Both the position numbers and the translations under genes were made by a program. A stretch of DNA of 55,938 nucleotides from Bacillota bacterium. Lineage in GTDB: Bacteria > Macinerneyibacteriota > Macinerneyibacteria > Macinerneyibacteriales > DSCS01. Where the stretch lies: the NCBI GenBank assembly GCA_011048995.1, contig DSCS01000029.1, positions 69,942 through 125,879 on the forward strand, given 5' to 3'. A model generated the notes under the pieces. The model was given only the letters and a program-made list of their open reading frames with translations, was not told the origin of the DNA and made no database searches. This document shows positions 1 through 55,938 of the stretch, in pieces; the first letter of the stretch is position 1, and each line of letters begins with the position of its first letter.

Positions 1-2
1 CT

Positions 3-125
3 TCCCCCGCGTTGCCGGCTCTTGAAGAAGAGCCGCTATTACCTGGTCCGGATGATCGTTTAGAGAAAGATGAGGAAAAAGAAGACAAGGATGATGACCA
101 GGATGATAAAATCTCATATTTTTAA
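3..125 (+). CDS. C-terminal end of an acidic protein (5'-truncated by window)
   Basis: An open frame enters from the left edge and stops with TAA at 123-125. The visible 40 codons are rich in Pro and Leu at first and then very acidic (runs of Asp/Glu/Lys such as EKDEEKEDKDDDQDDK), ending ISYF. Such a charged, probably disordered tail is not diagnostic. It ends 12 bases before the ExeA-like ATPase gene, so it is likely cotranscribed with it and might be another secretion or pilus assembly component. That role is inferred only from position. Confidence 0.55.
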   Translation, partial: SPALPALEEEPLLPGPDDRLEKDEEKEDKDDDQDDKISYF

Positions 126-137
126 AGGATTGACAGA

Positions 138-962
138 ATGAGTTATGAAAGCTTCTACGGCATGAAAGAGACGCCGTTTTTTAACATTCCCGATGAGCGG
201 TACTTTTTTTCCTATCCGCAAAATGAGCGCGCTATTTTTAAGATTATTCATGCTCTCAAACGGAGAATGGGGTTGTCGGTGGTCACTGCGGGGATCGGAA
301 CCGGGAAGACAATGCTCAGCCGAAAGATCCTGGAGATGTTGAATAATGAGTTTTTTGAGACTTCACTGATTGTCATGGTCCATAACCAGGTGGATCCGCT
401 GTGGTTTTTACGGAAATTAGTCGTTCAGTTCGGGGGAGATCCCGCTACAACCGATAAAATGAGCCTTCTCAACCTTCTCTATAAACAGCTGATGTCCGTT
501 TCAGCCCGGGGGAAGATTCCGGTGGTCATGGTAGATGAGGCTAATATGATTCAGAATAAGGAGTTCTTTGAAGAGATACGGGGGCTTCTCAATTTTGAGC
601 ATAAAACAGGAAAATTGATTAATTTCGTTTTTTTCGGATTACCCGAATTGAGGGAAAATCTGCGGATGGACATGCCTTTGACTCAGCGCATTGCGACAGC
701 CATAGAATTGAGGCCGATGGATGAGAAGACGACAATCCAATATATGCGTCACCGTCTTATTGTGGCCGGAGCGAAGCGGATGATGTTCGATCAGGATTCG
801 ATCCTCATGATCTATAAGTATTCCGGCGGAATCCCTCGTCTTATCAATACCATTGCCGATAATGCCCTTTTGGAAGGATTTATCGAGAAGAGCGAAGTCA
901 TCACAAACCGGATCATCAACAACACACTGATCGATTTGGGAATGATTACCACCGCCCGGTAA
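138..962 (+). CDS. ExeA/MshM-type AAA ATPase
   Basis: 274 residues. The N-terminus (YESFYGMKETPF) is the usual opening of the ExeA/GspA and MshM family, followed by a Walker A motif GIGTGKT at residues 52-58 and a Walker B motif VVMVDEA near 129-135. The C-terminal AAA lid carries the family's YSGGIPRLIN sequence. Relatives energise or organise type II secretion and type IV pilus assembly at the inner membrane, some through peptidoglycan-binding domains. This protein has no such extension and is of the short form. It directly follows an acidic protein and precedes a PHP gene by one base. The exact secretion or pilus system it serves cannot be seen in this window. Confidence 0.85.
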   Translation: MSYESFYGMKETPFFNIPDERYFFSYPQNERAIFKIIHALKRRMGLSVVTAGIGTGKTMLSRKILEMLNNEFFETSLIVMVHNQVDPLWFLRKLVVQFGGDPATTDKMSLLNLLYKQLMSVSARGKIPVVMVDEANMIQNKEFFEEIRGLLNFEHKTGKLINFVFFGLPELRENLRMDMPLTQRIATAIELRPMDEKTTIQYMRHRLIVAGAKRMMFDQDSILMIYKYSGGIPRLINTIADNALLEGFIEKSEVITNRIINNTLIDLGMITTAR

Positions 963-963
963 A

Positions 964-1746
964 ATGGTCTTTGCAGATTTTCATATTCATACACATTATT
1001 CAGATGGCTCTCTTTCTCCGGAGAAGATCCTTCTTCTTTTAGAGGCGCATGATATCGGATATGCTTCCTTGACTGATCATGACACAGTGACAACTCCTCC
1101 GGAATCACCCCGAGTGAAATGGGTTCCGGGAATTGAACTTAGCACAGCCAGCGGCAACAGTGAAGTTCACCTTTTAGGATACGGATTTGATCCTCTCCAC
1201 ACACGGCTGGCTCAGGCTCTTGAAGAGATCCGCCGGCAGCGCCGGGAAAGGTTTCAACGTATGATCCGTAAGGCCTTGGCAAGGAAGATCATCACTCAAG
1301 AGCCTGTGTTTCCACCGGAAAAGACACAGGCCCCGGGGCGTTATCATATGGCGCAGCTTTTACAGAAGCTGGGGGCGGTCTCCTCAAAGAGAGAAGCCTT
1401 CGCCCGGTTTCTGGGAGAGGGCGGCCCGCTTTATGAGCCGGTCGGCCTGCTTTCAGTCACAGAAGGATTGGATCTTCTTAAGGAATGCGGAGCGTTCGTC
1501 TCTTTTGCACATCCACAGCGGACAAAAAAAGATGAATTGATCAAAAAACTGGCCGGGCGCGGTTTGGACGCCCTTGAGGCTTATTATCCATATCATGATC
1601 CGCACATCACAAAGTACTACTTGAATTTCAGCCGAAAATATCATATGCTGTCCACAGGAGGGAGTGATTTTCATTACGGTTTCTACGGCTTTCATTTATC
1701 CGAAACGTCTGTGGCTCCTTTTATTGATACTTTGTACCGGCGTTAG
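964..1746 (+). CDS. PHP domain phosphoesterase (TrpH/YciV-like)
   Basis: 260 residues forming a single PHP metal-dependent phosphoesterase domain. The metal ligands are visible: DFHIHTHYSDG at residues 5-15, LTDHD near 36-40, GIELS near 56, HLLGYGFDP near 69, a later SFAHPQ and the C-terminal GGSDFHYG. The order matches the YciV/TrpH family, whose members act as 5'-3' exonucleases on short RNA or as nucleotide phosphatases. The substrate here cannot be told from sequence. The gene begins one base after the ATPase gene, suggesting one transcript. Its 3' end overlaps the putative start of the next gene. Confidence 0.85.
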   Translation: MVFADFHIHTHYSDGSLSPEKILLLLEAHDIGYASLTDHDTVTTPPESPRVKWVPGIELSTASGNSEVHLLGYGFDPLHTRLAQALEEIRRQRRERFQRMIRKALARKIITQEPVFPPEKTQAPGRYHMAQLLQKLGAVSSKREAFARFLGEGGPLYEPVGLLSVTEGLDLLKECGAFVSFAHPQRTKKDELIKKLAGRGLDALEAYYPYHDPHITKYYLNFSRKYHMLSTGGSDFHYGFYGFHLSETSVAPFIDTLYRR

Positions 1747-2974
1747 TCTTTTGCCGGGACGGCCTCTTTTCACAGGGCGCGGCGACCTGTTTTATACCTC
1801 CTATCGGGGATTGACTAATTACTTTCTGGAGGATATTCCGTTAGAATTGATTTATGCAGGTGCTTCTCCGCTTCTCTTCCAAAATAATATTTTTAATGCA
1901 ATTTCACAAGATAAAGGTGTTGCATTTTACTTCCCCCTTCAGTCTCATCTCATTGAAAACAGCATAACCGGTGTGGAGATGTGTGACGGGTATGAAAACT
2001 ATTTTTTTGCACTGAACAAAAAAAGATCAGGATTTCTGGCGGATTATTATACAGGGCTTCCGGTAAAAAGGGGATATTGGAAAGGAAGCCATTATACAGC
2101 CCATATCAAAGGGGAGAAAACCCGCCTCATGTTTTTCCTGTCTGACCATGAACTGTTTCACGATGAAGGGATGAGCGAATTTGTCTACAGCCTTCTTCAG
2201 TTTGAGACCTCTTTAAGCTCCTGGGCCTTTTCAGGGAAAAGAGAATTTCTCGAAAATACCGACGGCCGGTCTACGGCTCTTTATCAGGGCAGGGTGAAAT
2301 GGAAAGACGTATCGGTTCAGGGACAGGCTGTTCCCGAACAATCCCGCTTTAGAATCGCTGCAGATTATACTTTGACTTTAGGTAAAAATGAACTGACTCT
2401 TTCGCCTTTTGTCTTTGACAAGATCTTTGACATGAATGCTGTGTTAAGGCGGGGTGTGTTCTATGTGGAGAAGAAAAAACGGCACGATTGGGTAGGGCCT
2501 TTTGAAGTTTCCTATTATGAGACTGGAATAGCCGATCCTGATTGGGGACAATTCTTTATTCGGTATGCGGATCATATGAGCCATCCTCTTTATGAGTATG
2601 AGAATACTGTTATTCCCGGGGCAGCTTTTCAGATTCCGGTCAGGGCCGGGGAGTCTCTTCTGCTTCTTTCAGAGGCGGATCTGCTTTTTACACAAAAACA
2701 AAACAGTATGCTGCGCAACTCAGTAGTCGGGACTTTTTCCTTTTTTCAAGGGGACTTGATGTTGACTACATTTCTCCGGAACACTATTCTGACTCCCACA
2801 GAAACGTTGGACGGCTCGTTCTATTATGATTTTTTTTTAGCAGTTGCATTAGTGAACACAGAACTCAGCCTGACAGCAGAGAATATATTCAATCAAAAGA
2901 TCACCGTTTCCGATGAATATGAGATCAGCGAACGCAAGATCACTTTTGATGTGCGCTGGTTTTTCTATAATTGA
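1664..2974 (+). CDS. probable outer-membrane beta-barrel protein
   Basis: About 436 residues, family not recognised. A basic residue pair followed by a hydrophobic stretch (KRLWLLLLILCTGVSLL) looks like a signal peptide. The rest alternates hydrophobic and polar residues with many aromatics, and the C-terminus (SLTAENIFNQK ... ITFDVRWFFYN) resembles the closing strands of TonB-dependent receptor barrels; no plug domain is present. The start is uncertain. The GTG at 1664 lies 83 bases inside the PHP gene with AGGAGG only 2 bases away, and that purine run also encodes the conserved GGSD of the PHP protein. I see no better in-frame start before the signal peptide. Function unknown; an export or uptake barrel is a guess. 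Confidence 0.6.
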   Translation: MIFITVSTAFIYPKRLWLLLLILCTGVSLLPGRPLFTGRGDLFYTSYRGLTNYFLEDIPLELIYAGASPLLFQNNIFNAISQDKGVAFYFPLQSHLIENSITGVEMCDGYENYFFALNKKRSGFLADYYTGLPVKRGYWKGSHYTAHIKGEKTRLMFFLSDHELFHDEGMSEFVYSLLQFETSLSSWAFSGKREFLENTDGRSTALYQGRVKWKDVSVQGQAVPEQSRFRIAADYTLTLGKNELTLSPFVFDKIFDMNAVLRRGVFYVEKKKRHDWVGPFEVSYYETGIADPDWGQFFIRYADHMSHPLYEYENTVIPGAAFQIPVRAGESLLLLSEADLLFTQKQNSMLRNSVVGTFSFFQGDLMLTTFLRNTILTPTETLDGSFYYDFFLAVALVNTELSLTAENIFNQKITVSDEYEISERKITFDVRWFFYN

Positions 2975-2982
2975 GTTTTGTC

Positions 2983-3010
2983 TTGAAAAGGCGTCAAAAA
3001 ACGGTATGAT
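2983..3010 (+). promoter_or_regulatory. sigma-70-type promoter for secDF
   Basis: TTGAAA at 2983-2988 and TATGAT at 3005-3010 are separated by 16 bases. The element sits just after the preceding gene and gives a leader of about 70 bases before secD. Confidence 0.65.
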
Positions 3011-3085
3011 AATTCAAAAAACGAAGACATTTGCGGCCCCGTGCTGTATGTTTGATTTTTGAGCCTTAGAAAAGGAGTGACAGTA

Positions 3086-4480
3086 ATGAAGAGAGTAGAA
3101 AAATGGAAATGGGTTTTGATTATTCTCGTGTTTGTCCTGATGGTGTTGACTTCACTGCCCTCTGCGGGGTTGATCAAAGACGAAAAAGTTGCGAAGTTTT
3201 TTCCAGGGGAAGTCAATTTAGGCTTAGATCTCCAGGGAGGGACTCATGTCGTCTTTGAAGCCGATCTTGATGATCTGCGGCAGAAATACGCAGAAAGGAA
3301 TCAGGAACTTAAAAAAAGCGATATTGAAGATGCCATGGCCCGGGCCATGGAGATATTGACAAACCGCATCGACAAGTTCGGTGTCACCGAGCCTTTGATC
3401 CAACGCCAGGGTGATAATCGCATTGTATTGGAATTAGCGGGGGCAAAGGATCCCGAGCACGTGGCTGAAGTCGTCGGCCGCACAGCCTATTTGGAATTCA
3501 AACTTGTGTCGGATGTGGACCCTTCGGAATATTTGGATGAAAAGGGAGAGCTTCTTGAGAATAAATCTCTTCCTCAGCATCTTCAGCTGCGCTATGAGCG
3601 TGATGAAGAGAATAACAGAAGGATTCCCTATCTTCTGGTAAAAGACCAGGTCGTCCCGGGCTCAACCCTGACGGATGCTTTTGTCTCGACACAAAATGCT
3701 CAGTATGTCGTCGGATTTCGGCTGAATGCAGCCGGTGCACGCGATTTTGCTCGGATAACAAGAGAGAACATCAAAGGCCGCCTGGCCATCCTTTTGGATG
3801 ACACCGTGGTTTCGGCTCCCCGGATCAACAGTGAGATCCCGTCGGGAGAAGGGATTATCGAAGGCGGTTTTACTCCGCAGACTGCCCGGGATCTGGCTTT
3901 GATCCTGAAAACGGGTGCGTTGCCGGTAAAATTGGATGTGGCGGAAGAACGTACCGTGGGTGCCTCATTGGGGCGTGATTCTATCCGAGCCGGCATCAAA
4001 GCGATTCTGTGGGGATTTATTGCGGTTATTATTTTTATGATGATTTATTACGGGCTGTCCGGAGTCGTGGCTGACATCGCCCTCATTTTTAATCTTATTA
4101 TTATCCTCGGAGTTTTGGTTCTGTTCAATGCGACCCTGACACTGCCCGGATTGGCCGGCATTATTTTGACAATTGGTATGTCGGTGGATGCCAATGTTTT
4201 GATTTTTGAGCGGATCCGGGAGGAATTGAAGAGCAATAAAAGCATCGGGAAGGCCGTGGAATACGGTTTTTCAAAGGCTTTTATCACGATTTTGGATGCC
4301 AATATCACAACGATCATTACGGCAGTCGTCCTCTACAATTTTGGAACGGGCCCTATCAAAGGGTTTGCCGTTACCTTGATGATCGGCATATTGGCTAGTA
4401 TGTTTACAGCGCTCTTTGTCTCAAGAGTTATTTTTCAGACCGTTTTGGCCCGTAAAAATGTGACTCGATTGAGTATATAA
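3086..4480 (+). CDS. secD: protein translocase subunit SecD
   Basis: 464 residues from ATG 3086, chosen because AAAGGAG lies a suitable distance upstream; an earlier in-frame TTG has no ribosome site. The first transmembrane helix is followed by the SecD signature LDLQGGTHVVFE, a periplasmic P1 domain, the TVGASLGRDSI segment before the second helix, and the helix pair containing LTIGMSVDANVLIFERIREEL. SecD with SecF uses the proton or sodium gradient to pull translocating proteins out of SecYEG on the periplasmic side. SecF follows after 14 bases, so the two genes form the usual operon. Confidence 0.96.
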   Translation: MKRVEKWKWVLIILVFVLMVLTSLPSAGLIKDEKVAKFFPGEVNLGLDLQGGTHVVFEADLDDLRQKYAERNQELKKSDIEDAMARAMEILTNRIDKFGVTEPLIQRQGDNRIVLELAGAKDPEHVAEVVGRTAYLEFKLVSDVDPSEYLDEKGELLENKSLPQHLQLRYERDEENNRRIPYLLVKDQVVPGSTLTDAFVSTQNAQYVVGFRLNAAGARDFARITRENIKGRLAILLDDTVVSAPRINSEIPSGEGIIEGGFTPQTARDLALILKTGALPVKLDVAEERTVGASLGRDSIRAGIKAILWGFIAVIIFMMIYYGLSGVVADIALIFNLIIILGVLVLFNATLTLPGLAGIILTIGMSVDANVLIFERIREELKSNKSIGKAVEYGFSKAFITILDANITTIITAVVLYNFGTGPIKGFAVTLMIGILASMFTALFVSRVIFQTVLARKNVTRLSI

Positions 4481-4494
4481 GTGGGGAGACGAAT

Positions 4495-5391
4495 ATGGAA
4501 TTTATAAAAAACACAAAGATCAATTTTGTTTCAAAAAGTGTACGCAGAAAAGCCTTTTTCTTTTCCGGGGTTTTGATTGCTGTCGGCTTGATTTCTTTTA
4601 TTATCGGTGGCGGTTTTAATCTCGGAATTGATTTCGCCGGCGGTTCGATCATTCAGTACCGGTTTGAAGAGAGACCGGATATCAGTGAGATCCGCGATGT
4701 TTTAAAAGAGGCGGGATTAGAAAAAAGCATTATTCAGACATTCGGTGACCCGAATGAAATCATGATCAAGCTGAGCGAAGGAAGCGATGTGGATCTGCTG
4801 AAACGGATTATCAGTAAAGAATATGGAGAACAGGCTGATTTGCGAAGAGAAGAGACGGTCGGCCCGTCAATCGGACGTGATTTGAAAAGACAGGCCTTTT
4901 GGGCCGTGCTCTGGTCTTTGATCGGTATTTTGATCTACATTTCCTGGCGATTTGAATTTAAATATGCCCTTGGTGCTTTGGCAGCTCTTTTTCATGATGT
5001 TTTAATTACACTGGGAGCTTTTGCCCTCTTTAAATTTGAGTTCAATACTCCTGTTTTGGCGGCTATTCTGACCATTATCGGGTATTCACTTAATGATACG
5101 ATTGTTGTCTTTGACCGTATTCGTGAAAATATCCGTATTGAACGGCCCCGGTCGGATGCGCACTATGAAAAAGTAGTGAACGGGTCTATTAATGATTCCC
5201 TTTCCCGTACGATCATCACTTCTCTGACAACTCTTTTTGTGGTTTCTATTCTCTATATTTTTGGAGGGGAAGTCTTGAGGAACTTTTCTTTTGCTTTGCT
5301 GATCGGAGTTTTGATCGGAACATACTCTTCTGTTTTTGTAGCCAGTCCCATTCTTATTGAAGCGCATTTACGGGTCGGCTCTAAAAAGTAA
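4495..5391 (+). CDS. secF: protein translocase subunit SecF
   Basis: 298 residues, normal length. It has the SecF signature FNLGIDFAGGSIIQYRF near residues 40-56, the VGPSIGRDLKRQA segment before the second membrane helix, and the conserved TIIGYSLNDTIVVFDRIREN motif in the membrane domain. It is the partner of SecD immediately upstream and completes the six-helix half of the RND-like SecDF unit. A hairpin terminator follows within 10 bases of the stop. Confidence 0.96.
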   Translation: MEFIKNTKINFVSKSVRRKAFFFSGVLIAVGLISFIIGGGFNLGIDFAGGSIIQYRFEERPDISEIRDVLKEAGLEKSIIQTFGDPNEIMIKLSEGSDVDLLKRIISKEYGEQADLRREETVGPSIGRDLKRQAFWAVLWSLIGILIYISWRFEFKYALGALAALFHDVLITLGAFALFKFEFNTPVLAAILTIIGYSLNDTIVVFDRIRENIRIERPRSDAHYEKVVNGSINDSLSRTIITSLTTLFVVSILYIFGGEVLRNFSFALLIGVLIGTYSSVFVASPILIEAHLRVGSKK

Positions 5392-5398
5392 AAATCGG

Positions 5399-5421
5399 GG
5401 GCCGTCTGATAATGACGGCCC
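5399..5421 (+). terminator. hairpin terminator after secF
   Basis: GGGCCGTC and GACGGCCC form a perfect 8 bp stem with a 7-base loop, followed by GCTTTCTTATTT. The T tract is interrupted, so it may be only partly efficient and allow read-through to the next genes. Confidence 0.55.
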
Positions 5422-5433
5422 GCTTTCTTATTT

Positions 5434-5937
5434 ATGGAAATAACCGTTGAGATCCTTTTTTTTATTATCGCTTTTGTGTCTATTGCGCTGAATCCTACAG
5501 CTGTCCCGGGTAATTTTATCGCAGTGGGCCTTTTGTTGCTGCATCATTTTCTGTTTCCGGGGGGAGTCTCCTGGCTTATGATTATTTCAGGACTCTTTTT
5601 CGCTCTTTTGGGGGAAGGAGTCGAATCGCTTATGGGGATGATGGGAGCCAAGAAATACGGAGCGACGCGTTGGGGGATGGCTGCTGCTTTTGTGGGTGGT
5701 CTTCTCGGGACAGTGATCGGAACAGCCCTCATTCCTGTGATCGGGACATTAGTCGGTGTTTTTGCCGGGGGGTTTATTATGACCTTTCTGGTGGAAGCTT
5801 TTTTTGTGAAAAAAGGTGTCAGAAAAGGCCTGAAAGCCGGAGCAGGAACACTTTTGGGACGCGTGATATCCACGGCATTTAAGTACACCATGGGTTTTTC
5901 CCTTCTCCTTCTGCTTGTCCGGGGGTTTTGGAGATGA
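5434..5937 (+). CDS. DUF456 family membrane protein
   Basis: 167 residues with about four to five hydrophobic helices and glycine-rich motifs (GGLLGTVIGTALIPVIGTLVGVFAGGF) that are typical of the DUF456 family of small bacterial integral membrane proteins. The family has no established function; the glycine zippers resemble those that let short amphipathic helices insert into membranes. The stop overlaps the recJ start (ATGA at 5934-5937), indicating translational coupling. There is no clear purine-rich ribosome site before the ATG at 5434. Confidence 0.75.
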   Translation: MEITVEILFFIIAFVSIALNPTAVPGNFIAVGLLLLHHFLFPGGVSWLMIISGLFFALLGEGVESLMGMMGAKKYGATRWGMAAAFVGGLLGTVIGTALIPVIGTLVGVFAGGFIMTFLVEAFFVKKGVRKGLKAGAGTLLGRVISTAFKYTMGFSLLLLLVRGFWR

Positions 5938-7847
5938 AATTCATCTGGGAGAATGCACCTTCTTTAAATGAGATTTCTGCAGGGGCTCTTTCTGAATACG
6001 GGTTGGACCCTGCGGCAGCGGCATTAATCGTCCGACGTCTCGAGCAAACGGGAATGACAGCAGAAGAGTATCTGAATCCGGATCTTCATCATCTTCATGC
6101 TCCGGGGCTTTTTGCCGATATGGACAAGGCTCTGTCTCTTATCCGTTCTGCTGTGAGAGAGGGAGAGATGATCTGTGTTCACGGTGATTATGATGCTGAC
6201 GGTATTACAGCTACCGCTCTTCTTGTCAATGCATTGAAGCAAGCCGGCGGGGTCGTTACGTGGTATATTCCTCATCGCATGGATGAGGGTTATGGATTAA
6301 GCTGCGACACGATAGGAATCCTGGCCTCGCAGGATGTAAAATTGATTATCACTGTCGATTGCGGAATAACCGCTTTCGCCCCTGTGGAAAAAGCCCACGA
6401 GATGGGAATCAAAATTATAATTACGGACCATCATGTCCCTGAGAAAGAACTTCCCCTTGCCGATGCTATTCTCAATCCCAAATGCGCGGATTATCCTTTT
6501 CCCCATTTGGCGGGAGTGGGAGTGGCTTTTAAATTAGCCCAGGCCCTCACAGAAAGGATCGAGGATGCATTTTTGTCTTTAGCTGCATTCGGTACTGTGG
6601 CCGATGTCGTTTCTCTGACCGGCGAGAACCGGACAATTGTTGCACATGGCCTGAAAAAGATGAACACTCCTTTTTTTAAAACCCTGGCTCGTTATGCCGG
6701 ATTGAAAAACGTGGAAATAACTTCTGCAGATGTCGGATACCGTATGGCCCCGCGGATCAACGCCTTAGGACGTCTACACAGAGCTCAAGATCTGATTCCG
6801 CTATTTTTCGAACGTGATGAGGCATGTTTGGAAGAGGAGATCAACTCTTTAGAGCAAGTCAACAAAGAGCGACGTTCTTTAGAAAAAGGCATTGCGGAAG
6901 AAGCCCGTTCCCAGGTCGAGAAAGTGCCCCTTCAAGAGAGTTATTTTCTCATTGCTTCCGGAGAGAATTGGCATAAGGGAGTCTTGGGTATTGTGGCGTC
7001 ACGTATCAGTGATGAATATTATCGCCCTGCATTAGTGATGAGTCTTGAAGGAGAATATGCAAAAGGTTCCGGACGCAGTATTCCGAGAGTCGATTTACTG
7101 GAGCTCTTACGTCGGGAGAGTGCGCTTTTTGAGCGGTTAGGAGGGCATAGCCAGGCGGTGGGATTTACCATCAAGAAAGAAAACATCTCCCTTTTAAGGA
7201 AAAAGATGAATGAGATATTGGAAGAAAGGGACAATAAAGATTTTATCCCGCGTCAATATCCCGATATTCGTCTTGCCCCTTCACAGGTCACACGACGTTT
7301 TATTGAATCATTGGCCCGCATGGAACCTTTCGGTGCTGATAATCCCCGTCCTCTCGTGGTCATTGAAAAAGCGGTTCTTTCGGGCCCGCCTGTCCTGGCC
7401 GGACAGGATCATCTTAAATTTTCTTTTCAGGGAGGAGAGGAGCCGGTCAATGTCATCGGGTTTTTCATGGGTTCTGAAATCAGCCGTATTATTTCACCGG
7501 TTCATCTGCTGGGGTTTCCTGAAATAGGTGAATTTAACGGCTCTTCCTACCTTCAATTCCGACTTCTTGATTACTCCAATGTTTTGAGAAGTGATGAGGA
7601 TCTCAGACGAAGCCGCTTTATCCCCCTTTACCGTTTTATTAGCAAACGCAACGGAATGACACGGGATGAAATATTTAACCGTTTCCCCTCTCCACTGACC
7701 GGAAATTATCTAAAAGTCCTTGAAGAAATGGGTGTTCTCCGACAATTCGGGGACATGGTCTATTCAGTCTCCCGCAGGGGTGGGGCAAAAGAGTCCTTTG
7801 AATCTTCAACGCTCTATTCTTTGTGGAAAGAAGAATTGAAGAGATGA
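5934..7847 (+). CDS. recJ: single-stranded-DNA-specific exonuclease RecJ
   Basis: 637 residues from ATG 5934. The DHH phosphoesterase motifs appear in order: HGDYDADGITATALL near residues 86-100, TVDCGI, ITDHHVP, then AAFGTVADVV. A DHHA1 nucleic-acid domain with GHSQAVGFTI and a C-terminal OB-like region follow. RecJ degrades single-stranded DNA 5' to 3' in mismatch repair and recombination using Mn2+/Mg2+. It overlaps both neighbours by 4 bases (DUF456 upstream, U32 peptidase downstream). Confidence 0.95.
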   Translation: MKFIWENAPSLNEISAGALSEYGLDPAAAALIVRRLEQTGMTAEEYLNPDLHHLHAPGLFADMDKALSLIRSAVREGEMICVHGDYDADGITATALLVNALKQAGGVVTWYIPHRMDEGYGLSCDTIGILASQDVKLIITVDCGITAFAPVEKAHEMGIKIIITDHHVPEKELPLADAILNPKCADYPFPHLAGVGVAFKLAQALTERIEDAFLSLAAFGTVADVVSLTGENRTIVAHGLKKMNTPFFKTLARYAGLKNVEITSADVGYRMAPRINALGRLHRAQDLIPLFFERDEACLEEEINSLEQVNKERRSLEKGIAEEARSQVEKVPLQESYFLIASGENWHKGVLGIVASRISDEYYRPALVMSLEGEYAKGSGRSIPRVDLLELLRRESALFERLGGHSQAVGFTIKKENISLLRKKMNEILEERDNKDFIPRQYPDIRLAPSQVTRRFIESLARMEPFGADNPRPLVVIEKAVLSGPPVLAGQDHLKFSFQGGEEPVNVIGFFMGSEISRIISPVHLLGFPEIGEFNGSSYLQFRLLDYSNVLRSDEDLRRSRFIPLYRFISKRNGMTRDEIFNRFPSPLTGNYLKVLEEMGVLRQFGDMVYSVSRRGGAKESFESSTLYSLWKEELKR

Positions 7848-9742
7848 CAGATGAAATAAAAAACAAGATCCTGGCACCCGCCGGGACTTTTTTTCAGGGG
7901 GCAGCAGCTTTGGAGGCCGGTGCTGATGCCCTTTACGCCGGACTTCCTGGTTTTAATGCCCGCCGCATGGTTCAAACCGGCCTTTCATCTATGGAAGAGT
8001 TTTTGGGGCTTTTATCCTATACACATAATAAAGGGAAAGAATTTCATTGCGCTGCAAATATTCTTGTAAAAGACGATGAATTTGGAAAAGTGATGAAAGC
8101 GCTCTCTGCTGTCTATGAAGCAGGCGGGCGGATCTTTATTGTACAGGACTACGGGTTGATGTCCCTTATGCTCAAAGAATTTCCCGGGGTCCGCCTTCAT
8201 GCTTCGACTCAGTTTGCAGCTGAAAGTCAGTATAGCCTTTCATTTCTGCAGGAAAAAGGCATCGGCGGGGTTATTCTGCCCCGGGAACTCTCCCTGGATG
8301 CGATCAGTTCCTTGAGGTCTCATTTTCCGGAACTGCATCTTGAAATATTTATTCACGGGGCATTGTGTTACAGCATTTCCGGTCAATGTTATTTCAGCTC
8401 TTTTATCGGCGGGCGCTCAGGAAATCGGGGACTTTGCAGTCAGCCCTGTCGGAGGCTCTATAAGCACAATGGAGCGATGAAGCATTATTTTTCCTGTAAA
8501 GATTTGAATCTTTCTGCCCTTTTTGGAAGAATCCTTCCTTTGGGTTTGGATTATCTGAAGATCGAAGGAAGGGCCAAAGGGACGGAGTATACAGCAGCCA
8601 TCGTCAAGATCTATAAAAATCTTATTCAAGGGTTGTCTGACTCAGGGCTTGAAAAAATCGATTATCTTTTTAACCGGGGATATACAGAAGGCCTGGCCGG
8701 TCAGGAACGTGACATTATCAATGAAGAATACATCACACACCGCGGGAAGAAATGCGGAGTGGTAAAAGAACCGGGGTATTTTAAGACTTTTGAAGCGCTG
8801 AATGCCAGGGATGGGGTGGTGCTGCCTGAGAGCGGCTCCGGGGGCTTTCTCTCCCGGGGAGCCGGAAAAGGAGAGACACTTTCATTGCCCTCCGGGGTCA
8901 GAGGCAAACCGGGAGAAGCGGTTTGGAAAAACAGTGATGCCCGGCTGAAAGAAACGGTGCCCGGGAGCAATGCCGCTGTCCCGCGGCTCATTTTTTCTTA
9001 TCATAAAAAATACAGCTACCGGTTTCCTCAAAAAATAAAACAAGTTAACAGCAGTCTCTATGTGGTCTTTCCTCCAGAGGTCCCGATTGAAGAGAACAGA
9101 TCCTCTTTTTTACAGCCTGTTGCATCGTTTCAGGCTCAGGAGGGTTCGCATAGGAAGATTCCGGGTTCCTTTTCACCGGGGCAGGATATTCTGCCTCAGG
9201 GAGAAGTCTTTTGGGTAGAAAGTTGGGAACATTATGCCTATATCCGCTCTTTAGGGCTGAAAGCGGTTCCCTGGTGGACGATGAATACATTCAATTCTCT
9301 TTCTGCCGAAAATTTTGACTGTTATGTTTTCTCTGCGGAAATGAAAGCGGAGGAGATCTTGAAAATCGCGAACAGGGCCTCGGGTGTCGTCTTCTGTGAC
9401 GGGCCGATTTCTCTTATGCGTACCCGCTATCCTATGCATTCCGGTGTGTATGAATCTGAAAAAGGGCATCTTTTCTTCGCAGATACTCAAGTCAGGCCGG
9501 GAATCCTTTTTAATGAACGGCGTCTTCTAGCAGTGGATTATATTCCCCTCTTTTGGGGTAAGACCGGCGGGATCCTCTATGACGGGAGCCGTGATACACC
9601 TGAGGAATTTCAAAAGCGCTTGGGCCTCTATGAATCTTTAATTGAAGGCCTCAGCAAAGGGGCTAGTATTGAGAGGTCCAAAGAGGCACTAAAAGCAATA
9701 GCTCCTTTTACGCGGGGGCTTTACGGAGAGGGCATTCTTTGA
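7844..9742 (+). CDS. U32 family peptidase (RlhA/TrhP-like)
   Basis: 632 residues from ATG 7844, which overlaps the recJ stop. The N-terminus (LAPAGTFFQGAAALEAGADALYAG) opens the U32 TIM-barrel, and the U32 signature is present as EIFIHGALCYSISGQCYFSS with CSQPCRR shortly after; these cysteines are the cluster ligands of the family. Members of this length include RlhA, which hydroxylates 23S rRNA, and TrhP, which hydroxylates tRNA using prephenate-derived chemistry. Despite the name, peptidase activity is doubtful. Which RNA this paralog modifies cannot be read from sequence. Confidence 0.85.
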   Translation: MTDEIKNKILAPAGTFFQGAAALEAGADALYAGLPGFNARRMVQTGLSSMEEFLGLLSYTHNKGKEFHCAANILVKDDEFGKVMKALSAVYEAGGRIFIVQDYGLMSLMLKEFPGVRLHASTQFAAESQYSLSFLQEKGIGGVILPRELSLDAISSLRSHFPELHLEIFIHGALCYSISGQCYFSSFIGGRSGNRGLCSQPCRRLYKHNGAMKHYFSCKDLNLSALFGRILPLGLDYLKIEGRAKGTEYTAAIVKIYKNLIQGLSDSGLEKIDYLFNRGYTEGLAGQERDIINEEYITHRGKKCGVVKEPGYFKTFEALNARDGVVLPESGSGGFLSRGAGKGETLSLPSGVRGKPGEAVWKNSDARLKETVPGSNAAVPRLIFSYHKKYSYRFPQKIKQVNSSLYVVFPPEVPIEENRSSFLQPVASFQAQEGSHRKIPGSFSPGQDILPQGEVFWVESWEHYAYIRSLGLKAVPWWTMNTFNSLSAENFDCYVFSAEMKAEEILKIANRASGVVFCDGPISLMRTRYPMHSGVYESEKGHLFFADTQVRPGILFNERRLLAVDYIPLFWGKTGGILYDGSRDTPEEFQKRLGLYESLIEGLSKGASIERSKEALKAIAPFTRGLYGEGIL

Positions 9743-9757
9743 TAAGATTCCCAGTTT

Positions 9758-9794
9758 GCTTCTGCGCGGCCTTTAGAGGGCCTGTTTCAGAAGC
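9758..9794 (+). other. inverted repeat downstream of the U32 gene
   Basis: GCTTCTG at 9758-9764 pairs perfectly with CAGAAGC at 9788-9794, and an inner GGCC/GGCC pair closes a small loop. No T-run follows, so it is not a standard terminator; it may protect the 3' end of the recJ-U32 transcript. Confidence 0.35.
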
Positions 9795-9854
9795 GCTAAG
9801 GGCATTTATTTGGAGATGACACCCTTCTTTTCGCCGTCAATCATGGGCAGAACC

Positions 9855-9883
9855 TTGAAAAAGGATTTGACATGAAATATAAT
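9855..9883 (+). promoter_or_regulatory. sigma-70-type promoter for the small lipoprotein gene
   Basis: TTGAAA at 9855-9860, 17 bases, then TATAAT at 9878-9883. The expected start of transcription is only about ten bases before the GTG codon, leaving just room for the GAGAGG ribosome site. Confidence 0.65.
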
Positions 9884-9900
9884 GAAAAGAGAGGTAAAAA

Positions 9901-10296
9901 GTGAAAAAAACATTGACTCTTTTTCTTTTGGCCGCATTTCTTCTCACCGGGTGTTGGGATGATCGGGATGACCATTATCAGGTCTGGGTCGAAGAGTGGT
10001 ACACTGTCACCGAAGAGATCTCAACGGGCCTTTACCGCGGTTATGTCTGGCTCCATCTGTCCGGAGAGACCGATGCCGCTGCCCTTTCGGTGATGACATA
10101 TGAAGGGGGGGGAGAAAGGGAGTTTTTTGTCCCTCTTCACGGAAATGAGTTTTCAATCGATTTAGTGATTTATTCTGTTTATGACGCCGATGGGGTTCCT
10201 CCCCGGACTTACGCAACAGAATTGTGTTTTTATACGGGGACGGAACGCCGGAGGGAATATCTTCAAAGCCCCTCTCTTTCATTTTCCTCTCCCTGA
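9901..10296 (+). CDS. small hypothetical lipoprotein
   Basis: 131 residues starting at GTG 9901 with GAGAGG upstream. The N-terminus MKKTLTLFLLAAFLLTGC is a lipoprotein signal peptide with lipobox LLTGC, so Cys18 should be lipidated. The mature protein is acidic at first (WDDRDDHYQVWVEEWY) and appears to be an all-beta domain. No family recognised. It has its own promoter and stands alone between the U32 gene and glnS. Confidence 0.75.
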   Translation: MKKTLTLFLLAAFLLTGCWDDRDDHYQVWVEEWYTVTEEISTGLYRGYVWLHLSGETDAAALSVMTYEGGGEREFFVPLHGNEFSIDLVIYSVYDADGVPPRTYATELCFYTGTERRREYLQSPSLSFSSP

Positions 10297-10390
10297 ATAG
10301 AGCTCCTTCATTTTTTCTCTTTCCAAAGAGCGATAAAACGTTATAATCCCATATCGTTTTTGTATTTATGTCACGAAAGGAGTGTCGGAT

Positions 10391-12046
10391 ATGGATGATG
10401 GTAAAAAGGGAATAAAAAATTTTATTGAAATGGCGATAGACGAGGACTTAGCTCGGGGCAAGGTAAAGCAAATCGTCACGCGTTTCCCTCCTGAACCCAA
10501 TGGCTACCTTCATATCGGACATGCGAAATCAATCTGTCTTAATTTCGGCATAGCAAAAAAATATCAAGGCCGATGTCATCTGCGCTTTGATGATACAAAC
10601 CCTGAAAAAGAGGAGCAGGAATATATTGAATCCATAGAAAAGGATGTTCACTGGCTGGGATTTGATTGGGGAGAGCATCTTTATTATGCATCCGATTATT
10701 ATGAACGTTTTTATTTTTATGCTGAAGAATTAATTGAAAAGGGGCTGGCCTATGTCGATGATCTGAACGCTCAGGAGATCCGTGAATACCGGGGGACGTT
10801 GACTGCTCCGGGAAAAGTGAGCCCTTTCAGGACAAGGAGCCTTGAGGAAAACCTGGACCTTTTCCGCCGGATGAAGGCAGGAGAGTTCAAAGACGGGGAA
10901 AAAGTTCTCCGTGCAAAAATCGACATGGCTTCTCCCAATATGAATATGAGAGATCCGGTGATCTACCGGATAAAAAAAACTGCCCATCCGCGAACCGGGG
11001 ATAAGTGGTGTATTTATCCCATGTATGATTTTGCCCATTGTATTTCTGATGCTATTGAGGGAATAACGCACTCTATCTGCACTTTGGAATTTGAGGATCA
11101 TCGCCCGCTCTATGACTGGTTCTTGGACAATATCTCCATTGAGAATCATCCTCGTCAAATCGAGTTCGCCCGCCTGAATTTGACTCAAACTGTAATGAGT
11201 AAACGAAGACTCCTTACGTTGGTTTCAGAAGGGTATGTCCGTGGTTGGGATGATCCCCGGATGCCTACCATCGCCGGTCTTCGCAGACGGGGCTATACAC
11301 CTGAATCCATCCGGGCTTTCGCCGAGGCGGTCGGTGTAGCCAAAGCTTACAGCGTTGTGGATTCTGCTATGCTGGAGCATTTTGTCCGGGATGACTTGAA
11401 CAAACGGGCCCCTCGCGTTATGGGTGTGTTGCATCCATTGAAAGTCATCATCGATAATTATCCGCAAAACAAAGAAGAGTGGCTGGAGGCGGAAAATAAT
11501 CCCAATGATGAGGATTCAGGAGTACGTTCTGTTCCTTTTAGTCGCGAAATCTATATTGAAGATGATGATTTTATGGAAATACCGGCCAAAAAGTATTTCA
11601 GACTCTCCCCCGGAAGGGAAGTACGTTTGAAACACGCCTATTATATTACCTGCACACATGTCGTGAAAAATGATGACGGGACAATAAAAGAGATCCACTG
11701 TGATTATGACCCTGAATCCCGCGGGGGGTGGACTGCAGATGAGCGCAAAGTCAGGGGAACCCTTCATTGGGTGTCGGCCGCTCATTCCGTCAAAGCGGAG
11801 ATCCGACTCTATGAGCCGTTATTGCGTGAAGGCGAAGGGGATTTTCAAGAACTCCTTAATGAAGGATCTCAAACAGTTATTGATGATGCCCGGTTGGAGC
11901 CGGGGTTGGGCAATGTCAAACCCGGATCTCATTTCCAGTTTCTCCGATTGGGGTATTTCATCAGCGACCCTGACTCCTCTGACGGACGGCCTGTGTTCAA
12001 TCGCATTGTGGGACTGAAAGATACCTGGGCGAAAGTTTCCCGATAG
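10391..12046 (+). CDS. glnS: glutamine-tRNA ligase
   Basis: 551 residues. ATG 10391 is chosen because GAAAGGAG lies 8 bases upstream; the in-frame GTG at 10382 overlaps that site. Class I motifs are [15 protein letters not shown] (HIGH at residues 41-44) and VMSKRRL (KMSKS equivalent, about 262-268), with the GlnRS-type beta-barrel anticodon domain at the C-terminus. The [15 protein letters not shown] form separates GlnRS from GluRS. Its presence means Gln-tRNA(Gln) can be charged directly rather than only through GatCAB. A TATAAT at 10342-10347 could be a -10 box but has no convincing -35. A strong hairpin terminator follows. Confidence 0.96.
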
Positions 12047-12047
12047 C

Positions 12048-12075
12048 CCGGAAGGGGGCTTGAACCCCCTTCCGG
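12048..12075 (+). terminator. rho-independent terminator after glnS
   Basis: CCGGAAGGGGG and CCCCCTTCCGG form a perfect 11 bp stem with a 6-base loop, followed by ATTTATTC. It lies between the convergent glnS and ablB genes and ends 2 bases before the ablB stop. Confidence 0.8.
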
Positions 12076-12077
12076 AT

Positions 12078-12914
12078 TTATTCTCCGATTTTTTTATGCC
12101 AAATATTCATGCTCTCAAAGCCTCCCGAGATCTGAGTGCTTTTCAAGAGGCGCCCGCCATATTGATAACCGTTGCGTGCAAAAGCAATATTCATTCCGAA
12201 AGATTCAGCCCGGGCGATGGTATAAGCCGTAGTACAGCCGATTGTTTTAACCTCTTTTTCCATGTGATTCAGAAGGACCCCTGCAATTCCTAACCCTCTA
12301 TATTCGGGATGGGTTGCAAAATCGGTCATTTCACAGCTTTTATTTTCAGAATCGATCTCAGCAGAGGAGACTCCCGCCAGACGTTCTTCTTTCCATGCTC
12401 CGAAATAGATACTGCCGTTTTCCATTGTTTTTTTAATATAGGCCGGCTTGTTTACAGGAAAGGGATAGCTTTTAAAGACATGAGAGAGAAGAGATGCAAT
12501 CGCTTCAGCGTCATCAGGGGTGCATTTGCGAAAATCAAAACCTTCTACCGTGTCAGGTGAAGGGTCCTCGCTCTTTTCCATAGCCGTTTCTAAGATGTTA
12601 TTCAATTTGCTCATATGGGGCTCCATGGCCCGCTCCGATTTGAGAGAAAGGGTCATAAAGAACAAGTCGTCACCATTAAGGAAAAACTGAGGAATATGAG
12701 CCTCTTCGCGGAATTTACGCATAGAAAAATGTTCTTTTGTGCTTTCGGGGGCCTTTACGACGATTTTCCCATAGGACTTCTTCTTCGCCAGGCGTTTAAT
12801 ATCATTGATCAACTCCTGAATCTTATCTTTATTGACTTTAAGAACATAGACACGGTCATTGACCGTCCCGTGTTGTATCACTGATCCGTGTAAGATTTCA
12901 ATCTTGTCTGCCAT
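12078..12914 (-). CDS. ablB: putative beta-lysine N-acetyltransferase
   Basis: 278 residues. The second of two tandem ATG codons (12914) is preferred because it is 4 bases from AAGGAGG; the first is only 1 base away. The N-terminal half is family-specific ([16 protein letters not shown]) and the C-terminal half is a GNAT acetyltransferase with motif [19 protein letters not shown]. AblB acetylates the epsilon amine of beta-lysine to make N-epsilon-acetyl-beta-lysine, a compatible solute known in methanogens and some bacteria. Placement directly after kamA, with a short overlap, matches the known ablAB operon. Confidence 0.88.
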
Positions 12915-14220
12915 CATCCCTCCTTGTGTAACGTTCGTTGGATTGAGGGGTTAAAGAATAGGTCTTGTCATAGTCGGAGAGAAGCATTTCAATCCCGACG
13001 GCGTCTACTTCCTGCCCCTCTTCAAGGTTTAGCTGTAAGTCACATTCATCGCAGTTTCTGTCGCAAAAAATCGGCTCATATTTGTCCGGTTCTTTGTAGG
13101 TGGTGATTACCCCTTCATAATTACGTAAAATAACTTTGTTTGTAGACCATGTGAGGATATAATTCGGCATGACCGGTATTTTGCCCCCTCCGCCGGGGGC
13201 GTCCACAACATAAGTCGGGATGGAGAAACCTGATGTATGGCCGATAAGGCTTTCCAGAATTTCAAGTCCTTTTCCTACAGGTGTCCGGAAATGGTTCAAC
13301 CCTTCAGACATATCGCATTGATAAAGATAATAGGGGCGGACCCGGTTGGCGACCAGCTTATGGACCAGCCGTTTCATGATTTTTGGGCAGTCATTGACAC
13401 CAGCCAGAAGAACTGACTGGTTTCCCAGAGGGATTCCCGCATCGGCCAGTTTTGCCAAAGCTGTTTTGGAAGCCGGTGTGATTTCCCTGGGATGATTAAA
13501 ATGGGTGTTGAACCACAAAGGTTGATGTTTCTTGAGCATGGCCACTGTTTCATCTGTGATACGGTAGGGCAAAACAACAGGAGTACGCGAGCCGATCCGA
13601 ACCACTTCTACATGTTCAATGGCATCTAATTCCGAAAGGATCCAATCCAGATACTCATTGCTGAGAAGGAGAGGGTCTCCGCCGGAGAGAAGGACATCCC
13701 TCACGACAGGTGTTTTCCGGATATAGTCCAGGCCTTTTTCAATCGTTGATTTGTCGGGAATATGATCGGTGTCGCCCACTTTTCTTTTCCTTGTGCAATG
13801 CCGGCAATACATAGAGCATTTGTTGCTGACGAGAAAGAGGACACGGTCCGGATAGCGGTGTGTGATCCCTTCTACAGGGCTGTCTTTGTCTTCATGAAGA
13901 GGGTCTTTCATATCCCATTTGCTGATGATAAGTTCCCGGGGGTCCGGGACAGCCTGTTTAAAGACCGGATCGTTCCGATAATCCTCTCTGTTAATAAGAG
14001 AGAGATAATAAGGAGTCGCAGAGAACGGAAACTTTTCCATGGTTTTTTCCATGGATCGGCGTTCTTCCTCTGAAAAGGTGATATCCAAGACTTTTTGCAA
14101 AGTGTCAATATCCCTGACCGAATGCTTTATCTGCCAAGTCCAATCACGCCATTCATTGAGTTCTCCCGTCATATTCAAACGTTTAGCAATATCTTTTTGT
14201 TCATTAGTTAAAGGATGCAT
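12898..14220 (-). CDS. kamA: lysine 2,3-aminomutase
   Basis: 440 residues. Radical SAM cluster cysteines are C135, C139 and C142 (CSMYCRHC). The PLP-binding lysine lies in [16 protein letters not shown], and the lysine-binding aspartates are present in [12 protein letters not shown] and in VVDAPGGGG, which argues for a true lysine 2,3-aminomutase rather than the shorter EpmB. A cysteine-rich C-terminus (CDRNCDEC) resembles the zinc site of the clostridial enzyme. The enzyme converts L-alpha-lysine to L-beta-lysine. Together with the adjacent ablB it points to osmolyte synthesis (ablA); lysine fermentation is less likely because no other kam/kdd genes are present. Confidence 0.93.
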
Positions 14221-14297
14221 ATTAACCTCCCGGGCTCATCTTGGTCACATTTCCGTATATCAATCAGTGATCTATTGAAAAAATTCAAATATCAGTT

Positions 14298-14310
14298 CGG
14301 AAAGTTTCCG
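14298..14310 (-). promoter_or_regulatory. palindrome just downstream of the kamA transcription start
   Basis: CGGAAAGTTTCCG is a perfect 13-base palindrome placed about 3-15 bases after the expected start of the kamA transcript. It could be a repressor operator or a 5' hairpin protecting the mRNA. Confidence 0.4.
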
Positions 14311-14319
14311 CATGGGTTT

Positions 14320-14348
14320 ATTATAAGATTTTTCGCATGAAATGTCAA
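14320..14348 (-). promoter_or_regulatory. consensus sigma-70 promoter for kamA-ablB
   Basis: On the minus strand TTGACA (14348-14343), 17 bases, then TATAAT (14325-14320): a perfect consensus at both boxes. The leader before kamA is about 93 bases. Confidence 0.85.
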
Positions 14349-14454
14349 GATTTTGTTTTTTCAGTTTTAAAAACCACATAAATAACATTTATTAAAGGAA
14401 AAAGACGGTTCTTTTAAGCGAAAAGAAGAAATAGAAGCCAGAGTCATTTTCATA

Positions 14455-14484
14455 TTGAACATCTCTATTGAAAGAGAGTATAAT
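14455..14484 (+). promoter_or_regulatory. sigma-70-type promoter for the flavodoxin gene
   Basis: TTGAAC at 14455-14460, 18 bases, then TATAAT at 14479-14484, about 20 bases before the GTG start. It diverges from the kamA promoter. Confidence 0.7.
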
Positions 14485-14503
14485 AGAGAGTGAAGGAGGG
14501 AGA

Positions 14504-14953
14504 GTGAGAATTCTTTTTGTCTATGAATCCGTTCATCACGGGAATACAGAAAAACTGGTCCATGCGATGTCCGGAGTCTGCGGCGGTGCTGTCCTGAAGG
14601 CGCGTGATTTCCGCCAAACGTATATGGATGGCTTTGATTGTATCGGTTTTGGATCCGGAATATATTTCGGCCGTTTCCATAAAGAGGTCGAGGCCGTTGT
14701 GAAAGCACTTCCGGCAGGGGAAGGGAAAGCCGTCTTTCTCTTTTCCACATCGGGACGGGGACTAAAAGGGTATAACAGAAAGCCGGCAAAGACTCTTCTG
14801 TCAAGAGGATACCGTTTCTGCGGAGATTTCAGCTGTAAGGGGTATGACACCTATGGCCTGTTGAAAAGAATCGGCGGTATTGCAAAAGGACATCCCGATG
14901 AAAATGACATGGAAAAAGCGCGGGAATTTATCCTCGGACTGACAAGAGAATGA
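14504..14953 (+). CDS. flavodoxin family protein
   Basis: 149 residues starting at GTG 14504, with AAGGAGGG ideally placed. The N-terminus MRILFVYESVHHGNTEKL is the flavodoxin FMN phosphate-binding loop in the relaxed form (HHGNT); GFGSGIYFGRFH and LFSTSGRG supply the other FMN loops. Likely a small electron carrier or quinone/flavin-binding protein of the cytoplasm. It stands alone with its own promoter, between kamA and the convergent EamA gene. Confidence 0.8.
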   Translation: MRILFVYESVHHGNTEKLVHAMSGVCGGAVLKARDFRQTYMDGFDCIGFGSGIYFGRFHKEVEAVVKALPAGEGKAVFLFSTSGRGLKGYNRKPAKTLLSRGYRFCGDFSCKGYDTYGLLKRIGGIAKGHPDENDMEKAREFILGLTRE

Positions 14954-15011
14954 GCAGGGTGATCAAAGACTCTGAGAAAAGATGATACCACCGAACGGAC
15001 TCTTTTGGCCT

Positions 15012-15926
15012 TTAACGTTCGTGAATTACTTTTGATCGGTTGCGTTTCTGATATTGAGAGAGAAAAAGGCCGGATATTATGACAGCCATCCCTACCAGTT
15101 TTCGGTCAGAAAAGCCTTCTCCTAAGAGAAAATAGGCGGATACTGCCGTGATAATGGGGATGATGTTAGTGAAAATATTTGTTTTGCTGATGCCGATCTC
15201 TCTGATGGAGATCGTGACGAGGATAAAGGCCAGGGAAGAACCAAAAAGAGCTAACATGATGAGATTGACGATTACGGAGGCAGGTGGTTGTGCAGAGAGT
15301 GTCTTATCCCATTCAAAAACGGCCATAAAGGGAAGGAAATAGAGCCCGCCGATAAGATTCTGAATCCGCACAATCGTCAGAGGGCGGTATCGGTGAGAAA
15401 GGCGTTTGGCGACAATACTGTATCCTATCCCCGATATAACGGCAAAAAGCAAAAAGAGCAGTCCCCGGGGAGACGCTTCTAATGTCGTTCCCTTCGTTGT
15501 GGTAAAAAGGCCTAATCCCAAAAAAGAAATCAATAGCCCCAAAATATTTACGGGTGTCAGCTTTTCCTTATAAAACAGATAGGCAAAGACCGGGGCGATG
15601 ACAGGAATCAGGGCGATCATTATTGAGGCTAAAGTCGAAGAGACTAAAAGCAGTCCGAAGCTCTCGCCGATAAAGTAACAGAAAGGCTCCAGAAAGGCCA
15701 AAAGGAAAAAGAAAGGCCAGTCTTCTTTGGCGATCATTTCTTTTTTCTTTGCAAAACGCGCATAAAGGGTCAGTAAAGCCGAAGAAATAATCAAGCGGAA
15801 AAGCAGGGTCGTGAAGGGCCCGTAATAATCAAAAACGATCTTTGTCCATACAAACGAGATCCCCCAAAAGAACATAGCGGCTAATGTCCCCAAATAGACG
15901 ACAAATTTATGATACCCGTTGCTCAT
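15012..15926 (-). CDS. EamA/DMT-superfamily transporter
   Basis: 304 residues with about ten hydrophobic helices in two EamA repeats; the first contains FFWGISFVWTKIVFDYYGPF and RLIISSALLTLY, the second GIGYSIVAKRLS. Such proteins export metabolites or amino acids (RhaT, YdcZ, EamA groups); the substrate cannot be predicted. The start ATG at 15926 has AAAGGAGA just upstream and a promoter in front. It converges on the flavodoxin gene and diverges from the glutamine synthetase gene. Confidence 0.88.
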   Translation of the reverse strand: MSNGYHKFVVYLGTLAAMFFWGISFVWTKIVFDYYGPFTTLLFRLIISSALLTLYARFAKKKEMIAKEDWPFFFLLAFLEPFCYFIGESFGLLLVSSTLASIMIALIPVIAPVFAYLFYKEKLTPVNILGLLISFLGLGLFTTTKGTTLEASPRGLLFLLFAVISGIGYSIVAKRLSHRYRPLTIVRIQNLIGGLYFLPFMAVFEWDKTLSAQPPASVIVNLIMLALFGSSLAFILVTISIREIGISKTNIFTNIIPIITAVSAYFLLGEGFSDRKLVGMAVIISGLFLSQYQKRNRSKVIHER

Positions 15927-15944
15927 ATATTCTCCTTTGAAGAG

Positions 15945-15972
15945 AGTGTAAAGTGGGTTTGGGCAACGTCAA
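15945..15972 (-). promoter_or_regulatory. promoter for the EamA transporter
   Basis: On the minus strand TTGACG (15972-15967), 16 bases, then TACACT (15950-15945). The leader would be about 12 bases and contains the ribosome site. Confidence 0.55.
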
Positions 15973-16048
15973 CACAAAAATAGTGTTTTTTATTGAAGAG
16001 TTTTTCATTTATGATACATTTGACTATGTTTTTCAAAAGGAGCTCATT

Positions 16049-17920
16049 ATGAATCAAAAGAGAAGATTAATTGTCCCCGGTGAGTTTAAAAGTGCAAGGA
16101 AACTGTCTTCGTTTCTTAAAGGGCGTCCTGAGATCGCTTTTGTCTCACTGGTCGGGATAGATTTTTTGGGAAATGATACTGATGAGCGTATCCCCGTTCC
16201 CTATTTTTTAAACCATATCAATGAAATCATGGACGGAGGTGTGCAGACGGACGGCTCATCTGTCAATCTTCCGGGTATTGCCACGTTGAATGATGCAAAG
16301 ATCGATTTTTTTGTGGATCCCCGGGGGGAATGGTTTATCGATGAGAACAGGGAATACCCTTTGGATCAGGGGACATATCTCTCTACTTTGCGGATTCCGG
16401 CTTTTTTCAAGCACGGAAGCGATTTTTATTGTTCCCGCTCTCTGCTGAAATCAACATCCTCATTTGTGGAGAAAGCGATCCTGGAACTTGTGAAACAAGA
16501 CCCTTTCTTTCAGGAGGAGTGGGGCTTTTCGGGAGAACGGATCAATGCTGTCTTTTTGACTTTGGGAACAGAATTAGAATTTTGGGTCAGAACACCTGCA
16601 GAGCAGGTCGATCTGGAAGAACTCTCTTTGAGTCAGATGTTAAAAGAAAGTTACTGGAAAAGAACAAAAGGGCAGGTGAGAAATGCATTGGAAGAGGCCC
16701 TTCTCTTATTAGAATCCTATGGTTACGGGGTTGAGATGGGGCATAAAGAGGTCGGAGGAGTCAAAGCCAAGCTGGATCCCGACGGCTCTTTTCACGGCAT
16801 TATGGAACAGTTGGAAATCGATTGGAAATATGATACTCCTTTGGCTGCTGCAGATAAGGAATTATATGCCCGTATTTTAATCAAAGAGACCTTTCGCAGG
16901 AACGGTTTGGAAGTCACTTTTGACGCCAAACCGATTAAAAATGTGGCCGGCTCCGGAGAGCATATGCATTTTGGTATTAGAGTTGTGACCTGTGAAGGGG
17001 AGTCCGTCAATCTTTTTTCTTCCCGCCAACCCGGAACTTTTATGTCCCGTTTCGGGTATGGGGCGCTCATGGGGTTGTTAAAGCATTGGCCCCTGGTCAA
17101 CCCTTTTGTCACATCCTCTCTTGATGCATTAAACCGTCTTAAACCGGGATATGAAGCTCCTGTCTCTGTCGTTGCTTCTTTGGGACGTTCTCCGGATTTC
17201 CCCGGGCGTAACCGAACGGTTCTGGCCGGGCTAATTCGCTCTGATAATCCCCTTTCAACGCGTTTTGAGCTTCGGGCTCCTCATCCGCACACAAACACCT
17301 ATCTGGCTGCAGCTGCTGTTTACTTAGTGATGCTGGACGGCATGAAATACGCCGTGACAAAAGAGATCGGGGATCTGCATCGTGAACTTACAAAAAAACA
17401 CGGCGAAGAAGCGGAGTATCTGGAAACAATGCGTGAATATGTCTCTGAGAAGAATATTTTTACGGCCTTTTCTCATGAAGAAAGAGAGCGCTTTTACGGG
17501 AAAACACCGGAAACGGTCTGGGATATTTTTGAAGCCTTTCGGAAAGCGGATCACACCCCATTTGAAGAATCACCCATGAGCGATGAGATCATTGCTTCGG
17601 CAATGACGGCTTCCCGGAATAAATGGGTCGTGGAAATACGGGATAAAGTCCTGCCTCACTTCAGAAGGGAGCTTTCATCATTCGAAAGACTCCCCCTAAA
17701 AGAAGGCAAACGGGACAAACGATTGTGGGATGACATTCAGAAAAAACGCCGGCTGATGCTTAAAGACAGCCCCGGTTCTTTATCTATGGCGGCTGAGATC
17801 GAGGTTTTATTGGAAAGAGAGGAGTTTAACAAGGCGGCTCTTTTGATGGCCTCTTTTTCAGCGCTCTTTGAGGAGGTTGAAGAGACTTACAGGCTTTATT
17901 TGAAAAACACCATGATCTGA
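16049..17920 (+). CDS. large glutamine synthetase family protein
   Basis: 623 residues from ATG 16049, preceded by AAAAGGAG; codons upstream in the same frame have no ribosome site. Catalytic-domain motifs are recognisable: TLGTELEFWV (first metal-ligand strand), EMGHKEVGGVKAKLD with IMEQLEIDWKY, AGSGEHMHFGI (the ammonia/metal His strand), NRTVLAGLIRSDNPLSTRFELRAPHPHTN. It is longer than type I GS (about 450) and shorter than type III (about 700), with a roughly 150-residue C-terminal extension rich in charged helices. It probably makes glutamine from glutamate, ammonia and ATP, but a related ligase role is possible. Possible promoter elements upstream (TTGAAG at 15993, TATGAT at 16010) are not well spaced. 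Confidence 0.8.
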   Translation: MNQKRRLIVPGEFKSARKLSSFLKGRPEIAFVSLVGIDFLGNDTDERIPVPYFLNHINEIMDGGVQTDGSSVNLPGIATLNDAKIDFFVDPRGEWFIDENREYPLDQGTYLSTLRIPAFFKHGSDFYCSRSLLKSTSSFVEKAILELVKQDPFFQEEWGFSGERINAVFLTLGTELEFWVRTPAEQVDLEELSLSQMLKESYWKRTKGQVRNALEEALLLLESYGYGVEMGHKEVGGVKAKLDPDGSFHGIMEQLEIDWKYDTPLAAADKELYARILIKETFRRNGLEVTFDAKPIKNVAGSGEHMHFGIRVVTCEGESVNLFSSRQPGTFMSRFGYGALMGLLKHWPLVNPFVTSSLDALNRLKPGYEAPVSVVASLGRSPDFPGRNRTVLAGLIRSDNPLSTRFELRAPHPHTNTYLAAAAVYLVMLDGMKYAVTKEIGDLHRELTKKHGEEAEYLETMREYVSEKNIFTAFSHEERERFYGKTPETVWDIFEAFRKADHTPFEESPMSDEIIASAMTASRNKWVVEIRDKVLPHFRRELSSFERLPLKEGKRDKRLWDDIQKKRRLMLKDSPGSLSMAAEIEVLLEREEFNKAALLMASFSALFEEVEETYRLYLKNTMI

Positions 17921-17990
17921 TGTAAAAAGAACCCTTTAAAATGATTTAAGGAAGAGGAAAATCGTTTATCGCAGGATGTTGAAGCAGAAC

Positions 17991-18028
17991 TTGAAATCGT
18001 CCGAAAAGTGTGGTACTTTCTATATGAT
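17991..18028 (+). promoter_or_regulatory. possible promoter for the glmS operon
   Basis: TTGAAA at 17991-17996 is 17 bases from TACTTT (18014-18019), which is preceded by TGG as in an extended -10. A TATGAT at 18023-18028 is an alternative -10 but has no good -35. No glmS ribozyme fits in the short gap. Confidence 0.4.
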
Positions 18029-18054
18029 ACGTAGAAGAAGAAAAGGAGCAGCGT

Positions 18055-19893
18055 ATGTGTGGTATTGTCGGGTATGTCGGCAAGAAAAATGCCGTACCCA
18101 TTCTTATTGACGGATTGAAACGGTTAGAATACCGCGGGTATGATTCGGCCGGGCTGGCTCTTTTGGGGGACAAGGATATTATCATTGATAAAGTAGCCGG
18201 GAAAGTCGATACTCTTGAAAAAAAAATCGAGAAAAAACATTATTTTTCCAATACAGGAATTGCGCATACCCGTTGGGCGACACACGGGGCGCCCAACGAT
18301 ATCAATGCTCATCCGCACTTGGATTGCCGGGGAAATATCGCTGTTGTCCATAATGGTGTCATTGAAAATTATCGGGCCCTGAAAATCTACTTAGAGAAAA
18401 AGGGCCATCAGTTTTATACGGAAACTGATACGGAAGTCCTGGCCCACCTTTTTGAAGAATATCATAAAGGGAATCTTTTCGAGGCCGTGCGGGAAGCTCT
18501 TTTGAATGTTCAGGGGACTTTCGGCATTGCGGTGATTGAAAAAAACCGCCCCGGCAGAATCGTCGCTGCACGGTGGGGAAGCCCTCTGGTCATCGCCAAG
18601 GGTGAAACCGGAGAGTATTTTGTGGCCAGCGATGTAGCAGCTATAGTCCGTTTTACTAAAGATGTTATTTTTCTGGAAGAAGGGGAGATCGTGGAGGTCG
18701 ATGTCGAGAACGGGATTAAGCTCTCTGATATTTCCGACAACCGTGAAAAAAAAATAGAGGTCCATAAAATCGATATGGACCTTACAGAAATCGAGAAAAA
18801 CGGATATCCCCATTTTATGCTTAAAGAGATTCATGAGCAGGGCAGTACAATACTCAACGCCATCCGGGGCCGGCTGGATATTGAGAATGGCGATGCCATT
18901 CTTCAGGGCCTGGCCGATTTTAAAGAATTTTTCAGGCATGTCAACAGGATCATCCTTACCGCGTGCGGGACTTCCTGGCATGCTGCCCTTATCGGAGAAT
19001 ACCTGATTGAAAGCATTGCCGGTATTCCCGTAGAAGTGGAATATGCCAGTGAATTCCGATACAGAAATCCGATTATTGAGGATAAGACAGCCCTTTTTGT
19101 CCTTTCCCAGTCCGGCGAGACCGCCGATACTCTGGCCGCCTTACGGGAAGCGAAACGGAAAGGGGCTCATGTCTTCGGGATCTGCAATGTCGTCGGGTCG
19201 ACCATCGCCCGGGAAACAGATGCCGGAGTCTACATTCATGCCGGACCGGAAATCGGAGTGGCTTCCACGAAAGCTTTTACATCACAGGTTATGGTTTTAG
19301 TGCTCATCGCACTTTATTTAGGACGGAGGCGGGATTATTCACTGACCCAGGGGAAGAAACTTGTCCGTGAAATCCAGGCTCTTCCCGAGAAGATCAAAGA
19401 ACTTCTTCAACAGGAAGAAGATGTTAAAAAAATTGCCCGCTATTTTCAAAAGGCTGATAATGCGCTTTTCCTCGGGAGGCATTTAAATTATCCCGTAGCT
19501 CTGGAGGGAGCATTGAAATTGAAAGAGATATCATATATTCATGCCGAGGGATACCCGGCGGCCGAAATGAAGCACGGGCCTATCGCCCTTATTGATGAGA
19601 ATATGCCCTGTGTGGTTCTGGCTAATGACGATGATGTGATGTATGAAAAGGTCATTACCAATATTCAGGAAGTCAAAGCAAGAAACGGGAAAGTAATCGC
19701 TTTGGCAACCAAGGGGAATCGTAAGATCGTCGAACTGGTGGATGATGTTCTCTATGTTCCCCTTACCGCTTCAGCCCTGACGCCTATAATTAATACGATC
19801 CCCTTACAGCTTTTGGCCTATTATGTTGCCGTCAAAAGAGGTTGTGATGTCGATCAGCCCCGGAATCTGGCAAAAAGCGTGACGGTGGAATAA
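18055..19893 (+). CDS. glmS: glutamine-fructose-6-phosphate aminotransferase (isomerizing)
   Basis: 612 residues, full length. After Met1 is the N-terminal nucleophile Cys2 (MCGIVGYVG), followed by RLEYRGYDSAG and HTRWATHG of the class II glutaminase domain. Two SIS sugar-isomerase domains follow (TACGTSWHAAL, SQSGETADTLAAL, GRHLNYPVALEGALKLKEIS), and the C-terminus ends in RNLAKSVTVE as in canonical GlmS. It makes glucosamine-6-phosphate from fructose-6-phosphate and glutamine for peptidoglycan and lipopolysaccharide. It heads a long run of genes; the next one starts 17 bases after its stop. Confidence 0.97.
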   Translation: MCGIVGYVGKKNAVPILIDGLKRLEYRGYDSAGLALLGDKDIIIDKVAGKVDTLEKKIEKKHYFSNTGIAHTRWATHGAPNDINAHPHLDCRGNIAVVHNGVIENYRALKIYLEKKGHQFYTETDTEVLAHLFEEYHKGNLFEAVREALLNVQGTFGIAVIEKNRPGRIVAARWGSPLVIAKGETGEYFVASDVAAIVRFTKDVIFLEEGEIVEVDVENGIKLSDISDNREKKIEVHKIDMDLTEIEKNGYPHFMLKEIHEQGSTILNAIRGRLDIENGDAILQGLADFKEFFRHVNRIILTACGTSWHAALIGEYLIESIAGIPVEVEYASEFRYRNPIIEDKTALFVLSQSGETADTLAALREAKRKGAHVFGICNVVGSTIARETDAGVYIHAGPEIGVASTKAFTSQVMVLVLIALYLGRRRDYSLTQGKKLVREIQALPEKIKELLQQEEDVKKIARYFQKADNALFLGRHLNYPVALEGALKLKEISYIHAEGYPAAEMKHGPIALIDENMPCVVLANDDDVMYEKVITNIQEVKARNGKVIALATKGNRKIVELVDDVLYVPLTASALTPIINTIPLQLLAYYVAVKRGCDVDQPRNLAKSVTVE

Positions 19894-19910
19894 AATAAGG
19901 AGGTAATGCT

Positions 19911-20573
19911 TTGGGAGTCAATGTCAGCGAAAAAGTATTTGAAAAATTCGGAAGCGAATACATGAAGGGAGACATCGTCTTCTACGAGGGTGAAACAGGG
20001 GAGACAATGTATATTATCTTCAAAGGCAAAGTAAAAATCACAAAAAAATCACGGGATGTAGAGACGACCCTTGCGGTTCTCTCTGACGGAGATTTTTTCG
20101 GAGAGATGTCCATTATCGATGACTATTCCCGAAGCGCTACGGCTATTGTAGAAGAAGACCATACAAAACTCATTGTTATCAACAGGGAAGTCTTTGAATC
20201 TCAAATCCAGTCTAACCCGAAGATCATCATGCAGATCCTCAAAAAAATGAGTGCCCGGATCAGAGATACCGACAAACAGATTGAAAATCTCATGCTTCAG
20301 GACATTGTCTCCCGGATCGTGGGAACATTGAAGATGATCATTTCCAAAAAGGCAAAAGATGAAGAAGGGTTCGTTTTTGATTACAGCGAACTCCAGAAGG
20401 ACATCTCATCCCGCTTGGCATTGCCTATCGGCAAGGTCATGGAAGTGCTTGAGATGCTGATACGCAGCCATATTTCTGTCCTCATCGACGGGAACTATAT
20501 TGTCCGGGATGCTGAAGATTTGTCTAAATTTATGGAGTACCTTGAGTTAAAGGAACGCTACTCCGGGAACTGA
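19911..20573 (+). CDS. Crp/Fnr-family cyclic-nucleotide-binding regulator
   Basis: 220 residues beginning at TTG 19911, which has AAGGAGGT about 6 bases upstream; nearby ATG codons are out of frame. Residues 10-115 form a cyclic nucleotide-binding barrel with the phosphate-binding cassette FGEMSIIDDYSRSATA, in which Glu65 and Arg74 are the ribose and phosphate contacts of cAMP-binding members. A dimerisation helix follows, then a C-terminal winged helix (about 155-205, YSELQKDISSRLALPIGKVMEVLEML). No Fnr-type cysteine cluster is present. With the cyclase and phosphodiesterase genes right behind it, cAMP is the likely effector. The recognition helix is weakly conserved, so its DNA target cannot be guessed. 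Confidence 0.85.
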   Translation: MGVNVSEKVFEKFGSEYMKGDIVFYEGETGETMYIIFKGKVKITKKSRDVETTLAVLSDGDFFGEMSIIDDYSRSATAIVEEDHTKLIVINREVFESQIQSNPKIIMQILKKMSARIRDTDKQIENLMLQDIVSRIVGTLKMIISKKAKDEEGFVFDYSELQKDISSRLALPIGKVMEVLEMLIRSHISVLIDGNYIVRDAEDLSKFMEYLELKERYSGN

Positions 20574-20576
20574 TCT

Positions 20577-22715
20577 ATGAAACGCTTGAAACCGGCTTTT
20601 CTATCCCTGGCTTTGGCATTTTTTATTATTTTGACCATGTTGGTCGTTCCTGCTTTGTGGGATCGCGTGGAAATCATCTTTCACGATCTCCGGGCCCGGC
20701 TCTTTATCCGGGATGGAGGCCTTGAAAAGCTGGAAGGCGTTGATGTCACAGTGGAGAGCATGGATTCTCTGCTTTCCACATTTGTCTTTATCGATATTGA
20801 TGATTATTCTCTGAAGGAGTATGGCCGCTGGCCCTGGAACAGAGAGATTCTGGCCCGGTTTATTCATAAGATTCAGGAGCTTGATCCTCAGCTGGTTTTT
20901 ATTGATATTTATTTCCCGGAAAGCTCCCCGGAAGACCCTTTGCTGAATGAGGCGGCTTCCGCTTACGGGAATATCGGGTTTGTCTACAATTTTCTCATGG
21001 AGAACTCTTATGAAGAGTATGAAGTCGATGAGAAAACACTCTCCAACATCAGAAGATGGGCCGTTCCCGTAAAGGAGCCGCCCAATATTTCTAAAGTAGG
21101 AATGATCCTGCCTACGGTTTCCCCGATTTCGGATCATGTTTTTTTAGGGCATGACTGGATGATGGCCGATGAAGACAATGTCTACAGAAAGATCACCGAA
21201 TATGTTATTTTAGATGGGTACCTTTATCCCTCTCTTCCCGTTATCCTCTATGCTCGTCATCAGGGGATACCTATAGACGACATCAGCCTGGAGGGCCGGG
21301 CTTTAAGAGTCGGATCGAGAGAAATCCCTCTTGACCATGAAGGCCGCCGTTGGGTCGATTACTACAGTTCCTACAGAGGTTATGACCGCTTCAGGCATGT
21401 TTCCTTTGCCGATATTATGAGCGGGCATGCTCAAATCGATTTGACCGGTAAAATTGCTTTTGTGGGATTGACAGCCAGGGGTTTGGCTTCAGCGGCCAAG
21501 GATATTAAAATGACCCCTGTGGGAGAGATGCCCGGCATGGAGTATTTGGCCAACGCGACGTTGAATATTTTTGAAGGCCGTTTTGTTGAAAGTGTTCCCC
21601 AATGGATCAATATCGTTGTGATATTTGCTGTTGCCCTGCTTCTTTCTCTTTTTTCGCAGGTCAGCCGGGGATGGTTGAACATCTTTTTGGCAGGCGCTCT
21701 TCTTGCAGCCTTGATCACAGCCGGTTTTGTTTTATATAAAAGCTCTGTTTATATTCGAATGGCAGAACCGGTGGGGGCGTTCTTTTTCATCTTCCTGGGG
21801 GTGACCTTTTCACGCTATCTTCGCGAAGAATTACAAAAGAAGATGATCCGGGAGATGTTCTCTTCCTATCTTTCGGCAAATATCGTCCATGAACTCATAA
21901 AAAACCCGGCGTTGGCGACTCTTCACGGACAAAAAAGAGAAATGACCGTCCTTTTTTCCGATGTCAAAGGGTTTACTACTTTTACGGAAGAGCATCCTGC
22001 CGAAGAGGTCGTCCAGCGCCTTAATGAGTATCTCAATGAGATGACTGAGATCATCATGGCTCATGAGGGAACTCTGGATAAATTTGTCGGGGATGAGATC
22101 ATGGCCTTATTCGGAGCTCCATTAGCATACGGTTATCATGCTGATGCGGCTGTAAAGACAGCTTTGGCCATGCGGAGAAGGATTAGGAAGCTTCATGCCC
22201 TTTGGAAAACCCAAGGCAAAGATATTCTTGATATGGGTATCGGAATAAACAGCGGTGAAATGTTGGTCGGAAATATCGGAGCCGAGGGGAAAAAAATGGA
22301 TTATACCGTCATTGGCGATAATGTCAATTTGGGGGCACGTATTGAGGGGCTGACCCGCTTTTACGGAGTCGATGTTCTTATTACAGAAGAAACATTCAAG
22401 GAATTGAAATTAAAAGAGACCCGTTCCCGTTGCAGAGAAGTCGATCTGGTCAAAGTGAAGGGGAAGAATGAGCCGACTCGGATTTATGAAGTCATGGAGG
22501 AGGATTATCCCGATATATTCCTCATTAAATATTCTGAAGCGTTGGAAGCCTACCGAAAACGCGAATGGGATCAGGCTGAAGCCCTTTTTACATCAGCGTT
22601 GGATGTTGTCTCTGATGACGGCCCGGGACATCTGCTTTTAGAAAGGGTGCGTGCTTTTCGCCGCAATTCTCCGCCTGAAGGCTGGGACGGCTCTTTTGTC
22701 ATGACAGAAAAATAG
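20577..22715 (+). CDS. CHASE2-sensor class III adenylate cyclase
   Basis: 712 residues. An N-terminal helix (7-27) leads into a periplasmic CHASE2 domain (about 28-340), then three membrane helices (about 344-411) and a cytoplasmic class III cyclase domain (about 453-645). Metal ligands are Asp462 (LFSDVKGFT) and Asp506 (KFVGDEIMA). Lys502 and Asp575 (MDYTVIGDNVN) are the adenine-specifying pair, and Asn584/Arg588 the transition-state pair, so all catalytic residues of an adenylate cyclase homodimer are present. A helical tail follows. It begins 4 bases after the Crp-like gene. CHASE2 ligands are unknown in general; the topology implies sensing of an envelope signal and cytoplasmic cAMP output. 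Confidence 0.92.
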   Translation: MKRLKPAFLSLALAFFIILTMLVVPALWDRVEIIFHDLRARLFIRDGGLEKLEGVDVTVESMDSLLSTFVFIDIDDYSLKEYGRWPWNREILARFIHKIQELDPQLVFIDIYFPESSPEDPLLNEAASAYGNIGFVYNFLMENSYEEYEVDEKTLSNIRRWAVPVKEPPNISKVGMILPTVSPISDHVFLGHDWMMADEDNVYRKITEYVILDGYLYPSLPVILYARHQGIPIDDISLEGRALRVGSREIPLDHEGRRWVDYYSSYRGYDRFRHVSFADIMSGHAQIDLTGKIAFVGLTARGLASAAKDIKMTPVGEMPGMEYLANATLNIFEGRFVESVPQWINIVVIFAVALLLSLFSQVSRGWLNIFLAGALLAALITAGFVLYKSSVYIRMAEPVGAFFFIFLGVTFSRYLREELQKKMIREMFSSYLSANIVHELIKNPALATLHGQKREMTVLFSDVKGFTTFTEEHPAEEVVQRLNEYLNEMTEIIMAHEGTLDKFVGDEIMALFGAPLAYGYHADAAVKTALAMRRRIRKLHALWKTQGKDILDMGIGINSGEMLVGNIGAEGKKMDYTVIGDNVNLGARIEGLTRFYGVDVLITEETFKELKLKETRSRCREVDLVKVKGKNEPTRIYEVMEEDYPDIFLIKYSEALEAYRKREWDQAEALFTSALDVVSDDGPGHLLLERVRAFRRNSPPEGWDGSFVMTEK

Positions 22716-22725
22716 GGAGGATGAT

Positions 22726-23505
22726 ATGGAAATCAGGATTTTGGGATGTTATGGGAATCAGCTTCCCGGTTATAAGACCACCGGCTTTGTTATTAACAAA
22801 GCTATCGCCCTTGATGCCGGCTCCCTGACTTCATCACTGGAATTAGACGAACAGCTGATGCTGGATGCAGTTCTGCTGACTCATTCTCATATCGATCATA
22901 TCAAGGACCTGGGGTTTCTTGGGGATAATATTATCGGAAGAAAGCGTAACCCGGTTTCTCTTTTCGGAGGGAAAAAGACACTACACGCCATCGCTGACCA
23001 CTATTTTAATAATAGCCTGTGGCCCGATTTCACTCAGATCCCTACAAAAGAGAATCCGGTGTATGTTTATCGGGAAATAGAGAATAAAAAGGAATTCGAT
23101 CTTTTCGGGCTGACCGTTTTGCCCGTTCAAGTTCCTCATCCTGTCTTCACTTTTTCCTATTTTATCAGGGATCATAAAAGCACAGTCCTTCATGTGAGTG
23201 ATACCGGTGAGACAGAAGAAGTCTGGGCCCTGGCAGATCAGGAACCTCATTTAAAGGCCATATTTTTAGAGACATCTTTTCCCAATGAAATGAAGGGCTT
23301 AGCTCAGGCATCCAAGCATTTGACACCGGAGATGATGGGAGAAGAACTGAAAAAATTAAAAAAGAGGAAAAATCTTGTCGATGTCTATATTTATCATTTA
23401 AAACCCCTTTATATTGACAAATTGAAAGAAGAACTCGCGAAAGTAGAGGTGGAGGGATTCCGGATCCGGCTGATGGAACAGGATTCTGTGATCAGGTATG
23501 TATGA
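22726..23505 (+). CDS. class II 3',5'-cyclic-nucleotide phosphodiesterase (metallo-beta-lactamase fold)
   Basis: 259 residues. The metal motif is THSHIDH (His53, His55, Asp57, His58), with HVSDTGET supplying a later aspartate. Beyond the general fold, it carries features of class II cAMP phosphodiesterases (CpdP, yeast PDE1): FNNSLWPDF, FLETSFPNE, KHLTPEMMGEEL and YHLKP. No signal peptide is seen, unlike Vibrio CpdP, so it should act in the cytoplasm on cAMP made by the cyclase encoded upstream. A generic MBL hydrolase is the alternative. It starts 10 bases after the cyclase gene, behind a GGGAGGA ribosome site, and overlaps the next gene by 8 bases. Confidence 0.82.
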   Translation: MEIRILGCYGNQLPGYKTTGFVINKAIALDAGSLTSSLELDEQLMLDAVLLTHSHIDHIKDLGFLGDNIIGRKRNPVSLFGGKKTLHAIADHYFNNSLWPDFTQIPTKENPVYVYREIENKKEFDLFGLTVLPVQVPHPVFTFSYFIRDHKSTVLHVSDTGETEEVWALADQEPHLKAIFLETSFPNEMKGLAQASKHLTPEMMGEELKKLKKRKNLVDVYIYHLKPLYIDKLKEELAKVEVEGFRIRLMEQDSVIRYV

Positions 23506-24805
23506 TCCTGTTGAGATTATTAGGAAAAAAAGAGACGGCGGATTACTGACCCGGCAGGAACTGCACTATTTTGTGCGGGATTATGTCAAGGGAGAAATCC
23601 GGGATGAGCAGATGTCGGCTCTTCTTATGGCCGGCTTCATCCGGGGTTTCTCTGTAAAAGAGACAGTTTCACTCACTGAGATTATGACAGAATCGGGGGA
23701 ACAGATCGATCTGGGGGGGATCCCGCGCCCGAAAATCGACAAGCACAGCACGGGAGGCGTGGGAGACAAGGTCTCCCTTCTTTTGGCCCCTCTTCTGGCC
23801 GAATTAGGATATTGCAACCCGATGATGGCCGGGAGGGGATTAGGACATACAGGGGGGACGATTGATAAACTGGAATCTATCCGGGGATATCAAAGCGAAA
23901 TCCCCATACGGGATCTGAAAAACCGTTTGCAGGCTACCGGCGCAGTGATCTTCTCTCAATCTGATGAGATCGCTCCGGCTGACAAAAAGATGTATGCCCT
24001 TCGGGATGTCACCGGGACAGTGGAATCGATTCCGTTGATTACCGCCAGCATTGTCTCCAAGAAGAAAGCTGAGGGTATCGAGGCTATTGTCTATGACGTT
24101 AAATGCGGTAACGGCGCCTTTATGAAAACAGAAAAAGAAGCCTTGGCTTTGGCCGAATCTTTGGTTCGTGTCTCTCAGAAGACGGGCTTGAAAGCACGGG
24201 CATTGATTACTGATATGAATCAGCCTTTGGGCTATGCCGTGGGGAATGCCCTGGAAGTCATGGAGGCTCTCCTTTTTATGAGCGGGGAGCGGGTTGACAG
24301 CAGGCTTAAAGAGATTACATACGCTTTGGCTTATGAACTTCATTCGCTCTATGCGGATGAAGAGAGAGAAGAGTTTTATGAGAAATGTGAAGCTCTTTTC
24401 CGTTCGGGACAAGTGTATGAGCGTTTCGCGGCGATGATGGCCGATGCCGGGGGAGACCGGCATTCTTTAGAGACGATCTGTAAAGGTGAATTTATCGAAA
24501 AGATGATACAGATCCGAAGCAAGCAGGATGGCCGGGTCAAGGAAATTGACACCTTCGCCGTGGGGAAAGCGTTGATCTACCTCGGCGGGGGAAGGCTCAG
24601 AAAAGGGGATGTGATCGATTATTCTGTGGGATTCACGTTTCATGTGGGATGCGGTGATGCCGTAAAAATCGGCGATCCCCTGATCACCGTTTATTATGCA
24701 GATGAAAATAAAAAAGGGATGGTCATGACCCTTTTGGAAAAATCGATACTTATCAGTGAATCGGATTATGAAGAAAAACCGCTTGTTTATCGTTCTGTCT
24801 GCTAG
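23498..24805 (+). CDS. pyrimidine-nucleoside (thymidine) phosphorylase
   Basis: 435 residues, normal length. The signature KHSTGGVGDKVSLLLAPL near residues 80-97 and the glycine-rich MAGRGLGHTGGTIDKLES identify the thymidine/pyrimidine-nucleoside phosphorylase family, and the C-terminal domain has the VGFTFHVGCGDAV barrel region. It cleaves thymidine, deoxyuridine or uridine with phosphate to base and pentose-1-phosphate in salvage and carbon use. DeoA and Pdp differ mainly in substrate range and cannot be separated here. Nucleoside catabolism under Crp-cAMP control is classical in E. coli, which fits its place behind the cAMP genes. Confidence 0.92.
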   Translation: MYDPVEIIRKKRDGGLLTRQELHYFVRDYVKGEIRDEQMSALLMAGFIRGFSVKETVSLTEIMTESGEQIDLGGIPRPKIDKHSTGGVGDKVSLLLAPLLAELGYCNPMMAGRGLGHTGGTIDKLESIRGYQSEIPIRDLKNRLQATGAVIFSQSDEIAPADKKMYALRDVTGTVESIPLITASIVSKKKAEGIEAIVYDVKCGNGAFMKTEKEALALAESLVRVSQKTGLKARALITDMNQPLGYAVGNALEVMEALLFMSGERVDSRLKEITYALAYELHSLYADEEREEFYEKCEALFRSGQVYERFAAMMADAGGDRHSLETICKGEFIEKMIQIRSKQDGRVKEIDTFAVGKALIYLGGGRLRKGDVIDYSVGFTFHVGCGDAVKIGDPLITVYYADENKKGMVMTLLEKSILISESDYEEKPLVYRSVC

Positions 24806-25775
24806 CTTTCTCCTTCTTCTCGGGGCGGGCCTCATCTATCAACAGATTATCACTTCTCCTCCCCTTGCAGAATATCGTTTTTTTGCTATGGATACGCTCT
24901 GTCTGTTGAAAGTCGATAAAAATCATGCGGATATTTTACCTCAGATGGAAAATGAGATTCGCCGGATGGAGAAAAAGTATTCCCGGTATCGGGATGATTC
25001 CCTGATCAGGGAATTGAATATGAGTGGCTCTGTGGAGGATGAAACGCTGGCAATGCTTTTGCGGAGCTATTTTAAGGAGAGCGAAATCATACGCCGTTAT
25101 TTTCGCCCGGAAATGGGCGTCCTTATGGATCTCTGGGATTTTCCCGGAGGGGGAAAGATTCCTAAACGGCAGACCTTGCGGCAAGCTTTGGATGTTTTGT
25201 CCCGGGAACACGTTCAAGTCCGGGGAAATACAGTTTCTCTCGCGCAGGGTCTTTCTCTTGACTTAGGAGGTTTGTTTAAAGGCTGGATGCTGGACCGCCT
25301 TATGGAGATGGCCTTCAAAAGAGGAGTGCGTTATGCCGTTATCAATCTGGGTGGAGATGTGGCCCTTTTTTCAAAACGCCCCCGCTTGTGGAAAATAGGG
25401 GTACGGAACCCTCGCGGGGACGGGGTATCGACCTGGATTGAAAAAAAAGACTCTCTGCTTTTTGTGGTGACATCCGGTGATTATGAGCGTTTTTTCATGA
25501 AAGAGAATACGCGCTATCATCATATACTAAGTCCCCTGACCGGATATCCTGCCCGTGATGTTCAAAGTGTAACCGTTATCGATTCCTCCGGCCTTCGCGC
25601 GGACATTCTTTCTACGGCCTATTTTGCCGGGGCCCAGGAAAAGGAAGCTTTTTTCGAAGCTGAAGATCCCCGGACGTCTATTCTTATGATCTATCAGGAC
25701 GGGCAGAGAACAATGTGGAATCTAGAAGAGGAGAAAAATGAAAGAGGCTTTATTTTTTACAGCTCTTCCCCATGA
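24768..25775 (+). CDS. apbE: FAD:protein FMN transferase (ApbE)
   Basis: 335 residues from ATG 24768, inside the end of the preceding gene; an in-frame GTG four codons earlier is possible. The N-terminus MKKNRLFIVLSASFLLLLGAGLIY is a signal anchor without a lipobox cysteine. ApbE motifs are AMDTLCLL, LDLGGLFKGWMLDR, AVINLGGDVALF and HHILSPLTGYPARDVQSVTV, the last binding Mg2+ and FAD. The enzyme moves FMN from FAD to Thr in (S/T)GATxT motifs of NqrC/RnfG and NqrB/RnfD; such sites are encoded near 51.5 and 52.6 kb. It overlaps the next gene by 38 bases. Confidence 0.92.
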   Translation: MKKNRLFIVLSASFLLLLGAGLIYQQIITSPPLAEYRFFAMDTLCLLKVDKNHADILPQMENEIRRMEKKYSRYRDDSLIRELNMSGSVEDETLAMLLRSYFKESEIIRRYFRPEMGVLMDLWDFPGGGKIPKRQTLRQALDVLSREHVQVRGNTVSLAQGLSLDLGGLFKGWMLDRLMEMAFKRGVRYAVINLGGDVALFSKRPRLWKIGVRNPRGDGVSTWIEKKDSLLFVVTSGDYERFFMKENTRYHHILSPLTGYPARDVQSVTVIDSSGLRADILSTAYFAGAQEKEAFFEAEDPRTSILMIYQDGQRTMWNLEEEKNERGFIFYSSSP

Positions 25776-26742
25776 TGAAGTGCAATGCCGCCTTTGCCCG
25801 CATGAATGCCGGCTAAAACCGGGACAGCGGGGCTTATGCCGGGTCCGTGTGAATAGAGGCGGATGTTTAGTCACTGAAAATTACGGCCTTTTAGCGGCTT
25901 TTTCAGAAGACCCTATCGAAAAAAAACCTCTTTATCATTATTTTCCCGGCTCAATGATTTTATCTGCAGCTTCATTTGGCTGCAATCTCCATTGTCCCTG
26001 GTGTCAGAATTGGAGCTTATCTCAGGGAGATCTTCAGGGAGAATATTTTTCACCGGAGCAACTGGTCCGTCTGATGAAAAGCAAAGGGGAGCGGCGGATC
26101 GCCTTCACCTATTCGGAGCCTCTCATGTGGTACGAATTTATCCTTGATTTTGCATCTTCTTCTTTGTGGGAAGAAGACCGTCCCGAAATCGTTTTGGTGA
26201 CCAACGGTTATATTAACCACGAACCCCTGAAAAGGGTGATGCCTTATATCAAAGCTGTTAATCTGGATGTAAAGGCCTTTAATGAAAAGATTCACAGGGC
26301 TGTGACCGGGGGAGGGTTAAAACCGGTTTTGGATAATGCTGTTTTCCTTTACCAGCAAGGTGTTCACTTAGAGTTGACATACCTGATCGTTCCCGGGTTC
26401 AATGATGAAAGAGAGCAGATCAGCTCCTTTATTCAATGGATCAAAGAATCTCTTTCCGCTCAAATCCCTGTTCATTTTTCACGCTATTTCCCTTCCTGGA
26501 AATGGAAAGCACCACCGACAAGGCCTGAAGTGCTGGATGAGGCTCTGGAAATGGCCCGTCGTTCATTACATTATGTTTACGGAGGCAATATCGATACTCC
26601 CGGAGTTACTTTTTGTCCTGTCTGCCGAAAGGCGGTTATTCATCGTCAGGGGTATACGGTCAAGAATTATCTTATTCAAGACGGGAAATGTCCCTTCTGC
26701 GGGGAAAGAATTGCAGGCTGCTTTATTACGGGAGCAGTTTAA
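25738..26742 (+). CDS. AmrS-like radical SAM protein (pyruvate formate-lyase activating enzyme-like)
   Basis: 334 residues. The N-terminal CRLCPHECRLKPGQRGLCRVR and the radical SAM loop CNLHCPWCQN near residues 82-91 match the AmmeMemoRadiSam system radical SAM enzyme family, long annotated as PFL-activating-like. YSEPLMWYEF and DVKAFNE are also conserved in that group. The C-terminus adds a zinc-ribbon with CPVC and CPFC pairs. The partner genes AmrA (AMMECR1) and AmrB (Memo) are not in this window. The cellular role of the family is poorly known. Confidence 0.85.
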   Translation: MKEALFFTALPHDEVQCRLCPHECRLKPGQRGLCRVRVNRGGCLVTENYGLLAAFSEDPIEKKPLYHYFPGSMILSAASFGCNLHCPWCQNWSLSQGDLQGEYFSPEQLVRLMKSKGERRIAFTYSEPLMWYEFILDFASSSLWEEDRPEIVLVTNGYINHEPLKRVMPYIKAVNLDVKAFNEKIHRAVTGGGLKPVLDNAVFLYQQGVHLELTYLIVPGFNDEREQISSFIQWIKESLSAQIPVHFSRYFPSWKWKAPPTRPEVLDEALEMARRSLHYVYGGNIDTPGVTFCPVCRKAVIHRQGYTVKNYLIQDGKCPFCGERIAGCFITGAV

Positions 26743-27108
26743 ATGAAGAGCAAGACTAAAAATGATGTTATTTTTTTTGCCTGCTTGATCATCATCTTGT
26801 TCTTTTCGGCACTATTGGGGTTTGAAAGCCGTCCCGGTAAAAGCACCCCGGGAAGTGCTTATTTAGTAATACAGCGTCCGGGAGAAAGTAAACGCTTTTC
26901 CCTTAATGAGAACCACCGTTTTTCCATCGGGACACATACTGTGGAGATCCGCGAGGGAGCTGTACGTGTCTCAGAGGCCCGATGTCCATTGAAAATATGT
27001 GAAAAACAAGGTTGGGTCAAAGAGGGTGTGATCATCTGCGCCCCCTTCAAGACAGCCTTCATCGTGGGAGCAGGAGGAGCCGAGGCATATGATGTCATCA
27101 GCTACTAA
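26743..27108 (+). CDS. NusG domain II-containing protein
   Basis: 121 residues, ATG immediately after the preceding stop. One N-terminal membrane helix (IFFACLIIILFFSALLGF) is followed by a small beta domain with VEIREGAVRVSEARCPLKIC and GWVKEGVIICAPFKTAFIV, the hallmark of stand-alone NusG_II (DUF1312) proteins. The domain therefore faces outside the cytoplasm, and the two cysteines could bind a metal or form a disulfide. These proteins are often encoded beside Gx transporters, ApbE and RNF genes; a function is not established. It overlaps the next gene by 20 bases. Confidence 0.82.
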   Translation: MKSKTKNDVIFFACLIIILFFSALLGFESRPGKSTPGSAYLVIQRPGESKRFSLNENHRFSIGTHTVEIREGAVRVSEARCPLKICEKQGWVKEGVIICAPFKTAFIVGAGGAEAYDVISY

Positions 27109-27610
27109 GGGAAAAACTCTGAGAAGAGGAATATTTCTAGCTCTCCTTACAGCGATGGCTCTTCTTCTCAATTCTTTTGATATGGCCCTGACTCTTCCTT
27201 TCCCCGCTTTTCGCATCGGCCTCAGCCATATTCTGACGGTTACGGCTTTATTTACTTTGGGAAGGGAAGAGGCCCTGTTTGTCGTTTTTTTCAAGGTCAT
27301 TTTGACCGCGCTTTTCTGGGGGAAAATTGCTTCGCCTTCTTTCGTTATCGCTGTAGCCGGAAATGGCGCTGCAATTATTTTTTTAACGGCCGGATTCAAA
27401 CGCCTCAGTTTGATCCCGCTCAGTATAGGGGGGGCTTTTTTCAATAATCTGGGGCAGATCCTTGTGGTCTATTGTTTCTTTATTCCGCGGAAAGAACTGT
27501 TATGGTATTTCTTTCTTATGCTTTCGGGCGGTGTTTTGACGGGGGTGGCCATCGGTGTGTTGGCCGGAATTATCATCAGGAGGATCAAGCATGCCGCTTT
27601 GGACCTTTAA
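27089..27610 (+). CDS. Gx transporter family protein
   Basis: 173 residues with five to six membrane helices. The sequence NSFDMALTLPFPAFRIGLSHILTV and the following GREEALFVVFFKVILTALFWG match the Gx transporter family (previously called heptaprenyl diphosphate synthase component I, PF07456), related to substrate-binding S components of ECF-type uptake systems. It is regularly next to NusG_II and ApbE genes in anaerobes, as here. The cargo is unknown; a flavin or quinone-related compound is a guess from context. Confidence 0.82.
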   Translation: MMSSATKGKTLRRGIFLALLTAMALLLNSFDMALTLPFPAFRIGLSHILTVTALFTLGREEALFVVFFKVILTALFWGKIASPSFVIAVAGNGAAIIFLTAGFKRLSLIPLSIGGAFFNNLGQILVVYCFFIPRKELLWYFFLMLSGGVLTGVAIGVLAGIIIRRIKHAALDL

Positions 27611-28211
27611 GGTTTTTTTAGCCATGAATCTAATGGGATTGGCTTATGGCGGGATCCTTTTTTTGTTTGGAAAAGGGGCATGGCATCCGATTTTTGAAAA
27701 AGACAAGGTGATACGCCGTGAGATCTCACGGCGTATGGGCCTGACTTTTTTTCTTCTCTTTGTCATTTTCACGGGGATATCGGCCGGTGTTTGTCTGCAA
27801 GGATGGAAAGCCACTCATATCCGGGCCCTGTTACTTTTAGAAATGGGTCTGTGCTGGATTGTTCAAAAGTATTATGCGTATCAGGCCGCTCGGATATGGG
27901 AGAAGCGCCGGGGTTTTTACCATAATGCTGCCCGGCAGAAGTTGACTTCTGCTCATCTTGTCCACCTTGTTTTGCTTCTCTTTCTTTTAACCTTTGTTTT
28001 CTTGATTCTCTCTTGCCCTTTATGCCTGTTTTCAGCCGGAGCGATGCTTCTTTTTTTTCTCTTTTTCGGCTGTAAGCTTGAAAGAGGCTCTTTTTTTTTA
28101 TTTCTAAAAATCTTTACGCTTGCGTTTGTCTTTATTCTTTTAGCTGCAGGAGCAGAAGCCCCTTCGGCCTTTGCTCTTCTGCCGTTAGCTCTTTTGCTTT
28201 ATTTATTTTAA
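27591..28211 (+). CDS. unknown integral membrane protein
   Basis: 206 residues from ATG 27591, chosen because AGGAGG lies 7 bases upstream. It overlaps the Gx transporter gene by 20 bases. It is extremely hydrophobic with about six helices, rich in Leu and Phe, with a positively charged loop (EKDKVIRREISRRMG) and another (RIWEKRRGFYHNAARQK). I do not recognise a family. As the last gene of the long operon and tightly coupled to the Gx gene, it may be a partner subunit. Confidence 0.7.
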   Translation: MPLWTFKVFLAMNLMGLAYGGILFLFGKGAWHPIFEKDKVIRREISRRMGLTFFLLFVIFTGISAGVCLQGWKATHIRALLLLEMGLCWIVQKYYAYQAARIWEKRRGFYHNAARQKLTSAHLVHLVLLLFLLTFVFLILSCPLCLFSAGAMLLFFLFFGCKLERGSFFLFLKIFTLAFVFILLAAGAEAPSAFALLPLALLLYLF

Positions 28212-28216
28212 AAAAA

Positions 28217-28241
28217 AGCCCGGGAAATATTTTCCCGGGCT
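28217..28241 (-). terminator. strong rho-independent terminator of the porin operon
   Basis: AGCCCGGGAAA and TTTCCCGGGCT make a perfect 11 bp stem around a 3-base loop. Read on the minus strand the hairpin is followed by seven T residues, so it ends the porin operon; in the + direction it may also slow transcripts from the left. Confidence 0.9.
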
Positions 28242-28263
28242 AAAATTGAATAAGCTGTCAGTC

Positions 28264-29475
28264 TTAGAAGTTATACTGTAACTTAGCAGAGATCTCATGA
28301 GCCGTATCGTCGTCCAGCTCAAAGAAGTCCCCGGGCATGAACATAGCATAAACGGCACAAAGTTCTAATCCTTCAGCAACATCGAGTTTGACCCCGAGGT
28401 CCAGTTCTGTTCCGAAAGATTTTGTGTAATTCCGGTAATCAGAAGGCCAGTCATAGGAGGCAAATGTTACATAGCCGGCATTGAGGTAGAACATATCATA
28501 GATGATATTAGCGGCGATGACCTGCTGTCCCATGATATACCATTCTCCGTCCAGGTCATAACCGGGACTTACAAACACGGGGTTATCATCCATAACAGGG
28601 CCCTTGAAGAGGTATTCCAGACCATAAGGGTTGAAATAGGGTGCGATCCCCATGAAAGAGATATAATCGCCATTGTCGTTTGTCTTCCCTGGCGAAGTCC
28701 CGTAATGGAGCTTCATATTCAATTTGTCGTTGAAGGCGTAAGAAGCATATCCGTAGATAAATGAGCCATGATCATTATAATCGTCTTCATCAGCAGGCAG
28801 CCATGTATTGTCATTATAGACATAGAGGGCTCCGACCTTCAACTGATCATTGATTGCGTAATCGGCTGTGAGTCCGTAATAGAGGGATGAGAGTTCTTGG
28901 TCTGTGTCTTTGTTGAAAAGAACCGCTGTCCTGGCTGTGAGGTCTCCGAATGTTTTTCCGGCATCCAGGGTAAAGAAGCGTCTGGATTCTCCATTATAAG
29001 CTTCTTCGTCATGGAATACGAAATAACCGGCTTTCAAATCAATGAACTCCAGCTCAGGAGTGATGGTGAGTCCCACAGCGTCTTCGTCAAAGATGGCGCC
29101 CTGATAGATGTCTTTGTAGGGCTGAAGGCCTACTCGGAAGTTGAGCATCTGAACCAAATCAGGTGTAAAATCCAGATAGAGATGTTTAGTCTTGACATTG
29201 ATCTCATCCCTGTTTTGCTCTTCATTACCCCAGATTCCCTTGACTTCCACACCCCATACGAGGTTCAGAGCATCACTGAAAGTCGCTTCTGTGAAAAAGC
29301 GCATCATATAATCGGAATAGGTGATGATATCATGAGGTACTTCATCCATATTATTGTCAAGTATGACAGTCTGCTGTGTCGTCCTGGCGCGCACCATTCC
29401 GTGATAAGAAAAGTCTACACCGAACATCAGAACAGGCAGACAAAGGAAAAAAAGCATAAAAGCTATCTTTTTCAT
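28264..29475 (-). CDS. outer-membrane porin, paralog 4 of the array
   Basis: 403 residues. Signal peptide MKKIAFMLFFLCLPVLMFG, then a 16- to 18-strand-like barrel. It shares with its neighbours the opening DFSYHGMVRART, the block VWGVEVKGIWGNEEQNRDEI followed by a KTKHLYLDF strand, FRVGLQPYKDIYQGAIFDEDAVG, the block PYFNPYGLEYLF, the segment YAMFMPGDFF and a C-terminus ending KLQYNF with terminal Phe for BAM recognition. The layout resembles the homotrimeric porins of Desulfovibrio (VGLQ ... DDDVAG). Probably a general diffusion pore. It is the last gene of a three-gene unit, 12 bases after the previous paralog. Confidence 0.85.
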   Translation of the reverse strand: MKKIAFMLFFLCLPVLMFGVDFSYHGMVRARTTQQTVILDNNMDEVPHDIITYSDYMMRFFTEATFSDALNLVWGVEVKGIWGNEEQNRDEINVKTKHLYLDFTPDLVQMLNFRVGLQPYKDIYQGAIFDEDAVGLTITPELEFIDLKAGYFVFHDEEAYNGESRRFFTLDAGKTFGDLTARTAVLFNKDTDQELSSLYYGLTADYAINDQLKVGALYVYNDNTWLPADEDDYNDHGSFIYGYASYAFNDKLNMKLHYGTSPGKTNDNGDYISFMGIAPYFNPYGLEYLFKGPVMDDNPVFVSPGYDLDGEWYIMGQQVIAANIIYDMFYLNAGYVTFASYDWPSDYRNYTKSFGTELDLGVKLDVAEGLELCAVYAMFMPGDFFELDDDTAHEISAKLQYNF

Positions 29476-29487
29476 AAATCCCCCTTA

Positions 29488-30744
29488 TTAAAAGTTATAC
29501 TGCAGTTTGGCAGAGATCTCATGGGCTGTTTTCGGATCCGTGTCTGTTCCCCACCAGGTTTCATCCTCAAAGAAACTGCCCGGCATAAAGAGAGCATAAA
29601 CGGCACAGAAATCCAGGCCGTCTGTGAGTTGTGTTTTTATGCCAAGATCGATCTCTGTTCCGATATTTTTCTCGAAATCGGGGATTGGGATCGGGGAGTT
29701 TTCTATATCAAAGACCATGTTGACGAAACCGGCATTGAGATAGAAAATATCATAAGTGATATTGGCTGAGAAGACCATGAGGCCGTTATAGAAATCGAAA
29801 GTGTTTCCGGCTGTATTGAAAACAGAGCCGTTTCCCACCGGGAAATCCATGACAGATCCCACGAAGAGATATTCCAATCCGTAGGGGTTGAAATAGGGAG
29901 AGATTCCCTCAAAAGTAGTAATCGACAGAGATCCGTTGTCAAAGTCAAGATTTCCGGGTGTGTAGCCGAAGTTGAGTTTCACGTTGAGTTTTTCTGTCAC
30001 ATCCATTTTCCCGTAAAGATAGGCAAAATAGCCGCTCATATCAGGATTGCCGTCTTCTTCGTCAAAAGAGGTGGTGCTGTAGACGAAATGTCCACCGAAG
30101 TCCATTGTTTCCATAGCATAATCTGCAGCAGCACCGATATAAAGGCGGGAATAGTTGTCCAATGCTCCGGCTTCATAAACTTTGTTCATGAGAGCGGCCG
30201 CTTTCAGTGTCAGAGCATTCATGCTTTTGGAGACATCTAATGTCCAAAAGCGATTAGACAGTCCGGCGATCTCTTCATCATGGAAAACATAATAACCCAA
30301 CGAGACATCGGCTGTCTCCCATTCGGGCATAAGAGAAACACCCACAGCATCATCATCAAAAATAGAACTGGTAAAAATATCACGATAGGGCTGAAGTCCC
30401 AAACGGATATGCATCCAGTCAGCCATCTCCGGTGCAAAATCCATGTAGAGATGTTTGGTCATGACTGTGATCTCGTCGCGATTCTGATCTTCATTACCCC
30501 AGATACCGTTGACTTCTACACCCCATACCATGCTCAGGTTGTCATTGATGGCCGCTGTGGTGAAGAGGTGAAGCTGATAATCTGTCCAGGAGATAATATC
30601 TTCATATCCATGGGCAAGATTATCCAAATAGGGGTCAGTTAACTGAGATCCGCGAGTCCGGAAATGGCCGGAATAGGAAAAATCCACGGCAAAAACCATC
30701 ACCGGAATCAGCATCAATAAGAGAACAATAAGTGTTTTCTTCAT
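29488..30744 (-). CDS. outer-membrane porin, paralog 3 of the array
   Basis: 418 residues. Signal peptide MKKTLIVLLLMLIPVMVFA, mature start VDFSYSGHFRTR. Conserved array blocks are VWGVEVNGIWGNEDQNRDEI, LGLQPYRDIFTSSIFDDDAVG, PYFNPYGLEYLFVG and AVYALFMPGSFF, ending HEISAKLQYNF, identical to paralog 4 over the last 11 residues. Differences cluster in segments between these blocks, where outer loops are expected. The ribosome site is CGGAGGA, with the gene starting 18 bases after paralog 2. Confidence 0.85.
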   Translation of the reverse strand: MKKTLIVLLLMLIPVMVFAVDFSYSGHFRTRGSQLTDPYLDNLAHGYEDIISWTDYQLHLFTTAAINDNLSMVWGVEVNGIWGNEDQNRDEITVMTKHLYMDFAPEMADWMHIRLGLQPYRDIFTSSIFDDDAVGVSLMPEWETADVSLGYYVFHDEEIAGLSNRFWTLDVSKSMNALTLKAAALMNKVYEAGALDNYSRLYIGAAADYAMETMDFGGHFVYSTTSFDEEDGNPDMSGYFAYLYGKMDVTEKLNVKLNFGYTPGNLDFDNGSLSITTFEGISPYFNPYGLEYLFVGSVMDFPVGNGSVFNTAGNTFDFYNGLMVFSANITYDIFYLNAGFVNMVFDIENSPIPIPDFEKNIGTEIDLGIKTQLTDGLDFCAVYALFMPGSFFEDETWWGTDTDPKTAHEISAKLQYNF

Positions 30745-30762
30745 TTCATTCCTCCGTTTTCA

Positions 30763-32004
30763 TTAAAATTGATATTCCAACTTGAAAGCTAATTCATGGG
30801 CGGTCTCTTTGTGGCCGTAGCGTTCTTCCATGAATTTTCCGGGCATAAAGAGGGCATAGACCCCGGACAGGGTCAGACCGTCTGTGACAGGATAGTTGAA
30901 GCCGAAATCGATCTCTTTACCGAATTCTTTCTCATCGGTAGAGGAGTAATTATCAAAGTTGGCTTTGATCATGCCGGCATTCATGTAAAGAAAATCGTAG
31001 TTGATGTTAAGGGCCAAAACAGTTTGCCCAAAATAGTCTCCGTATGTATTGAGCATGGTGGCATGGTCAAAGACCGGGCCGTAGAAGAAATACTCCAGTC
31101 CGTAGAGATTGGCCTGGGGCTTGATGGCTGTAAAGAATGTCAGATCATCGGAGTCATAATCCATCCCGGGTGTGTAACCGAAATGAAGTTTGACATTCAT
31201 TTTTTCACTTATATTGTATTTTCCGTAAAGGTAAGCAAAAAAACCTGATGAATCGACATCGATCGGGAAATCAATATTTTCGGTGAATGTCGATGAATTG
31301 TAGACAAAATGGCCTCCGGCTTCCAGAGCGTCTGTATGATATTTCCCGTGAATACCTAACCACATATTATTATATTCCAAAGGCCAGATCATGATCATTG
31401 GGCTCATAGCATGATCCAGGATATGGGGATCTCTGAAGCCCATATCATAGAGAAAAGCCGCTCCCAGAGAGAAAGAATCGAAATCCTTGCTTCCTTCGAG
31501 CACGAAGAGGTTGTCGTCTCGGTCTTCTGAAATATCCTGGTTGTGGAATTGCAGCCATCCGGCTTTCAGATTGAAAGACTCAAATTTGGGAAAAAAGAAG
31601 ATCCCCACGGCATCTTCATCAAAAATAGCGCTGCCGAAAGGGTCCTTATAGGGCTGGAGCCCCACGCGGACGCTGAGCATGTCCAGAAAATCGGGAGCGA
31701 AATCCATGTAAAGATGTTTTGTCTTCACATTGATCTCGTCACGGTTTTGTTCTTCGTTTCCCCAAACGCCGTCGACTTCAACTCCCCACACAGCCTTTAG
31801 GCTGTCGCTGAAGACGGCATTGGTGAAAAGGCGCATTCTGTAATCTGTCAAGGTGTTGACATCAGGGTTTTCAACGCCGACATTATACCAATGGTGTTCG
31901 GTAAAATCGGCTGTGCGTGTCCGAAACATGCCATTCCATGAAAAATCTACGGCACTAACGGACAAAGGTAATAACAGTAACGCAATCAACAATAATCGTT
32001 TCAT
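30763..32004 (-). CDS. outer-membrane porin, paralog 2 of the array
   Basis: 413 residues from ATG 32004, preceded by AGGAGG; a longer in-frame extension upstream lacks both ribosome site and signal sequence. Signal peptide MKRLLLIALLLLPLSVSA, then VDFSWNGMFRTRTADF. It has the same barrel blocks (WGVEVDGVWGNEEQNRDEI, VRVGLQPYKDPFGSAIFDEDAVG, NLYGLEYFFYG, YALFMPGKF) and ends KLEYQF. It is the first gene of the three-porin transcript and has a candidate promoter immediately upstream. Confidence 0.85.
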   Translation of the reverse strand: MKRLLLIALLLLPLSVSAVDFSWNGMFRTRTADFTEHHWYNVGVENPDVNTLTDYRMRLFTNAVFSDSLKAVWGVEVDGVWGNEEQNRDEINVKTKHLYMDFAPDFLDMLSVRVGLQPYKDPFGSAIFDEDAVGIFFFPKFESFNLKAGWLQFHNQDISEDRDDNLFVLEGSKDFDSFSLGAAFLYDMGFRDPHILDHAMSPMIMIWPLEYNNMWLGIHGKYHTDALEAGGHFVYNSSTFTENIDFPIDVDSSGFFAYLYGKYNISEKMNVKLHFGYTPGMDYDSDDLTFFTAIKPQANLYGLEYFFYGPVFDHATMLNTYGDYFGQTVLALNINYDFLYMNAGMIKANFDNYSSTDEKEFGKEIDFGFNYPVTDGLTLSGVYALFMPGKFMEERYGHKETAHELAFKLEYQF

Positions 32005-32032
32005 CACAAACCTCCTTAAGTGATTTTTGCTA

Positions 32033-32060
32033 AATATAGCATAAAAAAGCAAAATAGCAA
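32033..32060 (-). promoter_or_regulatory. candidate promoter of the three-porin unit
   Basis: On the minus strand TTGCTA (32060-32055), 16 bases, TATATT (32038-32033). A small inverted repeat TGCTA/TAGCA (32028-32041) covers the -10 box and may be an operator. The A/T-rich composition makes chance matches likely. Confidence 0.4.
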
Positions 32061-32061
32061 A

Positions 32062-32091
32062 AAAAAAAGCGAGAATTTCCCCGCTTTTTTT
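32062..32091 (-). terminator. terminator after porin paralog 1 (works both ways)
   Basis: AAAAAAAGCG and CGCTTTTTTT form a 10 bp stem with a 10-base loop, giving a T-run in either direction. It separates porin 1 from the downstream three-porin unit. Confidence 0.7.
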
Positions 32092-32114
32092 AAATGAAAA
32101 TGATTTGAAAAGGG

Positions 32115-33260
32115 TCAGAATTTGAATTTGAGCTGAGCAGCCAGCTCATGGGCGGTCTTATCGTCTTCGCCGAACGCTTTTCCCGGCATGAAGAGGGCAT
32201 AGACACCCGTAAAATCGACCTTTTCCGTAAGGCGTGTTTTAAAACCGAGATCGACTTCGGTCCCTATGGCTTTATCCTCAATGTCACTGTGTGTGGCCCG
32301 GATCAAGCCTGCATTGGCGAAGAGAAAATCATATGCGACATTCAATGCTAAAACCATCTGCCCTGTTTCTCCCCCGTAAGTTGACAAAAGGGATTGTCCG
32401 TCATAAACAGACCCTTTATATGCGTATTCAAGTCCGTAAAGGTCGGAATACTCTTCAATGCCTTCATAAGAGCTGTTCTCTCCTGCAGGAGAATAGCCCA
32501 GTTGTGCTTTCGCGGTGAACTTATCTTTTGATAATTGCGCATAAAGATGAGCAAACATGCCGGAGACCGTTTCAAGGGCATCATCGTCGTAGTTACGGCT
32601 CATATAGATGAGTTGTCCCCCAAATCCAAAGGAATCAAAAGTGAGATCTCCTCCTCCGGCCAGATAAATCGTCGCGGCTTCGTTGCGGTTCAGATCATAA
32701 TATACGGCTCCTTTTACAGTAGAAGAGCCGCCTTTGAAGGAAGAGTCGACGAACGCTAATGTTCTGGAGTCTTCTGTGTTTTCTTTTGCATCGTCATCGG
32801 AAAGAATGAAAATTCCCGATCGTATTTGCATATTGTTCATTTTCGGGAAGACAACGATTCCCGGTGCATCTTCATCAAAGATTGCTTGTCCGAAAAGGTC
32901 TTTATACCCCTGAAGGCCGATTCGCCATTTCATCTGTTTAGCGAAATCAGGGTTCAGATCCATATAAGCGTGCTTGACTTCAATGATCTTTTCATCTTTG
33001 TTATGGCCTTTCCGGCCCCAATCAAAATCACCGACCTCGATTCCTAATGTGAAAGCGACAGCATCACTGTAGGTTGCTTTGGTGTAAAGACGGATGCGGG
33101 AATCGATTTTGCTGATCTCATCGGCCGCTTCAAGGCCGATCTCTTCTGTGTTCGTGTAGGCTGACATGCGTGTTCTCATCTCTCCTTTAAAGGAAAAATC
33201 AGTAGCCCCGACGAGTACGGGAAGCAGGGCCAAAAGAAGAAAAACTCCAACTTTTTTCAT
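32115..33260 (-). CDS. outer-membrane porin, paralog 1 of the array (divergent member)
   Basis: 381 residues, the shortest of the four. Signal peptide MKKVGVFLLLALLPVLVGA, then TDFSFKGEMRTRMSAY. It keeps LGIEVGDFDWGRKGHNKDE, WRIGLQGYKDLFGQAIFDEDAPG, DLYGLEYAYKGSVYDG, VYALFMPGKAF and ends QLKFKF, but is more diverged than the other three are from each other. The DWG..GHN segment and the IGLQGYKD block make it the closest in style to Desulfovibrio homotrimeric porins. It is separated from the others by a terminator and probably forms its own transcript. The ribosome site is AAGGAGG. Confidence 0.85.
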   Translation of the reverse strand: MKKVGVFLLLALLPVLVGATDFSFKGEMRTRMSAYTNTEEIGLEAADEISKIDSRIRLYTKATYSDAVAFTLGIEVGDFDWGRKGHNKDEKIIEVKHAYMDLNPDFAKQMKWRIGLQGYKDLFGQAIFDEDAPGIVVFPKMNNMQIRSGIFILSDDDAKENTEDSRTLAFVDSSFKGGSSTVKGAVYYDLNRNEAATIYLAGGGDLTFDSFGFGGQLIYMSRNYDDDALETVSGMFAHLYAQLSKDKFTAKAQLGYSPAGENSSYEGIEEYSDLYGLEYAYKGSVYDGQSLLSTYGGETGQMVLALNVAYDFLFANAGLIRATHSDIEDKAIGTEVDLGFKTRLTEKVDFTGVYALFMPGKAFGEDDKTAHELAAQLKFKF

Positions 33261-33341
33261 ACATAACCTCCTTAAATTATTTCCCTGATTTTAAGGGGGA
33301 TATGTGAAATCGAAGTGTTCTGAGTGTTAAAAAAAAGTGAA

Positions 33342-34214
33342 TTACCAGATTTCCACTTCAGGGTCCAGGGTAATACCTCTTTTCGCTTGAACTTGGCGGC
33401 GGATGAGTTCTAAAAGAGCCAGAATGTCTTCGGCGCTGGCGGACTCTTTATTGATAATAAAATTTCCGTGCTTTGAAAAGATCTCGGCTCCGCCCCTGCG
33501 TTTACCTTTAAGAGCAAGTTCCTCCACGAGCTTGCCTGCCGGAATGCCGGCCTGATAGGGATTTTTGAAAACAGAGCCGCAGGAGGGGTAGTCATAATGG
33601 CCTTTTTCCCGGCGTCCTGATATGGATCTGTCCATATTTTGGGTAATGCGCTCTTTTTTCCCTTGGCGAAGACGGAAAAGAAGGGCCAAAATAATCCACG
33701 GGCGATGCTGAAAGACAGAATCTTTATATTGAAAAGCCATTTCGTTTTTTTTGATCCAAAAGATGCGCCCTTTCTCATCCATGGCCTTAGCAGAGATGAT
33801 GATATCAGAGATCGACCGGTCATAAGCTCTGGCATTCATATATAAGGCTCCGCCCAGGTCTCCGGGAAGGCCATATAAAAATTCAAGGCCGGTTAGAGAG
33901 TAGTATCGGGCCTGTAAGGCGGCAAGAGATGTTCCCATCCCGCTCCCGGCCAGCAGATAATCCCTTCTGATGGAGATGAAACAAGGCCCCATATGGATAA
34001 TAAGGCCCGGGATAATCCGGCGGCTTAAAAGGATGTTGGAGCCGCCCCCCAGAACCCGGACAGGTATTTCCTTCTGACCGGCCCAAATAAGGACATCCCG
34101 GAGTTCATCTTCTGAATAGTAATGGTAATAATATTCCGCCTTTGCAGAAAGGCCATAGCTGTTATAGCATTGAAGGGAAACATCTCTTTCAATCATAGGA
34201 GGGAGCCGTTTCAT
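33342..34214 (-). CDS. murB: UDP-N-acetylmuramate dehydrogenase
   Basis: 290 residues. The FAD-binding motif RVLGGGSNILLS, GLEFLYGLPGDLGGALYMNA and the catalytic serine in YPSCGSVFKNP are visible, with the acid near the C-terminus (DPEVEIW). It lacks the type I insert and is of the type II form. It reduces UDP-GlcNAc-enolpyruvate with NADPH to UDP-MurNAc in peptidoglycan synthesis. The start is uncertain: ATG 34214 or ATG 34196, both overlapping the upstream gene and neither with a clear ribosome site; expression may depend on coupling. Confidence 0.93.
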   Translation of the reverse strand: MKRLPPMIERDVSLQCYNSYGLSAKAEYYYHYYSEDELRDVLIWAGQKEIPVRVLGGGSNILLSRRIIPGLIIHMGPCFISIRRDYLLAGSGMGTSLAALQARYYSLTGLEFLYGLPGDLGGALYMNARAYDRSISDIIISAKAMDEKGRIFWIKKNEMAFQYKDSVFQHRPWIILALLFRLRQGKKERITQNMDRSISGRREKGHYDYPSCGSVFKNPYQAGIPAGKLVEELALKGKRRGGAEIFSKHGNFIINKESASAEDILALLELIRRQVQAKRGITLDPEVEIW

Positions 34215-34776
34215 CTATGAGAGATTTGATTTTGCTTTGAAAGGAAAGAAAGAGGGGGTGGTTGTAACGCTTAATGAAATCCGTCGCTTCGGACAACGAT
34301 TTTAATCTGTCTTTATCCAGTTCGGGATAAGGGATCGCCGGATGGGGTAAGTCAGGAAAGAGAGCCGCATAGAGAAGAACCGGCTCCTCTTGTTCGGCTC
34401 GGTTCATTGCCTTTTTGCAGGCCAGATATTGTTCGATCAGCCCGGGTTGATGCATGCCTTCTTTAATAAGCCGGAAACATGAATAGTCAGGAGAAAAACC
34501 TGTGCTCTGAGAAAGGGAATAGCGTTTGCCTCTGAACCGGCCTTCGGAATCTTTCCAGAAGGCATAAAGGCGCTTTTCAGTTGCAGCGACATAGACTTTA
34601 GGCTCTCTGTCGGTTGAAGGATTCCCCTTGAGGGGTTGTGACGGAAAAAGCGGGATAAAGACAAGTTCTTCTGCATAACCGCTATCACGGGAAATGGCAT
34701 GAATCACAGAGTCAGGAATGACCCAGAGCGGCTGAGCTGTTTCAATAAGAAGAATAAAAAAAAAGATGAAAGACAT
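34189..34776 (-). CDS. unknown secreted or anchored protein
   Basis: 195 residues, no family recognised. A very short hydrophobic N-terminus (MSFIFFFILLIETAQPLW) could be a signal peptide or anchor, although it lacks the usual basic residues. The body is soluble, mixed alpha/beta in appearance, with FIPLFPSQPL, KVYVAATEKRLYAFW and a helical C-terminus. The promoter upstream places the transcription start almost on the ATG, so the mRNA may have no leader. It overlaps murB downstream by up to 26 bases. Confidence 0.65.
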   Translation of the reverse strand: MSFIFFFILLIETAQPLWVIPDSVIHAISRDSGYAEELVFIPLFPSQPLKGNPSTDREPKVYVAATEKRLYAFWKDSEGRFRGKRYSLSQSTGFSPDYSCFRLIKEGMHQPGLIEQYLACKKAMNRAEQEEPVLLYAALFPDLPHPAIPYPELDKDRLKSLSEATDFIKRYNHPLFLSFQSKIKSLIDETAPSYD

Positions 34777-34782
34777 AAGAAA

Positions 34783-34811
34783 ATCATACTTCAGTAATCA
34801 AAAAAAGTCAA
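34783..34811 (-). promoter_or_regulatory. promoter of the murB unit
   Basis: On the minus strand TTGACT (34811-34806), 17 bases, TATGAT (34788-34783). Transcription would begin close to 34776, the first base of the start codon. Confidence 0.65.
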
Positions 34812-34832
34812 GAGACGGGCACCGTGTTCCGA

Positions 34833-34861
34833 TTGACGCAGATTGTCCGAGATGATAGAAT
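34833..34861 (+). promoter_or_regulatory. extended -10 promoter of the TPR-uvrB housekeeping operon
   Basis: TTGACG at 34833-34838, 17 bases, TAGAAT at 34856-34861 with TGA directly before it (extended -10). It diverges from the murB promoter 22 bases away. Confidence 0.7.
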
Positions 34862-34879
34862 AAAGCAAAGGAGGTTCAA

Positions 34880-35287
34880 ATGAAAAAAGAAGGAATACAG
34901 TTAAAAGAGGAAGCTTATCAGGCAGCGGAAAAGGGAGACTTGCATACAGCCGTGGAACTTTATGAAAAAGCATCTCTTCTTTGTTCTGAGGATGCCGACA
35001 TTTTTTATTACCTCGGGGTAGCCTACGGAGAGTTGGCTTTGCGGGATATTTCACGCGAGGAGTTGTGGGAAGACAAAACTGATGAAGAGGACTATTTTGA
35101 AAACGCTGTCAAAAACCTTCTTAAAGCAGCAGAGATGGCCCCGAAAAATTATCATGCATGGAATAATCTGGGCCTTCTTTATAAAGCCCTGGACTGGGAT
35201 GATAAAGCAGCGGAGGCTTTCGAGCGGTCTCTTAAGATCGAGCCCGGGCAAGAAGATATTATGGAGATGCTGAACGATTTAAAATGA
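34880..35287 (+). CDS. tetratricopeptide repeat protein
   Basis: 135 residues of helical repeats without signal peptide. TPR units are visible at about 8-41 (AEKGDLHTAVELYEKASLLC), an acidic linker with EELWEDKTDEEDYFENA, and 90-125 (YHAWNNLGLLYKALDWDDKAAEAFERSL). A protein-protein scaffold of the cytoplasm; the partner is unknown. It has an AAGGAGG ribosome site and its stop overlaps the uvrB start (ATGA), so it is translationally coupled to uvrB. Confidence 0.85.
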   Translation: MKKEGIQLKEEAYQAAEKGDLHTAVELYEKASLLCSEDADIFYYLGVAYGELALRDISREELWEDKTDEEDYFENAVKNLLKAAEMAPKNYHAWNNLGLLYKALDWDDKAAEAFERSLKIEPGQEDIMEMLNDLK

Positions 35288-37293
35288 ATCTTCCCTCCCC
35301 GGGCCGCGGGTTTCATGTGACCTCTCCTTTTCGCCCAATGGGCGATCAAGGAGAGGCCATAGAAAGCCTTGTCACCCGTTTTCAGCAAGGCCAAAAAACA
35401 CAGACACTGTTGGGTGTGACAGGATCCGGGAAGACATTTACTTTTTCCAAAGTCATTGAGCGTATGGGTGTGCCGACGTTGATTATGACACATAATAAGA
35501 CTCTGGCCGGCCAGATCTATACGGAGCTTACGGGTTTTTTTCCGGAAAACAAAGTCTGCTATTATGTAAGTTATTATGACTATTATCAGCCTGAAGCCTA
35601 TATTCCTCAAAGTGATACTTATATTGAAAAAGACGCCTCTATCAATGAAGACATCGACCGCATGCGCCTGGAGGCCATTACGTCATTGCTGACACGCAGA
35701 GATGTGATCGTTGTGGCCAGCGTCTCTGCGATCTACGGGGTGGGTTCTCCCCAAGATTACAAAGCCTCTTCTTTGCGGATCCGCAAAGGGGTTTCCTATG
35801 ACAAGATGGATCTTCTGCGAGACCTTATCGGAATTTTCTATCAACGGAACGATATCGGCTTTTATAAGGGGGAAGTCCGCACAAAAGGGGATATTATCGA
35901 TATTTATCCTCCCTATGAAAACAATCCGGTTCGCGTGGCCCTTTGGGGTGATGAGGTAGATGATCTCTATTATTTTGATAATCTTACCGGCTCCCCTCTT
36001 GCGGCCTTAGATGAGGTGGAGATCTTCCCGGCAAAATATTTCGTCACATCAGAAGAGAATTTAAAGCGGTCTCTCAGCTTGATCCGCCAAGAGATGGAAG
36101 AGCGTGTCAGCCTCTTTCGGGAAGAGGGGAAACTGCTGGAAGCGCAACGGTTGGAAATGCGGACGAAATATGATTTGGAGATGCTGGAGAATATGGGCTA
36201 TTGCTCCGGAATCGAAAATTATTCACGCTATTTGACCGGAAGGGCAGAAGGGGAGCGCCCCTACGTTCTATTGGATTATTTCCCCGGTGAATTTTTAATG
36301 ATCATTGATGAAAGCCATATTTCTCTCCCCCAGATCAGGGGGATGTATAACGGGGACAGAGCCCGAAAGCAGAAACTGGTTGATTTCGGATTCCGTCTTC
36401 CTTCAGCGTTGGATAATCGTCCGCTCTATTTCGAAGAGTTTGAGTCTATGCTGGATAAGGCTCTTTTTGTGTCAGCCACTCCGGGTGATTATGAGAAAGA
36501 GAAGAGTACATCTGTCGTCGAGCAGATCATTCGCCCCACGGGGCTATTGGATCCTGTCATAGAAGTCCGTCCCACAGAAGGCCAGGTCTATGACTTGATG
36601 ACGGAAGCCCGTGAGATCATAAACAGGGGAGATAAGATCTTGGTGACGACCCTGACTAAAAAAATGGCTGAGGACTTGACGGCGTTTCTTAAGGAGAAGG
36701 GTTTTAAAGCCGATTATCTTCATTCAGAGATCCATACCTTTGAGCGTATTGAGACATTAAACAGTCTGCGGCTGGGGGAGTTTGATGTTCTGGTCGGGAT
36801 CAATCTTCTCCGGGAAGGGCTGGACCTGCCGGAAGTGTCCACTGTCTTTATTTTAGATGCGGACAAGGAGGGGTTTTTGCGCTCCTTCCGTTCTCTGATA
36901 CAGATCTCAGGCCGTGTGGCCCGAAATTCCAATGGTCATGTCATTATGTATGCCGACAGGATAACCGATAGCATGAAAGCCGCTATCGATGAGACAAGCC
37001 GAAGGCGTTCTGTTCAGGAGGATTTCAACCGAAAACACGGTATTACTCCCCAAACCATTAGAAAGGCCGTCAGTTTTTCCACTTTGCTTCAGGAAAAACG
37101 AAGAGACAAAAAGGATAAAGGTTTTGTTCTTGACACAGAAAAAGTTCCGCCTGAAAGTATCCCCGAAGCGATAGAAACCCTTACGGAATTAATGAAAATC
37201 AAAAGTGAGCAGCTTCTTTTTGAGGAGGCTGCCAAAGTGCGGGACGCTATTTTTGATTTGAGAAAAAAATTTGAGGAGAGGATGAAAATATGA
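35284..37293 (+). CDS. uvrB: excinuclease ABC subunit B
   Basis: 669 residues, full length. Walker A GVTGSGKT is at residues 44-51; the beta-hairpin that separates DNA strands is YYVSYYDYYQPEAYIP near 95-110; helicase motifs include FIIDESH-like LMIIDESHI, LFVSATPGDYE, GINLLREGLDLPEV and QISGRVARN. The C-terminal UVR motif (EQLLFEEAAKVRDAIFDL) binds UvrC. UvrB verifies lesions in nucleotide excision repair with UvrA and UvrC, which are not in this window. It overlaps both neighbours by 4 bases. Confidence 0.97.
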   Translation: MNLPSPGRGFHVTSPFRPMGDQGEAIESLVTRFQQGQKTQTLLGVTGSGKTFTFSKVIERMGVPTLIMTHNKTLAGQIYTELTGFFPENKVCYYVSYYDYYQPEAYIPQSDTYIEKDASINEDIDRMRLEAITSLLTRRDVIVVASVSAIYGVGSPQDYKASSLRIRKGVSYDKMDLLRDLIGIFYQRNDIGFYKGEVRTKGDIIDIYPPYENNPVRVALWGDEVDDLYYFDNLTGSPLAALDEVEIFPAKYFVTSEENLKRSLSLIRQEMEERVSLFREEGKLLEAQRLEMRTKYDLEMLENMGYCSGIENYSRYLTGRAEGERPYVLLDYFPGEFLMIIDESHISLPQIRGMYNGDRARKQKLVDFGFRLPSALDNRPLYFEEFESMLDKALFVSATPGDYEKEKSTSVVEQIIRPTGLLDPVIEVRPTEGQVYDLMTEAREIINRGDKILVTTLTKKMAEDLTAFLKEKGFKADYLHSEIHTFERIETLNSLRLGEFDVLVGINLLREGLDLPEVSTVFILDADKEGFLRSFRSLIQISGRVARNSNGHVIMYADRITDSMKAAIDETSRRRSVQEDFNRKHGITPQTIRKAVSFSTLLQEKRRDKKDKGFVLDTEKVPPESIPEAIETLTELMKIKSEQLLFEEAAKVRDAIFDLRKKFEERMKI

Positions 37294-38153
37294 AAAATTC
37301 AATTTATAATAATCCTTTAGTAAGGGATCTGGTCCGATTGGCTCTTTTGGAAGACCTGGGCCCTGACGGGGAAGATATTACTTCGGATCTTCTTTTTGAC
37401 CGGAGAAAAAAAGGAGAAGCGGAGATCCGGGCTAAAGAGCCTCTGATCTTTTGCGGATATCCCGTGATAGAAGAAGTCTTTCGTCAGGTAGATCCGGCGG
37501 TCAGTCTTCAAGCAATGGTCACTGAAGGAGCTGAATTGACCGGCCCGAGAACGGTCGTGAGGCTCGAAGGGCCAGCTGTCTCTCTTTTGAGAGGAGAGCG
37601 TGTTGCTCTTAATTTCGCTCAGCGGATGAGTGGTGTCGCCACGATGACACATCGCTATACTGCTGCTTTAAAGGATTCTCCTGTTCAGCTTTTGGACACG
37701 AGGAAAACCCTTCCGGGACATCGCATCACAGACAAATATGCGGTTAAATGCGGAGGAGGGGACAATCATCGGATGGGCCTGTATGACATGATGATGATCA
37801 AAGATAATCATAAAAGGGCCGCCGGGGGGTTGACGGCGGCTATTGCCAGGGCTCAGGCTCTCCGACGGAAAGGAATCATTTTGGAAGTGGAAGTGGAGAC
37901 CATCGAAGAAGCCCGTGAAGCCGCAATGGCCGGGTGTGATATCATCATGCTGGATAATATGGATAATCATTCCATTGCTTCGTGCTCAACGATGATCCGC
38001 TCGCTTACTCCTCATACCAAGATTGAAGTCTCCGGAGGGATCATCCTTGAACGTCTTCCCGACCTGGGGAAGCTGGACATTGACTTTATCTCCACAGGGG
38101 TTGTCACCCATTCGGCTGTAGCTGTCGATTTAAGCATGGAAATGGATTTTTGA
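37290..38153 (+). CDS. nadC: nicotinate-nucleotide pyrophosphorylase (carboxylating)
   Basis: 287 residues. EDLGPDGEDITSDLL near the N-terminus and the active-site block LDTRKTLPGHRITDKYAVKCGGGDNHRMGL are diagnostic of quinolinate phosphoribosyltransferase; MIKDNH and IEVSGGI line the barrel. It makes nicotinate mononucleotide from quinolinate and PRPP in de novo NAD synthesis. nadA and nadB are not nearby. The start overlaps the uvrB stop (ATGA) behind GAGGAGAGG. Confidence 0.96.
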   Translation: MKNSIYNNPLVRDLVRLALLEDLGPDGEDITSDLLFDRRKKGEAEIRAKEPLIFCGYPVIEEVFRQVDPAVSLQAMVTEGAELTGPRTVVRLEGPAVSLLRGERVALNFAQRMSGVATMTHRYTAALKDSPVQLLDTRKTLPGHRITDKYAVKCGGGDNHRMGLYDMMMIKDNHKRAAGGLTAAIARAQALRRKGIILEVEVETIEEAREAAMAGCDIIMLDNMDNHSIASCSTMIRSLTPHTKIEVSGGIILERLPDLGKLDIDFISTGVVTHSAVAVDLSMEMDF

Positions 38154-38259
38154 AAGTCATAAAGGACCTTTGAGGGGGGATAAGAAGAAAAAAAAGGGGG
38201 AAACGCATTTTTTTCATCATTTCGAGAAACTTTTTGTCTTTTTTTGCATCTATACATAC

Positions 38260-39897
38260 GTGAAGGAAAATAATCCCGTTGATCAGATTATAGAAAAAAT
38301 CAGTTTGGTTGATTTTATCAACCGTTATATTCCTGTGAAGAAAACCGGGAAAAATTACATGGCGGTATGCCCGTTTCATGATGACAAGGGGCCCTCTTTG
38401 TCCATAAGTGATGAAAAGGGGCTTTTTCATTGTTTCGGTTGCGGTAAATCAGGAAATATTTTGACCTTTTTGATGGAGTATGAAAATATCTCTTTTAAAG
38501 AGGCTTTGAGCCAATTAGCTCGCGAAGCGGGAGTCCCTCTCAAGGAAAAACCACAGGATAAGGCAAGAGAGAAGCTTTTTACCCTTAATGAAGAAGCTGC
38601 CCGGTTTTATTATGACAAACTGATGAGTTCTGATGAGGCCCGGGGGGCCCGGCGTTATTTAAAGGAGCGGAAAGTCTCAAAAAGTGTAGCAGAAGCATTT
38701 CGTCTGGGATACGCTCCGCCGGGGGGAAAGCTTCTTTTTGAGCAGCTGGCTGCAAAAGGCGCAAATATTGAAGAGATGTCCCGCCTTTTTTTGGCCCGGA
38801 AGGGGGAAAACGGGGCCTATGATATTTTTCGGAGCCGTTTGATGTTTCCGATCTGTGATGCGACAGGAAATGTCATCGCCTTCGGGGGGCGGGCGTTGAA
38901 AGAAGGACAGGAGCCCAAGTATTTGAATTCCGGGGAAACGCCTCTTTTCAAGAAATCTCATACGCTGTATGGTTTTCATCTGACCAGAAAGGAGATCTTC
39001 AGCAGCCGCTCGGCAGTCGTTGTTGAAGGTTATATGGATCTTCTGGCGCTTTATCAGCATGGCATTCAGAATGTCGTCGCTGTTTTGGGGACGGCCTTTA
39101 CCGAAGCCCATGCCGCTCTTTTGGATAAAAGGGTCAGTGATGTCACTCTTTTCTTTGACAGTGACGAAGCGGGGCAGCGGGCCGCTATCCGCTCGTTGGG
39201 GTATTTGTTCAATACGGGGATCAATACATGGGTCATCGTGAACGCTCCCGATAAGGATCCGGATGATACCGTAAAGGCAAGAGGACGCGCTTTTGTCAAG
39301 AAACTTGTTGAAAATGCCCGTTCCGGTTTTGATTTTTATGTGGATTACTATACGGCAGGACTTGATATTGATAATCCTGAACAAAAGGCCAATGTCTATA
39401 AAAAACTGAAGGATGATTTTAACAGTTTAGGAGATAAAGAGCGGCGCACCTTTTTTCTTCAGGCCTTAGCCCGGCGTTTCGGCATGGGGGGGGGAGCTGT
39501 TCAGGGAAAAAGGGGTAATGTCCGCCGCCAGAGAAGTAAAGGAAGCTTTCGCAAGGATGAGCTGCTATTTCTTCTTTATTTTTTGGAGAAAGAGGAATAT
39601 ACAAAGCAGCTGGCTGAAATATATGGAGACTGGAGTTATTTTCTCTCTGATGAACGGATTATCCGTGCTTTAAAAAAAGCCTATGAAGCCTATCAGACAG
39701 GAGAAAAAGTCCAGGGCCGGGGAAATTATGAGTATTTTGTTCATGATCCTCAGCTGCTGCAGGAAATGACGGCTTTGGTTTTCCGGGAAGTTTTTTCTCC
39801 CGGAGAGGAAATGTTTGAAAAGTTTTTTTTTAATATTACCGAGACGGTCAAATTGGAAAAGATGAAGGAGGAGTTGTTTGAAAAAGAATTGGAATGA
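38260..39897 (+). CDS. dnaG: DNA primase
   Basis: About 545 residues from GTG 38260, chosen because homologous DnaG proteins begin just before the [26 protein letters not shown] segment; the frame remains open upstream to 38170, but that extension is low-complexity and unlike DnaG. No ribosome site is visible before the GTG. The CHC2 zinc ribbon uses C37, H40, C58 and C61 ([17 protein letters not shown]). Toprim residues are in [14 protein letters not shown] and [13 protein letters not shown]. The C-terminal helicase-interaction region is short. It synthesises Okazaki primers. The order dnaG-rpoD is the classical macromolecular synthesis operon, here without rpsU. Confidence 0.93.
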
Positions 39898-41512
39898 AGG
39901 TGAACTGATCGATCAGATTGTCAGGGAAGCGGAAAAGAAAAACGGGATCAGCTATGAAGAGCTTAATGATTTGATCCCTGATGAAGTCGTTTCCCCTGAG
40001 TTTTTTGAAAAGATCATTGCCGAATTGCAAAAGAACGGTCTTTTGGTGGAAGATAAAGAAGAGGGAGGGCGGGAACTCGATTCTGATATTTTGGAGGATG
40101 CCCTGAACGAGAATACGTTAGATGACCCTGTCCGGCTTTATTTGCGCGAAATGGGGAAAGTCCCTTTGCTGGATAAAGACGGAGAGATCGAAGTGGCTAA
40201 AAGGATTGAAGAAGGGTATGACACCATAAAAAAACATGTCTTTAAGTTAGATTTTGTCGTTCCGGAATTGGCTCAGCGCATTAAGCGTTGTGATGAGCGT
40301 CATTGTGAAGACGTCATCAATATGGAATATAATGACATCAATAACTCTGAAAAACAGGAAGAGTATAAAGAAAAGGTGTTTCTTCAATTCTCTAAGATCC
40401 AAGGTATTTATGATGAGATACAGGAAGCGCAAAAATCTTTTGAAACAGCCAAAAAGAAAAGTGATAAAGAGAAATTGGCCGTGTTGTTGGACGGGAAACG
40501 GGAGCGTTTGAGGGTGGCCGTCGATGAGCTGGATCTCAATTATCCCCAGATCGACTCGTTGGCGACGAGGTTTAAGATCCTGGTCAAAAGCCTGGAAAAG
40601 ACAGAAGGCGACCTGGAGAAATTGATCAATTCCAAAAAAGCGAAAAAATTCGAGATCAAGGGGTTGGAGGAATATATCAAGTCAACCGAAGATGTTTTGG
40701 GGGAAAACCGCAATCAACTGAAACTCTATCTCCTGGAAGTGAACAAAGGGCTTCGTATTGTTGAACGGGCAAAGAAACATTTGATCAGCGCTAACGTGCG
40801 GTTGGTCATATCTATAGCGAAAAAATATACAAACAGAGGACTTCAGTTTCTGGATCTTATCCAGGAAGGGAATATCGGTCTGATGCGGGCCGTGGAGAAG
40901 TTTGACTACAAAAAAGGTTATAAATTTTCGACCTATGCCACCTGGTGGATACGGCAGGCCATAACAAGGGCTATTGCCGACCAAGCCAGGACGATCCGGA
41001 TACCTGTTCATATGATTGAGAATATCAACAAGATAAATAAGACCATGCGTATCTTCAAACAGGAAAACGGAAGGGAGCCTACCAACAAAGAATTGGCGGG
41101 GATCATTGAAATGCCTGAATCCAAGATCAACCAGATTAAAAAGATCGCTATCGATCCCGTCTCTTTAGAGACTCCCGTGGGAGATCAGGGGGACAGCCAA
41201 TTAGGAGATTTTCTGGAGGATACCCGCATTGAATCCCCTGAGCGCGTTGTCCAGTTGAAATTGTTGAGGGAAAAACTGAACGACCTTTTACTGACTTTAG
41301 AGGATAGGGAGCAGAAGATCCTCCGTCTGCGCTATTCCTGGATCGAAGGGAAATCTTACACTCTGGAAGAAGTGGGGGAGAAATTCGGGATTACCCGGGA
41401 GCGTGTCCGGCAGATCGAACAGAAGGCATTAAAGAAACTGAAGCACCCCAGCCGCAAAAGGCTTTTGGAAGAGTATGTCAGAATAATGGATGAGCTTTCT
41501 TCGAGGTATTAG
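39878..41512 (+). CDS. rpoD: RNA polymerase primary sigma factor
   Basis: 544 residues starting at TTG 39878, with AAGGAGGAG just upstream, inside the dnaG 3' end. Region 1.1 is at about 8-60, region 1.2 at [17 protein letters not shown], then a charged non-conserved insert, region 2 ([49 protein letters not shown]), region 3, and region 4 ([22 protein letters not shown]). Regions 2.4 and 4.2 are canonical, in agreement with the TTGACA/TATAAT promoters found across this window. Confidence 0.97.
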
Positions 41513-41514
41513 AG

Positions 41515-42489
41515 ATGATAAAGATCGACGGGAAAAATGAATCTATAAAAAAACGTAAGGTTGCCGTAATCGGATATGGGAATCAGGGGCGTCCACAGGC
41601 GTTGAATCTGAAGGACGGCGGAATCGACGCCACTGTTATTCTGCGGAAGGGGTCGCCCTCGGCTTCTTTAGCTGTCAAAGAGGGGCTCCGTGTTTTGAAC
41701 CCGGAAGAAGGAATGAAAAAATGCGATTTTTTCATTGTCCTCATTCCCGATGAAGTACAGACTGATTTTTTTAAAGAGCATGTTTATCATCGCATCCGGG
41801 AAGAGCAGTCCTTTGTCTTTGCTCATGGTTTTTCCTACGTATTCGGAGGACTGGAGCTAAAAAAATATCCTGTTGATATCGGCCTCCTCTCTCCCAAAGG
41901 CCCCGGAAAGGCTTTAAGAGAGCGTTTTTTGTCTGGGGAAGGGCTTCCCGGCGTTATGGCAGTGGAAAAAGACTTTACGGGATTATTAAGGGAGAACTTG
42001 ATCAGCTATGCATTTTATGTCGGGTTGCTCCAAAAGGGGCTGTTTGAAACGACTTTCCGCGAAGAGACTGTCTGCGATCTTTTTGGAGAGCAGATCTCCC
42101 TATGCGGCCTTACTGTGGATGTGATGAAGCGCTCTTTTTCAGCTCTTGTCCGTAGGGGGTATTCAGCTGAAATGGCTTATTTTGAAACTGTTTTTGAAAT
42201 GAAAGCCATTGTGGATTTAATTTACAAAGACGGGCTGGAAGGGATGAGAAAAGCGATTTCCGACACAGCGGAGTTTGGAGCCTATCTTGCCGTGGAGGAG
42301 CTGACTGACAAAAAGATGGATCGCCGCCTGGATCAATGGCTTGATGGGATCGAGTCCGGGGATTTTGCCCGCCGTTGGATAGAGGAGTACGGCAAAGGAA
42401 AAGAAAAACTTTATTTTGAACGAAAAAGTGAAAAAGAGAGTCTTATCGGCCGAACAGAGCGGGCGATGAAAGAAAAAGGTTATCTATAA
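41515..42489 (+). CDS. ketol-acid reductoisomerase-like protein
   Basis: 324 residues, size of class I KARI. VAVIGYGNQGRPQALNLKD is the nucleotide-binding loop, LLSPKGPGKALR carries the active-site lysine, and ETTFREETVCDLFGEQISLCG holds the Mg2+-binding Asp and Glu; further acids lie in YFETVFEMKAIVDLIY, and the substrate serine in ISDTAEFGAY. All catalytic residues are therefore present. However, the HAHALN segment of typical enzymes reads RPQALN, the middle is diverged, and no other branched-chain amino acid gene is nearby. It starts 2 bases after rpoD. It may be IlvC or a paralog with another substrate. Confidence 0.82.
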   Translation: MIKIDGKNESIKKRKVAVIGYGNQGRPQALNLKDGGIDATVILRKGSPSASLAVKEGLRVLNPEEGMKKCDFFIVLIPDEVQTDFFKEHVYHRIREEQSFVFAHGFSYVFGGLELKKYPVDIGLLSPKGPGKALRERFLSGEGLPGVMAVEKDFTGLLRENLISYAFYVGLLQKGLFETTFREETVCDLFGEQISLCGLTVDVMKRSFSALVRRGYSAEMAYFETVFEMKAIVDLIYKDGLEGMRKAISDTAEFGAYLAVEELTDKKMDRRLDQWLDGIESGDFARRWIEEYGKGKEKLYFERKSEKESLIGRTERAMKEKGYL

Positions 42490-42498
42490 GGAGAACAG

Positions 42499-43011
42499 AT
42501 GTATAAGATCGTCTATTACGGAGATAAACGTTTGACAACAGAGAATGAAAAGATCAAGCATATTGATGATACTGTTCGCAAACAGGTAAAAAAGATGATA
42601 CGGACCATGTTCAACAAAAAAGGCATCGGATTGGCTGCCCCGCAAGTGGGGATCAACAAAAGAATCGTGGTCATTGACACTTCATTCGGAGAAGATAAGG
42701 AGCATATCCTTGTGCTATTCAATCCGGAAGTCGTCACAAAAAGCACCGAAACAAATGTGATGGAAGAGGGGTGCCTCAGCTTTCCGGAATTGTATATCCC
42801 TGTTGAACGGGCCCAAAGCATAACCGTCCGGGCGCTGACCCTTGACGGGAAAGATGTGGAGTTTGAAGCTCATGATTTCTTTGCCCGGGTCATTCAGCAC
42901 GAAACCGATCATATTAACGGGGTGCTGATGGTCGACCGGGTTTCCCCCGATAAACGGCTGGAAGTCTCCGGCGAATTAGCTGAAATCAAAAAAATGGCGG
43001 AGATCGTTTGA
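42499..43011 (+). CDS. def: peptide deformylase
   Basis: 170 residues. The three motifs of the family are GIGLAAPQVG (residues 42-51), EGCLS (90-94, Cys92 metal ligand) and QHETDHINGVL (HExxH at 134-138). It removes the formyl group from nascent proteins at the ribosome. It is followed by fmt with a one-base overlap, the usual def-fmt pair. Confidence 0.97.
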   Translation: MYKIVYYGDKRLTTENEKIKHIDDTVRKQVKKMIRTMFNKKGIGLAAPQVGINKRIVVIDTSFGEDKEHILVLFNPEVVTKSTETNVMEEGCLSFPELYIPVERAQSITVRALTLDGKDVEFEAHDFFARVIQHETDHINGVLMVDRVSPDKRLEVSGELAEIKKMAEIV

Positions 43012-43931
43012 TGCGTCTCATATTTATGGGAACAAGCGAATTCGCCCTGCCCTCCCTTGAAAGGCTGGCCGGAGAGCATGAGGTCGCCGCTGTCTTTACC
43101 AAGGCGGACAAGCCGGCCCACCGGGGTATGAAAGTCAAAAAAGGGGTTGTAAAGGCCTGGGCTACGGAGCATGGTATCCCCGTTTTCACGCCTTCCCGAC
43201 TGAAAGCCTTTGAGGCTGCCCGCTGCAGAGAGATCGCCCCGGACTGTATCGTCGTTGTCTCTTACGGGTTGAAGATCCCCCTGGAGATCCTCGATATCCC
43301 CCCTCTGGGAGCTGTCAATGCCCATGCCTCTATTTTGCCTAAATATAGGGGCTCTTCGCCTGTGAACGCAGCGGTTCTCAATGGAGAAAAGAAGAGTGGG
43401 GTCACCGTCTTCAGGCTGAATGAAGAGTGGGATGCCGGGGATATTCTCCTCACAAAAGAGATCACACTGGACGAGCGGGAGACAGCTTCTTCGCTTTGGG
43501 ATAAACTGCGCCGCCTTTCAGCCGAAGCTCTTTCAGAAACACTGAATTCCATGGATGAGATCACCCCTCTCCCACAGGAAGAGGGAAAAGCGACCTTTGC
43601 CATGAAGATCTCAAAAGAGGATGCGCGTATTTCCTGGGAAAGCGATGCCCCTGGGGTCGACCGCTATGTGCGGGGATATTTTTCATGGCCCGGAGCTTTT
43701 ACGACTCTGGAAGGGAAGACGGTAAAGATCCTTGGCGGGTGTCCTGCGGATGAAGAACACAATGTTGCCCCGGGGACGATCCTGGAGGTGGATCCCGATA
43801 AGGGGATCAAAGTCGCCTGCGGGAAGGGGGTCTTTTATATCACCGAACTGCAGATGGAATGTAAAAGAGCCATGTCATTCAAGGATTTTCTCAACGGATG
43901 CCCTTTATGTGCAGGAGAGCGGTTTCTCTGA
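43011..43931 (+). CDS. fmt: methionyl-tRNA formyltransferase
   Basis: 306 residues from ATG 43011, which shares a base with the def stop (TGATG). MRLIFMGTSEFALPSLE opens the formyltransferase domain, AVNAHASILPKYRGSSPV contains the catalytic Asn and His with the folate loop, and EEWDAGDIL the catalytic Asp. A C-terminal OB domain binds initiator tRNA. It ends the housekeeping operon. A perfect palindrome TTTCCCGGGAAA at 43952-43963 follows, but no T-run. Confidence 0.96.
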   Translation: MRLIFMGTSEFALPSLERLAGEHEVAAVFTKADKPAHRGMKVKKGVVKAWATEHGIPVFTPSRLKAFEAARCREIAPDCIVVVSYGLKIPLEILDIPPLGAVNAHASILPKYRGSSPVNAAVLNGEKKSGVTVFRLNEEWDAGDILLTKEITLDERETASSLWDKLRRLSAEALSETLNSMDEITPLPQEEGKATFAMKISKEDARISWESDAPGVDRYVRGYFSWPGAFTTLEGKTVKILGGCPADEEHNVAPGTILEVDPDKGIKVACGKGVFYITELQMECKRAMSFKDFLNGCPLCAGERFL

Positions 43932-43989
43932 AGGGTTTATCTTTTAACGGATTTCCCGGGAAAAATTGAATAAAAAGCAAAATCCCCCC

Positions 43990-44017
43990 TTGACATCAGG
44001 GGAAGTGTCCCTATAAT
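43990..44017 (+). promoter_or_regulatory. consensus promoter of the TetR-exporter operon
   Basis: TTGACA at 43990-43995, 16 bases, TATAAT at 44012-44017. The spacer contains an imperfect inverted repeat (AGGGG/TCCCT, 43998-44012), a suitable place for autorepression by the TetR protein encoded next. Confidence 0.85.
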
Positions 44018-44071
44018 CCAAAAAGGAAACTAATTATACGCAATAAGTGTGAAACGTGAAAGTGAGGGGAT

Positions 44072-44656
44072 ATGAACCGTCAGCTAAGGACAAAAGAAAA
44101 GATCAGAGCTGCCGCCGCAGATCTCTTTATACGGCATACTGTCAGCCGGGTGACAGCAGACGAGATAGCTTCTTATGCCGGGATGAGCAAGAAGACTCTG
44201 TACAACCACTTTTCTTCAAAAGAAGAGCTTGAAAGCGAGGTCTTTCTTCATTTCATCCACGATATCCGTCTTCAGATAGGACGGTTGGCTGAAGAAGATA
44301 CGGACTTTCTCCATAAGCTTCAAAACCTTATGCGGATCATCACTCATGTCACGGGGATACTCAGTGACAGGCTGATCGAGGACCTGCAGCAAAACAAAAG
44401 GGAATTGTGGAGAATGATCGATGAGGAGAGGCATATAAGTTTTGTCGAAGGGGTCACTCCGATTTTCCGCCAGGGACAGCAGCAGGGGTTCATCAGAAAT
44501 AACATCGATATTCCCTTTGTTATGGAGATGCTCTATCAGAATATCCGTATCATAAGCGATTCTGAATTTATCCGTTCCAGCAGCCGCTCTCTTTCCGAGC
44601 TGGCTCCGCTGATGCTTGACATCTTCATGAATGGGATCATGGAAAAAGGGAAATAG
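44072..44656 (+). CDS. TetR-family transcriptional regulator
   Basis: 194 residues. The N-terminal helix-turn-helix is clear: KIRAAAADLFIRHTVSRVTADEIASYAGMSKKTLYNHFSSKEEL (about 9-52, long stretch given by position). The C-terminal ligand domain is helical and not assignable. As the first gene of an operon encoding a tripartite exporter, it is very likely the local repressor, released by an exported compound; CecR beside YbhGFSR in E. coli is a comparable arrangement. Confidence 0.9.
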   Translation: MNRQLRTKEKIRAAAADLFIRHTVSRVTADEIASYAGMSKKTLYNHFSSKEELESEVFLHFIHDIRLQIGRLAEEDTDFLHKLQNLMRIITHVTGILSDRLIEDLQQNKRELWRMIDEERHISFVEGVTPIFRQGQQQGFIRNNIDIPFVMEMLYQNIRIISDSEFIRSSSRSLSELAPLMLDIFMNGIMEKGK

Positions 44657-44669
44657 AGAAGGAGGAAGC

Positions 44670-45539
44670 ATGAAGGCCACAGGTATTTTACTCTTTACAG
44701 CGCTCCTGTTCCTGATATCAGGATGTGCGGGGTCTGGGAATGCTGTCTTTTCGGGGACATTTGAGGCTGAAGAGGTGGATGTCAGCGCTTTGGGAACCGG
44801 AAGGATCGTCGAAATAATGGTAGAAGAGGGAACACAAGTCAAAAAAGGAGAAGACCTTCTGGCTGTGGATCATGAACTTCTCTCTCTTCAACGGGACCAG
44901 GCGCGGTTTGCTCTGGCATCACTTGGAGAAAAGATCAAAGGGCTTGAAAAGAACCTGGAAACGGCCGAGGTGAATTTTGAACGGGTCAGTCGTCTCTATC
45001 AGGAGGGAACTCTGTCTAAAGCCAGGTACGATGAAGCAGAGAACGCCTATGTGGGAGCAAAAAGCGCTTTTCAGGGAGCCCTGATGGATGCAGAGAGGCT
45101 CAAAAAAGAGGCCGCTGTCCTAGAAAAACAGATCAGAGACAGCATTGTCAAAGCTCCCCGGGAAGGGACGGTCACGGAGATCCTCTATAAAGAAGGAGAA
45201 TATGTCAGGGCAGGAAGTATCGTCCTGAGCCTTGCTGACCTGCGTACCCTGGATATCAGGTTTTATGTACCGGAAAAGGACCTGGAGATGATACGCGTCG
45301 GAGCTCCGGTGGAGATCATCCCTGACGCCATGCCGGATGCGGTTTATCGGGGGAGGATCACGACAGTTGCCCGGGAATCGGAATTTACCCCAAAGAATGT
45401 CCAATCAAAAGACGAGAGGGTCCTCCTTGTCTATAAGGTGGAGGCTGAAGTAGAGAACAGCGACGGGAAATTGAAAAAGGGGATGAATGGTGACATCATT
45501 ATCCCCGTTAAGGCGGAGGATGATGAAAGCAGTCATTGA
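44670..45539 (+). CDS. HlyD-type membrane fusion lipoprotein
   Basis: 289 residues from ATG 44670 (GAAGGAGG upstream). The signal peptide ends in the lipobox FLISGC, so it should be anchored by lipid on the periplasmic side. The biotinyl-like half motifs are VSALGTGRIVEIMVEEGTQV and IVKAPREGTVTEILYKEG, flanking a coiled-coil hairpin (about 85-165); a beta-barrel domain follows (RTLDIRFYVPEKDLEMI). It bridges the inner-membrane permeases and TolC. It resembles YbhG. It overlaps the next gene by 17 bases. Confidence 0.92.
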   Translation: MKATGILLFTALLFLISGCAGSGNAVFSGTFEAEEVDVSALGTGRIVEIMVEEGTQVKKGEDLLAVDHELLSLQRDQARFALASLGEKIKGLEKNLETAEVNFERVSRLYQEGTLSKARYDEAENAYVGAKSAFQGALMDAERLKKEAAVLEKQIRDSIVKAPREGTVTEILYKEGEYVRAGSIVLSLADLRTLDIRFYVPEKDLEMIRVGAPVEIIPDAMPDAVYRGRITTVARESEFTPKNVQSKDERVLLVYKVEAEVENSDGKLKKGMNGDIIIPVKAEDDESSH

Positions 45540-46449
45540 CATAAAAGGCCTCAGATTCAGTTACGGAGAGGTACAGGCTCTTGACGGCGTCTCCTTTGAT
45601 GTAGGCGAAGGAGAGATGTTCGGTTTGATCGGCCCGGATGGAGCAGGGAAATCCACGCTGATTAAAATCCTTTGCGGGATCCTCAAAGGATATGAAGGAG
45701 AGGCCGCTGAACTGGGAGAGGATTTAAAAACAGGGGGAGAGTCCATTAAATCCCGTCTTGGATACCTTTCTCAGGAATTCAGCCTTTACAGCGATCTCAC
45801 TGTGGAAGAAAATATGTCCTTTTTCGCTGAGATCCATCAGATCAGGGATTTTCCCCGTCGCCGCCGGGAGCTGCTGGATTTTACACGGATGGCCCCTTTT
45901 CGTAACCGTAAAGCCGGGGCCCTTTCAGGCGGGATGAAAAAGAAGCTGGCCCTGGCCTGTACCCTGATCCACTCTCCCTCCATCGTCTATCTGGATGAAC
46001 CCACAAACGGGGTGGACCCTGTCTCGCGCAGAGAGTTCTGGGAGATCCTATCCGAACTTCTCAAGACGGGGGTGACGGTATTTATGACGACGCCCTACAT
46101 GGATGAAGCTGAACGCTGTTCTCGTGTGGCTTTTCTGAACGAAGGGAAACTCCTCACGGTGGATCATCCCTCTCTTATGAGGAGCCGGTTCCCCTATGAG
46201 GTCTTTGAGTTGATTCCGTCACCTTCGAAGGATGCCGGAGAAATACTCGAAAAATGGCCCGGGATCCGGGATGTCCAGAGCTTTGGGGAGAGGCTTCATC
46301 TCTATTTTCTGAAGGATAAAGCTCCTGATGCCCGCAGCCTCATCTCGCAGTTTAAGGAAAAGAAGGTCTACAGCCGCGGGGGCCGCTATATCTCTCCGTC
46401 ATTGGAAGATGTCTTTATCAACTATCTCGATAAGGGAGGAGAACAATGA
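45523..46449 (+). CDS. ABC transporter ATP-binding protein (exporter subunit 1)
   Basis: 308 residues; of two tandem ATGs the second (45523) has the better spacing from GGAGG. Walker A GPDGAGKST, signature LSGGMKKKLALA, Walker B IVYLDEPTNGVDPVSRR. The switch region reads MTTPYMDEAERC, where a conserved His is replaced (usually TTHYMDEA), so ATP hydrolysis by this site may be weak. The C-terminal tail ends in PSLEDVFINYL as in drug-export ATPases. It corresponds to the first half of the double ATPase YbhF. Confidence 0.92.
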   Translation: MKAVIDIKGLRFSYGEVQALDGVSFDVGEGEMFGLIGPDGAGKSTLIKILCGILKGYEGEAAELGEDLKTGGESIKSRLGYLSQEFSLYSDLTVEENMSFFAEIHQIRDFPRRRRELLDFTRMAPFRNRKAGALSGGMKKKLALACTLIHSPSIVYLDEPTNGVDPVSRREFWEILSELLKTGVTVFMTTPYMDEAERCSRVAFLNEGKLLTVDHPSLMRSRFPYEVFELIPSPSKDAGEILEKWPGIRDVQSFGERLHLYFLKDKAPDARSLISQFKEKKVYSRGGRYISPSLEDVFINYLDKGGEQ

Positions 46450-47768
46450 AACGGTTTATCACTTGTCTTGCAGTCTTCATCTTCTCTGTCTTTATGATCT
46501 CGGCGGAGCCGATAGAACTGACAATACGTCAGGCCCTTGAAAGGGCCTTTGACCGGGATCTGGGCTACCAAGCAGCGAAAAAGGATGTCCTGATCAGTGA
46601 AGCCCGGGCCGGGCAGGCTGCTGGAGATCTCTGGCCGTCGATCACAGTCGAGTCTTCCCTCTTTCTTACCGATGAAAAAGAGGCGTACACCCTTTCTCTG
46701 CCCCTTTCCTCAGAAGAGGTAGTCATTGCACCCGAGACGGATCGATTGCAGAAAAACAGTATTACCCTTGTCCAGCCTCTTTTTGCCGGAGGGACACTTG
46801 TCAGCAAAAAGGCTTTCTTCCGTACAGGAATTAAAATATCAGAAAGCCGGCTCAAGGAGACGGCAGGTGATCTTGCCTTGAGGGTCCATGAGCTCTATTG
46901 GTCCATGGCAAAACTGGACAACGGGGAAAAGGCCCTTGAAAAAACACGTGAACTTGTCCTTGCACATATGAAGGATGTGGAGACTTTTTACAACGAAGGG
47001 CTGGCTACCAAAGTGGATCTGTTGAGAGTGAAAGAACGTCTTTCCCGAATCGACCTGGAGATCATAGAAAACAAAAACCGGCTTGAAAAGACGGCCCTTC
47101 AGCTTAAGAATATCCTGGGCCTGGACGGGGGAGAGAGGATCATAACAGTCTCTTCTGTAGAAGAGATAGCCGGGAACCTTCCTTCGGAGAGTCTATGCGT
47201 GGAAACAGCTGGGAAAAGCAATGATTCTCTCAGGGAGGCGCGTTTTGCCGTAGAGGCTGCCCGTTATCAGAAAAGGATGGTTCGCGGAGATCTTTCTCCC
47301 AAGGTTGCCTTTGTCGCTGCGTATCATTACGATAAGCCAAATTCTTCTCAGCAGCCTCTCCTGGATACTTATCAGGAAAGCTGGGAAGCGGGGCTCTCTC
47401 TCTCTTTTGATCTCTTCTCCGGAGGGAAGAGGTTCGCGCGGGTTACAGAAGCTTCGTTGTCCGAAGAACGCAGCATCCTGATATACGAAAAATTGCGGCG
47501 GAACCTGGAAAGCTATGTCAGGGCTCATTACCGGGATTATGAAGCACAGGGGCTGACACTTGAAGCAGCCCGGCGGAATTTTGAAGAAGCAGAAGAGAAT
47601 TTCAGAATGACAAGGTCTCTTTATCTGGAAGGAATGGCTGTCAATACTGATGTCCTGGATGCTGAAGCGGCCTATACCGAGGCTCAGATCCGTGTCTTGA
47701 ATGCAGCTGTGGACAAAGAACTGGCCCGGCTCAGGCTTTTGAATATCATGGGAGTCCTGGAAAGATGA
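46446..47768 (+). CDS. TolC-family outer-membrane efflux protein
   Basis: 440 residues. Signal peptide MKRFITCLAVFIFSVFMISA. The mature part has the two TolC repeats: ELTIRQALERAFDRDLGYQAAKKD, the coiled stretch with GLATKVDLLRVKERLSRIDLEI, and the second repeat LYLEGMAVNTDVLDAEAAYTEAQIRV. It forms the outer-membrane channel and alpha-barrel tunnel of the exporter. Its gene overlaps both flanking ATPase genes by 4 bases (ATGA), so the pump stoichiometry is probably tuned by coupled translation. Confidence 0.93.
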   Translation: MKRFITCLAVFIFSVFMISAEPIELTIRQALERAFDRDLGYQAAKKDVLISEARAGQAAGDLWPSITVESSLFLTDEKEAYTLSLPLSSEEVVIAPETDRLQKNSITLVQPLFAGGTLVSKKAFFRTGIKISESRLKETAGDLALRVHELYWSMAKLDNGEKALEKTRELVLAHMKDVETFYNEGLATKVDLLRVKERLSRIDLEIIENKNRLEKTALQLKNILGLDGGERIITVSSVEEIAGNLPSESLCVETAGKSNDSLREARFAVEAARYQKRMVRGDLSPKVAFVAAYHYDKPNSSQQPLLDTYQESWEAGLSLSFDLFSGGKRFARVTEASLSEERSILIYEKLRRNLESYVRAHYRDYEAQGLTLEAARRNFEEAEENFRMTRSLYLEGMAVNTDVLDAEAAYTEAQIRVLNAAVDKELARLRLLNIMGVLER

Positions 47769-48691
47769 GAAGTGAATCAGCTGTCACCGTCAAAGGGCTT
47801 TGTAAAAGGTTCGGTTCCTTTACAGCCGTAGACCATATCGATTTTACGGTACGAAAAGGAGAGATCTTTGGTTTTCTGGGAGCCAACGGTGCCGGCAAGA
47901 CGACTACGATCCGGATGTTATGCGGCCTTCTTCGCCCTTCTGAGGGGGTCGGAAAGGTAGCAGGATTTGATATCATGACAGACACAGAGATGATCAAGAC
48001 CAGGATCGGCTATATGTCCCAGAAGTTTTCTCTATATGATGATCTCACTATCATGGAGAATATCTCTTTTTTCGGCGGATTGTACGGATTATCAGCCAGG
48101 GAATTGGGAAAAAGGGGGAGGGAGGTCATAGAGTGGGCCGGCCTGGCGGGGATGGAGCGGCGCATCACCTCTACCCTGGCGGGAGGGTGGAAACAAAGGC
48201 TGGCCCTGGGGACAGCCCTTCTTCATGAACCGGAGATCATCTTCCTCGATGAACCCACAGCCGGTGTCGATCCCGTCTCCAGAAGAAATTTCTGGAAAAT
48301 TATTCAGGAGATCGCACATCGGGGTGTGACAGTCTTTGTGACGACCCATTACCTGGATGAAGCGGAATATTGTCATTCGATCAGGCTGATGGATAGAGGG
48401 CGGATCATAGCCGCCGGAGCTCCCGAAGAGCTCAAAAAAGAGGTCATTACCGAAAAAATGTATCAGATGGAGACAGATCAGCCTGCAAGGGCCGTGCATA
48501 TTCTGAAAACCCTTCAGGATATTTCCGGAGCTTCTCTCCTTGGGATCAAGATAAACATTCTAACGGATCTCCCGGAGCAGGAGTTGAAACAGATGGTCTT
48601 AGAGAAGATGAGCGCTGAAGAGATCCGTGTGGAATCTCTGGAGCCTGTGGACCCTACCCTGGAAGATGTCTTTATCAGGCTCATCAAATAA
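47765..48691 (+). CDS. ABC transporter ATP-binding protein (exporter subunit 2)
   Basis: 308 residues. Walker A GANGAGKTTT, signature LAGGWKQRLALG (a Trp-containing form seen in YbhF-type ATPases), Walker B IIFLDEPTAGVDPVSRR, switch His in VTTHYLDEAEYC. All catalytic residues are present, unlike the first ATPase. The tail VDPTLEDVFIRLIK is typical. With the first ATPase it should form a heterodimer, the equivalent of one fused YbhF. Confidence 0.93.
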   Translation: MRSESAVTVKGLCKRFGSFTAVDHIDFTVRKGEIFGFLGANGAGKTTTIRMLCGLLRPSEGVGKVAGFDIMTDTEMIKTRIGYMSQKFSLYDDLTIMENISFFGGLYGLSARELGKRGREVIEWAGLAGMERRITSTLAGGWKQRLALGTALLHEPEIIFLDEPTAGVDPVSRRNFWKIIQEIAHRGVTVFVTTHYLDEAEYCHSIRLMDRGRIIAAGAPEELKKEVITEKMYQMETDQPARAVHILKTLQDISGASLLGIKINILTDLPEQELKQMVLEKMSAEEIRVESLEPVDPTLEDVFIRLIK

Positions 48692-48701
48692 GGAGAATAT
48701 C

Positions 48702-49808
48702 ATGGGAAGAATCAGAGCGGTGGTAAAAAAGGAGATGAAGCATATCGTCAGAGACCGGCGTTCCTTCAGCCTTCTTGTCATTATCCCTCTCTTTATGCTG
48801 GTCCTTTTCGGCTTCGCCCTCAACTTCAATGTCACAGAGGTGCCCATGGATGTGATAGACCGGTCACAGAGCTCCGAAAGCAGGCTTCTGATCGATAAAT
48901 TCGTACAATCGGGCTATTTTAAGGTACGACGCTTCTTGCCGGACGAGAAAGAGGCTCTTGATGCCATGTCCCGGGGGGAAAGTGTGCTTATCCTCGATAT
49001 TCCCGGAGACTTCAGTCACAACCTTCGAAAAGGCATTGAGAGTGATGTCGGCCTTTTTTTTGACGGAGTGGATACCAATACCGCTACAGCAGTCATGAGC
49101 TATGCGGAGAATATCATATCGCTTTTTAACCGTGAGAGGGCCGGAACGGCTCCGGATTCAGCAGGGATCGACTTCAGACCTCGAGTCTGGTATAATCCCG
49201 AGCTCAGCTCCCGGGTCTTTCTGATTCCCGGACTCATCGTCTATATTCTCATGATCATCACAGTGGTCTCCACATCGCTGACCATTGTCCGGGAAAGAGA
49301 GGAAAGGACCATCGAGCAACTCATCGTCTCCCCCCTGGGGTCTATGGAGCTTATTCTGGGGAAAGTGGTCCCCTATATGATTCTGACCTTGGGAAGTGCC
49401 CTTGCCATCATGGCTTTTGGATATCTGATTTTCGGAGTCGGCGTCAAGGGTAGCCTGCTTCTTCTCTTTTTAAGTATGGCAATCTTTCTCACTGTGGGTG
49501 TCGCCACGGGGATCCTTATCTCGGCGATAGCCGATACACGACAATTCGCTTTTCTTCTGGCTGTTCTTTTTACCGTCCTCCCCACCTTGCTGCTTTCCGG
49601 TTTTGTCTTCCCGATCCGCAATATGGCTCCATTTATACAGGGAATCACCTATCTGGTCCCTGCCCGTTATTTCACTGAGATCATCCGGAATATCTATATC
49701 AAAGGCGTGGGTTTCGAGACATTCTGGGGCGAGTTTTCCGTGATGACCCTGATGGCCGCAGGCCTTCTTTTTATCAGTATCCGGAAGCTCAGATCACGTT
49801 TATCATAG
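48702..49808 (+). CDS. ABC-2 type permease (exporter subunit 1)
   Basis: 368 residues from ATG 48702 with AGGAG upstream. An N-terminal amphipathic segment and helix (KKEMKHIVRDRRSFSLLVIIPLFMLVLFGFAL), a large extracytoplasmic domain (about 45-175, including FDGVDTNTATAVMSY) and five C-terminal helices with the family's REREERTIEQLIVSPLGSMELILGKVVPY. This is the YbhS/YbhR architecture. It exports drugs, lipids or other hydrophobic compounds through the HlyD-TolC conduit. Confidence 0.92.
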   Translation: MGRIRAVVKKEMKHIVRDRRSFSLLVIIPLFMLVLFGFALNFNVTEVPMDVIDRSQSSESRLLIDKFVQSGYFKVRRFLPDEKEALDAMSRGESVLILDIPGDFSHNLRKGIESDVGLFFDGVDTNTATAVMSYAENIISLFNRERAGTAPDSAGIDFRPRVWYNPELSSRVFLIPGLIVYILMIITVVSTSLTIVREREERTIEQLIVSPLGSMELILGKVVPYMILTLGSALAIMAFGYLIFGVGVKGSLLLLFLSMAIFLTVGVATGILISAIADTRQFAFLLAVLFTVLPTLLLSGFVFPIRNMAPFIQGITYLVPARYFTEIIRNIYIKGVGFETFWGEFSVMTLMAAGLLFISIRKLRSRLS

Positions 49809-49816
49809 GAGGGAAA

Positions 49817-50941
49817 ATGACGCGTCTTTTTGCTTTTATCAGAAAAGAATTCCTGCAGTTTAAACGAGACCCGAAGATGCTGGCTATGAGCATCCTCTCT
49901 CCTCTTCTTCAACTGATCCTCCTGGGGTATGCCGCAAGCTTCGATATCTCGCATATTCCCACAGCTGTCTGGGACCGGGACGGAAGCGCGATGAGCCGTT
50001 CTTATATCGATGCTTTTCAGGCGAGTGATGCTTTCAAAGTGCTTAGCCCTCTTCAGAGCCGTGAAGAACTTGTGCGGCGCCTTGACACGGGGGAAGCCGC
50101 CCTGGCTCTTATCATCGAAGAAGGTTTTCAATCTCATATTCTGGCGGGAGAGTCACCAAAAGTGGCCGCTCTGGTGGACGGAACAGACACCAATACGGCG
50201 ACCTCAGGACTCTTCTACTCAGGGGAGGTCACTAAAAGCTTTGTACAAAGATCGAGAAAACCCCCACTTACTTCTCTCATGACTCATAAGGCGGGGCAGG
50301 TTGTGCCCCGGATGCGTGTGACGTTCAACCAAAGTCTTGAAAGCCGGTACTTTCTGGTTCCGGGGATCCTCGGGCTTGTCCTCATGATCATCACCATGAC
50401 CCTGACATCGTTGGCTATTGTGAAAGAGAAAGAGAAGGGGACTTTGGAACAGGTGATGGTGACCCCTGTAAAAGGCTGGGAAGTCATCCTCGGGAAGCTG
50501 ATACCCTTTGCAGTCATCGGAATGATCGATGTTCTGCTGGTCATCGGCGCAGCGGTATTTCTTTTCGGGATACCCTTGAAAGGAAGCCTGGCCCTTCTAC
50601 TGGCGCTCTCCTTCCTCTATCTCTTAAGTATGCTGGGATTGGGGCTTTTTATCTCAACGATCTCCCGGACCCAGCAACAAGCTATGCTTACCGCTGTCTT
50701 CTTTATCATAACACCCATGGTCTTTCTCTCGGGGTTTATTTTTCCGGTCCGCAATATGCCGGAGGGGATTCAACTTGTGACACCCCTCCTGCCTCTTAAA
50801 CACTATCTGGAGATCATCAGGGGTATTTTTTTAAGAGGAGCGGGGATCCGGCAGCTTTGGGCTCCGGTGTCGGCTCTTGCTGTTCTCAGCCTGGGTATCT
50901 TTTCAGTGAGCCTTCTTCGGTTCAGAAAATCATCGGAATGA
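49817..50941 (+). CDS. ABC-2 type permease (exporter subunit 2)
   Basis: 374 residues, paralogous to the preceding permease and with the same topology: RKEFLQFKRDPKMLAMSILSP at the N-terminus, VDGTDTNTATSGLFY in the external domain, KEKEKGTLEQVMVTPVKGWEVILGKLIPF before the membrane bundle. The two permeases should heterodimerise. It is the last gene of the exporter operon, followed by a 140-base gap. Confidence 0.92.
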   Translation: MTRLFAFIRKEFLQFKRDPKMLAMSILSPLLQLILLGYAASFDISHIPTAVWDRDGSAMSRSYIDAFQASDAFKVLSPLQSREELVRRLDTGEAALALIIEEGFQSHILAGESPKVAALVDGTDTNTATSGLFYSGEVTKSFVQRSRKPPLTSLMTHKAGQVVPRMRVTFNQSLESRYFLVPGILGLVLMIITMTLTSLAIVKEKEKGTLEQVMVTPVKGWEVILGKLIPFAVIGMIDVLLVIGAAVFLFGIPLKGSLALLLALSFLYLLSMLGLGLFISTISRTQQQAMLTAVFFIITPMVFLSGFIFPVRNMPEGIQLVTPLLPLKHYLEIIRGIFLRGAGIRQLWAPVSALAVLSLGIFSVSLLRFRKSSE

Positions 50942-51020
50942 ACATACGAATTTTCTGACAAGCCCCCGAGTCTTTCAGGATACTCTTCCATTCATTTTTC
51001 CCACACCTTCTCCATACTGT

Positions 51021-51049
51021 TTGACATCATTACAATCCCCTGATAAAAT
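51021..51049 (+). promoter_or_regulatory. extended -10 promoter of the nqr-like operon
   Basis: TTGACA at 51021-51026, 17 bases, TAAAAT at 51044-51049 preceded by TGA (extended -10). It gives a leader of about 25 bases before the first gene. Confidence 0.8.
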
Positions 51050-51081
51050 AGAGGAAACTTCATTCTTTTAAGGGGGACAGG

Positions 51082-52023
51082 ATGGCAGAAGGAAAAAAGA
51101 TCATCCAGAAGCAGAAGCCTATGCGGACTGTGCTTACGGGACTGACCCCCGCGGTGGCCGCTTCTGTCTATTATTTCGGATGGAGAAGCCTGGTGCTTCT
51201 CTTTGTCGTCACTTTTTTCGGATTTTTAACAGAGTATATCTTTGACAGGTTTTATAATAAGCCTGTCACTGAGGCGGTCTTTGTCACCTGTGTCCTCTTT
51301 GCTCTTTCCCTTCCGCCTACACTGCCTTACTGGATGGCCGCTCTGGGGATCATCTTCGGCCTGGTCTTCGGGAAACTGGCCTTCGGCGGGTTCGGACGCA
51401 ATGTCTTCAACCCCGCTCTGGTGGGTCGTATTTTCCTCTATATCAATTTCGGTAACGCGATGACAGGGAAAGGGGCCTGGCTTGACCCCGACGGGACTTT
51501 CCCCGCCGGCCTGGTACGGTTTACTCTGGACAGTATCAGCGAAGCCACTCCTCTCAGAGCTCTTGCTTCGGGTGGCTCTGTTGCGGTGAAGGATCTTTTT
51601 TTAGGGAACACAGGAGGATGCCTGGGAGATACGGCGGCTTTTCTTCTTATTATGGGAGGGATCTATATCCTCTGGAAAAAAGCCGCCAATTACCGTATTG
51701 TCACCGGGGTCCTGCTGGGTTTTCTGGCGATGAACGGTAGCTTGTGGCTGGCAGGCCTGACTTTTGATCCCCTGCGGGGGCTGTTGGCCGGAGGTTTTTT
51801 GCTGGGAGCTTTCTTCATGGCCACCGACCCTGTCTCAGCAGCCCAGACGAACAGGGGACGGTGGATATACGGGATCCTTATCGGGGTCTTGTCCGTTCTC
51901 ATCCGGGTATTCTCCAATTGGCCGGAAGGGATCATGTTTGCTATTCTCCTGGGAAATATGTTCGCTCCTATCATCGATTATGCCCTTTCTGCCCGAAAGA
52001 GAAAGGGGGAAGGCCATGCCTGA
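51082..52023 (+). CDS. NqrB/RnfD family subunit
   Basis: 313 residues with about nine to ten membrane helices. It opens with MRTVLTGLTPAVAASVYYFG and has GGFGRNVFNPALVGRIFL and the flavinylation motif ISEATPLRAL, where Thr156 should carry covalent FMN. AGGFLLGAFFMATDPVSA follows near the C-terminus. The length matches RnfD better than NqrB (about 410), which has an N-terminal extension missing here, while the downstream genes are of the Nqr type. It belongs to the sodium- or proton-translocating core. Starts behind AAGGGGGA. Confidence 0.88.
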   Translation: MAEGKKIIQKQKPMRTVLTGLTPAVAASVYYFGWRSLVLLFVVTFFGFLTEYIFDRFYNKPVTEAVFVTCVLFALSLPPTLPYWMAALGIIFGLVFGKLAFGGFGRNVFNPALVGRIFLYINFGNAMTGKGAWLDPDGTFPAGLVRFTLDSISEATPLRALASGGSVAVKDLFLGNTGGCLGDTAAFLLIMGGIYILWKKAANYRIVTGVLLGFLAMNGSLWLAGLTFDPLRGLLAGGFLLGAFFMATDPVSAAQTNRGRWIYGILIGVLSVLIRVFSNWPEGIMFAILLGNMFAPIIDYALSARKRKGEGHA

Positions 52024-52654
52024 AAGAAAAACAGTCTGGCTGAAAAGCCTTTATACAATCGTGTTTATGACAGGATTGACCGCCCTTTTTATTACAGTTC
52101 TTTCGGCTCTCTTTTTAAAGACCCGGCCTCTCATCGAGATCAATGAAGCCTATGATGTCAAGTTGGCTGTTCTCCGTGCTGCGGGGATTTCTCCTGAATC
52201 AACGGAGGCTTCTGATGTCATCTCTCTTTATGACCTTCTGGTGGAAGAGAAGGAATTTCCCGCTGAAAAATGGAATTACTATCAGGTGGGTGCAGAGGAG
52301 GGGCTTCATGCCTTTGTCTTCCCTTTCAGGGGGGCGGGGTTATGGGGAGAGATCGAAGGGGTGTTAGGATATGATGCGTCGTTGGAGCATATCACAGGGA
52401 TGGACATTCTCAAACAGAATGAGACCCCCGGTTTAGGAGGGCGTATCGGCGAAGATTGGTTTAAAGATCAGTTTATCGGAAAACAGGGCCCTTTTACGGA
52501 GTTGACACAAAACGGCGGAGAAGAGAAGCTTCTTTATTCTTTTCAAGCCATTACCGGGGCAACATCCACATCGGCCGCTTTTCAATCGATCATCAATGAA
52601 TTGATTGAAAAGCATGTCAAGGCTTTACGCCGTCACCTTGAGGAGGAGCGATGA
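52016..52654 (+). CDS. nqrC: NqrC/RnfG family flavoprotein subunit
   Basis: 212 residues from ATG 52016, overlapping the upstream stop by 8 bases. One N-terminal helix (SLYTIVFMTGLTALFITVLSAL), an FMN-binding domain with NETPGLGGRIGEDWF, and the ApbE target ITGATSTSAAF, in which Thr185 (last of GATST) should bear phosphoester-linked FMN. The RTVW-type N-terminus and GATST spacing agree with NqrC. The domain faces the periplasm, where ApbE acts. Confidence 0.9.
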   Translation: MPERKTVWLKSLYTIVFMTGLTALFITVLSALFLKTRPLIEINEAYDVKLAVLRAAGISPESTEASDVISLYDLLVEEKEFPAEKWNYYQVGAEEGLHAFVFPFRGAGLWGEIEGVLGYDASLEHITGMDILKQNETPGLGGRIGEDWFKDQFIGKQGPFTELTQNGGEEKLLYSFQAITGATSTSAAFQSIINELIEKHVKALRRHLEEER

Positions 52655-53259
52655 AAGGCGATACACATAAACTGTTTCGTGACGGATTATTTAAGAACAA
52701 TCCCGTCTTTATACAGATTCTGGGTATTTGTTCCACTCTGGCGGTGACCAATACCGTAAAAAATACAGCGGTCATGGTGGCCGGCCTGCTTTTCGTGGTT
52801 GCGTTTTCAAATTTGACTATTTCGTTTTTGCGAAAAGCCATTCCATCCAGAGTAAGAATGATGGCTGAAGGACTGATTATTGCCTCTTTTGTCATCATCG
52901 TCGATATCGTTCTCAAAGCCTATCTGTGGGATATATCAAAACAGCTGGGACCCTATGTGGGCCTGATCATCACTAATTGTATCATTATGGGGCGTGCTGA
53001 AGCCTTTGCTATTTCGAATCCTCCCTGGCCTTCATTCCTTGATGGGGTGGCTTCGGGCCTGGGATATGCCTATGTTCTTCTTTCCATAGCTATTGTCAGG
53101 GAGCTTTTAGGATACGGGACACTTTGGGGCATTCGGATCATGGGAGAGGGGTGGGTCAATTGGACAATGATGGTTATGGCTTCCGGAGCTTTTTTTATGC
53201 TGGCCCTCTTTATTTGGATTATGAAGGGTGTTGTCTTTCGGGAAAGAGGTGAAGCATGA
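52651..53259 (+). CDS. nqrD: Na+-translocating NADH:quinone oxidoreductase subunit D
   Basis: 202 residues with six membrane helices. NNPVFIQILGICSTLAVTNTV and GPYVGLIITNCIIMGRAEAFA are the two inverted motifs, each with a cysteine that with NqrE binds an iron centre inside the membrane. MGRAEAFA followed by SNPPWPSFLDG favours NqrD over RnfE. It overlaps its neighbours by 4 bases on both sides. Confidence 0.92.
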   Translation: MKGDTHKLFRDGLFKNNPVFIQILGICSTLAVTNTVKNTAVMVAGLLFVVAFSNLTISFLRKAIPSRVRMMAEGLIIASFVIIVDIVLKAYLWDISKQLGPYVGLIITNCIIMGRAEAFAISNPPWPSFLDGVASGLGYAYVLLSIAIVRELLGYGTLWGIRIMGEGWVNWTMMVMASGAFFMLALFIWIMKGVVFRERGEA

Positions 53260-53843
53260 CATTTTTAGGAGCTTTTGCTATCTTTTTTGCCGCGATTTTC
53301 ACCAATAATATTCTTTTGACGAATTATCTCGGAATGTGTTCCTTTATCTCAGTGTCCCGCGAAATAAAGACTTCTGTGGGCCTGGGAGCGGCGGTGACGT
53401 TTGTGATGGCTTTGACCAGCGCTATCAACTGGGCCGTGTATCACTATCTTCTTGTTCCCCATTTAGTCTATTTGCGGTTTATCGTTTTTATTGTCGTTAT
53501 CGCCGCTTTTGTCCAGATTGTCGAAATGATCATTGAACGGGTGTCCGATGTCCTTTATGCGGCCTTGGGTATTTTTCTGCCCCTGATCACCGTCAATTGC
53601 GCCATCCTCGGCGTCAGTCTTTTTATGGTGATCCGTGACTATACCTTTATTCAGTCCTTTGCATTTGGGCTGGGAAGCGGCTTGGGCTGGATGCTGGCTA
53701 TTATCGCCATGGCTGGAATCCGCCAAAAAATAAATAAAAGCCCCATTCCCAAAGGATTGGAGGGGGCCGGTATTACTCTGATCATCGCAGGGATCATGGC
53801 TATGGCGTTTGTGGGTTTTTCCGGAATGATTGCTATCGGATAG
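53256..53843 (+). CDS. nqrE: Na+-translocating NADH:quinone oxidoreductase subunit E
   Basis: 195 residues, six helices, inverted relative to NqrD. FFAAIFTNNILLTNYLGMCSFISVS and FLPLITVNCAILGVSLFM contain the two iron-ligand cysteines. INWAVYHYLL in the third region is Nqr-like. Start overlaps the nqrD stop by 4 bases; a GAAAGAGG lies upstream. Confidence 0.92.
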   Translation: MTFLGAFAIFFAAIFTNNILLTNYLGMCSFISVSREIKTSVGLGAAVTFVMALTSAINWAVYHYLLVPHLVYLRFIVFIVVIAAFVQIVEMIIERVSDVLYAALGIFLPLITVNCAILGVSLFMVIRDYTFIQSFAFGLGSGLGWMLAIIAMAGIRQKINKSPIPKGLEGAGITLIIAGIMAMAFVGFSGMIAIG

Positions 53844-53853
53844 AGGGGAGACT

Positions 53854-54957
53854 ATGTTAACAGAACTATTATCGGCTGTAGGTATACTGTCTGCTGTTTC
53901 AGCGGTTCTTTCCCTGCTTATGGTCATTGCCGACAGGACTATTGCCAATTATGGAGAAGTCACTTTGATTGTCAACGATGAGAAAAAGTTCACTTTTCAG
54001 GGTGGGAGGTCTCTCCTGAGCGCTTTGACGGAGCAGGAGATTTTTATTCCCTCGGCCTGCGGAGGAAGGGGATCCTGCGGATTTTGCAAAGTGAAAGTCC
54101 TTGATGGAGCCGGAGACTATCTCCCCACAGAGCTTCCCCACATTTCAGCAGAAGAAAGAAACGAGAATATTCGTTTGTCCTGCCAGCTGAAAGTCAAAAA
54201 AAATATGCGTGTGGAGATCCCTGCCGATCTTTTCAATGTCAAACAATTCAGGGGCGTCGTGACTTCAATAAAAGACTTGACTTATGATATAAAAGAAATT
54301 GTAATCAGGCTCGTCGATCCCAAAGAGATCTCCTTTAAAGCAGGACAATACATACAATTACAGACACCGGCATATGATTTGGCTGACGAAGCTGTTTATC
54401 GGGCTTATTCGGCCTCTTCTCCCCCTTCACAGAAGGATACCGTTGAGTTAGAGATCCGCCGGGTTCCCAACGGGATCTGTACGACATGGGTGCATGATTA
54501 TCTGAAAGAGGGAGATGAAGTCCTGATGAACGGCCCTTACGGTGAATTTTATCTCCGGGAGACAAACCGTAATATCGTCTTCATTGCCGGGGGGTCAGGG
54601 AATGCACCTATAAAATCTATTCTCATGGATATGGCAGAGAAGAATATCAAAAGAAAGACGGTGTATTTTTTTGGCGCCCGGACATCGAAAGACCTTTTTC
54701 TTCAGGAAGAAATGCGAGTCTTTGAAGAAAAACTGGCTGATTTTACTTATATTCCTGCTTTATCAGACCCTGTCGATGAAGACAAATGGGAAGGGGAGAC
54801 AGGGCTCATCACCGATGTTATCGACCGACGCCTGGACATGGGTGAAGAGACCGAAGCTTACCTGTGCGGCAGCCCCGGAATGATCGCTGCCTGTATAAAA
54901 GTGCTTACGGCCAAAGGTATTCCGGAAGAACTTATCTATTATGATAAATTTGCGTGA
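53854..54957 (+). CDS. nqrF: Na+-translocating NADH:quinone oxidoreductase subunit F
   Basis: 367 residues from ATG 53854 (GAGGGGAG upstream). An N-terminal membrane helix (6-26), a plant-type 2Fe-2S domain with ligands C69, C75, C78 and C110 (SACGGRGSCGFC ... LSCQ), and a ferredoxin-NADP reductase-like module: FAD motif YRAYSASS, NAD motif IAGGSGNAPIKS and the C-terminal YLCGSPGMI. It is slightly shorter than Vibrio NqrF (about 408). It is the NADH-oxidising entry subunit, which decides the Nqr over the Rnf assignment, since RNF would need RnfB and RnfC. Confidence 0.92.
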   Translation: MLTELLSAVGILSAVSAVLSLLMVIADRTIANYGEVTLIVNDEKKFTFQGGRSLLSALTEQEIFIPSACGGRGSCGFCKVKVLDGAGDYLPTELPHISAEERNENIRLSCQLKVKKNMRVEIPADLFNVKQFRGVVTSIKDLTYDIKEIVIRLVDPKEISFKAGQYIQLQTPAYDLADEAVYRAYSASSPPSQKDTVELEIRRVPNGICTTWVHDYLKEGDEVLMNGPYGEFYLRETNRNIVFIAGGSGNAPIKSILMDMAEKNIKRKTVYFFGARTSKDLFLQEEMRVFEEKLADFTYIPALSDPVDEDKWEGETGLITDVIDRRLDMGEETEAYLCGSPGMIAACIKVLTAKGIPEELIYYDKFA

Positions 54958-54969
54958 GAGGAGCCCCCT

Positions 54970-55437
54970 ATGAAACAAACGGTTCAAATGGATAAGATTC
55001 AGGCCAATATGCGAAAAGGCGTTTTAACATTGGAAGGGTTTTTGGGGACAGACACCCGAAAGCTTGTGGATATTCTGGTTGACGACGATGCTGAAGTGCG
55101 GCGCTTGGGAGTCACCCATGCCGAAATTGCCCGTCGGATGACAGAGCTGAAAGAAGCCGGAGAAAAGGGTTTAGGGGAATTCATTAATGCGGGGAAGAAT
55201 ATTGAAGTCAAAGTGGATTCGGTTAGAGGCAGGCTGCCGTGCCCCTTCGGGGATCCCGGGATTTTCGGCAAAGTGAATACAACTGTTCGAGACAAACTCA
55301 CCGGCAAAGAGATAACATTTACGGACTTGCATATTCACATGATTAAAACTCATGGCTTTTATGAAGGAAAAGGATCTCGATTTCGCCTGGAGCCGACACA
55401 ACTTGTTGAATTACTGCAAGTTAAGCCTCAATCGTAG
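54970..55437 (+). CDS. unknown 155-residue protein at the end of the nqr operon
   Basis: 155 residues behind GAGAGGAG, 12 bases after nqrF. No signal peptide, membrane helix or cysteine cluster; a single Cys lies in RLPCPFGDPGIFGKVNT. Residues 1-85 look helical (LVDDDAEVRRLGVTHAEIARRMTEL), 85-155 look like a beta-rich small domain with the motif DLHIHMIKTHGFYEGKGS. I do not recognise the family. Conserved-looking GDPGIF and HIHMIKTHGFYEG segments suggest a real folded protein, possibly an accessory or regulatory factor of the complex. Confidence 0.75.
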   Translation: MKQTVQMDKIQANMRKGVLTLEGFLGTDTRKLVDILVDDDAEVRRLGVTHAEIARRMTELKEAGEKGLGEFINAGKNIEVKVDSVRGRLPCPFGDPGIFGKVNTTVRDKLTGKEITFTDLHIHMIKTHGFYEGKGSRFRLEPTQLVELLQVKPQS

Positions 55438-55473
55438 CCAAGTATTTTTCTTTTCTTTTTTTTTAAAAAGTGC

Positions 55474-55502
55474 TTGACACTCCCCGGTGAGTTCACTATA
55501 CT
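55474..55502 (+). promoter_or_regulatory. promoter of the tRNA-rRNA operon
   Basis: TTGACA at 55474-55479, 17 bases, TATACT at 55497-55502, in front of tRNA-Lys. The leader has GC-rich inverted segments (CGCT...AGCG) and a T9 run before the tRNA. Confidence 0.82.
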
Positions 55503-55559
55503 CCCTTTCGTTGGCGCTGAGCTCACGGTAGCGAAGCGGCGGCATTTTTTTTTTGGAGA

Positions 55560-55632
55560 GGGCCGCTAGCTCAGCTGGTAGAGCAACGCCCTTTTAAGGC
55601 GTGGGTCGTTGGTTCGAATCCAACGCGGCTCA
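55560..55632 (+). tRNA. tRNA-Lys (anticodon TTT)
   Basis: 73 bases. Acceptor GGGCCGC pairs with GCGGCTC (one G-T wobble) and the discriminator is A. The D arm GCTCAGCTGGTAGAGC, the anticodon stem ACGCC/GGCGT with loop CTTTTAA (anticodon at 55593-55595) and the T loop GTTCGAATC are all standard. CCA is not encoded. Confidence 0.97.
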
Positions 55633-55642
55633 TGGCAGACGA

Positions 55643-55715
<73 letters not shown>

Positions 55716-55755
55716 TAGGCTTGTAAAAGCCTGTTGAAGCACATAGTAAAGAGAG

Positions 55756-55783
55756 AAAATGTCGGGCTCAAAGACATTTTGAG
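55756..55783 (+). other. overlapping alternative hairpins in the 16S rRNA leader
   Basis: AAAATGTC (55756-55763) pairs with GACATTTT (55773-55780). An overlapping CTCAAA/TTTGAG stem (55767-55772 with 55778-55783) followed by TTTT cannot form at the same time. The region may be a processing or antitermination element, but no standard boxA is evident. Confidence 0.4.
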
Positions 55784-55814
55784 TTTTATGAGTGGACGAA
55801 CTAAATTGAATACA

Positions 55815-55938
55815 TTCAATGAGAGTTTGATCCTGGCTCAGAGCGAACATTGGCGGCGCGTTTAACACATGCAAGTCGAGCGAGAAAGTTTCTTCGGAAA
55901 CGAGTAGAGCGGCGAACGGGTGAGTAACACGTGAGTGA
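55815..55938 (+). rRNA. 16S ribosomal RNA, 5' end (truncated by window)
   Basis: The universal bacterial 5' sequence GAGTTTGATCCTGGCTCAG begins at 55823, followed by GCGAACATTGGCGGCGCG, CACATGCAAGTCGAGCG and GGCGAACGGGTGAGTAACACG. By alignment to E. coli numbering the mature 5' end is near 55815. Only about 124 bases are in the window. The short V1 loop (GAGAAAGTTTCTTCGGAAACGAGTAG, given here in two parts: GAGAAAGTTTC and TTCGGAAACGAGTAG) may help placement. Confidence 0.95.

Follow-up and report, generated by a model that had tools for sequence, protein, structure and literature searches.

In the Campylobacterota, CHASE2-domain adenylate cyclases are encoded in clusters with a phosphodiesterase (PDE) stated to hydrolyse cAMP and with FecR and TPR genes, and the authors who described these clusters inferred their horizontal transfer across phyla (PMC9239204). 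The clustering of CHASE2 cyclases with PDEs has therefore already been published, and the receptor-containing triad described here, found in a 55,938-nucleotide stretch of contig DSCS01000029.1 (the window), is a variant of it. Both arrangements place the CHASE2 cyclase beside the PDE. The window differs in that a Crp-like receptor belongs to the unit and that glmS and a nucleoside phosphorylase are its neighbours; no FecR or TPR gene occurs among the seven genes that were scanned between 15953 and 25775. The Campylobacterota PDEs included here (L069, L071, L119 and L074) are furthermore fused to additional domains, GAF and HD in the scanned L069 and L074. A second described system is that of Dictyostelium GbpA and GbpB, class IIb PDEs that are activated by C-terminal CNB domains (PMC11988041). 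Their domain order, a metallo-beta-lactamase PDE followed by CNB, is the same as in the fusion protein of one of our comparison loci, L035. However, GbpA and GbpB are single proteins with two CNB domains, whereas the window has separate genes and a fusion is seen in L035 alone.

The three genes of the triad lie head to tail on the forward strand. The first, at 19911–20573, encodes the Crp-like cyclic-nucleotide receptor (the reader; 220 aa, with a TTG start); the second, at 20577–22715, the CHASE2-domain class III adenylate cyclase (the writer; 712 aa); and the third, at 22726–23505, the class II cyclic-nucleotide PDE of metallo-beta-lactamase fold (the eraser; 259 aa). Only 3 bases (20574–20576) separate receptor and cyclase and 10 bases (22716–22725) cyclase and PDE, and Shine-Dalgarno-like sequences accompany the gene junctions. 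The open reading frames of the window agree exactly with the coordinates, strand and gap lengths given in a preliminary description of this DNA. On the 5′ side, glmS (18055–19893, forward strand; TIGR01135, 811 bits) ends 17 bases before the receptor, and on the 3′ side a pyrimidine-nucleoside phosphorylase (23498–24805, forward strand; TIGR02644, 488.6 bits) overlaps the PDE by 8 bases. With a glutamine-synthetase-like gene at one end and ApbE at the other, these make up the seven genes scanned.

The sister genome (L026) keeps the order of glmS and the phosphorylase around the triad, and everything from the glutamine-synthetase-like gene across the triad to apbE, and further still, is conserved there, with identities of 90% for the receptor, 75% for the cyclase and 88% for the PDE. 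The intergenic region 5′ of glmS (17921–18054, forward strand), in which some 40 bases are partly conserved in an alignment of the two genomes, is likely to be the promoter region of the unit. In the single other genome of the same order, which is 88% complete, the PDE is absent and there is no close receptor. A foreign origin by base composition was considered and rejected, the GC3 of the triad (0.454–0.543) being close to that of its neighbours (0.433–0.534).

The window's own genome (1.88 Mb) contains one PF02112 gene, one CHASE2 protein, three PF00211 cyclase domains and four PF00027 domains. The triad is thus the only CHASE2/class II PDE system of this genome, but not its only possible source of cyclic nucleotide. 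The locus had been called a complete cAMP circuit; the presence of the three functions in one unit stands, but the idea that the triad is the cell's only cAMP system was rejected because the genome encodes two PF00211 cyclases and three PF00027 domains besides those of the triad.

The cyclase matches both CHASE2 (PF05226; 133.2 bits against a cut-off of 26.3) and Guanylate_cyc (PF00211; 87.9 bits against 21.9), and its nearest sequence in the PDB is CyaB of P. aeruginosa (3r5g; E 4.3e-40). Six residues, D462, K502, D506, T577, N584 and R588, are invariant in an alignment of five cyclases. D462 and D506 are presumably the metal-binding Asp pair and N584 and R588 the transition-state Asn and Arg, while we take K502 and T577 to be the Lys/Thr pair that specifies adenine in class IIIb adenylate cyclases. 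The domain scores and these six residues confirm the earlier assignment of a CHASE2 cyclase with its catalytic and adenine-specifying residues.

The third gene encodes a PF02112 class II PDE, for which hydrolysis of cAMP is predicted from sequence. PF02112 is matched at 56.6 bits, well above the cut-off of 23.7, and in an alignment of 27 PDEs the HxHxDH motif (H53, H55, D57 and H58) and the further metal ligands H138, D159 and H224 are invariant, as expected from the class II assignment of the preliminary description. The best PDB sequence match is yeast PDE1 (4ojv), with which an FN..WPD stretch is shared; both PDE1 and Aliivibrio CpdP, class II enzymes of PF02112, have the metallo-beta-lactamase fold and HxHxDH in common with the window protein. 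An AF2 model calculated from the 27-row alignment (pLDDT 96.8) has B. subtilis YhfI (6kns) and yeast PDE1 as its best Foldseek matches, PDE1 giving a query-normalised TM-score of 0.83, the highest among the 50 matches listed. Class II PDEs have been divided into typical and atypical forms, the latter including YhfI and Rv1339 (PMC9293780). Compared with the solved class II and atypical enzymes the window PDE is compact, at 259 aa, and the closest structures are only about 20% identical to it. RNase Z, PhnP and Apyc1 also appear among the Foldseek matches, and the generic Lactamase_B_2 family scores close to PF02112, at 52.8 bits. These matches could mean that the third protein has a different substrate, either an RNase Z-like one or some other cyclic nucleotide, and that its adjacency to the cyclase is non-functional. 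We regard this as very improbable, since PF02112 is above its cut-off, the FN..WPD stretch is common to yeast PDE1, RNase Z models score far under their own cut-offs on this protein and the linkage to a cyclase recurs in other genomes (see below).

The reading that we prefer, with a probability of roughly three in four, is that cyclase, receptor and PDE form a cassette for cAMP signalling that is self-contained. In it, the CHASE2 cyclase would sense an extracytoplasmic cue and make cAMP, the Crp-like receptor would bind cAMP in its intact pocket and the PDE would hydrolyse cAMP, resetting the level of the signal. Co-expression of the three genes would set the cAMP pool, a single pool on which all three proteins are presumed to act.

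The receptor consists of a CNB domain (residues 16–102; PF00027, 77.8 bits against a cut-off of 27.5), a dimer helix (103–145), a degenerate winged helix (154–199) and a conserved tail helix (200–218). Residues G64, E65, R74, S75 and T120 align to G71, E72, R82, S83 and T127 of E. coli CRP. The best sequence matches of the receptor are cGMP-dependent kinases, which might be taken to mean that the nucleotide of the system is cGMP and not cAMP. This is very unlikely, as the cyclase carries what we take from family knowledge to be the adenine-specifying pair and has CyaB as its nearest solved relative. The AF2 model of the receptor has a pLDDT of 73.3 overall; in the C-terminal domain, a winged helix with the tail helix added to it, the value rises to about 91. 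The best Foldseek match of the model is the catabolite activator protein of Thermus (4ev0).

The intact pocket, dimer helix and winged-helix topology are shared with members of the Crp/Fnr family such as E. coli CRP, M. tuberculosis CRP and GlxR. Unlike these, the receptor lacks R180, E181 and R185, by which Crp reads DNA and in place of which it has I, G and E, and it has a poorly conserved HTH and an extra conserved tail helix. HTH_Crp_2 gives no Pfam match on the window receptor, and in seven of nine orthologues it is matched at E values of up to 0.01. The description of the first protein as a Crp-like regulator is therefore half right: the cAMP pocket is intact, but the DNA-reading head is degenerate.

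When 36 genomes were searched with the receptor alignment, nine strong members of the receptor clade were found, all of them adjacent to a PDE, and no other listed protein exceeded 194 bits. The receptor model (A1) had been built from the same nine sequences, so their scores of 299–340 bits were not used as proof; the grouping relies instead on scores of held-out members and on a tree. Clade members that were held out score 217–304 bits, compared with 213–220 for the best unlinked protein; the window receptor is near the edge of the clade (216.5 held out, against 212.5). That best-scoring unlinked protein has two CNB domains and was left out of the tree. The maximum-likelihood tree unites the 11 linked receptors in a single clade (support 84/84), which is recovered in 86% of bootstrap trees.

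The pocket G-E and R are present in all 11 clade members and the Ser in nine, with Thr or Ala at the C-helix position. The complete R180/E181/R185 triad is kept in none of the 11, and at least two of its three residues are kept in 0 of 11 clade members against 14 of 20 unlinked proteins, a comparison whose Fisher test takes no account of the relatedness of the sequences. Among the six unlinked proteins without the R/E/R triad are the nearest sisters of the clade, and the loss of these residues is therefore by itself no pointer to the PDE. Mean pairwise identity over the HTH helices is 28% in the clade and 46% in canonical Crp-like proteins, whereas the clade is the better conserved over the CNB domain (53% against 41%) and the tail helix (46% against 14%). 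The mean net charge of the F-helix is −0.8 in the clade and +1.15 in the 20 unlinked proteins. The combination of a weakly conserved HTH with a strongly conserved tail helix suggests that DNA reading has been relaxed and a new conserved surface acquired. It is improbable that the receptor recognises the standard Crp site on DNA. Its output may instead go by way of a diverged winged helix that binds other DNA, or by way of a partner protein; we consider the two about equally likely, and the PDE is the prime candidate for such a partner.

In one version, the output step of the cassette would be that of an ordinary Crp-type circuit, with the receptor serving as a cAMP-dependent transcription factor on a diverged operator and controlling the unit and other genes, while cyclase and PDE merely set the level of cAMP. 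In keeping with this, the model retains the topology of CNB domain and winged helix (the extra tail helix apart), most orthologues match HTH_Crp_2 and the best structural match is a catabolite activator protein. The loss of the R/E/R residues throughout the clade, the poor conservation of the HTH and the negative F-helix argue against it, as does the region 5′ of glmS, where TTTAAA is the only inverted repeat and a palindromic operator was accordingly rejected. We consider the Crp-type output plausible, at somewhat below even odds.

The triad is no one-genome accident, but recurs in unrelated phyla. Besides the sister genome, it is found in the order cyclase–receptor–PDE in two other families (L030 and L032) and in the window's own order, receptor–cyclase–PDE, in a Nitrospirae MAG (L046), so that it is not confined to this genome as absence from all relatives would imply. 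The window's order is also possible in a Nitrospiraceae locus (L061), although there the receptor is matched only weakly (109 bits) and the cyclase frame is broken. When named genomes were scanned with the PDE alone (five-row alignment), 80 loci were obtained, in 29 of which a same-strand cyclase-domain gene lies directly beside the PDE, 25 of these with CHASE2; only one of the 80 has a same-strand cyclase farther off in its flanks. Many PDE homologues have neither cyclase nor receptor nearby, and cyclase–PDE and receptor–PDE pairs are commoner than the full triad. The PDE lies beside a cyclase alone in L034; it follows the same type of receptor directly, with no cyclase beside it, in unrelated families (L027, L028, L029 and L031), and L047 also has a receptor–PDE pair. 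In several betaproteobacterial loci a cyclase and a PDE are followed by a CNB-rhodanese protein without HTH. Family membership, the sister genome and these triads and pairs across phyla together bear out the earlier claim that writer, reader and eraser are combined in one unit.

The receptor–PDE core that recurs without an adjoining cyclase bears on a second version of the output step, a feedback from reader to eraser. Here the cAMP-bound receptor would be a putative regulatory partner of the PDE, comparable to the CNB domains of GbpA and GbpB, and the output would be a cAMP pulse or set-point read by the other CNB proteins of the cell. The PDE–receptor fusion of L035 (8512–9936), with the PDE part first, the conserved tail helix of the receptor clade, the HTH-less CNB-rhodanese protein that follows the PDE in Burkholderiales-type loci (L073 and L103) and the Dictyostelium precedent (PMC11988041) are consistent with such a partnership. 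The fused PDE of L035, however, lacks the WPDFT stretch, and adjacency by itself is no proof of contact. We hold this reading as a tentative one, possible but well short of even odds. A broader proposal, that the PDE-linked clade comprises cAMP receptors turned from transcription factors into detachable regulatory subunits of class II PDEs, is more speculative and somewhat unlikely.

Should the detachable-subunit proposal be true, the locus would represent a cAMP system that carries its own negative feedback, in parallel to Dictyostelium GbpB. Similarly, were the PDE, and not DNA, the target of the receptor, a protein derived from Crp would have become an enzyme regulator, which would be a caution against calling every Crp-like protein a transcription factor. 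The lost DNA-reading head of the receptor is the part most deserving of experiment. No description of the receptor–PDE clade or of the triad was found in the open-licence literature, which is weak evidence of absence because only open-licence papers were covered. The cAMP biology of this lineage appears unstudied, and the compact cassette would offer a natural, portable cAMP circuit.

It had also been suggested that the signal is coupled to amino-sugar and nucleoside metabolism. This is unsupported: only the two genomes of this genus have glmS and the nucleoside phosphorylase on either side of the triad, and flanking genes that are not conserved beyond the genus lend no support to amino-sugar control. 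Elsewhere the neighbours are often accD and folC. In the window's own genome accD was considered as the missing neighbour and rejected, the matches being weak and carboxyltransferase-like, at 30–33% identity. In 14 of the 90 loci accD, in many cases followed by folC, is found no more than about 425 bases 3′ of the PDE, and such an arrangement occurs in many phyla. As the system recurs across phyla, also in these accD-folC neighbourhoods, tractable hosts could be used to test a link of cAMP turnover to metabolism.

The class II phosphodiesterase (PDE) gene is followed, within approximately 425 bases or less, by accD (acetyl-CoA carboxylase beta) at fourteen of the compared loci, which belong to unrelated phyla (L027, L028, L031, L032, L033, L041, L045, L046, L049, L050, L053, L059, L062 and L080). 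The next gene after accD is frequently folC. The PDE reading frame of genome G016 (L028:3330-4103) is broken by a single TAA, and represents either a pseudogene or an assembly error.

The Campylobacterota PDEs contain additional fused domains (L069:4846-6768, L071:4053-5993, L119:5-1927 and L074:460-2790). In the two proteins subjected to a domain scan, those of L069 and L074, these are GAF and HD/HD_5 (HD-GYP-like) domains, which suggests that a single protein may turn over both cAMP and c-di-GMP. A CHASE2 cyclase is encoded immediately upstream of the fused gene in L069 and L071. At L035:8512-9936 a PDE domain and a Crp-like receptor share one ORF, in which the PDE catalytic motifs are retained and the WPDFT stretch is missing. 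In Betaproteobacteria, proteins consisting of a cyclic-nucleotide-binding (CNB) domain and a rhodanese domain, with no HTH, are encoded immediately downstream of the PDE (L073:6776-7858 and L103:4513-5595).

Elsewhere in the genome of the window, two adjoining small CNB-only proteins (L038:8921-9842) are candidate additional cyclic-nucleotide readers. Inside the cyclase gene of the window lies an antisense promoter-like sequence (22300-22327, minus strand), a perfect match to TTGACA-16-TATAAT that may be due to chance. The window also encodes a glutamine-synthetase-like protein of 655 amino acids (15953-17920) with a long C-terminal extension, the GlnA score of which is well under the cut-off.

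Follow-up and report, generated by a model that had tools for sequence, protein, structure and literature searches.

Four tandem porin genes in a Candidatus Mcinerneyibacteriota genome, with a tract of copy 4 probably replaced by homologous recombination

As far as the available text of the published accounts goes, the MOMP of Campylobacter jejuni is a trimeric porin of 18 strands in which acidic residues line the constriction and five bind Ca2+ (PMC5090048); omp2a and omp2b of Brucella are linked porin paralogs that are 85-100% identical, oppositely oriented, and mutually gene-converting (PMC7050475); the porin gene ompF of Yersinia has undergone interspecies recombination (PMC3105102); and porA of Neisseria meningitidis is a recombination-hot gene (PMC4866539). 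The locus described here resembles MOMP in the predicted 18-strand barrel of copy 1 and in the acidic residues on a loop predicted to enter the pore, but the identity to MOMP is 12-15% in the alignments shown, and the genes here are tandem paralogs. Like omp2a and omp2b, they are closely linked porin paralogs differing in surface loops; however, they are 36-50% identical, run in one direction, and show no detectable conversion. As in ompF and porA, part of a porin gene appears to have been exchanged between lineages by homologous recombination. The Yersinia and Neisseria exchanges lie within one well-sampled genus or species, whereas the two genomes compared here have neighboring genes at 39-95% protein identity, in a phylum represented here by three genomes. 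A literature search gave three papers that contain Mcinerneyibacterium or Mcinerneyibacteriota. In the available text of the Zodletone survey (PMC9040765), the Mcinerney- name occurs solely as an author in the reference list.

The window, i.e., the whole stretch of 55,938 nucleotides that was analyzed, comes from a metagenome-assembled genome of Candidatus Mcinerneyibacteriota. Four adjoining ORFs at 28264-33260 all encode related outer-membrane barrels (Table 1), with a signal peptide, a GLQxYKDxF...IFDEDA block, the YGLEY and FMPG motifs, and a terminal Phe common to the four proteins, as the original prediction of tandem porin paralogs had claimed from these shared features and as the ORFs and alignments confirm. 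Their pairwise protein identities are 36.2-49.9%, and copy 1 is the nearest of the four to copy A1 of M. aminivorans (46%). The start of copy 2 is most likely the ATG, which is preceded by AAGGAGG, rather than the TTG of the listed ORF. The spacers measure 18 bp between copies 2 and 3 and 12 bp between copies 3 and 4, neither containing a terminator-like site.

Table 1. Positions of the porin genes and associated features in the window
Feature	Position	Strand	Remarks
Porin copy 1	32115-33260	minus	381 aa; most divergent, first transcribed
Promoter-like site upstream of copies 2-4	32033-32060	minus	consensus match only; extended -10
Predicted intrinsic terminator separating copies 1 and 2	32062-32091	minus	13 pairs, loop 4, U-run
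Porin copy 2	30763-32004	minus	413 aa counted from ATG 32004; listed ORF 30763-32052
Porin copy 3	29488-30744	minus	418 aa
Porin copy 4	28264-29475	minus	403 aa
Mosaic tract in copy 4	28396-29295 (codons 61-360)	minus	coordinates computed from residue numbers
Predicted intrinsic terminator behind copy 4	28217-28241	minus	read from 28241 to 28217

The AlphaFold2 model of copy 1 (pLDDT 72.9) contains 18 strands and a signal-like helix at residues 2-17, and the weaker model of copy 3 (pLDDT 64.6) is also a barrel, for which 20 strand segments are listed, including short neighboring ones. Campylobacter MOMP is the top Foldseek match of both models (copy 1 to 5ldv, E 3.1e-15). In VIA-align, copy 1 superimposes on AlgE 3rbh_D (Z 26.3, rmsd 3.4, 326 aligned) and on MOMP 5ldt_A (Z 23.3, rmsd 4.0, 331 aligned), and the copy 3 model on MOMP 5ldv (Z 25.2, rmsd 3.6, 343 aligned). 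Since AlgE and OprD-type barrels score as well as MOMP, the fold is a shared one and not specific to MOMP; copy 1 is predicted to be an 18-strand barrel like Campylobacter MOMP, AlgE, and the OprD-type porins. The features of general porins, namely a signal peptide, a barrel of 16-18 strands, and a C-terminal aromatic residue, were all found, and the family would form general-porin pores. Loop L3, which joins strands 5 and 6, is strongly conserved; it is 64% identical among paralogs and 91% among orthologs and is acidic in 10 of the 10 sequences shown, which is suggestive of a MOMP-like Ca2+ site by analogy only. By sequence, no Pfam family cut-off was reached by any of the four porins, and the best hit among solved structures had an E of 0.14. 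The only NCBIfam model clearly matching copy 1, DESULF_POR1 (NF033939), did so below its threshold (60.1 bits, E 1.6e-16, against a cut-off of 250 bits that was exceeded in none of the three genomes); it also matches the M. aminivorans copies, its matches span the first 170-180 residues, and for copies 2-4 no match was listed at E <= 1. A literature search found no paper in which 'homotrimeric porin' and Desulfovibrio occur together. A phage or virus origin was rejected, as none of the eight pattern matches in viral_contigs was confirmed.

The array would be read as two transcription units, copy 1 alone and then, after a terminator and a promoter, copies 2-3-4. The terminator, read from 32091 to 32062, has a folding energy of -13.3 kcal/mol (z -4.0), and the same-genus relative carries a hairpin and a T-run at the matching place, which is not in the pattern-scan listing of that genome. 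Just downstream of the terminator in both genomes sits a promoter-like site, TTGCTA-N16-TATATT in the window and TTGTCA-N16-TATATT in the relative (TTGYYA-N16-TATATT in both), with TG preceding the second hexamer; such sites are not enriched over shuffles in either region (11 vs 12.4; 5 vs 5.5). The retention of both elements in the relative supports the earlier proposal that the most divergent copy is transcribed separately.

The same-genus genome has the same four porin genes in the same order, paired one-to-one with those of the window at 100/100 support. The duplications are therefore old and would predate the split of the two species, after which each copy went its own way as a stable paralog, retaining a putative inward constriction loop L3 (GLQxYKDxFxxAIFDEDA), while surface loops other than L3 would vary among paralogs. 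The repeated local duplication proposed originally is not borne out as an ongoing process by the copy number, which is four in the one same-genus genome compared. Copy 4 is the most conserved porin in protein, with 91.8% amino acid and 89.4% nucleotide identity to its ortholog.

The silent sites of copy 4 stand apart. Reciprocal best ORF pairs of the two genomes, sampled over 845,879 bases for the window genome and 652,374 bases for the relative (each less than half of the genome), numbered 423. Requiring at least 25 fourfold-degenerate sites left 329, removal of overlapping ORFs left 248, exclusion of 14 pairs on contig C9 (L068) left 234, and exclusion of 81 pairs with fewer than 60 sites left 153, including copy 4; before this last filter, two pairs of short ORFs, with 34 sites apiece, also exceeded 0.6. 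At fourfold-degenerate sites, copy 4 and its ortholog are identical at 112 of 157 (71%), whereas the 152 other pairs average 38.7% (sd 5.3%, maximum 54.1%), the 17 neighboring genes, with porin copies 1-3 among them, range from 29 to 48%, and copies 1-3 pooled match at 176 of 395 (singly 42-48%; Fisher p 1.1e-8 against copy 4). Protein conservation and codon bias are both excluded as the source of this excess. GroEL matches at 106 of 259 fourfold sites (41%) despite 94.9% protein identity, and the 26 sampled pairs with at least 85% amino acid identity stay at a mean of 41% (maximum 53%), so amino acid conservation is not responsible; the base composition of the fourfold sites predicts only 27% matches, so neither is a shared codon bias. 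EF-Tu could not serve as a control because no family match was found at E <= 1e-50 in the three genomes. The excess begins and ends within the gene, as a change-point fit indicates (0 of 150 permutations as extreme): codons of conserved residues are identical to the relative at 229 of 275 positions in residues 61-360 and at 42 of 79 outside, and the last 43 codons have 5 fourfold matches out of 17. Copy 4 thus carries the mark of a recombinant allele, a bounded tract of silent identity far above the genome background. In copy 2, residues 142-158 have 16 of 16 codons identical to the ortholog (p 0.013 by 150 permutations, the test having been run on all four copies).

Both genomes were assembled from metagenomes, hence a chimeric contig is possible, with copy 4 in one of them having taken up reads from a third organism that is closely related. 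Multi-copy porin genes can confuse assembly, and chimerism would also explain the abrupt shift of contig C9 of the relative from 93-100% identity to background. We nevertheless consider such an artefact unlikely. At 89.4% DNA identity, neither species' own copy 4 can have moved into the other's contig; identity is unbroken for at most 53 nt, the two ends of the tract show ordinary divergence, the reading frame is intact in both genomes, and both flanks are native and syntenic, with ordinary divergence, on a single 25.9 kb contig of the relative.

Porins are often expressed very highly, and strong selection at the nucleotide level, through codon choice linked to expression, through RNA structure, or through an overlapping frame, might act on copy 4, the porin best conserved in protein, and hold its silent sites identical. 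This is still less probable than the artefact: GroEL and the 26 most conserved genes show no such excess, nor do copies 2 and 3, its apparent operon partners, the excess stops before the gene ends, and base composition falls far short of the observed matches. An antisense ORF at 28897-29769 was rejected as a constraint, since it overlaps the tract only in part and its span does not fit.

Among the paralogs, loops L1, L4, L5, L6, and L8 are 7-23% identical by column compared with 44% in strands, whereas L2 (67%) and L3 (64%) exceed the strands; the variation originally ascribed to loops therefore holds for the former five and fails for the latter two. Copies 3 and 4, the most downstream, end in the same 13 residues, TAHEISAKLQYNF, rather than the 11 first counted. 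That the array is maintained by conversion or shuffling among its own copies, diversifying the loops, as the tandem layout, the loop-centered divergence, and this common C-terminus could suggest and as the original prediction raised as a possibility, is very improbable and is ruled out for recent tracts, because a longest-run test on silent codons, which is blind to old or very short tracts, detected no overlong run between paralogs (p >= 0.12 for each of the six pairings, in either version), the orthologs pair one-to-one, and 6 of the 13 shared C-terminal codons differ in DNA, which is not the signature of recent conversion. In place of the recombination between copies that the original prediction considered possible, copy 4 shows a mosaic tract between species, which had not been foreseen.

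The best reading is that part of copy 4 was swapped between two lineages via homologous recombination: after the species split, ~0.9 kb would have been replaced by DNA from the other lineage or a close relative of it. The whole account, with two transcription units, old duplications, and recombinational replacement of the copy 4 segment, seems to us probable. The composition hints weakly at an exchange into the relative, whose copy 4 has a third-position GC of 0.700 in codons 1-60 and 0.563 in the tract, compared with genome-sample values of 0.611 for the relative and 0.501 for the window genome. The argument is weak because copy 1 of the relative over the same codons, which has no exchange signal (0.537), and its copy 4 codons 361-403, outside the tract (0.545), are similarly low; with two genomes of the genus compared, donor and recipient are not separable by phylogeny.

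A larger block, at 43.1-52.0 kb of the window, matches the same relative with 93-100% identity and breaks off sharply within a gene; of the 14 excluded C9 pairs, nine lie at 0.93-0.99 and five at 0.31-0.40. It is conceivable, at somewhat less than even chances, that two deeply diverged Mcinerneyibacteriota lineages still exchange chromosomal DNA by homologous recombination, with an older 0.9 kb replacement in a surface-exposed porin and a recent one of at least 8.9 kb, both in this 56 kb window. The latter would extend from fmt across an ABC/HlyD/TolC efflux operon and into the terminal part of nqrB. Under such continuing exchange, the porin allele may have spread via a surface change affecting recognition by phages or predators.

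Recombination of porin genes is a known type of event, and the present case is a new one from a barely sampled phylum. Paralogs sharing C-terminal residues are no proof of conversion, and a silent-site comparison with a single relative can distinguish conversion between copies from exchange between species. An ordinary tandem porin array thereby becomes a datable record of recombination in a phylum represented here by three genomes, and, if true, an exchange at such divergence, with silent sites ~39% identical, would be unusual.

The four porins form a head-to-tail array, with murB on one flank and a convergent 218-aa ORF on the other, which adjoins a heptaprenyl diphosphate synthase component I gene. 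The window makes up the right-hand end of its contig, which measures 125,879 bases and belongs to a MAG of 1.88 Mb (99.7% complete). A contig scan with the porin gave matches in JAFGWL010000031.1 (Candidatus Mcinerneyibacteriota MAG) and VSIX01000069.1 (Candidatus Mcinerneyibacterium aminivorans), and the within-phylum comparison set consisted of two genomes, the same-genus relative G001 and the same-order relative M. aminivorans (G002). At a threshold of E 1e-50, the EF-Tu model TIGR00485 hit neither of these two nor the window genome; it matched 11 of 14 control genomes.

Positions of the features discussed (window coordinates unless a relative's locus is named)
Feature	Position	Content
Porin copy 1	32115-33260	minus strand
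Porin copy 2	30763-32004	minus strand
Porin copy 3	29488-30744	minus strand
Porin copy 4	28264-29475	minus strand
Tract in copy 4	28396-29295	codons 61-360
Terminator after copy 1	32062-32091	
Counterpart of G001 contig C9	43,101-55,899	
High-identity block	43,101-~51,990	fmt, TetR-like regulator, HlyD/ABC/TolC/ABC-2 export operon
nqrB/rnfD-like gene	51082-52023	
RNA genes	55560-55938	tRNA-Lys, tRNA-Glu, truncated 16S rRNA
Hairpin between copies 3 and 4, G001	L013:12309-12339	-27 kcal/mol
Porin remnant, G002	L014:2428-3258	

The duplications are old, and the array is an ordinary set of old paralogs. G001 carries the four porins in identical order between the same neighbours, and every copy pairs with its G001 ortholog (support 100/100) in a phylogeny that included six distant outgroups. 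In this tree copy 3 is sister to copy 4 (97/95), and copy 1 joins the intact pair of M. aminivorans genes (90/90) at a fork that is not starred. The G002 array, set among different neighbouring genes, comprises these two intact genes and a remnant whose first third (~100 residues) is missing in frame, with in-frame stops upstream. Copy number is thus constant at four in both genus genomes and varies within the order. The proposed recombination between copies found no support: in 73 codon columns where all four copies agree in amino acid but differ in codon, the longest shared runs did not exceed those of 2000 shuffles (smallest p 0.23), and a per-pair run test on all same-residue codons gave a smallest p of 0.12.

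Exchange with another lineage is indicated in copy 4. Its fourfold-degenerate sites are 71% identical to those of the G001 ortholog, and 17 neighbouring genes lie at 29-48%. This value ranks first among 234 ortholog pairs in a larger sample and stands 6.1 sd above the other 152 pairs with at least 60 sites each, whose maximum is 54%; the GroEL control, with 95% protein identity, reaches 41%. The excess is bounded, with change points at residues 61 and 360 (0 of 150 permutations as extreme), and the same test gave p 0.07 for copy 3 and p 0.92 for copy 1. Copy 2 has a far shorter run of 16 codons identical to its ortholog (residues 142-158, p 0.013), falling by position within a 53-nt identical stretch, and this is possibly a second short exchanged tract. 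This inter-lineage tract in copy 4 is the new point of the analysis; recombination most likely accounts for it, the main rival being assembly chimerism, and recombination of this kind is already known in porins elsewhere (PMC3105102; PMC4866539). In G001 copy 4, third-position GC is 0.70 ahead of the tract and only 0.56 within it, which hints at G001 as the recipient and a lower-GC3 lineage such as the window's as the donor, a hint of little weight because G001 copy 1 (0.54) and the end of copy 4 (0.55) are similarly low without exchange signal.

A second mosaic involves the 12.8-kb G001 contig C9. From its left end to the block boundary, identity is 93-100% per 200 bases, G001 being otherwise far more diverged; beyond it, identity is 58-88%, except for 97% in the tRNA region. 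The change is abrupt and lies 34 bases ahead of the stop codon of the nqrB/rnfD-like gene. The two tRNA genes stand immediately upstream of the 16S rRNA gene, which is truncated by the contig end. The block reflects either a chimeric contig or the recent exchange of a segment no shorter than 8.9 kb. That C9 was simply misplaced is opposed by its native right part and by a search of G001 for a second, more divergent ortholog of fmt and of the TolC-like gene, which found none; a TolC paralog, 25% identical, is present in both genomes.

None of the four porins has a Pfam family above cut-off, and NCBIfam DESULF_POR1 scores 60.1 bits against the N-terminal part of copy 1, well below its cut-off of 250. 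AlphaFold2 models from a ten-row alignment gave an 18-strand barrel for copy 1 (pLDDT 72.9, pTM 0.72) and a weaker barrel for copy 3 (64.6, 0.64). Campylobacter MOMP is the top Foldseek match of both, whereas VIA-align ranks AlgE first (Z 26.3 for copy 1, 26.0 for copy 3), ahead of MOMP (23.3 and 25.2), with OprD-type channels scoring just below. Since these score alike, the modelled fold is one that large outer-membrane channels generally share. The best conserved motif sits in the loop joining strands 5 and 6, which from its position should be the constriction loop. The original prediction that the copies differ in their loops holds for most of them, with paralog identities of 7-23% (L1, L4, L5, L6, L8) and 34-35% (L7, L9) against 44% in strand columns, but fails for L2 and L3 (64-67%). 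Outside the phylum, partial family matches (E 0.001 or better) occur in 35 further genomes of 386 searched, and at least 2 of 17 fetched distant loci have another matching ORF next to the one detected, a lower bound given the short flanks; tandem porins of such kind are therefore not peculiar to the window genome.

The terminator after copy 1 and a promoter-like site beyond it occupy the same position in the window genome and G001. G001 additionally has the strong hairpin that separates copy 3 from copy 4; the window genome lacks it, so expression of copy 4 may differ between these genomes. Because the hairpin leaves no space for a separate promoter before the copy 4 start codon, read-through would be likelier in G001.
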